IMG/VR virus record: IMGVR_UViG_3300007734_000581
Span: 1-32,454 of that record
Length of the DNA stretch: 32,454 nucleotides
Strand: one strand, 5' to 3'
Source: a virus
In this document: positions 1 through 32,454 of the stretch, piece after piece
Layout of the letters: each line of letters starts with the position of its first letter
How positions within the stretch are numbered: position 1 is the first letter of the stretch
Notes under the pieces: model-generated
Seen by the model: only the letters and a program-made list of their open reading frames with translations
What the model was told of the DNA's origin: nothing
The model's database searches: none
Program-made: the position numbers and the translations under genes

Positions 1-8
1 GCATTGCT
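1..8. repeat. 8-bp terminal direct repeat, left copy
   Basis: The first eight bases, GCATTGCT, are identical to the last eight of the window (32447-32454). Collapsing the two copies to one keeps a reading frame open across the ends; simple concatenation of both copies puts a TGA in that frame. The repeat therefore looks like the overlap of a circular or circularly permuted genome, although an 8-nt cohesive-end overlap written out twice would look the same. Confidence 0.7.
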
Positions 9-191
9 CTGATATTATTCCCTCCCCCCGGGAATAATAAGCCTGAAACCGACGATTTCGCGGACTTTGTGGCCGAGCGGGCGGCTATCCGGGAATATGA
101 AGGGCAGCTGCTGCGCGATGAGGCGGAAATTTTAGCTGTTGACGATGTGCGACGGATGTTTGGGATGGAGGTGGTTGATGGCCAAGAATAA
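1..191 (+). CDS. 3' part of a small protein that spans the window ends
   Basis: The frame is open from the first complete codon at position 3 to TAA at 189-191 and has no start codon of its own near the left edge. It is the continuation of the gene that starts at 32359: merged across the eight-base terminal repeat it gives a 92-residue protein. The C-terminal half is charged and probably helical (ADFVAERAAIREYEG, then LLRDEAEILAVDDVRRMFG). I do not recognise the family. Its stop overlaps the ATG of the next gene at 178. An inverted repeat at 13-39 lies inside the coding sequence and encodes an unusual Pro-Pro-Pro-Gly-Asn-Asn stretch. Confidence 0.7.
   Translation, partial: IALILFPPPGNNKPETDDFADFVAERAAIREYEGQLLRDEAEILAVDDVRRMFGMEVVDGQE
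13..39. repeat. perfect 10-bp inverted repeat beside the genome junction
   Basis: TATTATTCCC (13-22) and GGGAATAATA (30-39) are exact reverse complements around a 7-base loop TCCCCCC. The structure lies inside a coding frame and only 12 bases from the window end. There is no following T-run, so it is not a typical terminator. It could be a terminase recognition or cleavage element, or simply a hairpin that interrupted sequencing or assembly. Confidence 0.6.
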
Positions 192-420
192 TGAGTATCA
201 CTGGACGCTCGAGGTCTACTGCGAGGGCGCGGAAACCGTCGAGGATATCGAGTCGCGATACAATACGCGTCCGATGGAGGGGACCCCACATGCCGTGCAG
301 GTCGTCACGGTGTCAACGCCAGAGCGGTGCCGCAGGCTGATTGCGGAGATCGAGGCGACCCCCGGGGTGAATGACGTGATGTGTGACACTGATTTGGAAC
401 TGGCACTGACATGGAACTGA
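178..420 (+). CDS. hypothetical protein, 80 aa
   Basis: The start chosen is ATG 178, preceded by GGAGG at a good distance and overlapping the stop of the previous gene. An upstream in-frame ATG at 139 lacks this context. The product, MAKNNEYHWTLEV..., is small and acidic, with a predicted alternation of strands and helices (HWTLEVYCEG; a helix around RCRRLIAEIEAT). It has no motif that I recognise. It overlaps the next gene (start 411) by ten bases and is probably translated with it. It belongs to the small accessory genes ahead of the terminase. Confidence 0.7.
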   Translation: MAKNNEYHWTLEVYCEGAETVEDIESRYNTRPMEGTPHAVQVVTVSTPERCRRLIAEIEATPGVNDVMCDTDLELALTWN

Positions 421-659
421 AATTCGTCGGTATCCAAGTGGACAGGATCCGAGCACGCGTCGTTGTGCAGGTGCCTGTCGATGTCGGTCTGCTGCGCCAT
501 CCGAGCTGGCTGTGGGACGTCGTCCACCTGGTATGCGGCCCCGAGCCTATCGCGGATGCGATGATCTCTGGCGCGGTGGGGGCGTTGGCCTTTTGCTCGC
601 CGGAGGGGGTCGAGGAGTGGCGACAGGAGCTCGGGCTGCGGCCGGCGGATTGGCTGTGA
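411..659 (+). CDS. hypothetical protein, 82 aa
   Basis: ATG 411 lies inside the end of the previous gene. The stop TGA at 657-659 overlaps the GTG start of the next gene as GTGA. The protein begins MELKFVGIQVDRIRARVVVQ and contains a Trp-rich patch (HPSWLWDVVHLVCG) and a short C-terminal helix. No family is recognised. The overlaps on both sides support a real, translationally coupled gene in the accessory cluster. Confidence 0.65.
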   Translation: MELKFVGIQVDRIRARVVVQVPVDVGLLRHPSWLWDVVHLVCGPEPIADAMISGAVGALAFCSPEGVEEWRQELGLRPADWL

Positions 660-1102
660 CATTCGAGCGCATCCTAGCTGAGCTGGAGGAGGGACGCCGG
701 CTGCTCGAGGAGCGCGGGGTCGTGGTCGCTGCGGACTCGGGTGCGTTCGATTTGTTCGCGCTCGCATGTCGGGAGATCGATCAGCGAGGACAGGCCCTCG
801 ACGCATGGCGGTCGCTCGGGGATGCGGCTGCGGATGAGATCGAGAGCCGGTGGCACGCCCACACGGACGAGGAGGGGGCTGGGCCGGTGTCGCTGGTTCG
901 GCGGCTGCGGTCGTGGGATGGCGCGCTGTACACTCCGGAGGGGTGGCGAGAGCGACAGGCGGTGGTGGCTTACCTCCGGGTCAAAGCGAACGCACCGCAT
1001 CCGATCGAGCGCGGCGTCCCGGCTTTATCTCCTGCGGGGAGGGGCCTTCTATTGCACATCGCGGACTTGATCTCGCGCGGTGACCACAGGAGCGAGCGAT
1101 GA
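656..1102 (+). CDS. hypothetical protein, 148 aa
   Basis: I chose GTG 656, which overlaps the preceding TGA in the four-base arrangement GTGA common in this genome. A longer frame back to 512 would lie entirely within the upstream gene. The N-terminus is a probable helix (FERILAELEEGRRLLEERG). The middle has EIESRWHAHTDEE, and the rest is mixed helical with GWRERQAVVAYLRVKA. No catalytic motif is recognised. The stop overlaps the ATG of the MazG-like gene (1099). Confidence 0.65.
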   Translation: MTFERILAELEEGRRLLEERGVVVAADSGAFDLFALACREIDQRGQALDAWRSLGDAAADEIESRWHAHTDEEGAGPVSLVRRLRSWDGALYTPEGWRERQAVVAYLRVKANAPHPIERGVPALSPAGRGLLLHIADLISRGDHRSER

Positions 1103-1440
1103 AGGATAGACTCACAGGAGCAGCCACGAAACAACAGCCCATCCCGATCATCCCGGAGCCTGGGTTGCGGCGGGATGTGGCCGATTGGCTCATCGAGCGA
1201 ATCGGGGATGCCCCCATCGCGGACGATATCGCAGCGAGACGGGAACTCGGGATTAGCCGTTACGGGACGCCGTTATCTGCCAATAATGGGCGGGATGCGT
1301 TGGTGGACGCGTATCAGGAGGTTCTAGACCTTCTGGTGTACCTGGCTCAAGACGACATCGAAAACAAAAGGAAAATCATCAGCGACCTGACCCGGGATAC
1401 GCTCGACATCGCCCTTCGGATCCGCGGGAGGCTCTGGTGA
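1099..1440 (+). CDS. MazG-like NTP pyrophosphohydrolase candidate
   Basis: This 113-residue protein carries the signature RYGTPLSANNGRDALVDAYQ followed by EVLDLLVYL (residues about 52-82). That resembles the short phage MazG-like or dNTP diphosphohydrolase proteins, in which acidic residues on adjacent helices bind magnesium. Such enzymes hydrolyse nucleoside triphosphates to monophosphates, which could adjust the nucleotide pool or ppGpp during infection. The N-terminal 40 residues (Pro-rich, then DVADWLIERIGD) are specific to this group. ATG 1099 overlaps the previous stop, and the gene's own TGA overlaps the next start (1437). The family assignment rests on motif memory; substrate specificity cannot be read from the sequence. 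Confidence 0.6.
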   Translation: MKDRLTGAATKQQPIPIIPEPGLRRDVADWLIERIGDAPIADDIAARRELGISRYGTPLSANNGRDALVDAYQEVLDLLVYLAQDDIENKRKIISDLTRDTLDIALRIRGRLW

Positions 1441-1694
1441 ATCGCAGGAAACGGCCCGATTGGTGGCACGATAAGCAGGCCGATCGGATGTGGGAAAAGG
1501 GGCAGGACACCTACTGTCAGCTCCTCGAGCTTCTGTCGCAACGGCCGAGGACCACGATGGAATTGGCGACTCGGATGCGGCTGACCCGTCGAGCCGTGCA
1601 GTATCATTTGGAGCAAATGAGGCTATCCCGCACGGTGGTCCTACATTCAACCGAATACAACCCCGGCCCGGTCCGGGTATGGACGCTGGCATGA
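1437..1694 (+). CDS. winged helix-turn-helix DNA-binding protein
   Basis: The 85-residue product has a basic, Trp-rich N-terminus (NRRKRPDWWHDKQADRMWEK). It then has a compact winged-helix pattern: helix 1 CQLLELLSQRP, the turn TTMELATRMRLT, recognition helix RRAVQYHLEQMRLS, and a wing with TVVLHS...VRVWTLA. This layout matches small MarR/ArsR-like regulatory folds, and it probably binds DNA. Just ahead of the packaging genes it could be a late-gene regulator or a terminase-associated DNA binder. It is coupled by overlap to both neighbours. The fold is inferred from pattern only. Confidence 0.6.
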   Translation: MNRRKRPDWWHDKQADRMWEKGQDTYCQLLELLSQRPRTTMELATRMRLTRRAVQYHLEQMRLSRTVVLHSTEYNPGPVRVWTLA

Positions 1695-2098
1695 ATTCAA
1701 AAAAACCACGCCGAGCCAGGCCAAAGGCTATCCCGCTCGAGGGTCATCGACCGGCTGTGGACGCCAAGGGAGAATTGCATTTGCTCGATTTACCGGCTAC
1801 CGAGAAGGCCCCCCCAGGGACCATGGTGTGGTACGAGCAGCAGCTTGCAGACCTTGAGCGAGCGTTGCCCGATGCAAAGCCCGGGGAGTTGGCCAGTCTT
1901 CATCGTCGAATGATGCAATATGCCGAACGGATCGCCCAGCTGCGCGACGAGCAGCAGCCGAACGAGGTCATGAGCGCGGAGCAGATGATCGATAAGCTGA
2001 CGTCGGAAGCTGCACAGATGGCGGATGCATACTTGGAAGTATTCGTGCGGGAATACTGCGGGCGGCATCGGCTGTCGGTGGTGCGGCAGGGGGGATGA
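1691..2098 (+). CDS. hypothetical protein, small-terminase position, 135 aa
   Basis: ATG 1691 overlaps the previous stop as ATGA. The N-terminus is basic (NSKKPRRARPKAIPLEG). The rest is mostly helical with two likely coiled segments, WYEQQLADLERALPDAKPGE and SLHRRMMQYAERIAQLRDEQ, ending in EYCGRHRLSVVRQGG. A helical, basic-ended protein upstream of the large terminase could be a small terminase subunit, but I see no diagnostic helix-turn-helix and two zinc-binding candidates intervene. Function is therefore left open. Confidence 0.55.
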   Translation: MNSKKPRRARPKAIPLEGHRPAVDAKGELHLLDLPATEKAPPGTMVWYEQQLADLERALPDAKPGELASLHRRMMQYAERIAQLRDEQQPNEVMSAEQMIDKLTSEAAQMADAYLEVFVREYCGRHRLSVVRQGG

Positions 2099-2505
2099 TG
2101 GGACTGGTCCTAGTTCCGCTGACGCAGCGAGAAGCGTTCCACTTGGTATTACGCCGCCGAGGAACGACAATGAGCACGCATAAGTGTCTGGTTTGCGGCG
2201 GAGACTGCTCGCCGTATATCTGCACGCAAAGCCTCGAAGCCTCCGAGCGTACTTGCCCGACCTGTAAAGGCAAATGTTGTCGAAGCGACCTCAACTATCG
2301 CGTCGTCCACATGGGGTCGGAGTGCTACGAGCACGTTTGCGCAGCCTGTAACGACGGGGACGTACCGCCGATGGGTGACCGCGCCTCCATCGTGGCTTTC
2401 TTGCGCCGCGAGTACCATTCGGGACCGTGGAAAGGAGCCCAAGTGTTTCTGATTTTGGCCGATGCGATCGAACGGAAGGTCGACCGGGAAGCCGACAATG
2501 GGTAG
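2095..2505 (+). CDS. cysteine-rich zinc-binding candidate
   Basis: The protein has repeated CxxC-like pairs: CLVCGGDC, then CPTCKGKCC, then CAAC, about ten cysteines in all. This points to one or two zinc ribbons of the kind found in small phage DNA- or RNA-binding proteins. The C-terminal part is helical (RASIVAFLRREYHSGPW, then VFLILADAIERKVDRE). Two starts are possible. ATG 2095 (136 aa) overlaps the previous stop in the usual ATGA manner behind a G-rich SD. ATG 2170 (111 aa) begins just before the first cysteine pair behind GAGGA. I kept the longer form. Specific function unknown. Confidence 0.6.
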   Translation: MMGLVLVPLTQREAFHLVLRRRGTTMSTHKCLVCGGDCSPYICTQSLEASERTCPTCKGKCCRSDLNYRVVHMGSECYEHVCAACNDGDVPPMGDRASIVAFLRREYHSGPWKGAQVFLILADAIERKVDREADNG

Positions 2506-2878
2506 CCCCATCGGCCTTGAAGAGCGTACCGCTCGAAAAGAGCACCATTGTCTGTTGTGCTCCCTCCCGATTTTGGGAAAAACAAAATACATTACATGGG
2601 GTCACGCCGATAATGGTTCGTTCTACCGCGTGAAATGTCATATCGCCTGCAACGCCTACGCATCGGTGGAGATGCAAGACGAATGGGTTTATGGGGACGG
2701 GTTGGAACCCGGCGCGGTCGAATTTGACATTCGCGATCGGCTGCTGACTTGGCGGGGCTACGAGGTGGGTGGGGTGGATCACAAGGCCGAGGCGGCGATC
2801 CGCTCGAAATGGCCCGAACTGACAACGCTTATTGACACCTTGATCAACGACATTTTATTGGAGTATGGCGATGAGTAA
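2498..2878 (+). CDS. small CxxC/CHxxC zinc-ribbon-like protein
   Basis: ATG 2498 lies within the end of the previous gene and gives 126 residues. An earlier in-frame ATG at 2462 would overlap more deeply. Near the N-terminus, HHCLLCSLPI followed about 25 residues later by VKCHIAC resembles a four-ligand zinc site of CxxC...CHxxC type, a form seen in many small phage proteins that report a bound zinc finger but no known activity. The C-terminal half is helical (KAEAAIRSKWPELTTLIDTL). Together with the preceding cysteine-rich gene it makes a tandem pair of zinc-binding candidates. Confidence 0.6.
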   Translation: MGSPIGLEERTARKEHHCLLCSLPILGKTKYITWGHADNGSFYRVKCHIACNAYASVEMQDEWVYGDGLEPGAVEFDIRDRLLTWRGYEVGGVDHKAEAAIRSKWPELTTLIDTLINDILLEYGDE

Positions 2879-3110
2879 GTACGTCACTTTTCAAGGTATC
2901 GAAGCCGTGAACGTCCCGTTTTATGAGGTGATCGACGCCGATTCCGCCGACGATGCGTTCCCGCCGCGCCCGTTCAAGGTACCTGCGCGGGTGCAAGTCG
3001 AGGGGGATTGGGCGATCGACGCAACGGACGCGGCCTGCCAGTGGGCGGAAGAGGTCTGGCCGCACCACGACTACCAAATCAAACTAAAATGGAAAAAAGA
3101 ATGCGACTAG
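2871..3110 (+). CDS. hypothetical protein, 79 aa
   Basis: ATG 2871 sits seven bases after TTGGAG and is preferred over ATG 2865, which is only one base from that SD. The product, MSKYVTFQGIEAV..., has strand-like segments (YVTFQG, FKVPARVQVEG), then ATDAACQWAEEVWPHHDYQ and a lysine-rich tail. No known motif. It overlaps the gene before by eight bases and the terminase after by about ten, so it is probably cotranslated with the packaging genes. Confidence 0.6.
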   Translation: MSKYVTFQGIEAVNVPFYEVIDADSADDAFPPRPFKVPARVQVEGDWAIDATDAACQWAEEVWPHHDYQIKLKWKKECD

Positions 3111-4567
3111 GTATCATCGCGCAAGCTGCGGAGCTATCGGCGGGGAGCCGGCTGGCAACTGTGCGATTGACCAAGCCGCAGTATCAGTTCGCGTCGAACG
3201 CGGCGCGAAAGTTGATTTGGAGAGGAGCTAACACTATCGGGAAGTCGGTGGGGCTGGCGTGGCACGTCGTCCATGCGCTGCGGGGCACGCATCCTTACAT
3301 CCCGTTGCCACGCCCACCTGTCCGGCTGCTGGTCGTCTCCGAGTCATGGGCGCAGATGGACCCCCTGTGTGAAAAGCTATGGGGGTTCCTCGACCGCAAC
3401 GAAATCGACGACCGCGTCACGTATTCTCCGGGTGAGGGGTTTCGCGGATTTCGGGAGCCGCATATTCCATTCGTCAAGGGGCCAGGTAACCCGACTCGGG
3501 GCCGGGTTGGGTCGGTGCTCCATTTCGCGACGTATAAGCAGGGGGCGAAGAGGATAGCCGGCGGTCAGTTCCATGGGATCGCGGCCGACGAACCGATGCC
3601 CGAAACGGTCTTTGGTGAGCTGATGCCCCGGTTGTCGCGATATCACGGGTGGTGTCGGATGACGTTTACCCCGACGCCCGAAAGTCCCGACCTCACCTAC
3701 CTCCGGGAGGAAATCGCAAAGGCCAAGGCCTACCAGAAGGCATATGGCCGGTTCAGCCCGGCGCATTGGCAAGAATTGGTTACCGAGGTCAATCTAGAGG
3801 CCCTCACCCCTCGAGGAGGATTGATCGAGGTCCCGTGGAAAACACAGGATGAGCTTGACGAACTTATCGCAAGTTATCTGGACATTGAGCGGGGGATGCG
3901 GGTCCGGGGCGACTGGGACCCGGTGAGCGTCGACCGGCTGTTGACGGCTTACAGCCCTGACAATGTGGTGAACGAACGCCACCTGCCGGCGGGACGATGG
4001 TATGTCGCGGTCGGAATCGATCACGGCGCAAAAGCCGGGCGTCAGGCTGCGATGTTGGTGGCGATCGATGAGGACGGTCAACAGGTGAGGTACCTGGATG
4101 AGGCGGTATCGGATGGTCGGACGTCGCCTCGGGATGATGCGCTTGCTATTTTGGATATGCTCAAGCGGCACGGATGGACGTGGCAGGACGTCGACCATTG
4201 GGTGGGGGACCGGAGTCATAGCGGCGACCGCTTCGGGAACGCAAAATCAAATCAGGATCTAATCCATGCATTTACCGAGGTGCTGGCGACTCCTGAACAT
4301 CAATTGCGGGGACGAGGGCTCGACATCCAAATCCCGAGGAAAGAGCGGGGGTCGATGTATCGGGGTATTCGCCTCATGAACGGGCTTTTCAAGGAGAAGA
4401 AGGCCTTCATCCACCATCGCTGCACCAACCTGCAGGACGCAATAACCGGGTGGGGTGGCGCGCTCGACGACCCCCGGAAAGACCGGATAGACGCGGCTCG
4501 ATACGCGACTGAACGGCTATTTGACGAACGGCGCGCACAACTGCCGAGCATGGCGTATGTCGGCTAA
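3101..4567 (+). CDS. terL: terminase large subunit
   Basis: This is the packaging motor ATPase and nuclease, 488 aa from ATG 3101. ATG 3089 is an alternative; 3101 has a GGAA-type SD inside the preceding overlap. Seen in the sequence: a Walker A-like loop GANTIGKS at residues 42-49; a Walker B segment FHGIAADE at 157-164, ending in the Asp-Glu pair; the coupling motif TFTPT at 188-192; and an RNase H-like nuclease with acidic residues at D307 (VGIDHG), D370 (WVGDRSH) and D461/D464 (DRIDAARYA). Length and motif order fit phage large terminases. The packaging type (cos or headful) cannot be told from this alone. A 29-base gap leads to the portal gene. Confidence 0.93.
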   Translation: MRLGIIAQAAELSAGSRLATVRLTKPQYQFASNAARKLIWRGANTIGKSVGLAWHVVHALRGTHPYIPLPRPPVRLLVVSESWAQMDPLCEKLWGFLDRNEIDDRVTYSPGEGFRGFREPHIPFVKGPGNPTRGRVGSVLHFATYKQGAKRIAGGQFHGIAADEPMPETVFGELMPRLSRYHGWCRMTFTPTPESPDLTYLREEIAKAKAYQKAYGRFSPAHWQELVTEVNLEALTPRGGLIEVPWKTQDELDELIASYLDIERGMRVRGDWDPVSVDRLLTAYSPDNVVNERHLPAGRWYVAVGIDHGAKAGRQAAMLVAIDEDGQQVRYLDEAVSDGRTSPRDDALAILDMLKRHGWTWQDVDHWVGDRSHSGDRFGNAKSNQDLIHAFTEVLATPEHQLRGRGLDIQIPRKERGSMYRGIRLMNGLFKEKKAFIHHRCTNLQDAITGWGGALDDPRKDRIDAARYATERLFDERRAQLPSMAYVG

Positions 4568-4596
4568 TCGCGTGATATAGTTGCATCGAGGTCCGA

Positions 4597-6309
4597 ATGA
4601 ATCCGCACCAATACCTAGTCCCACCTGTCCCGGTCGACGCAGCGGACGCCCAGCGCTGGCAGGAATCGCGGCGGCGGCGACGACTGCTGGAAGGGATGTG
4701 GGGTATCGACCTCGAGCAGAGGATTAGGCTGCATTTCGGCATTGTTCGGCGGATGATTCTGGGGCCGAAGTCGAAGAGCCGTAACCTCTACCGGCGGCTG
4801 GTGACTGAGCTTTCGGTTCTTTACCGGACCCCCCCCAAGGTATCGAATCGCTATGGCGGCGCGGATGCTCTGTTGGGGCCGGATGGGATGTTGGCACGTT
4901 CGGGGCTTTGGCCGCAGATGCGCAGTGTCCAGACCTTCGCCCTCGGGGTCCGGGAAGAGGCGGTTAGGCTCGAGTTTGATCCGATCAACGGTCGTCCGGC
5001 TTATCGTCAGGTACATGCGGACAATATGGTGGGCCGGTCGCGGGCGCTTGACCCTGGCGTCCCGGTCGAGATTCGGGAGTTGCGCTGGTACGAGCTCCCC
5101 GGGATGGGCGGGCGATGGGCGTGGGATATCCTCTCGATCGAAGACCCTGACCGGCCCTTCTACCGGGTCGAGGAGGTCCGAGGCGACGGCCGGGACGGCG
5201 AGGACATCACCCGGCTAGTGCTGGGGCGGGACGTCAGTGGGGATGCGTATCCGTATCGGTGGACGCAGGGACCTCGGCGAGGGATGCCGTTCCTGCCGTA
5301 TGTGCTGTACCATGCCGATATCTCGTCGCAGCTCTGGGACCCTTACGCATGGATTGAGCTGGCGGACGCGGCGCTGGATGTGGCTGCGGCTTGGACGTGG
5401 TGGGGTCATCTGCTCTTCAAAGCTTCATGGCCACAAAGATACGGAATCGACGTCTATGTCGAGGGCATGATTCCCGAGGAGACGGATGGCGGGCTTCGAA
5501 CCGAGATGCCTGCGGACGCGTCGAGCCTCATCCACCTGCGGACGAGGTCCGGAGCCGTGAATCCACAGGTCGGCCAGTGGCAACCATCGGCCGACATCCT
5601 GAATACAGCGCAAGCTATCGGACTTTTTGAACGCGGCTGCTCCGATATCGCTGGCATCGACGCGGCGCACATAGTCCGGGAGTCGTCCGACGCGTGGTCG
5701 GGTGCGGCGTTGTCGATTTCGCGCGATGGAAAACGGGAGGCGCAAGCGCTGTATCAGCCGCAGTTTGAGCCTCGGGATGTCGAGCTAATGGAAAAATCGG
5801 CGGCGCTGGTCAATCTTTCGGAAACGCTTTCGGCCCCGCTCCCCGAGGAGGGGTATCGCATCCTCTACGCGCCTATCGGGCTGGCCTACCAGGAACTCGA
5901 GAGCCGGCGCAAGCACCACACCGAGCTCATCACGCAGGGCCGGATGTCGCTGACCGAGGCCTACCAAGAGGAGCACCCCGGTCTAACCCTCGAGGAGGCA
6001 CGCCGGGCGCTGGTCGATGCCCGGGTGGAGGCTCTACGCATCGAGTCCGAGGCCAAGGCGCAAGCGCAAGCCGAGGGCCTCCTCCCTGCCGAGACGCCGG
6101 CGCAAACCGAAGCCGAAGCCGAGGGCGAAGAGGAAGAGGTTGAGGAGCCCGAGGAAGAGATGGACGACGAGGACGAGGACGAATCCACGGATGAGGTCCC
6201 GATGGAGCAGGTGCACGCGCTAGTCCTCGATGCGCTGGATGATGGCGATGTCGAGGCAGCCAAGCAGATCCTGAAGGGGAGCAAGTATGCCGTATCGTCC
6301 ACCGACTGA
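4597..6309 (+). CDS. portal protein
   Basis: The 570-residue product sits directly after the terminase and before the scaffold and capsid genes, the standard portal position. The long mixed alpha/beta body includes tryptophan-rich segments (DVAAAWTWWGHLLFKASWP) and a helical stem-like region (MEKSAALVNLSETLSAPLPE, then ELESRRKHHTELITQGRMSL). The C-terminus from about residue 470 is alanine/glutamate-rich and then extremely acidic (a run of about 30 residues, mostly Glu and Asp), a tail seen on several phage portals. SD GAGG precedes ATG 4597. The dodecameric ring function is inferred from position and length. The gene overlaps the next by 23 bases. Confidence 0.82.
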   Translation: MNPHQYLVPPVPVDAADAQRWQESRRRRRLLEGMWGIDLEQRIRLHFGIVRRMILGPKSKSRNLYRRLVTELSVLYRTPPKVSNRYGGADALLGPDGMLARSGLWPQMRSVQTFALGVREEAVRLEFDPINGRPAYRQVHADNMVGRSRALDPGVPVEIRELRWYELPGMGGRWAWDILSIEDPDRPFYRVEEVRGDGRDGEDITRLVLGRDVSGDAYPYRWTQGPRRGMPFLPYVLYHADISSQLWDPYAWIELADAALDVAAAWTWWGHLLFKASWPQRYGIDVYVEGMIPEETDGGLRTEMPADASSLIHLRTRSGAVNPQVGQWQPSADILNTAQAIGLFERGCSDIAGIDAAHIVRESSDAWSGAALSISRDGKREAQALYQPQFEPRDVELMEKSAALVNLSETLSAPLPEEGYRILYAPIGLAYQELESRRKHHTELITQGRMSLTEAYQEEHPGLTLEEARRALVDARVEALRIESEAKAQAQAEGLLPAETPAQTEAEAEGEEEEVEEPEEEMDDEDEDESTDEVPMEQVHALVLDALDDGDVEAAKQILKGSKYAVSSTD

Positions 6310-6616
6310 GGTGCGGGAGGCGGCTCGACGTGGGCTCGAGCTGCGCGCCGAGCAGCCGGCGTCCAATCGAGCGGGGACGGCGGTGGGCTTGGCCCGGGCA
6401 CGCGATCTGTCGAATGGTGAACGAATTTCGATCGCAGTAATCCGGAGGATGATCAGTTACTTTGCCCGGCATGAGGTCGATAAGCAGGGCGAGGGATGGG
6501 GGGTTGATTCGAAGGGTTACCAGGCGTGGTTACTTTGGGGTGGCGACCCCGGCCGGCGGTGGGCGAAAGCTATGTTAGAGCGGCACGAACGAGCAAAGGA
6601 GCGCAATAATGAGTGA
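6287..6616 (+). CDS. conserved small phage protein of the RHEVDK/WGGD type
   Basis: The 109-residue protein belongs to a family recognisable by three blocks: VGLARARDLSNG, then RRMISYFARHEVDKQGEGW, then GYQAWLLWGGDPGRRWAKAM. I know these blocks from many tailed-phage proteins, sometimes fused to a larger structural or protease domain. Their precise role is not established; in virion operons they sit beside portal or capsid genes. Here the protein stands alone between portal and scaffold. The start at 6287 overlaps the portal end, and its stop overlaps the scaffold start (6609). It may be a head-assembly accessory factor. Confidence 0.65.
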   Translation: MPYRPPTEVREAARRGLELRAEQPASNRAGTAVGLARARDLSNGERISIAVIRRMISYFARHEVDKQGEGWGVDSKGYQAWLLWGGDPGRRWAKAMLERHERAKERNNE

Positions 6617-7202
6617 TTACACTAAAGAGCAATACGATGCACTGGCGAAAGAGCTCGCGAGCTACAAGGCACAAGCGTCGGTTGCGGAGAAGCTTGCGAA
6701 CGAAATCCAGCAAATCAAATCGCAGCTCGACGGCAGGGACGCGGCCCACCAACGAGAGATGGCCTTTGTCCAGGCTGGGTTATCGGACCCGAGCGTGCGG
6801 GAGGTTTTCGGCTTGCATTTCGACCGGCAGGCCCAGGTCGAAGGCGGAATCAAAAACCCGTCCGAATGGCTGGCGGGGATGAGGGCCAAGCCCGAAGCGG
6901 TCCCGGCTGTGCTGGCTGCGCTCCTGCCTCGGGATGCGGGCAAGCCGTCTACCACGACTGCATCCCCACAGGCCCCGAGCGCTCCCACTGGCCAGTGGCT
7001 CCCGCAGCCGTCCGGAGCTGGGGTGCGCGCTGCCCCTGCTGCTGGGCCTGCGTACACTGCAGAGCAGGTGCAGGGCATGAGCCTGCAGGACTTCGCCCGC
7101 AATTATGAAGCAATTGTCGGCAGTAATCCGGAACTCAAATCGCAATTCAGCGCTCGGCTTCCTTGGGGTGGCACTAGCCCTACGGGTAAAGCGTCGAATT
7201 GA
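6609..7202 (+). CDS. scaffolding protein candidate
   Basis: The 197-residue protein immediately precedes the major capsid protein. It has the usual scaffold make-up: an N-terminal coiled-coil (LAKELASYKAQASVAEKLAN, then EIQQIKSQLDGRD), a helical middle (REMAFVQAGLSDPSVREVFG), a flexible Pro/Ala/Thr-rich linker around residues 110-150, and a short helical C-terminus (GMSLQDFARNYEAIVGSNPE) that would touch the capsid subunit. No protease motif is seen. The role is inferred from composition and position. Confidence 0.7.
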   Translation: MSDYTKEQYDALAKELASYKAQASVAEKLANEIQQIKSQLDGRDAAHQREMAFVQAGLSDPSVREVFGLHFDRQAQVEGGIKNPSEWLAGMRAKPEAVPAVLAALLPRDAGKPSTTTASPQAPSAPTGQWLPQPSGAGVRAAPAAGPAYTAEQVQGMSLQDFARNYEAIVGSNPELKSQFSARLPWGGTSPTGKASN

Positions 7203-7204
7203 AT

Positions 7205-7234
7205 TTGACGGGGTATATCCCCACGTGTAACAAT
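7205..7234 (+). promoter_or_regulatory. sigma70-like promoter candidate ahead of the capsid gene
   Basis: TTGACG (7205-7210) matches five of six bases of a -35 box. AACAAT (7229-7234) lies 18 bases further on, matches four of six bases of a -10 box and is preceded by TG. Between the boxes, GGGG (7210-7213) and CCCC (7219-7222) flank TATAT and could form a small dyad. The gene interval here is one of the longer ones in the head region. No promoter has been tested; this is a pattern match. Confidence 0.4.
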
Positions 7235-7241
7235 AAGCAAA

Positions 7242-7256
7242 GCCCCGTCGCGGGGC
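7242..7256 (+). other. GC hairpin in the capsid leader
   Basis: GCCCCG (7242-7247) and CGGGGC (7251-7256) form a perfect six-base-pair stem with a TCG loop. It starts about seven bases after the candidate -10 box, so it would sit at the very 5' end of a capsid transcript. It ends six bases before the AGGAGG ribosome site. No T-run follows, which argues against a normal terminator and for a 5' stabilising hairpin or processing signal. Confidence 0.5.
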
Positions 7257-7274
7257 GCAAATAGGAGGCCCCCC

Positions 7275-8198
7275 GTGGCGGACGAAATCCTCAGTGGTAG
7301 TGGTGGCGGTCAGAATATTCTCGTGTCGGCGGTCGCGTCCAAGATGGCGATGTTGCTGCTGGCGGATCGGGCGTCCTACCGGAATCATCCGGCGCTGGTG
7401 AACCTCGGTGAAGACCTCATCGGGTCGACCACCGAGCAGTTTACGCAGTACGGTTTGGACGGCTATGACCTGATGAGCAGCGTCACCGAAATCCAGTCGG
7501 TAAGCAATCAGGCCCTGACCACGGCCAAGAAGACCGTCGCCCCGGCCCGGCATGCAATCGCGTATGATTATTCCGATTACATGGCGACCCTCGACCAGAC
7601 CGGGCAGATCAATTCGCAGCGGCTGGCCCTGTCCATCGTCCAGTCCGCGAATATGACCTTTACCAATAACATGGCGAAGATGCTGGACGATTTCGCTACC
7701 ACTGTCGGAACCTCCGGTGTGGCCTACACCCACGATACCTTCCTCGCGGGTCAGTTCAAGCTTTTGCAGGCCAAGGTCCCCGGTCCTTACTTGCGAATCA
7801 TGAAGCCGAAGCAGTTTACTGATTGGCAGGCGGACCTCGAAACCCGTGGCGGCGTCACCCAGTGGCGGGCCGCGTCCGAGGATATGCAGGCTTTGCGCGG
7901 GCTTGGGTTCCAGGGCTACTACAATAACATCGAGGTCGGGGTTTCCGACCAGGTGCAGTCGGCGAATGCAAATGCTGACTGGGCCGGCGGGATCTTCGGC
8001 CGTGGTGCCCTTGGGTTCAAGGAGCTTATGATCACCGCTCGTCCCGTCAGCGCGTTTATCATTCTCGAGGCTGGCCCCGTGCGCGTCGAGGAGATTCGCG
8101 GCGGTCGCAGCGAGGAAACCGCCATCCGTGGCACCTACTACCACGCGTTTGTGGAGATTGAAGACCTCCGGGGCGTTACCGAAATCAGCGCCCAGTGA
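7275..8198 (+). CDS. major capsid protein
   Basis: The 307-residue protein starts at GTG 7275, behind a perfect AGGAGG (7263-7268) with a six-base spacer, a strong ribosome site as expected for the most abundant virion protein. It follows the scaffold gene and precedes head-associated genes. The sequence has a helical N-terminal portion (VASKMAMLLLADRASYRNHP), DYSDYMATLDQTGQINSQRL, and a C-terminal ITARPVSAFIILEAGPVRVE segment consistent with an HK97-like fold, although I identify no single diagnostic motif. A terminal DLRGVTEISAQ completes it. Assignment rests on position, size, RBS strength and a non-repetitive globular sequence. Confidence 0.8.
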   Translation: MADEILSGSGGGQNILVSAVASKMAMLLLADRASYRNHPALVNLGEDLIGSTTEQFTQYGLDGYDLMSSVTEIQSVSNQALTTAKKTVAPARHAIAYDYSDYMATLDQTGQINSQRLALSIVQSANMTFTNNMAKMLDDFATTVGTSGVAYTHDTFLAGQFKLLQAKVPGPYLRIMKPKQFTDWQADLETRGGVTQWRAASEDMQALRGLGFQGYYNNIEVGVSDQVQSANANADWAGGIFGRGALGFKELMITARPVSAFIILEAGPVRVEEIRGGRSEETAIRGTYYHAFVEIEDLRGVTEISAQ

Positions 8199-8227
8199 TT
8201 TGAATCCTCTGACAGGAGAAGCGCACC

Positions 8228-8959
8228 ATGCCCGTTGTTGGACAATCTGCGGCTAGTCCGCCACCATCGCAACCCCCGGGAGGGGGCAGGGAGCCGAAAG
8301 CAAGCCGGCGAGCGCTCGAGATTTCGACGCTTGACACCAAGCATGATTTCGTTTTCATCTGCCATCCGCTGCGGTGGGATGTCTACCTCACGGAGCAGGG
8401 TGCGGAGATTCTCCCCGCGATTACCGAGCTGGAATTTCAGCCCGGTCTTGCGGGCGTTCTTCCGGTCAAAGGTGAAATGAACGGCGACCCATCCTATGCG
8501 ATCACCGCGAAAGTGAGCAAGGGGTGGGTCGTCGTCCCCGAGGATTTCGAGGTGACCGCGTTTGGTGAGCGTCGGCGCGGGTATCGCCACGTCTACGACG
8601 GCCGGGGTGGTCCTGATTCGCACGTTTGCTCGGTATGGCAGCGTCCATACCAGGTGGGCGGTCAGGCATTCGTCCAGCGGGATGAAGCAGGATTCCTGCA
8701 ATTCCTGCGGGACATTGCCGCTAAAATTATGCCGCCGATTGACCCGAATGCGCGCCGAGCCCTCGAGAGCAAGCTCCGGGAGATGCACCGGACGGCGGCG
8801 AGCGCTCGCAGCAAAAGCTATATGGCCGAATCGGTGGCCGAATTGCTCGAGCGCAAGCTGACCGCATTCGCTCGCCCCGATATCGCGGCCCCGTCGACCC
8901 GCGCCGGCCGGGCCCCGAAGGCTGCTCCACGTGCGACTCCGGGGGATGAGGATGCCTGA
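8228..8959 (+). CDS. hypothetical virion-region protein, 243 aa
   Basis: ATG 8228 follows AGGAG. The N-terminus is a flexible Ser/Pro/Gly-rich stretch (residues 7-25). A globular middle follows (HDFVFICHPLRWDVYLTEQG; VSKGWVVVPEDFEV; RGYRHVYDGRGGPDSHVCSV), then a helical, basic tail (RRALESKLREMHRTAASARS...MAESVAELLERKLTAFARP) and a low-complexity Ala/Pro/Arg end. The family is not recognised. Position between the capsid and other head genes suggests a minor capsid or capsid-binding component. It overlaps the next small gene (8952) by eight bases. Confidence 0.65.
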   Translation: MPVVGQSAASPPPSQPPGGGREPKASRRALEISTLDTKHDFVFICHPLRWDVYLTEQGAEILPAITELEFQPGLAGVLPVKGEMNGDPSYAITAKVSKGWVVVPEDFEVTAFGERRRGYRHVYDGRGGPDSHVCSVWQRPYQVGGQAFVQRDEAGFLQFLRDIAAKIMPPIDPNARRALESKLREMHRTAASARSKSYMAESVAELLERKLTAFARPDIAAPSTRAGRAPKAAPRATPGDEDA

Positions 8960-9107
8960 GATCGAGCAATATCGGGCGGAAATCGAAGAGGCTAACCGGG
9001 CAGCCAAAGAGGCTATCCGCGCCCAGCTTATCGCGGCGGCTAGTTCGGTGGTAGAGGCGGATGTCGTCGAGCCCGTAGCGGTCGTGGAGTCGCTCGATGT
9101 CGAGTGA
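8952..9107 (+). CDS. short helical protein, 51 aa
   Basis: ATG 8952 follows GAGG and lies within the end of the previous gene. The frame runs to TGA at 9105-9107 and overlaps the next gene's ATG at 9097. The product starts MPEIEQYRAEIEEANRAAKE, a charged amphipathic helix, and ends in an acidic Val/Glu-rich tail (VVEADVVEPVAVVESLDVE). It is short but fills what would otherwise be a gap in a strictly overlapping gene series. Function unknown; the helix could be an oligomerisation or interaction peptide. Confidence 0.6.
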   Translation: MPEIEQYRAEIEEANRAAKEAIRAQLIAAASSVVEADVVEPVAVVESLDVE

Positions 9108-9402
9108 CCCTCGTCCTCTGTCGTGCTGGGGGACGCGGGGACCTCCTTGGCGCGCCGCTGACCCGGCCCGGCCTCGACAGCTCGATGAGTTCCCGTCGCT
9201 CGAGGCCTCGATGGGCGCAGTGCGCCGTGGAGGGGATGGTGAGCTTCCCGGCGTCCGAGCCACCATGGATGAATTGATGTCGCAAGAGGTGGGCGGGGGG
9301 TGCCGGTCCGATGTGGCCAGGGCCCAGGTCCAGCGAATTGCCGAGAGTTATGACCGTGACGTCCGTACAGGCCGCGACCCTTACCCGATTCGGAGGGATT
9401 GA
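9097..9402 (+). CDS. hypothetical protein, 101 aa
   Basis: ATG 9097 overlaps the end of the 51-residue gene and has GGAG about nine bases upstream. The protein is Pro/Arg/Gly-rich in its first half (PRPLSCWGTRGPPWRAADPA). It ends in a predicted helix and basic tail (RAQVQRIAESYDRDVRTGRD). No recognisable domain. The stop overlaps the SD-to-start region of the next gene. Composition suggests a mostly extended or disordered protein; its placement suggests a role in head assembly, not demonstrated. Confidence 0.55.
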   Translation: MSSDPRPLSCWGTRGPPWRAADPARPRQLDEFPSLEASMGAVRRGGDGELPGVRATMDELMSQEVGGGCRSDVARAQVQRIAESYDRDVRTGRDPYPIRRD

Positions 9403-9404
9403 CC

Positions 9405-9839
9405 ATGGCTAGCGATTTGATCGAAAAAGCTCTCGGCTACGGGCTGAAGCATTCAGTTTGGCGTATTGGAACGTCGGATTTGGTCGCTGCAGCGACGGCC
9501 GCTAACGTCAATGTGATCAAACTCCCATCGAAAGCCGTTGTTATCGCGGCGTGGTACGACCTCGTCACGGTGTTTACGTCGGCGTCGATTACCGGCCTGA
9601 CCTGTCAGGTTGGGGTGTCGGCCGATACTGACGCGTATGTGACTGCGGGCGAATTGCTTTCCGGCCCTCCCACCGCTGGCCGGCGGGAAATCAAGGGAGC
9701 GTGGATCGACGGTGATGCACGCACGGTGCTTGCCCGATTCACCGCGACCGGCGGAAATCTCGGCAACGGGACCGCGTCGAATCTGACTGCGGGCAAGGTC
9801 GATATCCACGTAATCTACACCGTGGCGAAGGACGCGTAA
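9405..9839 (+). CDS. putative virion protein, 144 aa
   Basis: The start chosen is ATG 9405, seven bases after GGAGGG; the in-frame TTG at 9399 has no proper spacing. The sequence is beta-rich and depleted in charge: VIKLPSKAVVIAAWYDLVTV, ITGLTCQVGVSADTDAYVTA, GTASNLTAGKVDIHVIYTVA. It reads like a single jelly-roll or Ig-like decoration domain. The next gene has a similar composition and the same style of repeated strands, so the two may be decoration or fibre proteins on the head. No exact family name. Confidence 0.6.
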   Translation: MASDLIEKALGYGLKHSVWRIGTSDLVAAATAANVNVIKLPSKAVVIAAWYDLVTVFTSASITGLTCQVGVSADTDAYVTAGELLSGPPTAGRREIKGAWIDGDARTVLARFTATGGNLGNGTASNLTAGKVDIHVIYTVAKDA

Positions 9840-9840
9840 T

Positions 9841-10362
9841 ATGCCTACTTCACTCCGCACGAATATGCACCTTGAGTTGTCGGCTATCCTGGACGCGGGG
9901 ATCTCCGGGGTAAACGCACAGGCACAGGTCGGCATCGGCGCGCTCTCTGAAACCGTTTCGTGGACTGATGGGAACGGCTCGGGGCAGGCAAATCGAATCT
10001 ATTACGCCGAGCGCACGCTGACTGCGGGCTCGAACGAAACTCTCGACCTGGCCGGCGTCCTGACGGATGTTTACGGTAACACTCTCACCTTCGCGAAGGT
10101 GTTGGTGATCGCCGTAAAAAATGTGGGGACGGTGGCTAGCCGGATTGAGTTTGGCCCGAATTCTTCTAATGGATTCGGGACCAATACGTTCTTCGGGGGG
10201 GCCACCCATCGAGTGAGCGTTAATATCAATTCGGGCGTAGCCGTCCTCTACGCTCCTGCGGGCGCGACCGTTACGGCAGGGACCGGCGACCTGTTGTACG
10301 TCGAAAACATGAGCGCGGTCAACGCGGCGACCTACCGGATCGCCATCCTCGGAACGACCTGA
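9841..10362 (+). CDS. conserved virion beta-protein, 173 aa
   Basis: This protein belongs to a type recurrent in phage structural operons. It has an N-terminal TSLRTNMHLELSAILD, a central NGSGQANRIYYAERTLTAGS then LDLAGVLTDVYGNTLTFAKV block, and a C-terminal VNINSGVAVLYAPAGATVTA then GTGDLLYVENMSA block ending YRIAILG. The pattern indicates a compact beta-sandwich. Proteins of this type are usually annotated only as virion or hypothetical proteins, and capsid decoration is a reasonable guess. The gene follows the previous stop by one base and precedes the next by one base. Confidence 0.65.
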   Translation: MPTSLRTNMHLELSAILDAGISGVNAQAQVGIGALSETVSWTDGNGSGQANRIYYAERTLTAGSNETLDLAGVLTDVYGNTLTFAKVLVIAVKNVGTVASRIEFGPNSSNGFGTNTFFGGATHRVSVNINSGVAVLYAPAGATVTAGTGDLLYVENMSAVNAATYRIAILGTT

Positions 10363-10363
10363 C

Positions 10364-11152
10364 ATGCCTGTCACCCGCACCGATTACGCTCCGGGCGCTG
10401 AGATCCCTGATTGCATTCAGAAGGATTTGAATTCGATCATTTCCTTCCCGGTCTATCGGGATGACGCGGTCGTGGCCGTAACCGCTGCGGGCTCCTCGTT
10501 TTCGATGCGCCGGCCGGATGGGTCGCTGCTCATCACTGGCCGGGCGGTGTCGGTGGTCGGCGGCGTCCCCCAAGTCACGATTACGTCAGCGGATGTCACC
10601 AATGAGCCCTATCAAATGGGATATCGTGGGGAGTGGACGCTGGTAATCAGCGGCACGACGTACACCTATCGGAACGAAATCGGAATCGTCCGGTATGCCC
10701 CCACCCTCCCGATCAGTGACCGGAATCTCACTGGACGGCATTCTAAGATCGACACCTGGCTGGCCGGGACGGGTCAGTCTACGTGGCAGGCTTGGATCGA
10801 TCTGACCTGGTCCGAGTGTCAGCGGTGGCTCATTCAAAAAGGCAACCGTGCCCACCTTATCGTCCAGTCTTCGGATTTGGTCGATTTGATGCGCGTTTGG
10901 ACCATGAGGAATATCCTCATGGATATCCTCAGCAGCCAGAATGGCGAGCGCTTCCGGGATTTGTTCGAGGAATATAAGCGACAGCTATCGGAGCTCCAGT
11001 CGACGCTTTCATTCAGTTATGCCCACGATGACGATGTAGTCCCCGATGATCAACGCAGGGCGGCGACCCCGGTTGTTTTTCTTGGCACCTCGGGGATGTT
11101 GGACCGCTGGAATCGGGGCTTTGGTTGGAATCCTGACCCGTGGGATCCGTAA
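10364..11152 (+). CDS. putative head-to-tail joining protein, 262 aa
   Basis: The N-terminal 110 residues are beta-rich (SIISFPVYRDDAVVAVTAAG; YRGEWTLVISGTTYTYRNEI) and resemble an Ig-like or adaptor sandwich. The middle is helical with many tryptophans (STWQAWIDLTWSECQRWLIQ; LVDLMRVWTMRNILMDILSS). Then comes a helix ERFRDLFEEYKRQLSELQST and a Pro/Trp-rich C-terminus. It lies between decoration-like genes and the tail tube, where neck and connector proteins are usually encoded. No family assignment. Its TAA overlaps the next ATG by one base (TAATG). Confidence 0.5.
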   Translation: MPVTRTDYAPGAEIPDCIQKDLNSIISFPVYRDDAVVAVTAAGSSFSMRRPDGSLLITGRAVSVVGGVPQVTITSADVTNEPYQMGYRGEWTLVISGTTYTYRNEIGIVRYAPTLPISDRNLTGRHSKIDTWLAGTGQSTWQAWIDLTWSECQRWLIQKGNRAHLIVQSSDLVDLMRVWTMRNILMDILSSQNGERFRDLFEEYKRQLSELQSTLSFSYAHDDDVVPDDQRRAATPVVFLGTSGMLDRWNRGFGWNPDPWDP

Positions 11153-11655
11153 TGCTGCCGATGCTCCCGGATGAGGTCCATCAAATCATCACGAATCGAA
11201 TTGCGGCCCTCGTCCCTACCGACGGATACTCGAGCGATTCTGCGCTTGGGTATGCCCATTCAGCCCAGGATGCATGGCGGCAGGTGACCGAGCCACTCAT
11301 CCCGGAGTCTGCGCCGTCGACGCTGGCTCACTTGGCGTTCTTCGTCGATGATCGCACGTGGGACAATACTGACGGGATGCTGGCTTCCGATGAGTTGCTG
11401 ATTTCGAATCTCGTCACGGTGCGCTGGCTCTACCAAATGCGACCCCACGACATGGTCCGCGATTGGCGAGCCTCGGGCCGGGCGGCGGCGCACCTACTGG
11501 CGTGGCTGCGTGCGGATGGATGGTCGGCCGAGATCAACATCCACCCCGAGGTAGGTCAGCTCCTGCTCCGGACTCCCGCAGGTGGAGGGGAGTGGTTGGC
11601 GTGTGAGCTGCGACTGCGCGTGTATTATGCTTTGTCGTCTTACGTCCCCGCATAA
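11152..11655 (+). CDS. putative neck or tail-terminator protein, 167 aa
   Basis: ATG 11152 overlaps the previous TAA as TAATG; a GTG at 11140 is an in-frame alternative. The protein is mixed: a helical N-terminus (DEVHQIITNRIAALVP), strands near LAHLAFFVDDRT, a helix ISNLVTVRWLYQMRPHDMVR, then AAHLLAWLRADGW and C-terminal strands WLACELRLRVYYALSSYVP. Size, fold pattern and position just before the tail tube gene suit a tail terminator or tail-completion subunit. That reading is positional. Confidence 0.5.
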   Translation: MLPMLPDEVHQIITNRIAALVPTDGYSSDSALGYAHSAQDAWRQVTEPLIPESAPSTLAHLAFFVDDRTWDNTDGMLASDELLISNLVTVRWLYQMRPHDMVRDWRASGRAAAHLLAWLRADGWSAEINIHPEVGQLLLRTPAGGGEWLACELRLRVYYALSSYVPA

Positions 11656-11667
11656 GGAGGCCCCACC

Positions 11668-12165
11668 ATGGCCGTCGTAACCAGTAAGCTCGTCGCCTCG
11701 ATCATCGGCTCGGATGCCTCCGGAACGCCGGTAAATTACACCTTTGGGCCATTCCCCGGGAATATGGACCTGAGCCTCGAGGGCCTGCAGGCTGGCCAGG
11801 TGGAGGGGATTGCGGTGCTGTCGAACGGCACTTTTTTGGAGATGGTCGAGGGCGACGACGTCCCGGTGACCTTTTCGATTACTTTGCTGCATGACGGAAA
11901 GCTGATCGATAATTCGACCGGAAAGCCGCTGAATATGGCGCTCAAGCTCGGAACCTACGCCAGCGGAACCACCAAAGACCCGGGTGGGCTGGTGTGGTCC
12001 GTGGATGTCGTCGTCACGATGACCCGGTCTGGTGTATCGTCTACGATCACCCTGCGTAATTGCCGGCTGACTGCTTCTTTCGCCACCGCGAAGGAGGGCA
12101 ACACCATCAGCCTGTCGGGCACGGCCTACGGCACCGGAACCCTTCGTCCTGTGACGATCGCCTGA
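11668..12165 (+). CDS. major tail tube protein
   Basis: The 165-residue protein is all-beta by pattern: VTSKLVASIIGSD; YTFGPFPGNMDLSLEGLQAG; DVPVTFSITLLHDGKLI; SVDVVVTMTRSGVSSTITLR; EGNTISLSGTAYGTGTLRPV. It lies immediately upstream of the frameshifting tail assembly chaperone genes and the tape measure, the conserved order in siphophages and myophages. A strong AAGGAGG precedes ATG 11668. It would polymerise as hexameric rings around the tape measure protein. Confidence 0.78.
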   Translation: MAVVTSKLVASIIGSDASGTPVNYTFGPFPGNMDLSLEGLQAGQVEGIAVLSNGTFLEMVEGDDVPVTFSITLLHDGKLIDNSTGKPLNMALKLGTYASGTTKDPGGLVWSVDVVVTMTRSGVSSTITLRNCRLTASFATAKEGNTISLSGTAYGTGTLRPVTIA

Positions 12166-12202
12166 TTCGATTAGAGTAAAAGATTTTACATTGGAGAAGC
12201 GC

Positions 12203-12682
12203 ATGGAATCCATCACCGTCGGACGCCGGGTAATCCCCATCGTCCCCCCCGATAGACTCGACATCGTCGCCTTGCTCGAGGCGTTCATCGCGGCCCGATC
12301 CAAGCCTGCAGCGCTTGTCCGCCTGCGACTGGCAGCTATCGGGCTCGGGTGGTGGGCGGCAGTGGACTCCATGCCTGACCGGACCCCGGCGGACAAGGCC
12401 GAGCGAGCTGGGGCGCGACCTCCGTTTGCCCGTCTCGAGGAGGTTGACTGCGACCTGTTGATTCTCGGGCGTCGGGTGGGGCAGGCCCTCGGGGATGACG
12501 CGGTCGAGGCCCGGGTCGAGGGTGACAGGCTGGCAGCGGATTGGTTCCGCCTGGTCCTCCCGTCGGATGCAGCTCGGGAGAATGCCCGGGGAAACTCCGA
12601 GGGGAGGGCGGTCGCTGGTGGCGCTACCTCCTCCGACTCGGGAGCCAGCATTATCGCGACCCCTTCGCCTGCTTTGGGCTAG
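12203..12682 (+). CDS. tail assembly chaperone, short form (gpG-like)
   Basis: The 159-residue zero-frame product starts at ATG 12203, behind GGAGAAG, and is mostly helical (LDIVALLEAFIAARSKPAAL; LEEVDCDLLILGRRVGQALG). The gene order tail tube, chaperone, overlapping -1 frame, tape measure is the classical G/GT arrangement of lambda-like tails. A slippery heptamer at 12589-12595 lets some ribosomes switch to the downstream frame. The tail after the slip site in the zero frame is Gly/Ser/Ala-rich. The protein is not expected in the finished virion. Confidence 0.8.
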   Translation: MESITVGRRVIPIVPPDRLDIVALLEAFIAARSKPAALVRLRLAAIGLGWWAAVDSMPDRTPADKAERAGARPPFARLEEVDCDLLILGRRVGQALGDDAVEARVEGDRLAADWFRLVLPSDAARENARGNSEGRAVAGGATSSDSGASIIATPSPALG

Positions 12683-12825
12683 ACCCCCGGAGGCTGGCCA
12701 TGCTCGTTGAATGGGATCAAATCGAGCGCGAAGAAGAACAGCGCACGGATACCCCATCCGATAGCGTGGCCCCTGCCCCCGATGCAGAGCCCGGCGAGCG
12801 ATTCGCTTGGCTCATGGGGGGATGA
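12203..12825 (+). CDS. tail assembly chaperone, frameshifted long form (gpGT-like)
   Basis: If the ribosome slips back one base on GGGAAAC (12589-12595), the first 131 residues, ending Arg-Gly-Asn, continue in the -1 frame from CTC at 12595 to TGA at 12823-12825. This adds 76 residues, 207 in total. The added part has LRLGSQHYRDPFACFGLDPR and a charged helix VEWDQIEREEEQRTD, like T domains that recruit tail tube subunits to the tape measure. The overlapping frame has no convincing start codon or SD of its own, supporting expression by frameshift. Confidence 0.75.
12589..12595 (+). promoter_or_regulatory. -1 ribosomal frameshift slippery site
   Basis: GGGAAAC is a textbook X XXY YYZ heptamer. 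In the zero frame it reads G-GGA-AAC, so both the P-site and A-site tRNAs can re-pair on GGG and AAA after slipping. Lambda uses GGGAAAG at the equivalent place. The codon phase was checked: zero-frame codons here begin at 12587, 12590 and 12593. Confidence 0.85.
12601..12633 (+). promoter_or_regulatory. stem downstream of the slippery site
   Basis: GGGGAGG (12601-12607) can pair with CCTCCTC (12627-12633): seven base pairs, one of them G-U. The stem starts five bases after the heptamer, close to the spacing usual for frameshift stimulators. The 19-base loop is GC-rich and could take part in a pseudoknot. Folding was judged by eye. Confidence 0.5.
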
Positions 12826-13346
12826 TGGTCAGCGATCGATTCTGGCGGATTCAATCTGACTTCTGGAACTCGCATCCCCGAGCACAGAAGAAGGCGGAAA
12901 AGCTATATATCCGCGACAAGCCAGGCCAGCGGGTGTGGGCTTACCTGAATGATGGTTCGCAGTGGGTGGCCAAACCGCGAAAGAATCCGGAAGGGATGTA
13001 CTTTTCGGTAGTCCGCCTTGATCCGAAGCTGCAATCAGACATGCTTCGATTGATCACCGACCTTGCCCCGATGCTCACGGATGCGTTTGATCGGCATTTC
13101 GGGCAGCTTGTGATCGATGCGTTCTTCGCGTGGCCGGAAAAAACAGGCCTGTCTAAATCTATGCTCGAACTGCGTTACTTCACGACCAATAATGCAGAGC
13201 GGTTCCACGGGGCCATCGTCCCCCGGGCTCCTTATTCGATCTATATCAAAGGCCGTCCGTTCTATCGGTTGCTGGAATCACAAGCGATTCCAACCGCCAC
13301 GAAAATCGCCGATGCGGTAAAGCTGGGGTTCCGTCGCCATGAGTAG
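12822..13346 (+). CDS. hypothetical tail-region protein, 174 aa
   Basis: ATG 12822 overlaps the preceding TGA (ATGA) behind a run of six Gs; ATG 12825 is an equally placed alternative. The protein lies between the tail chaperones and the tape measure. It includes ARPRAQ-type basic stretches near the N-terminus (HPRAQKKAEKLYIRDKPG), a helix LQSDMLRLITDLAPMLTDAF, and LELRYFTTNNAERFHGAIVP then PYSIYIKGRPFYRLLESQAI. No known motif identifies it. Tail-completion or tape-measure accessory roles are possible. Eight-base overlap with the tape measure start. Confidence 0.55.
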   Translation: MMVSDRFWRIQSDFWNSHPRAQKKAEKLYIRDKPGQRVWAYLNDGSQWVAKPRKNPEGMYFSVVRLDPKLQSDMLRLITDLAPMLTDAFDRHFGQLVIDAFFAWPEKTGLSKSMLELRYFTTNNAERFHGAIVPRAPYSIYIKGRPFYRLLESQAIPTATKIADAVKLGFRRHE

Positions 13347-15333
13347 CTACACCCTCGAGATCATCGGAAGCATCGCTCAAGCGCAAAAAGAATTCGCCAA
13401 GATTCCTGGCTTTACCGAGTCAGCAGCGGCAAAAGCTGCGATGGCATGGGCAAAGAATCAGGAGAAGATGCGTCGAGAGGCAGAGAAGACGGCAAATAAG
13501 ATTGCGAAGGAGATGGATGGAGCGTCGCAAGATGCAGGTAAGAGCCTCGACGCGTTGAAAACCATTGGCGAGAAATCGATCGGTGGAATCGTCGGGGACC
13601 TGGCTGATATGGCTGGCGCGTTGGGCGCGCTTGGGCCGGCGGGGATGCTGGCGGTCGGTGGCCTGCTGGCGATCGGTGGCGCTGCAGTCGGTATCGCGGC
13701 GACCGTGACTGCGGTCATCGAGCTCGAGCGGGCGGCGCTTGATTACGTGGCGGCTCTCGAGGAGGTCGACGCTATCGACCTCGTCACCGACGCGCAAAAG
13801 CAGCAGGTCGTCGAGGCTAATGCGGCGCTCGATGCACTCGGGATGGTGGCGAAATCGCTTGCGGTCGTGCTCGCTGCCGAGCTGGGGCCGGCTATTGCGG
13901 ACACTGCTATCTTCTTGGCTGACATCGGATTGCAATTCCTCGATGTTGCGAATGCAGTGTTCAGGACTCATTCGCTGCTCGAATCGTTAGCTATTGCATT
14001 CGTCGACACTTTCGCCCGGTCGCTGATTCAGCCGATCGAAATGATGATGAGGTTCCACCAAGCCTTGGCTCTAGTTGAGCAGTCGCTAGGGGTGACGGAC
14101 GGGGTAAACAGTAAGATTTACGCAAGCTATGAGCGCTTGGTCGGCGGCATCGGACGGACGGTAACCGGATTCGATGGGCTAAAGGATTCCGCGACCGAAA
14201 CGAATGGTGAAATGAGCCGAGGGGAGCGGCTGGCGGCAGAACTGGCGAGCAAGCTGTCAGCGTCCAGCGCGGCGACCCACGGAGCGGCCAGCGCGCATCG
14301 GCAGGCGGCGGACGGGGCACGGCAACACGCAGCGGCAACCGCGTCCCTCCTCGGGATTATTGCGGAGTCGGGGGCGGATCAGCTTACTGATTTCCAGCGA
14401 GAGACCGCCGAAATCGAATCAGCCTACCAGCGTCGGGTGGATGCCGCTACCGAGGCCTACAACAAATCCGCGCAAGCCGCACAGGACTTCGCCCTGCTCG
14501 AGCAGGCTCTCTCCGAGGCGGCAGCCCGACGGGACCGGGACCGGACGGACGCGGAGCTAGCCGACCTCGAACGGCGCACGCAGGCCGAGCTATCGGCGCT
14601 GGCAGTGGTCGAACAGGCCAAGGCCGATGAGCGAGCCAGAGAACAAGCGGCCCTCGATGAGGCTGCGACGAGGCAGGCCGAGCGCGATGCGTCGACCGCT
14701 GCGGCTATGGAGGCGCTGCAAGCGAGGTTCACTCAGCTGTTGTTCGACAGGATTTCCATGGTGCATGACACCATGGCAGAAGAAAGACAAGCGAATATTG
14801 CCGCGCTCGAGGAGCGTTTGGCCAACGATGAGCACCTGACCGCCGCAAAGCGACAGGAGCTGCAGACCCGCCTGGACAGCGAGCGCAACGCGCTCACCGC
14901 GACGGCAAGAGCACAACGGGCCGTGACTGCGTTTCAGATTCTGCTGCAGGGCGCACTGGCGATGATTCAAGCCGTGGCTGTAGCTCCTCCACCGTTCAAC
15001 GCGGCTACGATCGCGGCGCAAGCTGCATTGGTGGCGCTCAATACTGCTGCGGCATTAGCTGCGCCCTTGCCGAAATTCCATTCGGGGTCAGGTCGCATGG
15101 CCCCGGACGAGACGCCAGCGATTATCCGTAGGGGTGAGGCGGTTCTTTCGGAACGAGCGGTGCAGGAGCTAAATCGGGGCAATATGGGCGTTTTGAATCA
15201 GCCGCAGGTTCAACAGGTCTATTGGAATGGTCGGCTGATGTCCGAGGTAATGGGGATGGCGTTCGCGACTCCGGGGCCTGCACGACGATTCGTCGAAGCT
15301 CGCATGCCGACTGGACGCGGATATAGAGGCTAA
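13339..15333 (+). CDS. tail tape measure protein
   Basis: The 664-residue protein is the longest of the core tail genes. It has an N-terminal helical segment, a Lys/Glu-rich coiled coil (residues about 35-65), and a Gly/Ala-rich hydrophobic region (GPAGMLAVGGLLAIGGAAVG and onward, residues about 95-130). More helices, long Glu/Arg/Ala coiled coils at about 350-510, and a second hydrophobic stretch (AVTAFQILLQGALAMIQAVA) follow. The C-terminal FHSGSGRMAPDETPAIIRRG then EAVLSERAVQEL matches a block common at the ends of tape measures. At about 0.15 nm per residue this predicts a tail near 100 nm. It acts as length ruler and is ejected with the DNA. Confidence 0.85.
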   Translation: MSSYTLEIIGSIAQAQKEFAKIPGFTESAAAKAAMAWAKNQEKMRREAEKTANKIAKEMDGASQDAGKSLDALKTIGEKSIGGIVGDLADMAGALGALGPAGMLAVGGLLAIGGAAVGIAATVTAVIELERAALDYVAALEEVDAIDLVTDAQKQQVVEANAALDALGMVAKSLAVVLAAELGPAIADTAIFLADIGLQFLDVANAVFRTHSLLESLAIAFVDTFARSLIQPIEMMMRFHQALALVEQSLGVTDGVNSKIYASYERLVGGIGRTVTGFDGLKDSATETNGEMSRGERLAAELASKLSASSAATHGAASAHRQAADGARQHAAATASLLGIIAESGADQLTDFQRETAEIESAYQRRVDAATEAYNKSAQAAQDFALLEQALSEAAARRDRDRTDAELADLERRTQAELSALAVVEQAKADERAREQAALDEAATRQAERDASTAAAMEALQARFTQLLFDRISMVHDTMAEERQANIAALEERLANDEHLTAAKRQELQTRLDSERNALTATARAQRAVTAFQILLQGALAMIQAVAVAPPPFNAATIAAQAALVALNTAAALAAPLPKFHSGSGRMAPDETPAIIRRGEAVLSERAVQELNRGNMGVLNQPQVQQVYWNGRLMSEVMGMAFATPGPARRFVEARMPTGRGYRG

Positions 15334-15335
15334 CC

Positions 15336-15395
15336 GGCGCGGCCCGTGGCTATCGTGGCTGTGCGCTTCGGTTATAGATATTCACGGGTCGCGCC
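15336..15395. repeat. 11-bp inverted repeat between tape measure and tail-tip genes
   Basis: GGCGCGGCCCG (15336-15346) can pair with CGGGTCGCGCC (15385-15395) through eleven base pairs, one of them G-U, around a 38-base loop. It fills most of the 77-base gap and ends just before the GGAGGGGGG ribosome site of the next gene. Without a T-run it is not a normal terminator. It may attenuate, process or regulate translation at this boundary. A TATAGA at 15373-15378 inside the loop has no convincing -35 partner. Confidence 0.45.
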
Positions 15396-15410
15396 TTGGA
15401 GGGGGGGAGC

Positions 15411-18400
15411 ATGGCAAATCGAATCATCCCAGCGAACGGGCGTGCGGCCCTCGTTGGATTCGCGCTGCCGGATACGAGGCTGACGCTCGATGAGCTCCAG
15501 GCCGGCTCGAGCTACACCCAGTCAGGCCCCCACCCCGGGTCCGATGTCCCGAGCAGCTCGACGTCGCAGTGGAGCCTAGTGGTCAGCGGCGAGCAGTCCT
15601 CGACGCTCTATGTCCGAGCCGCTAACAGTGGACTTCCAGAACCGGGTGGGGCCGAAGGTATCTACAGCGACGGGTCGGCGGCCTCGACCTATCGCGGATG
15701 GAGCCCGTCCAACTTCCTCTGTAATTGGAGCGCGGCCGAATATTCCCCGGTTGGGACGCTGGTTTATGCTCGAGGCACCCCGAGTGTAGCCGTCATCCCC
15801 AGCAGCCAAAAGGTCGCGGTCGCATACAACAGCGATACGACGTTGTATTTCCGGCTGTACGACCCGTTCACGAATACCTACGGGGCGAGGAAGACGATCT
15901 CGACTGCGCTCTCCTCTGGCAGCCTGACGGCAATCTGTTGTCTCCCCAGGTCCGAGCGGCTGTTGATCGTGGTGGCGGGGCCTAATGACCTCATCGGAGT
16001 CGCATGGTACAGCGACGACGACGGCTCGACTTGGACGCAGTATTCAGCGGCTGTATTCAATTCTGGCGACATTCTTACCGGAGGGAATTGGGTAAAATGT
16101 CGGATGTATGCGGTCGGTGACGATATCGTGTGGATGATGTATGCCGACAATAATCGGTTCTATATCTTTTCATCGGCGTCCCTCGGGAGCAATTGGACGC
16201 GGGTGGCATACAAGACCGGCGTGTATCGCTCGGATGGAGCTCCTCTGCCTGACGGCCGGATGCTGTACATCCAGCAGTCTACCTCGACGGGCAGTCCAAA
16301 GGCAGTCATCGTCCCGAGTGTTTGGGATTCTCCGGATTTCACCAATGCAACGAATATCGGGAGCCCTACTCTACAGCCGGTCGAAATGGCGTGCGTGGTA
16401 GAGCCCTCGGGCCAACTCGTCCTGTATGCTCGGGAGGGTGGGTATTGGTACGTCTGGCGCTCGGATGACGGCAACGAAACGTGGTCGAAGTCGGAAATGG
16501 GGGCGTGGACGTCGGGTAACGCGGTGACCACGACGTACCCCACCGATATCGCGTTGGTCTTGGGTGCAGGGGCAACATGGCTGGCGCATCGGTGGAATGC
16601 AGCGGTAGGGGACGAGGGCACGGCGTCCGTTGCGCTGGCGCAGTTTGGTGGATGGTCGAACCTTATCAGCGGATACCCGAAGTATACCACCCGGCAATAT
16701 GATGTCGGGGATGGGGAGCGGCTAGGATTCGGAATTACGGGGCTGGTGGGTTCTAGCGGTGGCGCGAATATTGTTTACACCCACACATGGGCTCCGTTCG
16801 ATATCCCGAGCGATAACACCACACAATGGTCAGCGACCGGGACGGGGACGGCGGCTCTTTCGAATGATTCGCTCGACATCTCCACCACCAGCCAAACTAA
16901 ATACTATTCGAACGCTCCTACCTATGCGACGTCCGCAAATGGGAAAATGGTGCTTCTGGCTGACGTCCAAGTGGTATCCGGCGGTGCAGTGGCGACGAAT
17001 GATATTGCCATCCGAATCAAGATGTCGACCGGGTCCACCGGGGTTGATTTCGCGATTCGATTCAAGACAGATACTATCCGAGTCCGCGATATCAATGGCG
17101 CGACCAATTACGATGTATCGGTAGACTGTACTTCCCGGGTGCAGGTATTCGCAGGCGTCCAGCCTGACGGGACGGTCGATGTGGCCTATCGACGCCCATA
17201 TGAAACGAAATGGACCAAGATTGTTGGCGCTAACTTCACCCTCGACGCGTCAATCACGACGAATAGTCTGCAGTGGGGACACCTGGCATCGGGCACAGCG
17301 AATAGCCGTTGGCGGCTGCTTTGTGTCGCGCAAGACCTCCCGCAGTCAGCCTACCGATTCGCGGATTCTGTCACGACGTCCCTTCGCTCGCTCTACGGGC
17401 GGATCCTGACTGCTCGGCCTGTCCCGCTCGGGGATACGGCGACGGCTGGGGCTACGTTCCTTTCGGCGATCAGCGGCCCGGCCGTGTATAACGAATTGCA
17501 TACCATCGATCCGGTTTACGATTATGGGGCGGAACGTATCTTCTGGGATATTTCGCCGTCTTTGGCCGAGGAGTGGCGGTCGACGGGGACCACGGAGGCG
17601 ATCTTTGAATGGGCCCCATCCGAGGTCAGTAAGACCACGGACACGCAACTCGGGTCGCGGTCGTTGGTTGTTGGCTTCTTTGGCTCAAATTTTCAGACTG
17701 CTTACTTGGAGGCGGATGCAGGCTCGGGCTATGTCACGCTCGGGACGTACAACGGCGGAACGGGCTTTGACACTGGACTTACTGCGATCGTGGCTGGCGA
17801 TCAGGTGACTCCGAACACGTCCACCACAGCGGACGGGGGGCGCTATCTGCAGCGGTCGGAGATGGTCGGCGCGGTGGCGGTGGTCAACGGGACATACTGC
17901 TATATCACCCGTCAGGAGGAGGGCGGCTGGACGCAGAGTGATACCCGGCGGGCTCGGCTGACCGTCGACCGGGCGGTGACGAGCGGTGCGGTTACGCTCA
18001 TCGCTCGAAATGGGTTGTTGATCGTCCATAATGTCACGACCGCATACCGAAAGTATCGAATCCGCATCCCCTCACAGTCGACTCCGGATGGATTCTTTCG
18101 GCTTGCCGCGCTCGTCGTCGGAGGGCTCGTCGTCCCCGGGCTGCCGTGGGATTGGGGATGGAGCGAGCAGCTCGAGAGCAACACCACGGACGAGGTCAGT
18201 CGCCGGGGTACGTTGCGCAGAAAGCAAGAAGGCCCACCGAGGAAGGCCCTGACCTTTAGCTGGTCGACGTCCGGGGCTCCGTTGTATCGGCTGCGAGCTG
18301 GGGTGAATCTCGACTATCTATCGCCTCATTCCTCGATCGGGGCGACGGGAGCGGTCGCGACACACAAGGACGTTCCTTGGCTTATGTCGGGGCTTATGCG

Positions 18401-18599
18401 TGACTGCGACTCCGGCGAAATCCCGGTAATCGCGCTCAAGGTCGTCCCGGATGTGGCGAGCTCGGCGTCAGTCACCGACCCCACCCACTGGGTCTACGGT
18501 CGCTTGGATGGGTCTGTGCAGCAGGCCCAGGTGAGCGGAAAGACAGGTCAATCCGAGTATGTCCGGGTCGAGTCAATGACCGTCCGGGAGATCGTCTAA
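15411..18599 (+). CDS. large tail protein with Asp-box (sialidase-like) motifs
   Basis: ATG 15411 follows a very strong GGAGGGGGG; the TTG at 15396 is an in-frame alternative. The 1062-residue product is beta-rich. Three Asp-box-like repeats are visible: SDDDGSTW (about 201-208), the degenerate SASLGSNW (about 255-262), and SDDGNETW (about 351-358), with strand patterns such as GQLVLYAREGGYWYVWRS between them. Asp-boxes occur in beta-propellers of sialidases and other glycan-acting proteins, so residues about 100-430 are a propeller candidate. A second beta domain follows (about 470-630), resembling a concanavalin-like sandwich. Position after the tape measure suggests a tail-tip or adhesin protein. 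Catalytic sialidase residues were not identified. Confidence 0.7.
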   Translation: MANRIIPANGRAALVGFALPDTRLTLDELQAGSSYTQSGPHPGSDVPSSSTSQWSLVVSGEQSSTLYVRAANSGLPEPGGAEGIYSDGSAASTYRGWSPSNFLCNWSAAEYSPVGTLVYARGTPSVAVIPSSQKVAVAYNSDTTLYFRLYDPFTNTYGARKTISTALSSGSLTAICCLPRSERLLIVVAGPNDLIGVAWYSDDDGSTWTQYSAAVFNSGDILTGGNWVKCRMYAVGDDIVWMMYADNNRFYIFSSASLGSNWTRVAYKTGVYRSDGAPLPDGRMLYIQQSTSTGSPKAVIVPSVWDSPDFTNATNIGSPTLQPVEMACVVEPSGQLVLYAREGGYWYVWRSDDGNETWSKSEMGAWTSGNAVTTTYPTDIALVLGAGATWLAHRWNAAVGDEGTASVALAQFGGWSNLISGYPKYTTRQYDVGDGERLGFGITGLVGSSGGANIVYTHTWAPFDIPSDNTTQWSATGTGTAALSNDSLDISTTSQTKYYSNAPTYATSANGKMVLLADVQVVSGGAVATNDIAIRIKMSTGSTGVDFAIRFKTDTIRVRDINGATNYDVSVDCTSRVQVFAGVQPDGTVDVAYRRPYETKWTKIVGANFTLDASITTNSLQWGHLASGTANSRWRLLCVAQDLPQSAYRFADSVTTSLRSLYGRILTARPVPLGDTATAGATFLSAISGPAVYNELHTIDPVYDYGAERIFWDISPSLAEEWRSTGTTEAIFEWAPSEVSKTTDTQLGSRSLVVGFFGSNFQTAYLEADAGSGYVTLGTYNGGTGFDTGLTAIVAGDQVTPNTSTTADGGRYLQRSEMVGAVAVVNGTYCYITRQEEGGWTQSDTRRARLTVDRAVTSGAVTLIARNGLLIVHNVTTAYRKYRIRIPSQSTPDGFFRLAALVVGGLVVPGLPWDWGWSEQLESNTTDEVSRRGTLRRKQEGPPRKALTFSWSTSGAPLYRLRAGVNLDYLSPHSSIGATGAVATHKDVPWLMSGLMRDCDSGEIPVIALKVVPDVASSASVTDPTHWVYGRLDGSVQQAQVSGKTGQSEYVRVESMTVREIV

Positions 18600-20239
18600 T
18601 GCCTCCTCGCATTCAGGTCCGAGCGGGACGGCCAGAGTATCTCCTCGAGCTGCGGCTCGCCGGAACGCCATATCGGTTTGGCTCGATCCCCCTCCGAGTC
18701 CCTCGGGCCGATGGGACGACGACGACTTGGCAAGAGGGGCTGATCGCGGTCGAGGGCCTTCCCCGGTCGGCGGACTCTGCTGCGGTGACCATCGCCAGCG
18801 GGTCGGTGGACTGGGCGCGACTGGCCTCGAGGGGGCAGGACCTGGGCTCGGCTCGGGCCACGCTGTATCGGTGGTGGGCCGGGCAGGTGCTCGAGCAGGC
18901 CGAGGTGGTGCTAGAGGGTGGGGTCGATGCGCCAGAGTATGGCGACATCAACGAGCCTTTCACGCTCTCGATCACGGTCGAAGCGTGGCGAGATCGCGCC
19001 CTCATCCCCAGTGCGACGATGCGGTGTGACTCCTCGACCTGGCCCGTGGATACTGCGGCGGTCCTCGACGAGCCTGCACGCGGAGCACCCTACCCCATCC
19101 CCATCGGTCGGCCCGGGGCTGCGGCTTGGGATGCGGCGGATAATCTAGTCGAGGCTGGGGCGGTGATCGCGGCATCCCCGGCCTACCTCGTGGAGTATCA
19201 CGACTCAGGGATTGCGCGCGACTTGTCAAAGCTGCTCATCGCGGGATGTCCGATACAGGCTAGTACCGTGTGGGTGATCGATGCATCGGATGGGCTCACC
19301 GAGGCGCGCACCGTCCAATATGCGTCCGACCTCCGAGGCCGGCGGGTGGCCTATGTCGATTTCGCCTCGGCGACCACATTGCGCGCCGTCGAGGGGCACG
19401 AATACGCGGTGGCATTTCCCCCGGGCCATGGGGGTATCTGGGATGTTGAGACCCAGAGCTACGCGCGTGGGGCTGGCTCCGTGCTCGTCGCGCTGTATGG
19501 GCCTCTCCTCGGTCGGCTCGAGCCGGGCTCATCGGTCGGCGTCCCCATCGACCTCGGGCGGATGGCGGCGCAGCGAGCATACCTTGACCGATTCGCGATC
19601 GATGGCGTTATTCGCGACACAACTTCGGTGCATGAATGGGTCGAGCGCGAACTAGCCCCCATCCTGCCGATAAGCTGGGTCCGTGGCCATGCCGGCTGGT
19701 ATTGGCTCGCTTGGCGGTGGGATGCAGCCCCGGAGGATGCCGTAGCCCTGCTCGACGTCGGGACCGGGAGGGTCAAGCGGCTGTCGCGGATTCGTGCGGT
19801 TCCAACCGAGGATATCTATAGCCAGTTCAGGCTGGAGTACGGATGCGGCGCGGATGGAGCTCCGCTTCGTCGGCGGATTTTGGCGGCGGAAGCGGACCCG
19901 AATGATACCCGGGTGCGGGCTAACTGGCGTTGCTGGCAGGCTAGAGCGCGACAGCAGGCGAGGGATGCTGGCGGCGGGAGCGAGTGGGCGCAGACGAGCC
20001 AGGTGATACAGGATGACGCGACGGCTGATCGGGTGATCGAGTGGTTAGCGGCTCGACATGCCACCCCCCCGGTCGAGGCGACCTACGAGGGAGGCCCCGA
20101 GCTCGAGGCGCTTCAGCTCGGGGATGTGGTTCTCGTCACTGACCCGGATATGTATTTCTCTCGCCGGATCGCCCTCGTCCGAGACATCGTCCCCGGCGAG
20201 GTCGTTCGCGTAGACCTCTGGCTGCTCCAAGCGCGATAG
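18599..20239 (+). CDS. putative tail hub / tail-tip protein, 546 aa
   Basis: The start overlaps the previous TAA by one base (TAATG). The protein begins PPRIQVRAGRPEYLLELRLA, with many beta segments in the first 350 residues. Further on are segments SWVRGHAGWYWLAWRWDAAP and DIYSQFRLEYGCGADGA, and a C-terminal LQLGDVVLVTDPDMYFSRRI then VRVDLWLL. The last two resemble the C-terminal strand pairs of tail hub proteins that close the tail tube. No lysozyme or peptidase motif is seen. It was identified from neighbours (large tail protein before, fibres after) and length. Confidence 0.55.
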   Translation: MPPRIQVRAGRPEYLLELRLAGTPYRFGSIPLRVPRADGTTTTWQEGLIAVEGLPRSADSAAVTIASGSVDWARLASRGQDLGSARATLYRWWAGQVLEQAEVVLEGGVDAPEYGDINEPFTLSITVEAWRDRALIPSATMRCDSSTWPVDTAAVLDEPARGAPYPIPIGRPGAAAWDAADNLVEAGAVIAASPAYLVEYHDSGIARDLSKLLIAGCPIQASTVWVIDASDGLTEARTVQYASDLRGRRVAYVDFASATTLRAVEGHEYAVAFPPGHGGIWDVETQSYARGAGSVLVALYGPLLGRLEPGSSVGVPIDLGRMAAQRAYLDRFAIDGVIRDTTSVHEWVERELAPILPISWVRGHAGWYWLAWRWDAAPEDAVALLDVGTGRVKRLSRIRAVPTEDIYSQFRLEYGCGADGAPLRRRILAAEADPNDTRVRANWRCWQARARQQARDAGGGSEWAQTSQVIQDDATADRVIEWLAARHATPPVEATYEGGPELEALQLGDVVLVTDPDMYFSRRIALVRDIVPGEVVRVDLWLLQAR

Positions 20240-20247
20240 GAGTCTGT

Positions 20248-21042
20248 ATGGCCCGCACCCCCTACCCCGCTCGACAGGCAGCCGGCCCCGCTGGGGGCAT
20301 CCTCGGAGGCCATTTCCCGACGCCAGGCTATGGGCTTGGCATCGGGGGGATGCGGATTCATGACGATTTTATCGGCCCTATCGCAAAGGCTGACTGCGCG
20401 ACCGAACTGCAGTGGGATGTAATCGATCTAGGTTCGGGCATTGATTTGGCGGGAGTGTTGGATGGCGCGACGGAAATAGGAATCCTCAGGGCCTATACCA
20501 ACAGCTCATCGAGCGCTGGAGGTAACGTCAGGCTGAAAGATACCCGATTTGTTGGCGGGCTTCCGGTTGGAATCGAATACGCCACCAAGGTGCGAGCGAC
20601 GACCGCCCCAAGTAGCCTGTCTGTCACCGCTTGGTCTGGATTTATTTCCGATCCGATGAGTCAGCCCGATGTCGCCACGAATGTTTCATTTGTCGGCATC
20701 CGTGCCATATCTACGGGCGCTTCGGTCAATTGGTTTGGTGTGGTTAAGGATGGCGCGACCGCAGCGAATGAAAGCACCGTCGACCTCGGACATGTTTTCG
20801 ATAACACTTGGCATATCTTCGGCGCTCGACGCACATCGACCGGGATTCAGTTTTTCAGCGTCGATGCGAGCAAAATCAATCGGTATGGCTACCTAATCGA
20901 CGACATCGGGGCAGAGATTATCACGAACATCCCGACTGCAGATTTGCAGCCCGTGTGTATCGGGCTGCATAATGGCGCGTCGGGCAGTCATAGCGTGGAA
21001 ATCGACTTTTTTACCGTCGCAGGGACTATAGCCAGGTCCTAG
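20248..21042 (+). CDS. fibre-like or adhesin protein, 264 aa
   Basis: ATG 20248 follows AGGAG. The N-terminus is Gly/Pro-rich (RQAAGPAGGILGGHFPTPGY) and could be a flexible attachment segment. The rest looks like a beta-sandwich of the concanavalin or jelly-roll kind: GIDLAGVLDGATEIGILRAY; RFVGGLPVGIEYATKVRATT; NWFGVVKDGATAANESTVDL; HSVEIDFFTVAGTIARS. The pattern is common in phage receptor-binding or carbohydrate-binding subunits. Residues 36-45 (RIHDDFIGPI) resemble the 'DDF' start of many such virion sandwich proteins. Role inferred. Confidence 0.6.
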   Translation: MARTPYPARQAAGPAGGILGGHFPTPGYGLGIGGMRIHDDFIGPIAKADCATELQWDVIDLGSGIDLAGVLDGATEIGILRAYTNSSSSAGGNVRLKDTRFVGGLPVGIEYATKVRATTAPSSLSVTAWSGFISDPMSQPDVATNVSFVGIRAISTGASVNWFGVVKDGATAANESTVDLGHVFDNTWHIFGARRTSTGIQFFSVDASKINRYGYLIDDIGAEIITNIPTADLQPVCIGLHNGASGSHSVEIDFFTVAGTIARS

Positions 21043-21052
21043 CAGATTCGTG

Positions 21053-21070
21053 CACATGTGATATCATGTG
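21053..21070. repeat. 6-bp dyad in the fibre intergenic gap
   Basis: CACATG (21053-21058) and CATGTG (21065-21070) flank TGATAT in the 40-base gap ahead of the next SD. It could be an operator or just a small RNA hairpin. Nothing else is seen in the gap. Confidence 0.3.
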
Positions 21071-21082
21071 GCAGGAGGGACT

Positions 21083-22570
21083 ATGGCCGTCACCCTTGCC
21101 ACGCTCGGCACCGCAAAGCGAATCACGCTGTCCGCCACCCCGAATGTCGCGACAGAAGTCAATATGCCTGCATTCGCGAACGTGGTGGAGGTGCAATTCA
21201 TCACCAATGACGGCAAGGTGGCCGAATCCGGGACCGATAATGCGGCCATCGGAAGCGACTTTACCACCCTCCAATCCGACACCCTATACCGAATCGAACT
21301 GCTCCCCAAGGCCGGTGTGACGACCGCACAGAAACGCTATCTAGCGAGCGCCACGGGGTCGACTGTCGTCGAAGTCCGAGCGCTCCGGAGCGCACTTCTA
21401 GGCGCTGGGGTCTCGACCGGCGGCGGCGGGGGTGGTGGCGTAACCGATTTGCAGACGGCTTACGATAATGGAGCCACGATTACCACCGCAGGGTCGACAG
21501 CCATTGCTCTGACCCTGACGAGCGGGGGGCTTACGGTCGCTGGGTCGGGTGCGGTCGACCTCGGGTTTACCGGCACGGATGTCGGTTCCTTCAAGGTAGG
21601 CTCGGGCGCGGTCGATATTCAGTCGACGTCCACTGTGGATATTGATTCATCGGGCGGTGAGATTCGAATCGGAAACGATGCGAATGCATACAATATCAAG
21701 GTGGGAACCGGAGCAGCGGCGAGGGATATCACGGTCGGGAATCTCACCGGGGCAACGACCGTCACCCTCCGAGCCGCGAATAGTATTTCACTGAATACGA
21801 ATGGGGGAATCGACATCGGGGCAGCGGACGGGTCGACGGCCATCAATATCGGCACCTCGGGGTCATCGACTCGAGCTGTGGCGGTGGGGTCGACGGTCAG
21901 CGCGTCGAGCCTGACGCTTTCGGCGGGGACTGGCGCGCTGGCGATAAGCGGTGGTGGTGACGTAACGATCAGCGACGGCAACCGAGCCGGGTCGACCTGG
22001 GGCGCGCCGATCAAACTGTCAGCGGCGTCGAGTGAATGGAGCACCCTCGAAACGAATAACGGAAGCGAAGTAAGCCTTATCAAGGCGATCAATAACGCTC
22101 ACACGGCCGCGACGATCGCTCAGGTGGTGTATGCCGAGACGACCACGGCCACGACCCCCAGCCCGTTGACCACGTACACTGCGTTGACGGGGCTTTCCGC
22201 TTCAATCACGCCAAAGAGCGCTAGCAACACCGTGCTGGTCACTGTCAGCGTCCCCGTGACGATCACTCGAGCCACGGCAGGCAACGGCTGCGGATTGCGA
22301 GTCAAGCGAGGGTCGACGGTGGTGTGGGAATCGACGGATGACGCCAGCGGCGCTTATGTGCCTTTCGTTTCTGCTGGCGGATCAACGAGCATGGTCCTGA
22401 ACACGGTAATCTCCGCAACCTTCCGCGATTCGCCGGCTACGACCTCGTCCACAACGTATAGCGTCGAGGGCCGGGTGAGGGCGTCTACCTCGACCGGGAC
22501 CTGCACATTCATCTTTGCCGGGTCGACGGTCACAACGCCCGGAACCATCCTCCTGCAAGAGGTGCGCTAA
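21083..22570 (+). CDS. tail fibre protein, 495 aa
   Basis: ATG 21083 follows GCAGGAGGG; the GTG at 21068 precedes that SD and is rejected. Domains by pattern: an N-terminal beta domain (1-105), a glycine linker at about 113-120, and a long Gly/Ser/Thr/Ala-rich repetitive stalk with recurrent short strands (SGGLTVAGSGAVDLGFTGTD; SLNTNGGIDIGAADGSTAIN; ISGGGDVTISDGNRAGS) resembling a beta-helix or triple-stranded fibre. A C-terminal globular domain from about 350 (LSASITPKSASNTVLVTVSV then VTITRATAGNGCGLRVKRGS and EGRVRASTSTGTCTFIFAGS) has a TNF-like or jelly-roll look and is the likely receptor-binding head. The stop overlaps the next ATG by one base. Confidence 0.7.
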   Translation: MAVTLATLGTAKRITLSATPNVATEVNMPAFANVVEVQFITNDGKVAESGTDNAAIGSDFTTLQSDTLYRIELLPKAGVTTAQKRYLASATGSTVVEVRALRSALLGAGVSTGGGGGGGVTDLQTAYDNGATITTAGSTAIALTLTSGGLTVAGSGAVDLGFTGTDVGSFKVGSGAVDIQSTSTVDIDSSGGEIRIGNDANAYNIKVGTGAAARDITVGNLTGATTVTLRAANSISLNTNGGIDIGAADGSTAINIGTSGSSTRAVAVGSTVSASSLTLSAGTGALAISGGGDVTISDGNRAGSTWGAPIKLSAASSEWSTLETNNGSEVSLIKAINNAHTAATIAQVVYAETTTATTPSPLTTYTALTGLSASITPKSASNTVLVTVSVPVTITRATAGNGCGLRVKRGSTVVWESTDDASGAYVPFVSAGGSTSMVLNTVISATFRDSPATTSSTTYSVEGRVRASTSTGTCTFIFAGSTVTTPGTILLQEVR

Positions 22571-22887
22571 TGCGGCCGACGATTACTGACGCGATTCGCA
22601 GCTTGGCCCCGGATGCCGCGTTCTCGGTGGATGCTGGCGCTATCGTCGCATGGGAGTCCAGCGTCCCCCAGCCCAACCAAACGGCGATCCAAGCGGAACT
22701 TGTCCGGCTTATCGCTGCGTATGACGCAGACGAATGGAAACGAAACCGGCAGGAAGAATATCCGGGTCTAGATCAGCTCATCGTCGCTCTCTGGGAGCAG
22801 ACGGTCGAGGGCAGGCCAGCGAGCGCGGCCGAGGTCCAAACGATTCGTGAGGCGATCAAGGCTAAATATCCGAAGCCGGGGGCCTGA
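22570..22887 (+). CDS. XkdW-like tail-associated protein, 105 aa
   Basis: The N-terminus (ITDAIRSLAPDAAFSVDAGA...WES) and C-terminus (QEEYPGLDQLIVALWEQTVE...IREAIKAKYPKP) match the common pattern of small proteins near phage tail fibre genes. These have a 'YPs..DQLdaLw' motif and a terminal 'IkakYPKP' and are sometimes called XkdW-like. They are often thought to help fibre assembly, but their role is not firmly known. The gene is joined to both neighbours by one-base overlaps (TAATG and TGATG). Confidence 0.6.
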   Translation: MRPTITDAIRSLAPDAAFSVDAGAIVAWESSVPQPNQTAIQAELVRLIAAYDADEWKRNRQEEYPGLDQLIVALWEQTVEGRPASAAEVQTIREAIKAKYPKPGA

Positions 22888-23702
22888 TGTTCCCGCGCCG
22901 TGCCCTGCTCCGTGGCGTCGACCCCTCCATCCCGAGCAGCTACGGGCGCGACGGGTCGACCTCCCCTACCCTCCTCGAGGAGGCCCTTCGACCGCTGGCG
23001 ACTCTGGCCGGTGGGATGCTGGTCGACGCGGCGGCCTCAGCGCTTGTACATCTCGTCCGCCAGGTGCGACAGGTGGGCGGGTCGCTACGCGTGACCGATG
23101 CCTACAGGTCGGTGGAGCAGCAGGCGACGGCCAGAGCGCGGTATGACCGCTGGCATCGAGCCGGGAGGCCGAAGCAAGGTGAGTCAGGGTGGGATGCGGG
23201 GATGAAGGCTGCATATGTGGCGCTTCCCGGCCGGTCTTTCCATAACGCGGGCCGCGCGATTGACGTGCATGTCGACGCGTTGCGGTTCCCCGGCGTGCCG
23301 CCATCCCAGCAACTCGACACCCTGTGGCGCATCGCCATCCCGTTAGGCTGGACTCCGGTCCTCCGAGCTCCGGTCGAGGGCGCGTCCGAGTCGTGGCATT
23401 TCGATTACTTGGGCGAATGGAAGCCGGTAGTCGAGCGAAGGGGGTACGAGGAGGCGGCTATCGCTGCGGTCCTCGACATCGGGCAGAACGAGGCGTTCCC
23501 GGCCTGTGGGACGACGAGGCACATTCAGGGACAGCTACACCGGGCTGGATACGATTGCGGCTCCATTGATGGCGTATTCGGCGCAAAGACTGAGGGGGCG
23601 CTCCATGCCAGCGGATACCGTGGGATCTACAGCGACACCGCTCGCATCGTCGAGCATTGTCACACCCTGGCCTCCTCGGACATCGTCAGATGGACCGCTT
23701 GA
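22887..23702 (+). CDS. endolysin: M15-type peptidase with peptidoglycan-binding domain
   Basis: The 271-residue protein combines a zinc D-Ala-D-Ala carboxypeptidase/VanY-like catalytic domain with a cell-wall binding domain. The M15 signature is complete: TDAYRSVEQQ (residues 70-79), SFHNAGRAIDVHVD with ligands H119 and D126, and ESWHFDY with H171. The C-terminal part from about 205 carries the peptidoglycan-binding-1 pattern RHIQGQLHRAGYDCGSIDGV then FGAKTEGALHASGY. No signal peptide is seen, so export would depend on a holin. It would cut peptide bonds in the host wall at lysis. Start by one-base overlap with the previous gene. Confidence 0.88.
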   Translation: MFPRRALLRGVDPSIPSSYGRDGSTSPTLLEEALRPLATLAGGMLVDAAASALVHLVRQVRQVGGSLRVTDAYRSVEQQATARARYDRWHRAGRPKQGESGWDAGMKAAYVALPGRSFHNAGRAIDVHVDALRFPGVPPSQQLDTLWRIAIPLGWTPVLRAPVEGASESWHFDYLGEWKPVVERRGYEEAAIAAVLDIGQNEAFPACGTTRHIQGQLHRAGYDCGSIDGVFGAKTEGALHASGYRGIYSDTARIVEHCHTLASSDIVRWTA

Positions 23703-23770
23703 TCCGCGACCTGGGGATCGTCGTGTTGTTCCTATTGTTGATCGCCTTCGTGGAGGCATTATGGCGGTAG
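23690..23770 (+). CDS. 26-residue single-pass membrane peptide in the lysis cassette
   Basis: ATG 23690 lies inside the end of the endolysin gene. The frame codes MDRLIRDLGIVVLFLLLIAF plus six residues to TAG at 23768-23770. Residues 8-24 form a hydrophobic helix with charged residues before and after it. Its stop overlaps the start of the next membrane gene (23761). The SD is weak (CGGA), so expression would rely on translational coupling. A tiny helix here could modulate the holin or be a pinholin-like factor. Too short for family assignment. Confidence 0.4.
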   Translation: MDRLIRDLGIVVLFLLLIAFVEALWR

Positions 23771-24132
23771 CAGATTCGATCGACGGGATCCGCAGGGACG
23801 TCGCGCAATTGCAGGCGCAAGTTGGCCGGGTGGAGGAACGGCTGGCCGCTCATTCGGAGCTCTCCAACGAGCGAAACGAAAACCTGCAGGAACGTGTCGC
23901 GACCGCTCAACAGGCGATTATCCGTCAGGTCTCCGAAATGGAGGCTAGGATGCGAGAAGAATCGCAGGAGCGCACAAAGCGGCTGCAGATCGTCGCAGGT
24001 GTGATAACCGCCATCCTGACCGCAGCCTCCGGGGGGCTGTACGCGTCGACCCGAGCAGACGAGCCAGCGTCCCACCCCCCACCCGCAATATCTGCTCCTG
24101 TCGATTCGACGCCGGGGCCTCGACCGGATTAG
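23761..24132 (+). CDS. XhlA-like membrane protein, holin-associated candidate
   Basis: ATG 23761 follows GGAGG. The longer upstream frame is the endolysin's shadow and is rejected. The 123-residue product has a long N-terminal coiled coil (IDGIRRDVAQLQAQVGRVEE through about residue 78), one transmembrane helix around 80-98 (QIVAGVITAILTAASGGLYA), and a short Pro/Ser-rich tail. This coiled-coil-then-TM arrangement is that of XhlA/hemolysin-like lysis proteins, which act with or as holins. It is the last gene of the rightward late run and is followed by the terminator. Confidence 0.62.
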   Translation: MAVADSIDGIRRDVAQLQAQVGRVEERLAAHSELSNERNENLQERVATAQQAIIRQVSEMEARMREESQERTKRLQIVAGVITAILTAASGGLYASTRADEPASHPPPAISAPVDSTPGPRPD

Positions 24133-24332
24133 ATCATTTTGCCCACGTGGTGTGGGCAGGGGTCGACGTCCGGGCGGAGGCCGGCCCCTTCTATCGCGAT
24201 TCCCCTCCGTGGTTTCCATTCCCACGGGGGGGATTTTGTTTTGGCAAAGAAAGGCATCCCTCCACCCCGATAGTACCGGGATAGAGTGGGCTTCGGCGGA
24301 ATTGCCTGACCCTGGGGATGGAGGGGGCCTAA
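24133..24332. other. 200-bp intergenic gap between convergent operons
   Basis: This is one of the longest non-coding stretches. It holds a 7-bp hairpin (TGCCCAC at 24140-24146 with GTGGGCA at 24152-24158), the strong terminator described separately, and a weaker dyad (ATCCC ... GGGAT around 24259-24292) that on the leftward strand is followed by a T-rich stretch and might end the leftward operon. No gene or tRNA was found. Confidence 0.6.
24201..24242 (+). terminator. rho-independent terminator of the late operon
   Basis: TCCCCTCCGTGG (24201-24212) pairs with CCACGGGGGGGA (24222-24233) through twelve base pairs, one G-U, around a nine-base loop, and is followed by TTTTGTTTT (24234-24242). 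This is a classic terminator for rightward transcription coming from the lysis genes. Confidence 0.9.
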
Positions 24333-24536
24333 CTATTCGTCCTCGAGGTCGGCTCGGCGTTCGAGGAGAATCCATCGGATGGCCTCCTCCGAAAGGCCGG
24401 ACATTGAGGCCCATTCTCGAGAGCTGAAATCGTTGCCCATGGAGCAGATTACCGCTCCCCATCCGTCGCCCCAGTATCGTCGGATCCCCGAGAGCCAGCG
24501 GACGCGGGCTCGAGCGCTAGAAAGGGACTTCTTCAT
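24333..24536 (-). CDS. hypothetical protein at the end of the leftward operon, 67 aa
   Basis: The start chosen is ATG 24536, which overlaps the end of the SSB gene by 20 bases. The frame is open further upstream (ATG 24665), but that would lie wholly inside the SSB gene. The product is basic and Trp-rich at the start (KKSLSSARARVRWLSGIRRY). It then has SSREWASMSGLSEEAIRWIL, which looks like a small helix-turn-helix, and an acidic end (LERRADLEDE). It might be a small DNA-binding protein. The SD is weak, so coupling to SSB translation is likely. Confidence 0.5.
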   Translation of the reverse strand: MKKSLSSARARVRWLSGIRRYWGDGWGAVICSMGNDFSSREWASMSGLSEEAIRWILLERRADLEDE

Positions 24537-24858
24537 CGGCTTCTTTCTTTCCGTTTGGCGCGCGACATAGCTTGACGCTGTCCGCGCGCAGTTCGAGCGA
24601 TTGACGCTTGACTCCGTCCTTTTCGTATTCGCGCTGTGACATTTCCCCTCTGACCACGACTTCACGACCCTTGACGAGATGGGGCTTTACTGCGTCCCAA
24701 TGCGCACCCCAGGCGCTGACGGAAACCCATGTGGTCACGGCTTTGTCGCCATGACCCGAGGTGCATCCCACCGTGAATGAATGCACAGTCGACTTTCCGA
24801 CATCTCGGGACGTTGCATCCCGGCCGATGAATCCGTGGATGGTTGAATGAATGCTCAT
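24517..24858 (-). CDS. ssb: single-stranded DNA-binding protein
   Basis: The 113-residue protein has the bacterial SSB pattern. An OB-fold opens with IHGFIGRDATSRDVGKSTVH and contains VTTWVSVSAWGAHWDAVKPH, LVKGREVVVRGEMSQREYEK and SLELRADSVKL. It ends in the acidic tip ADEEVPF, equivalent to the SSB tail that recruits repair and replication proteins. A perfect AAAGGAGG precedes ATG 24858, and that ATG overlaps the stop of the nuclease gene as ATGA. It is shorter than host SSBs, as usual for phage forms. It would coat single strands for annealing and replication. Confidence 0.88.
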   Translation of the reverse strand: MSIHSTIHGFIGRDATSRDVGKSTVHSFTVGCTSGHGDKAVTTWVSVSAWGAHWDAVKPHLVKGREVVVRGEMSQREYEKDGVKRQSLELRADSVKLCRAPNGKKEADEEVPF

Positions 24859-25493
24859 TTGGCCTCCTTTAGCTTTTGCTTACGCTTTTCGTGCATCGCC
24901 AACATGGTTCGTGCACAGGTAAACTCCGTCTCACACATCCACAGGACGTCGAGCGGAATCCATTGTTCACGGTAAATCGGGGCATTCCGGCCCAAGTGTA
25001 GGACCATCGCCCCAGCTAGCTTGTCGTATCCGTTCTGCCTCCAAGCGATGGAATAGCCTCCGATTTGTGTATACGAATGCCGGTCAGCGGTGGGTAGCTG
25101 TCCTGATTCGTTGGTAGACTTCGTCTTTAGGTCGACGAGAATCAATTTCCCGTCGACCTCCACCACCAAATCAATCCGGCCACCGAACGCCATTTCACGC
25201 GGAACCCCTGCGATGACCCTGACCTCGGACGCTGGCAACCCGCCGGGGAGTCGATGGAGCAGAGGCTCCCGGTCCCACCGCCACTGGCACCACGCTTGCC
25301 ACGCTGGAAGCAGCTCGTCGGGGACGAGGTCGACCGCGTCAGCGAATGAGCGCTCGATCAGCGAATGGATAGCAGTCCCGAGCCTAGCCGCCTCTTCGAC
25401 GGCGGCCGATTTATAGCTGCTTTTCATTTGAGCCACGACCTCGGAAACCGAGGGGATCGGCTGCCCATCGAGGAAGTAGTCACCCGGAGGCAT
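24855..25493 (-). CDS. PD-(D/E)XK nuclease of the RecB-like exonuclease group
   Basis: The 212-residue protein shows the catalytic order of this fold. The first is a helix with H43 (LGTAIHSLIER). Next come D108 in GGRIDLVVEVDG and D121-x-K123 in KLILVDLKTKS, then Q143 and Y147 in YTQIGGYSIAW. Such enzymes resect double-stranded ends to make single strands for an annealing protein, and here the ERF annealase and an SSB are in the same operon. The N-terminal YFLDGQPIPSVSEVVAQMK is typical of phage members. The start overlaps the previous gene by 14 bases with a G-rich SD. Confidence 0.83.
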   Translation of the reverse strand: MPPGDYFLDGQPIPSVSEVVAQMKSSYKSAAVEEAARLGTAIHSLIERSFADAVDLVPDELLPAWQAWCQWRWDREPLLHRLPGGLPASEVRVIAGVPREMAFGGRIDLVVEVDGKLILVDLKTKSTNESGQLPTADRHSYTQIGGYSIAWRQNGYDKLAGAMVLHLGRNAPIYREQWIPLDVLWMCETEFTCARTMLAMHEKRKQKLKEAK

Positions 25494-25758
25494 CGACCAC
25501 CCCCGGGCCTAGGGCGTAATCGACCAGCTCCCCGTGATGCCCAGGGATGCCTGTGGTCCATAGCCCGATGAGGCGTTGGTCATCCAAGGCGGCTACCCCG
25601 AGCGGGGTCCAGCCGGTATGGTCGTCGATCCACCCGACGTCCAGGTGACTACCATCGGGGAGCGCCAGCATCCCACCCGCACGGCCGGTGATGCGGTCAC
25701 CAGCATCCCAATACAAGAACACTCGATATCCGCCTTGGAATTTCAGGTTCCGTTTCAT
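25480..25758 (-). CDS. hypothetical protein, 92 aa
   Basis: ATG 25758 overlaps the ERF stop as ATGA, the arrangement usual in this genome; ATG 25770 (four residues longer) is the alternative. The product is beta-rich: GYRVFLYWDAGDRITGRAGG, LDVGWIDDHTGWTPLGVAAL, IGLWTTGIPGHHGELVDYAL. No recognised motif. It lies between the annealase and the nuclease, so a role in recombination or modulation of host nuclease is possible but unproven. Confidence 0.6.
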   Translation of the reverse strand: MKRNLKFQGGYRVFLYWDAGDRITGRAGGMLALPDGSHLDVGWIDDHTGWTPLGVAALDDQRLIGLWTTGIPGHHGELVDYALGPGVVDASG

Positions 25759-26333
25759 TTTTTCGTCCATTGATCGAATGCACCACGCTGCGTGGTGCCT
25801 TCCTCCAGGACCTGCCGCAGCGCCCGGAGCGCAGAGGGGTCGCGGTCCTTGATCGGGCTCTTACCGAGGCTGACCAGCCAAGCGTCGACCGCCTCTGGCT
25901 GCGCGTCCAGAGGATGGGGAGTCATCGCCACGACCGGAGCTGGGGACGCAGGCTCTCGGCGCTGCCCCGCTTCGCCGTCGTCGTCCTCCGCAGGGACGCC
26001 GAGGGCCGCCATCAGGCTGTACCTACGGAGATAGGTGCAGGTACTCCCGATGGCCTGCGGGCTAGCGTCCTTCGCTTGGGCGCGGATGGTGCCCCATGCC
26101 CATTCGCGCTCTCCGTACATGAGGATCGTGCGGACCGATACCGACGTCCCCTCCACCTCTACCGACTGCGTCCACCCGATGCCAGCCGCAGAGAGCGGCC
26201 CACGGATCGCCTCGACCACCGAGGCCAAACTCGCATACGACGAGCGGAAGTGGGGATTTTTGCTGTCTTTCGCTGCGCCGGACATGGCACCTTGGGCCGT
26301 CGCAAGAGCGGCGGCGAACGATGTGTCACTCAT
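25755..26333 (-). CDS. ERF-family single-strand annealing protein
   Basis: ATG 26333 has AGGAG five bases upstream and gives 192 residues; GTG 26339 would precede the proper spacing. The ERF signature is clear: LATAQGAMSGAAKDSKNPHF then RSSYASLASVVEAIRGPLSA (residues about 10-50). Further on is AKDASPQAIGSTCTYLRRYS followed by LMAALGVPAEDDDGE (about 86-121). The C-terminal third is a Pro/Ala linker and a small helical domain. ERF proteins anneal complementary strands in phage recombination and genome circularisation, working with a nuclease and SSB such as those encoded just downstream. Confidence 0.9.
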   Translation of the reverse strand: MSDTSFAAALATAQGAMSGAAKDSKNPHFRSSYASLASVVEAIRGPLSAAGIGWTQSVEVEGTSVSVRTILMYGEREWAWGTIRAQAKDASPQAIGSTCTYLRRYSLMAALGVPAEDDDGEAGQRREPASPAPVVAMTPHPLDAQPEAVDAWLVSLGKSPIKDRDPSALRALRQVLEEGTTQRGAFDQWTKK

Positions 26334-26342
26334 AGGCACTCC

Positions 26343-26675
26343 TCATCGCATGCCGGCCAAGAAGGCCAGCTCGTTTCTAGCTCGGATCCAACACGCGTCG
26401 GCAGAACGGACGCATTCTTCGCGGAGAGACGCGGATTCCGCGCCAGCCCCAAGGTACAGTTCGATCGCGGCCCGCAACTCGTTTTGCGCCTCTACAGATC
26501 TCTTCTCGAGGCTGCGCTGGTCATCCGCCCATGGCCCCAGCGCGCCAGAAGAGCGAGCAGTGTCTAGCAGCGCGTCCGCCTCCTCCTGGAGGCTAATTGC
26601 AAGGCCGTACATCATGTGGTAGGCCGGCGTAGGGTGCTTTTCTTTCCATAGCTGCTCACGTTCTTTCCAGTTCAT
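26343..26675 (-). CDS. helical hypothetical protein, 110 aa
   Basis: ATG 26675 has a strong AAAGGAG upstream and is preferred to ATG 26762, which overlaps the preceding zinc-motif gene. The protein is nearly all helical: NWKEREQLWKEKHPTPAYHM, LAISLQEEADALLDTARSS, RSLEKRSVEAQNELRAAIEL, ADACWIRARNELAFLAGM. It resembles small coiled-coil accessory proteins, with no recognised family. It lies directly before ERF with nine bases between. Confidence 0.6.
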   Translation of the reverse strand: MNWKEREQLWKEKHPTPAYHMMYGLAISLQEEADALLDTARSSGALGPWADDQRSLEKRSVEAQNELRAAIELYLGAGAESASLREECVRSADACWIRARNELAFLAGMR

Positions 26676-26718
26676 GCGCGCTCCTTTGTGTTGTAAACTT
26701 TGTTTTTGTCGGATGGCG

Positions 26719-27090
26719 TCAGCTATACCGGATGCTCCGATACCTCTGACCGTTTTCGTCAATTTCTGCGGTCGACACCCGACGAACGAGCCCGCAGATG
26801 GTGCACTCCTCTGTGTAGACGATCCCCCCGTCTACGCCCCGCACAGGGGCATCATCCCACTGATGACGCGACTCGCTACAGTGTGGCTCGACGGGGTCGA
26901 CCACGACCCTCATCTGCTCCATCTGCACGGTGTTGCGGTTCCTTCTGCGGTCCCACCGTCCCACCCAGATCCGCTCTACGTAGGTTGAGCGGCTCGGAAT
27001 CGGCAAGTATGCTCGAGCCGCGTGGTGGGCGTCCTTGGCCTGCACCTGGCCCTGTCCGTTGTCCCCTTCGATAATCGCGTACCAAGGCAT
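26719..27090 (-). CDS. zinc-knuckle-like hypothetical protein, 123 aa
   Basis: Residues 1-70 include MPWYAIIEGDNGQGQVQAKD and a basic patch WVGRWDRRRNRNTVQM. Then a likely metal site with PHCSESRHQWDD and TEECTICGLVRRVST (Cys, His, CxxC) lies in the C-terminal half. The pattern, His-Gln-Trp then an acidic Gly-Val strand then C-x2-C-G-x-x-R-R, is common in small phage proteins of unknown function with a zinc-bound hairpin. The SD is not obvious. It lies in the leftward recombination operon. Confidence 0.55.
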   Translation of the reverse strand: MPWYAIIEGDNGQGQVQAKDAHHAARAYLPIPSRSTYVERIWVGRWDRRRNRNTVQMEQMRVVVDPVEPHCSESRHQWDDAPVRGVDGGIVYTEECTICGLVRRVSTAEIDENGQRYRSIRYS

Positions 27091-27102
27091 GAATGCGCCA
27101 AA

Positions 27103-27417
27103 TCAGAAGGTTTGCAGGTGATGCAACACGGGCCCATACGCCGGAGCGTCTCCCCATTCAGACTCGATACTCACGCATTGCGAAATCAAGTCCTCGGCTT
27201 CGGCCCAGTCGTTGCGTTTGCAGGCCTCGATAGCCTGCGAACTGAGGACCCGTGCAGCTTGCACCGAAGTTTGCACAGCCACGCAATATTGGCACCCGTC
27301 CACATCGCCTTCACAGTAGTAGGCGTCAACCGAAGACGAGTCGCCCCGGAACTCATGCCGCCAATCGGCACCCACGAACATAGAGCGAGCGGTTTTAATC
27401 ATTTTGATGATGCTCAT
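27103..27417 (-). CDS. hypothetical protein, 104 aa
   Basis: ATG 27417 is preceded by TTGGAGAAA. The sequence has IIKMIKTARSMFVGADWRHE, then a cysteine patch (YYCEGDVDGCQYCVAVQTSV), then helices with VLSSQAIEACKRNDWAEAED and LISQCVSIESEWG that resemble a small four-helix or TPR-like unit. No identity. It follows the tiny membrane peptide gene, separated from it by the second copy of the 21-bp repeat. Confidence 0.6.
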   Translation of the reverse strand: MSIIKMIKTARSMFVGADWRHEFRGDSSSVDAYYCEGDVDGCQYCVAVQTSVQAARVLSSQAIEACKRNDWAEAEDLISQCVSIESEWGDAPAYGPVLHHLQTF

Positions 27418-27438
27418 GATTTCTCCAAGGCCATTTCT

Positions 27439-27480
27439 GTTGTTATGCAGGGGTCAAAGGTTGTTACGCAGGGGTCAAAG
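27439..27480. repeat. two adjacent 21-bp direct repeats
   Basis: GTTGTTATGCAGGGGTCAAAG (27439-27459, 21 bases with the final G) is followed at once by a copy at 27460-27480 that differs at one base (C for T at the seventh position). The second copy contains the last codons and stop of the leftward membrane peptide; the first lies between that gene and the next. It is probably a recent tandem duplication, or a paired protein-binding site. Confidence 0.75.
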
Positions 27481-27547
27481 CCCACAACAGATACCACACC
27501 GACCCCGCGAAAATCAGCGCGACCATGTCAGCAAGCAGCTCACGCAT
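27464..27547 (-). CDS. 27-residue single-pass membrane peptide, first gene of the leftward operon
   Basis: On the reverse strand ATG 27547 has GGGAGG five bases upstream, as good a ribosome site as any in the window. The frame codes MRELLADMVALIFAGSVWYL plus seven residues to TAA. Residues 8-24 are one hydrophobic helix with two tryptophans. It is too short for routine gene callers. As the promoter-proximal gene of the leftward early operon, it would be made first. Possible roles are host-envelope modulation, superinfection exclusion or toxin-like activity; none can be shown from sequence. Confidence 0.6.
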   Translation of the reverse strand: MRELLADMVALIFAGSVWYLLWALTPA

Positions 27548-27686
27548 CCGGACCTCCCATCGGCTCCATCCGCCGACCTCTCCACTGTAGCGTGGCCTAT
27601 GCCTCACGGGTAGAGCCTGTGACATTTCGTGACAATCGCGGCCCGTGTCGAGGGGCTATACCTTGCAGGCATAGGCAGGGGGCAGC
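27548..27686. promoter_or_regulatory. divergent control region between leftward and rightward early operons
   Basis: The 139 bases between the starts of the leftward membrane peptide and the rightward XRE regulator must hold both promoters, but I see no pair of boxes close to consensus. Candidates are TTGTCA on the reverse strand near 27630 and CTATACC near 27656. It contains the 10-bp inverted repeat described separately and TGTGACA at 27618 with CGTGACA at 27628, the same core as the origin-like sites (one copy is near the background expectation). Confidence 0.55.
27595..27676. promoter_or_regulatory. paired operator candidates for the XRE regulator
   Basis: GCCTATGCCT (27595-27604) and its exact reverse complement AGGCATAGGC (27667-27676) lie 62 bases apart. 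The second is ten bases before the XRE start codon, overlapping where a ribosome or polymerase would bind. This is how an autoregulated Cro/CI-like switch is often built. Binding is inferred only from symmetry and location. Confidence 0.5.
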
Positions 27687-27920
27687 ATGCATCGAGTCGG
27701 GGACGTCGTGCGATTGTATCGGGAGCAGCTAGGCTTATCGCAGGTCGAGCTAGCTCGCCGGGCCGGGGTGTCGTCGGTGACGATCCTTCGGATCGAGCGT
27801 GGGGAACGGGGTGTCAGTGTGGATTTGTTGGCTACATTGGCACAAATCCTCGGGATCGGGCCAAAGACGCTCGGTGGCGCTATCCTAGTGTGGGAGTCGC
27901 CTCCGGAGTCGGAGCGATGA
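27687..27920 (+). CDS. XRE-family transcriptional regulator (Cro/CI-like)
   Basis: The 77-residue protein is one helix-turn-helix domain: VGDVVRLYREQLGLSQVELA then RRAGVSSVTILRIERGERGV and SVDLLATLAQILGI. The turn-recognition core is SQVELARRAGVSSVTILRIE (residues about 19-38). There is no C-terminal cleavage or oligomer domain, so it is closer to Cro or a small antitoxin-like repressor than to full CI. Divergent placement and flanking dyads suggest it controls both early operons. An AGGGGGC SD precedes ATG 27687. Its TGA overlaps the next ATG (27917). Confidence 0.83.
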   Translation: MHRVGDVVRLYREQLGLSQVELARRAGVSSVTILRIERGERGVSVDLLATLAQILGIGPKTLGGAILVWESPPESER

Positions 27921-28030
27921 GGCGGCTCGTCGGATGGGTAGGTGTAGTCGGGGTGGTGGTCGCACTCACCCTCGGCGTGCTGGCGGTGGCCTGGGATGCT
28001 GCGCTGACTCGGAGGGATGGCGATGTTTGA
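27917..28030 (+). CDS. small single-pass membrane protein, 37 aa
   Basis: ATG 27917 overlaps the regulator's stop (ATGA). The product is one hydrophobic helix (residues 4-26: LVGWVGVVGVVVALTLGVLA) with Arg-Arg at the N-terminus and a charged tail (ALTRRDGDV). Its stop overlaps the start of the RusA gene (28023). It resembles small early membrane proteins of unknown role. It is the third tiny membrane protein in the genome. Confidence 0.55.
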   Translation: MRRLVGWVGVVGVVVALTLGVLAVAWDAALTRRDGDV

Positions 28031-28490
28031 CACCCTCCTCGCAAAGGTCGAGTTTGAATGCGTCATCCCAGGGCAGCCTAAGGCGTGGCAGCGTGCCCGG
28101 GATGCCGGGCCGGACGGGTACGTCAATCCGGCCAGTTATGCGCGTTGGCTGCGGCAAACGAGCCAACACATACGAGGCCAATGGAAGCAGGCTGGCAACA
28201 CTCGGCGGTTGGAGGTTCCGCTCGAGGTCGAGCTGGCGTTCTTTCTCCACCGTCCGCAGCGTCGACCTGACGGCTACCCTCGGGAGCTCTGGGATATGCC
28301 ACCCATCCCAGCGATCGGCCGGTCAGACGTCGATAACTACGTAGCGGCAGTGTTTGACGCGATAACCCGGGCTGGCATCTGGATCGACGATACCCGGGTC
28401 GCCGGGCTCCGAGCATCCAAAATCTGGATCCCGACGACTCAACCGGAGGGGACCACCATCCGGATCAGCTCACTCTCGACCATATTCTAG
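28023..28490 (+). CDS. rusA: RusA-type Holliday junction resolvase
   Basis: ATG 28023 lies six bases after GGAGGG; ATG 28017 is adjacent to that SD and too close. The 155-residue protein has the RusA pattern. It starts with an N-terminal VIPGQPKAWQRARDAG strand-loop. The catalytic acidic cluster follows: GRSDVDNYVAAVFDAITRAG (D102, D104, D112), then IWIDDTRVAGLRASKIW (D122/D123). RusA enzymes cut four-way DNA junctions and are common in phage replication modules. Here it accompanies the annealase operon across the divergent promoter. It is separated from the next gene by ten bases containing a GTAAC motif. Confidence 0.85.
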   Translation: MFDTLLAKVEFECVIPGQPKAWQRARDAGPDGYVNPASYARWLRQTSQHIRGQWKQAGNTRRLEVPLEVELAFFLHRPQRRPDGYPRELWDMPPIPAIGRSDVDNYVAAVFDAITRAGIWIDDTRVAGLRASKIWIPTTQPEGTTIRISSLSTIF

Positions 28491-28491
28491 G

Positions 28492-28585
28492 TGTAACGCG
28501 ATGTTACTTACTCATGATTCAACCTGCGGCCTTCACTGGGCGCGGGGATGCATGCAGCTCTATGACGGCGTAACAGGGCGTTACA
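28492..28585. promoter_or_regulatory. two GTAAC-N5-GTTAC palindromes at the primase start
   Basis: GTAAC-GCGAT-GTTAC (28493-28507) spans the start codon, and GTAAC-AGGGC-GTTAC (28570-28584) lies 77 bases later, both with an exactly five-base spacer. Single half-sites follow at about 28640 (CGTAACA) and 28674 (TGTTACA). Two exact ten-base patterns this close are unlikely by chance. They may be operators for autoregulation or binding sites for the replication initiator. Confidence 0.55.
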
Positions 28586-29505
28586 CTGACGTTTCACCCG
28601 GTGAGCAGGTCCCGGAGTGGGTCCGGAGGGCTGCCGGGCGTAACACGGAACGGGTACATAGCGTGAGTGTCCCTGTTACATGGGATGTTTCGTTGTTTCG
28701 GGGGCTGCGGGAGACTGCTCCAATGGCCAAGACTTGGGGCTGGCCGAAGGTCGTCGAGTTGTTGGGCCGGTATCGGAGGGTGTCAGCTAAAGCGGATCTC
28801 CCTCTGTGGTCGGCGGCAAGCTGGCCGGCAGGCGCGTCGACGTGTCGAGCTGCGGATGTAGAGGCCGTGGGGATGCTGGTGCTCGATTACGACGACGGCT
28901 CCATGACCCTCGAGGATGCTGCTCGGCGGTGGGGACGCTGGCAGTCACTGATCCACACATCGCCCAGCCACCGTCCAGAGGCCCCCCGGTTCCGGGTCGT
29001 CGTCCCCTTGGCCCGGCCCGTCCCGGCCTCGGACTGGCCTCGAGCGTGGCGTTGGGCGGCTCGATGGGGTGGCGCGGTGGATGGTGCCGCGAAGGATGTC
29101 GGCCGGCGATACTATCTGCCCGGTGGGGATGCACCCGAGGTCTGGCGGCTGCTGGTGCAAGGCGACCGGCGACCGTGGCTGCACCTCGACGTCGACCGCC
29201 TGCCGCCAGAGCCCACTACCCCTATCCGAGCCGTCATCCCGAGGCCTCCGTCGGGGCCGCTCCCCGAGGACGCAGCGAGGAGAGAGATAGCGGATCGTCT
29301 GAAGGCTGACCCCGACCTCCGAGCCAGTGCCGGCGTCCGGCTAGGAGGCCAAATCTCGAGCGGCAACGTCCGGGCCGTCCCCTGTCCCCAGTGCGGCGAC
29401 CGGAGTGTATGGTGGCCTCTCGCACCAACCGGAACACCAAAAGCCCTCTGCAACCACCGCAATAGCTGCGGATGGTCCGGATGGATCGACACCCTCCTCA
29501 CCTAG
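28501..29505 (+). CDS. archaeo-eukaryotic-type primase candidate with C-terminal zinc ribbon
   Basis: The 334-residue protein has a central block found in AEP/prim-pol-like phage and plasmid proteins. GMLVLDYDDGSMTLEDAARR carries acidic residues at D129-D132. LIHTSPSHRPEAPRFRVVVP then LARPVPASDWPRAW follow, and later GRRYYLPGGDAP. The first Asp pair and the following His-containing loop would be the metal and nucleotide site. A zinc-ribbon follows at the C-terminus (CPQCGD...LCNHRNSCGW: C295, C298, C317, C323). ATG 28501 has only a weak SD; ATG 28552 and ATG 28723 (MAKTWGW) are in-frame alternatives. It probably primes replication together with the downstream protein and helicase. Family call is moderate. 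Confidence 0.6.
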   Translation: MLLTHDSTCGLHWARGCMQLYDGVTGRYTDVSPGEQVPEWVRRAAGRNTERVHSVSVPVTWDVSLFRGLRETAPMAKTWGWPKVVELLGRYRRVSAKADLPLWSAASWPAGASTCRAADVEAVGMLVLDYDDGSMTLEDAARRWGRWQSLIHTSPSHRPEAPRFRVVVPLARPVPASDWPRAWRWAARWGGAVDGAAKDVGRRYYLPGGDAPEVWRLLVQGDRRPWLHLDVDRLPPEPTTPIRAVIPRPPSGPLPEDAARREIADRLKADPDLRASAGVRLGGQISSGNVRAVPCPQCGDRSVWWPLAPTGTPKALCNHRNSCGWSGWIDTLLT

Positions 29506-29516
29506 CTGGAGTCATC

Positions 29517-30413
29517 GTGACACGACTACTAGACCTCGCCACCGAGGCGGGGATCGAGGTCGCACCGTCCCCGGAATACCCGGTGGCTGCGACCCTCCCG
29601 GAAGCGATCCAAGCATGGATCGAAACTGAGCGATCCGTCTACCGCCGGTGGGCCTCTCAGGCCGAGTCGCCAGCATCCCGGACCCTCATGTCTGCAGCCA
29701 TCGAGGCCGGGCACCGACGACCGGCTGACCTGGTCACTCTGGCAGCACACCGACCGTGCTACGGCTGGGCGCTGCGCTCGCCCGACGACCGGCGGCAGCT
29801 CGCCCGTGCGCTGTCACGGATGGCGGACGCATGTCTGGAGGCATGGCAGACGCAACAGGCCCGACTGCCGACCATCGACCGCGTCGTCATCTGGCAGAGT
29901 GACGAGACCGAGTATGAGATCCACGCCCGGGGATCGTCGTTCCGGCTGGCTGCATCTGACCTCATGAGCCCTAGCCGCTTTGCGGTCGCATACCTGCAGG
30001 CCTGCCAAATCGCCGCCGATATGCCGAAACCCGGGCAGTGGAGGGACATGGTCAACGCCATGTTGGCCACCGCAACGACCCACGACCTCCGAGAGGATGG
30101 GCAAGGAGCATGGTTTTTGGAGGTGGTCCGCACCTGCATCCGCCGGCTCCCGGTGCTCGACGAGCTTTCCGAGGAACTGTCACAGCGGGCATCGATCGGT
30201 GTCACAGAGGACGGTCAGGCCGTTATCTGCCTTCATCCCCTTGTCTCACGGGTGAAGGCCGTGTGCGAGACGTCCCAACCCCGCGTCTCTGCTGCACTTG
30301 TGACACTACTTGCGAAAAGAGGTGTCACACGTTTTCGCGATGGGCAACAGTGCCGAGTCTGGTTCCTACCGCCCGAACTCTCGCCACCAGTCCGTGAAAG
30401 CTCGGGCCTGTGA
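29517..30413 (+). CDS. replication-module protein, possible origin-binding or primase-partner
   Basis: GTG 29517 has GGAG six bases upstream and gives 298 residues; an upstream frame start at 29472 lies inside the primase gene. It is mostly helical: LLDLATEAGIEVAPSPEYPV; AAIEAGHRRPADLVTLAAHR; SPSRFAVAYLQACQIAADMP; WFLEVVRTCIRRLPVLDELS. The C-terminus has VSRVKAVCETSQPRVSAALV then LLAKRGVTRFRDGQQCRVWF, which looks like a winged helix of the kind at the ends of D5-type primase-helicases. Four TGTGACA/TGTCACA sites lie within its last 240 bases, and a fifth overlaps its stop codon. A protein encoded beside its binding sites is typical of origin initiators. Identity is inferred. Confidence 0.55.
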   Translation: MTRLLDLATEAGIEVAPSPEYPVAATLPEAIQAWIETERSVYRRWASQAESPASRTLMSAAIEAGHRRPADLVTLAAHRPCYGWALRSPDDRRQLARALSRMADACLEAWQTQQARLPTIDRVVIWQSDETEYEIHARGSSFRLAASDLMSPSRFAVAYLQACQIAADMPKPGQWRDMVNAMLATATTHDLREDGQGAWFLEVVRTCIRRLPVLDELSEELSQRASIGVTEDGQAVICLHPLVSRVKAVCETSQPRVSAALVTLLAKRGVTRFRDGQQCRVWFLPPELSPPVRESSGL

Positions 30414-30643
30414 CACTACTCTTCAATAATAGAGAGATTTTTGAAAAACAAAAATGTGTTTTCAAAAAGAGGTGTCACAGTGTCACAAAACTCGAATCTG
30501 CCCGTACGAAGCTACGCAAATCCTGTGACACTTCTTTTTTGAGAAGTGTCACAAAATGGTCCAAAACATCGCGAAACCATCGCATCGAGCAGCACTACAC
30601 GGCTGTGACACACCTTTAGGACTTTATCCCAAGTAGTGTCACA
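30178..30643. other. iteron cluster, candidate replication origin
   Basis: Eleven TGTGACA/TGTCACA heptamers start at 30178, 30200, 30299, 30323, 30409, 30473, 30481, 30524, 30547, 30604 and 30637, in both orientations. All but the first extend to the octamer TGTGACAC. The better sites share CTGTGACACTWCT. Inverted pairs occur with 22-24-base offsets (30178/30200 head-to-tail; 30299/30323 and 30524/30547 facing). The pair at 30524-30535 and 30542-30553 forms perfect 12-base arms. An AT-rich stretch (30411-30470) lies in the middle. Random expectation for the heptamer is about 0.06 in this length. It precedes a helicase gene and follows a replication gene. Confidence 0.72.
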
Positions 30644-30752
30644 GCTGTGGATTGGACCTCATGTGGTTTCGAACAAAACAGCCGACTTTCAGCGAACTAA
30701 CCGACCGATTCCGATTTCCTGCAAATTTTCCCCTATATTAAGAGCAAAGCGC
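30414..30752. promoter_or_regulatory. 339-bp non-coding region ahead of the helicase
   Basis: It contains most of the TGTGACAC sites, an AT-rich dyad TTTTTGAAAA (30438-30447) / TTTTCAAAAA (30459-30468), and downstream a possible -10 box TATATT (30734-30739) for the helicase gene, without a clear -35 partner. Base composition is strikingly lower in GC than the rest of the genome. A 69-residue open frame across it (from GTG 30410) is judged not to be a gene. Confidence 0.65.
30438..30468. repeat. AT-rich perfect 10-bp inverted repeat in the origin region
   Basis: TTTTTGAAAA (30438-30447) and TTTTCAAAAA (30459-30468) are exact reverse complements around ACAAAAATGTG, which can extend the stem with a bulge. 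It sits between two facing TGTGACAC sites (30409 and 30473) and is the most AT-rich part of the window, suited to act as an unwinding element. Confidence 0.6.
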
Positions 30753-32306
30753 ATGAACGTCATTATAGGCCCACCGGGCACCGGAAAGACCACGACGATC
30801 CTAACCATCATCGAGGAGGCGCTAGCCAAAGGCACTCCACCGGGGAGGATCGGGCTCGTCAGCTTCACTCGGGCCGCAGTGGGCGAAGCGATCGAGCGGG
30901 CGTCAAAGCGGTTTGGAATTGACCCGAAGGAATTCCGATATTTCCGCACTTTGCATTCTTTGGGTTTTGAACTTTCGGGCAGGGAGCGCAAGGTGGTGAC
31001 GGAGGCCCAGGTCGCCCAGTGGCAGGCGGACGCGGGCTACGGGGGACAGGTCGAGGCCGACCTCGAGGGGTGGGAGGGGGCGCGCGCCGAAGGGGTGGCG
31101 GCGGTATGGGAGCTGTCTCGTTCGCTCCGATGTCATCCGCAGCGTGCCGTGGGACGCTGGCAGGGGGGCGAGGTCGACTGGCGAGCCGTCGAGAGGTACG
31201 GGGCACGGTATACGGCGTGGAAGCAGGAGATAGGGTGGATCGATTACACGGACATGCTTGAGGGCGCGCTGACCGTGGCACCGCCTGCCCTCGACCTCCT
31301 CGCCATCGATGAGGCACAGGACCTGTCACCGCTGCAGCAGGCCCTAGCAGCTCGGCTCCTCGGAGCGGCTCGGGAGGCCTATGTGGTCGGCGACGACGAT
31401 CAGGCGATCCATGCATGGGCAGGAGCGGACGCTGGCTACCTGCAGCGGCTGGCAGAGGCCCACGGGTATCGCGTGCTGTCGCAGTCGTACCGGGTGCCTC
31501 GACTGGCCCACCGAGCGGCACAGTCGGTGATCGGCAGGGTCAGGCAGAGGGTGCCAAAGGCCTATAGCCCTCGGGACGAGCTCGGGGAGCTGACCTCGGC
31601 GGAATGGGGCCGGATGCTGGGATGCAGGCTCATGGCGGCGCTTTCGGACGGTGCCGCCTTGCTCTGCCGCACGCGACGTCAGCTCCACCAGGCCGGACGC
31701 TGGCTGCTCGAGGCCGGGATCCCGTTCCGGTCCGAGCGTGGTGGTGTGGACCCGCTCGGAGCTGAACGACAGCTCGAGGCTGCTGTAGCGGTCTGTCGAG
31801 TCCAACAGGGGATGCGGCTCCGGGCGGTCGACCTCCAGGCACTGGCCACCCACTGTCGAGCAGGTGCGACACCCGGCCTGCCTCGGGGGACGCTGGCTCG
31901 ACTACGGCGGGTGGACGCTGATCCGAGTGACGGGGAGCTCGAGGCCCTCGGGGCCCGACCGCTGCTCGAGCGCATCGCACGGGAGGGGATGGAGGCGCTC
32001 GACACCGTCGACCCGGAGGCCAGGCGGTACTATCGTCGCGTCCTGCAGATCCGAGGCGGGATACCTCCGGTCCTGACCCTGACCACCTGTCACGCAAGCA
32101 AGGGCCGGGAATGGGCTCACGTGTTCATCGACGCGCAAATGACCCGGTATCAGGCCGATAGCATCGAGGAGGCCACGCCGTTAGGCGACGACGAGCACCG
32201 GGTAGCGTATGTCGCGGCGACTCGCACCAAATCGACACTCACGATTATCCAGCCGGAAGGCGCGAAACCGCGATACCATTATCCGATATTCCGCCGCCCG
32301 GCTTGA
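30753..32306 (+). CDS. superfamily 1 UvrD/PcrA-like DNA helicase
   Basis: ATG 30753 gives 517 residues and places Walker A (GPPGTGKTT, 6-14) right after the start, as in this family; GTG 30636 would add 39 residues of non-coding character. Motifs in order: Ia SFTRAAVGEAIER (38-50); TLHSLGFEL (66-74); II LLAIDEAQDLSPLQ (182-195); III VVGDDDQAIHAWAG (211-224); IV LSQSYRVP (242-249); V CHASKGREW (446-454); VI VAYVAATRTK (484-493). It hydrolyses ATP to unwind DNA 3' to 5' in the family generally. It lacks the long insertion domains of full-size UvrD. Its position after the iteron region suggests a replicative or recombination helicase. Confidence 0.87.
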   Translation: MNVIIGPPGTGKTTTILTIIEEALAKGTPPGRIGLVSFTRAAVGEAIERASKRFGIDPKEFRYFRTLHSLGFELSGRERKVVTEAQVAQWQADAGYGGQVEADLEGWEGARAEGVAAVWELSRSLRCHPQRAVGRWQGGEVDWRAVERYGARYTAWKQEIGWIDYTDMLEGALTVAPPALDLLAIDEAQDLSPLQQALAARLLGAAREAYVVGDDDQAIHAWAGADAGYLQRLAEAHGYRVLSQSYRVPRLAHRAAQSVIGRVRQRVPKAYSPRDELGELTSAEWGRMLGCRLMAALSDGAALLCRTRRQLHQAGRWLLEAGIPFRSERGGVDPLGAERQLEAAVAVCRVQQGMRLRAVDLQALATHCRAGATPGLPRGTLARLRRVDADPSDGELEALGARPLLERIAREGMEALDTVDPEARRYYRRVLQIRGGIPPVLTLTTCHASKGREWAHVFIDAQMTRYQADSIEEATPLGDDEHRVAYVAATRTKSTLTIIQPEGAKPRYHYPIFRRPA

Positions 32307-32320
32307 CTCGCCTGTACCCG

Positions 32321-32336
32321 TAGGGTAGAGGCTAGG
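32321..32336 (+). other. small hairpin after the helicase gene
   Basis: TACCC and GGGTA around GTA form a five-base-pair stem in the short gap between the helicase stop and the next SD. No T-run follows, so transcription probably continues into the accessory genes. Confidence 0.3.
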
Positions 32337-32358
32337 GGACAGTCATCGGGAGGCGTCG

Positions 32359-32454
32359 ATGTGTGGGGGTGGATGGCCGGAAGATGAGTACGGTGCGGAC
32401 GAAGGGGCATATGGGGTCATGATCCCCCAGCAGGCCATACCGTCAGGCATTGCT
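32359..32454 (+). CDS. 5' part of the small protein that spans the window ends
   Basis: ATG 32359 follows GGGAGG (about 32348-32353) with a good spacer, and the frame is open to the last base. It codes MCGGGWPEDEYGADEGAYGV then MIPQQAIPSGIA and continues, after the eight-base overlap, into the frame that ends at position 191. The whole protein would be 92 residues. A later in-frame ATG at 32419 (MIPQQ) has a weaker SD. Acidic, Gly-rich N-terminus; no family recognised. Confidence 0.65.
   Translation, partial: MCGGGWPEDEYGADEGAYGVMIPQQAIPSGIA
32447..32454. repeat. 8-bp terminal direct repeat, right copy
   Basis: GCATTGCT at the right end is identical to bases 1-8. See the left copy for interpretation. 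Confidence 0.7.

Follow-up and report, generated by a model that had tools for sequence, protein, structure and literature searches.

A predicted lambda G/GT-like programmed -1 frameshift in the probable tail assembly chaperone gene of a very divergent long-tailed phage

Known tail chaperone frameshifts

In phage lambda, the slippery word at which the tail assembly chaperone genes G and T are joined by a programmed -1 frameshift is GGGAAAG. In systems of this type, the two proteins are produced in a fixed ratio and are not part of the virion. The word that we found in the locus described here, GGGAAAC, is already known for tail chaperones: it is the predicted site of gp18/gp19 in the description of Burkholderia phage KL1 (PMC3483164), and it has been reported, read as G_GGA_AAC, as the shift site of the tail chaperone of Caulobacter phage Colossus (PMC3556154) and of the haloarchaeal virus HCTV-1 (PMC5009743). 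According to the latter source, the partner of lambda G is the tape measure protein and that of T the tail tube subunit, with a molar ratio of 30:1, and the lambda-type chaperone frameshift is widely conserved despite low sequence similarity (PMC5009743). The same source gives AAG, not AAC, as the highly shift-prone second codon in Escherichia coli (PMC5009743), a point against GGGAAAC as far as that species is concerned. An intervening tail gene between the chaperone and the tape measure is described for KL1, HK97, and SPP1 (PMC3483164).

Our locus shares with KL1 both GGGAAAC and the intervening gene, a likeness of site and gene order. In KL1, the described site directly precedes the gp18 stop codon and gives a fusion of 264 amino acids, whereas here 84 bases separate the heptamer from the 0-frame stop and the predicted fusion has 207 amino acids. 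With Colossus and HCTV-1 it shares the site. Compared to lambda, the heptamer is different, the tape measure gene is preceded by an intervening gene, and neither the G-like nor the T-like part shows a detectable sequence relation to any profile. The site that we describe would belong to a known class.

The phage and its relatives

The window, by which we mean the whole stretch of DNA that was analyzed, is the 32,454-base virus record IMGVR_UViG_3300007734_000581, with 61.5% G+C. Of the head and tail ORFs that were scanned between positions 3008 and 23702, the majority had no convincing match in Pfam or PHROGs, and among phage records these ORFs find hardly any relatives or none. The ORF at 9841-10362 matches phrog_22694, of unknown function, at 8.6e-28 and resembles proteins of Bradyrhizobium, Micromonospora, Microcystis, and Streptomyces phages; its counterpart in the Bradyrhizobium phage sits between the head-tail connector and adaptor genes. 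Proteins similar to the 105-amino-acid product of 22570-22887 are found in marine cyanophages and one Pelagibacter phage, mostly annotated as hypothetical. The minus strand codes for exonuclease-like and Erf-like annealing proteins (24855-26339), and the plus strand codes for a primase-like protein and a helicase (28501-29505 and 30636-32306).

Judging from its sequence, the phage group to which the window belongs is very divergent. As neither the G-like nor the T-like part matched a Pfam or PHROGs family or, by tblastn, any of 50,697 phage records, we used relatives for the comparison, which were reached with the terminase-like and tail proteins as queries against viral contigs. One near-identical contig (L002-L006, record G004) was pooled with the window in all lineage counts, and there are four distinct lineages with a readable region, namely, the window, L011, G002, and L021, which were the ones taken into the frameshift comparison. 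The terminases of L011 and G002 are 57% and 42% identical to that of the window, and the tail protein of L021 is 49% identical to its counterpart. Three terminase relatives (L012-L014), whose contigs measure 4146 to 6122 bases and had no match to the tail proteins, were left out of the four lineages. Four phage loci were also left out of the frameshift comparison: L007, L008, and L010, with clear similarity only at gene 9841-10362, and L009, with a weak terminase match. Five single-protein queries against viral contigs returned only one near-identical contig, and the terminase found no relatives among genome contigs. Tblastn against phage records gave nothing for the ORFs at 4597-6309 and 18599-20239, for the tail proteins of L011 and L021, or for the intervening protein of G002.

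Tail gene order

The chaperone gene is placed between the probable genes for the tail tube and the tape measure, and this order is kept in the three divergent relatives. Both G002 and L021 have a tail protein followed by the chaperone gene, the intervening gene, and a long ORF, and in L011, which shows the beginning of the long ORF as a 24-residue match, the local order is the same. Tape-measure PHROGs were found for the long ORFs of L021 and G002 (E values of 3e-7 and 5e-22, respectively), and both ORFs have short stretches in common with the 664-amino-acid ORF of the window, which had no tape-measure family match of its own in PHROGs or Pfam. The gene preceding the chaperone is, by its position, the probable tail tube gene; it matched no Pfam or PHROGs family, and its predicted structure is unreliable (pLDDT of 34). 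For the intervening gene, there is a weak Pfam match to CHU_C (E value of 3.8e-4, 21 of 27 bits, under the curated cutoff), which is probably spurious, as the relatives carry this gene as a conserved part of their tail modules.

The name of chaperone is likewise given by gene order and not by a family match. The G-like protein is 44% identical to that of L011 over 55 amino acids and had no match among PDB sequences. Its structure model is weak (pLDDT of 57), and the fold search had no match at an E value of 0.001. The best viral row of that search was a tail assembly chaperone at an E value of 1.2, which at that level we do not count as evidence.

The heptamer and the -1 frame

From the sequence we infer, with high confidence, that positions 12203-12825 code for the tail assembly chaperone of a long-tailed phage and that the gene is expressed with a lambda G/GT-like programmed -1 frameshift (Table 1). 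Most ribosomes would read to TAG 12680 and produce a G-like protein of 159 residues, while a minority would re-pair from GGA-AAC to GGG-AAA on the heptamer and continue in the -1 frame to produce the fusion of 207 residues. By analogy with lambda, the tape measure protein would be the partner of the part shared by both products, and the T part would recruit the tail tube subunit, so that the slip rate would set the ratio of the two products. A hairpin just 3' of the heptamer may raise this rate.

Table 1. Features of the predicted chaperone frameshift locus and neighboring tail genes (positions in the window)
Feature	Position	Strand	Remarks
Probable tail tube protein gene	11668..12165	+	Named by position; relatives in L011 (50%), L021 (49%), and G002 (31%)
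0-frame gene, G-like chaperone, 159 aa	12203..12682	+	GGAG six bases before ATG 12203; TAG 12680
Slippery heptamer GGGAAAC	12589..12595	+	Phase G_GGA_AAC; identical in G004
T-like domain, -1 frame, 76 codons and TGA 12823	12595..12825	+	Homologous -1 domain in L011, G002, and L021
Longer predicted hairpin, possible stimulator	12600..12670	+	-39.2 kcal/mol, z of -2.75 at 75 nt
Originally predicted stem	12601..12633 (12601-12607 with 12627-12633)	+	Not the best fold in 75-nt context
GGAGG, 6 nt, and ATG 12700, possible internal -1 frame start (41 aa)	12689..12702	+	GGAGG at 12689-12693
Intervening tail gene	12822..13346	+	Start overlaps T stop (ATGA); relatives in L011, G002, and L021
Probable tape measure protein gene, 664 aa	13339..15333	+	Short similarity to ORFs of L011, G002, and L021

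The original prediction described a heptamer in the correct phase, a -1 frame open for 76 codons, and a fusion of 207 residues, and all three were reproduced from the sequence. The frame of ATG 12203 reads the heptamer as CGG/GGA/AAC, and the -1 frame is open for 99 codons from 12526 to 12822, 76 of which come after the slip and run up to the TGA at 12823.

A second domain conserved in the -1 frame

In all four lineages, the second domain is found in the -1 frame of the gene at the chaperone position. We ran profile searches over 2254 six-frame ORFs, and the second domain was the best nontraining match at each step. The T part of the window alone found L011 (3e-6), the profile of both found G002 (3e-4, with L021 at only 0.06), and the profile with G002 added found the -1 domain of L021 (2e-6). 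The links between single sequences are uneven, with G002 and L021 linked at 2e-4 and L011 reaching L021 only at an E value of 4, and within these 2254 ORFs, the T part of the window is absent from the matches of the T part of either G002 or L021 used alone. A core with the sequence YRDPFAxFxL is common to the window, at 12652-12681, and L011. The T-like second domain that had been predicted is thus recovered as a homologous -1 domain in three divergent phages, and with the -1 relation in four of four lineages and canonical heptamers in three of them, the sequence supports the reading as a programmed -1 frameshift.

The near-identical contig differs from the window at 28 of 623 bases, none of them between 12576 and 12653. 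Of the 16 codons changed upstream of the slip, 15 are silent in frame 0. Downstream of the slip, six codons are changed, four of them silently in the -1 frame; where both frames are read, two of three changes are silent in the -1 frame and none of the three in frame 0, small numbers in both cases. Codon usage clearly favors frame 0 up to the slip (+41.9) and, over 12700-12822, the -1 frame (+10.0). From the slip to 12699, the scores are -3.2 for the -1 frame and +2.1 for frame 0 (the 5th percentile of true genes is +2.1), so that codon usage separates neither frame in this stretch. Dual coding could cause this pattern, and an internal start at 12700 would give the same one.

Start signals in the -1 frame

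The -1 frame could instead be a separate overlapping gene, beginning at its own TTG 12541 or at ATG 12700 by reinitiation after TAG 12680, with a product of 41 amino acids in the latter case, although we consider this unlikely. The original prediction had the -1 frame without a start signal, which has to be corrected: ATG 12700, 17 bases past the 0-frame stop, has a GGAGG six bases upstream that is kept in the near-identical contig, though this start lies downstream of the T core. From this ATG on, codon usage favors the -1 frame, as would be expected of such a gene, and GTG 1966 of G002, in the corresponding part of T, is also preceded by a purine-rich stretch, GAGGAGGAG. However, the YRDPFAxFxL core lies 5' of ATG 12700, so that this codon cannot supply it, and none of the upstream -1 starts (TTG 12541 in the window, GTG 10837 in L011, and GTG 2883 in L021) has an evident ribosome site. 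The -1 frame of G002 has no ATG, GTG, or TTG at all before 1966, which is already inside the domain. With these three codons considered in the relatives, the complete T part has no efficient start of its own, and a separate gene would also leave the in-phase heptamers of three of the four lineages unexplained.

Along with the frameshift fusion, a small internal product is possible. The purine-rich stretch before GTG 1966 of G002 (reverse complement of L019, 1948-1968) looks like a ribosome site, and this GTG and ATG 12700 of the window are placed at about the same point inside the T domain, where they could give a short internal product.

Slippery words and chance expectation

Each of the three lineages with a canonical in-phase heptamer (Y = A/T) in the overlap has a different one: GGGAAAC in the window, TTTTTTA at 10888 in L011, and GGGTTTT at 2904 in L021. 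The chaperone overlap of G002 has no canonical heptamer, and its best candidate is GGATTTTTCC, read as T_TTT_TCC and located upstream of the conserved block but past the last -1 stop, which comes just before 1849. At this candidate (reverse complement of L019, 1858-1867), the P-site tRNA is the only one that can re-pair perfectly. The backward frameshift motifs of PRFect include one called "fivetwo" (PMC10885494), and by our own reading of that source, TTTTTCC is what the name means.

It is very improbable that the site is a product of chance, that is, an in-phase heptamer within an open but unused -1 frame. Among codon shuffles of the 51-codon overlap, 7.0% contain one or more in-phase XXXYYYZ words (Y = A/T), and base shuffles keep the 76-codon -1 frame open in 14%, so the site taken alone would be only suggestive. 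Over the 20 forward ORFs chosen as genes, there are four such heptamers in 6564 in-phase positions, and only GGGAAAC at 12589 enters a -1 frame that extends beyond the end of its gene; the other three reach a -1 stop after 5, 18, and 25 codons. What chance does not account for is the -1 domain kept in three divergent relatives and, in the overlap of two of these, another canonical word. With codon shuffling and independence assumed, a canonical word (Y = A/T) in at least three of four lineages has a probability of about 6e-4, a figure that is indicative only, because the lineages share descent, though their words differ.

That the frame changes elsewhere or by other means is hardly credible: a second in-phase word, TTTGGGC at 12673, is canonical in form, but a slip there would come after most of the conserved block and the near-identical contig alters the word at 12675 and 12677, and for transcriptional slippage, L011 does contain a T6 run, but the runs at the site in the window are only G4 and A3.

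The conserved -1 domain together with changing slippery words fits a programmed frameshift of the lambda G/GT type. More tentatively, and with about as much doubt as belief, we suggest that the slippery word has been repeatedly exchanged within the group (GGGAAAC, TTTTTTA, and GGGTTTT) and that G002 uses the noncanonical T_TTT_TCC.

RNA structure downstream of the heptamer

The original prediction included a seven-pair stem starting five bases downstream of the heptamer. This stem can be formed, with one G-U pair and a loop of 19 nt, and has a predicted energy of -10.0 kcal/mol with the loop open, but it is not the main structure: the best fold of the same 33-mer (12601-12633) reaches -16.5 kcal/mol, and in the wider context a longer hairpin at 12600-12670 is predicted as best. 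The counterpart of this hairpin in the near-identical contig folds at -41.8 with a z of -3.0, and 10 of the 356 75-nt segments of the region fold at least equally well. A pseudoknot on the shorter stem can be drawn from complementarity, as 12610-12615 is complementary to 12656-12661.

Stimulatory RNA structures are frequent at chaperone frameshifts of this type but are no requirement. In the folding check that had been proposed, z is lowest at 75 nt and weaker at other lengths (-0.54 at 55 nt, -1.42 at 105 nt, and -1.0 to -1.6 at 50, 60, and 90 nt). Among the relatives, L021 has a strong stem directly 3' of the site at 50 nt (z of -2.3), and folding after the site in L011 and G002 does not exceed that of shuffles. 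A stimulator is plausible in the window from these models, but it is not one shared by the relatives.

Significance for the phage group

With this frameshift, a class of sites known for a long time gains one more predicted member, and no principle is altered. Profile libraries hardly recognize this phage group, and the conserved -1 domain marks the chaperone, which makes the tail module annotatable; the chaperone call in turn points to the genes that probably code for the tail tube and the tape measure. If the exchange of slippery words is true, the phages of this group would be a natural series for asking how the required rate of frameshifting is maintained as the signal and the RNA structure change.
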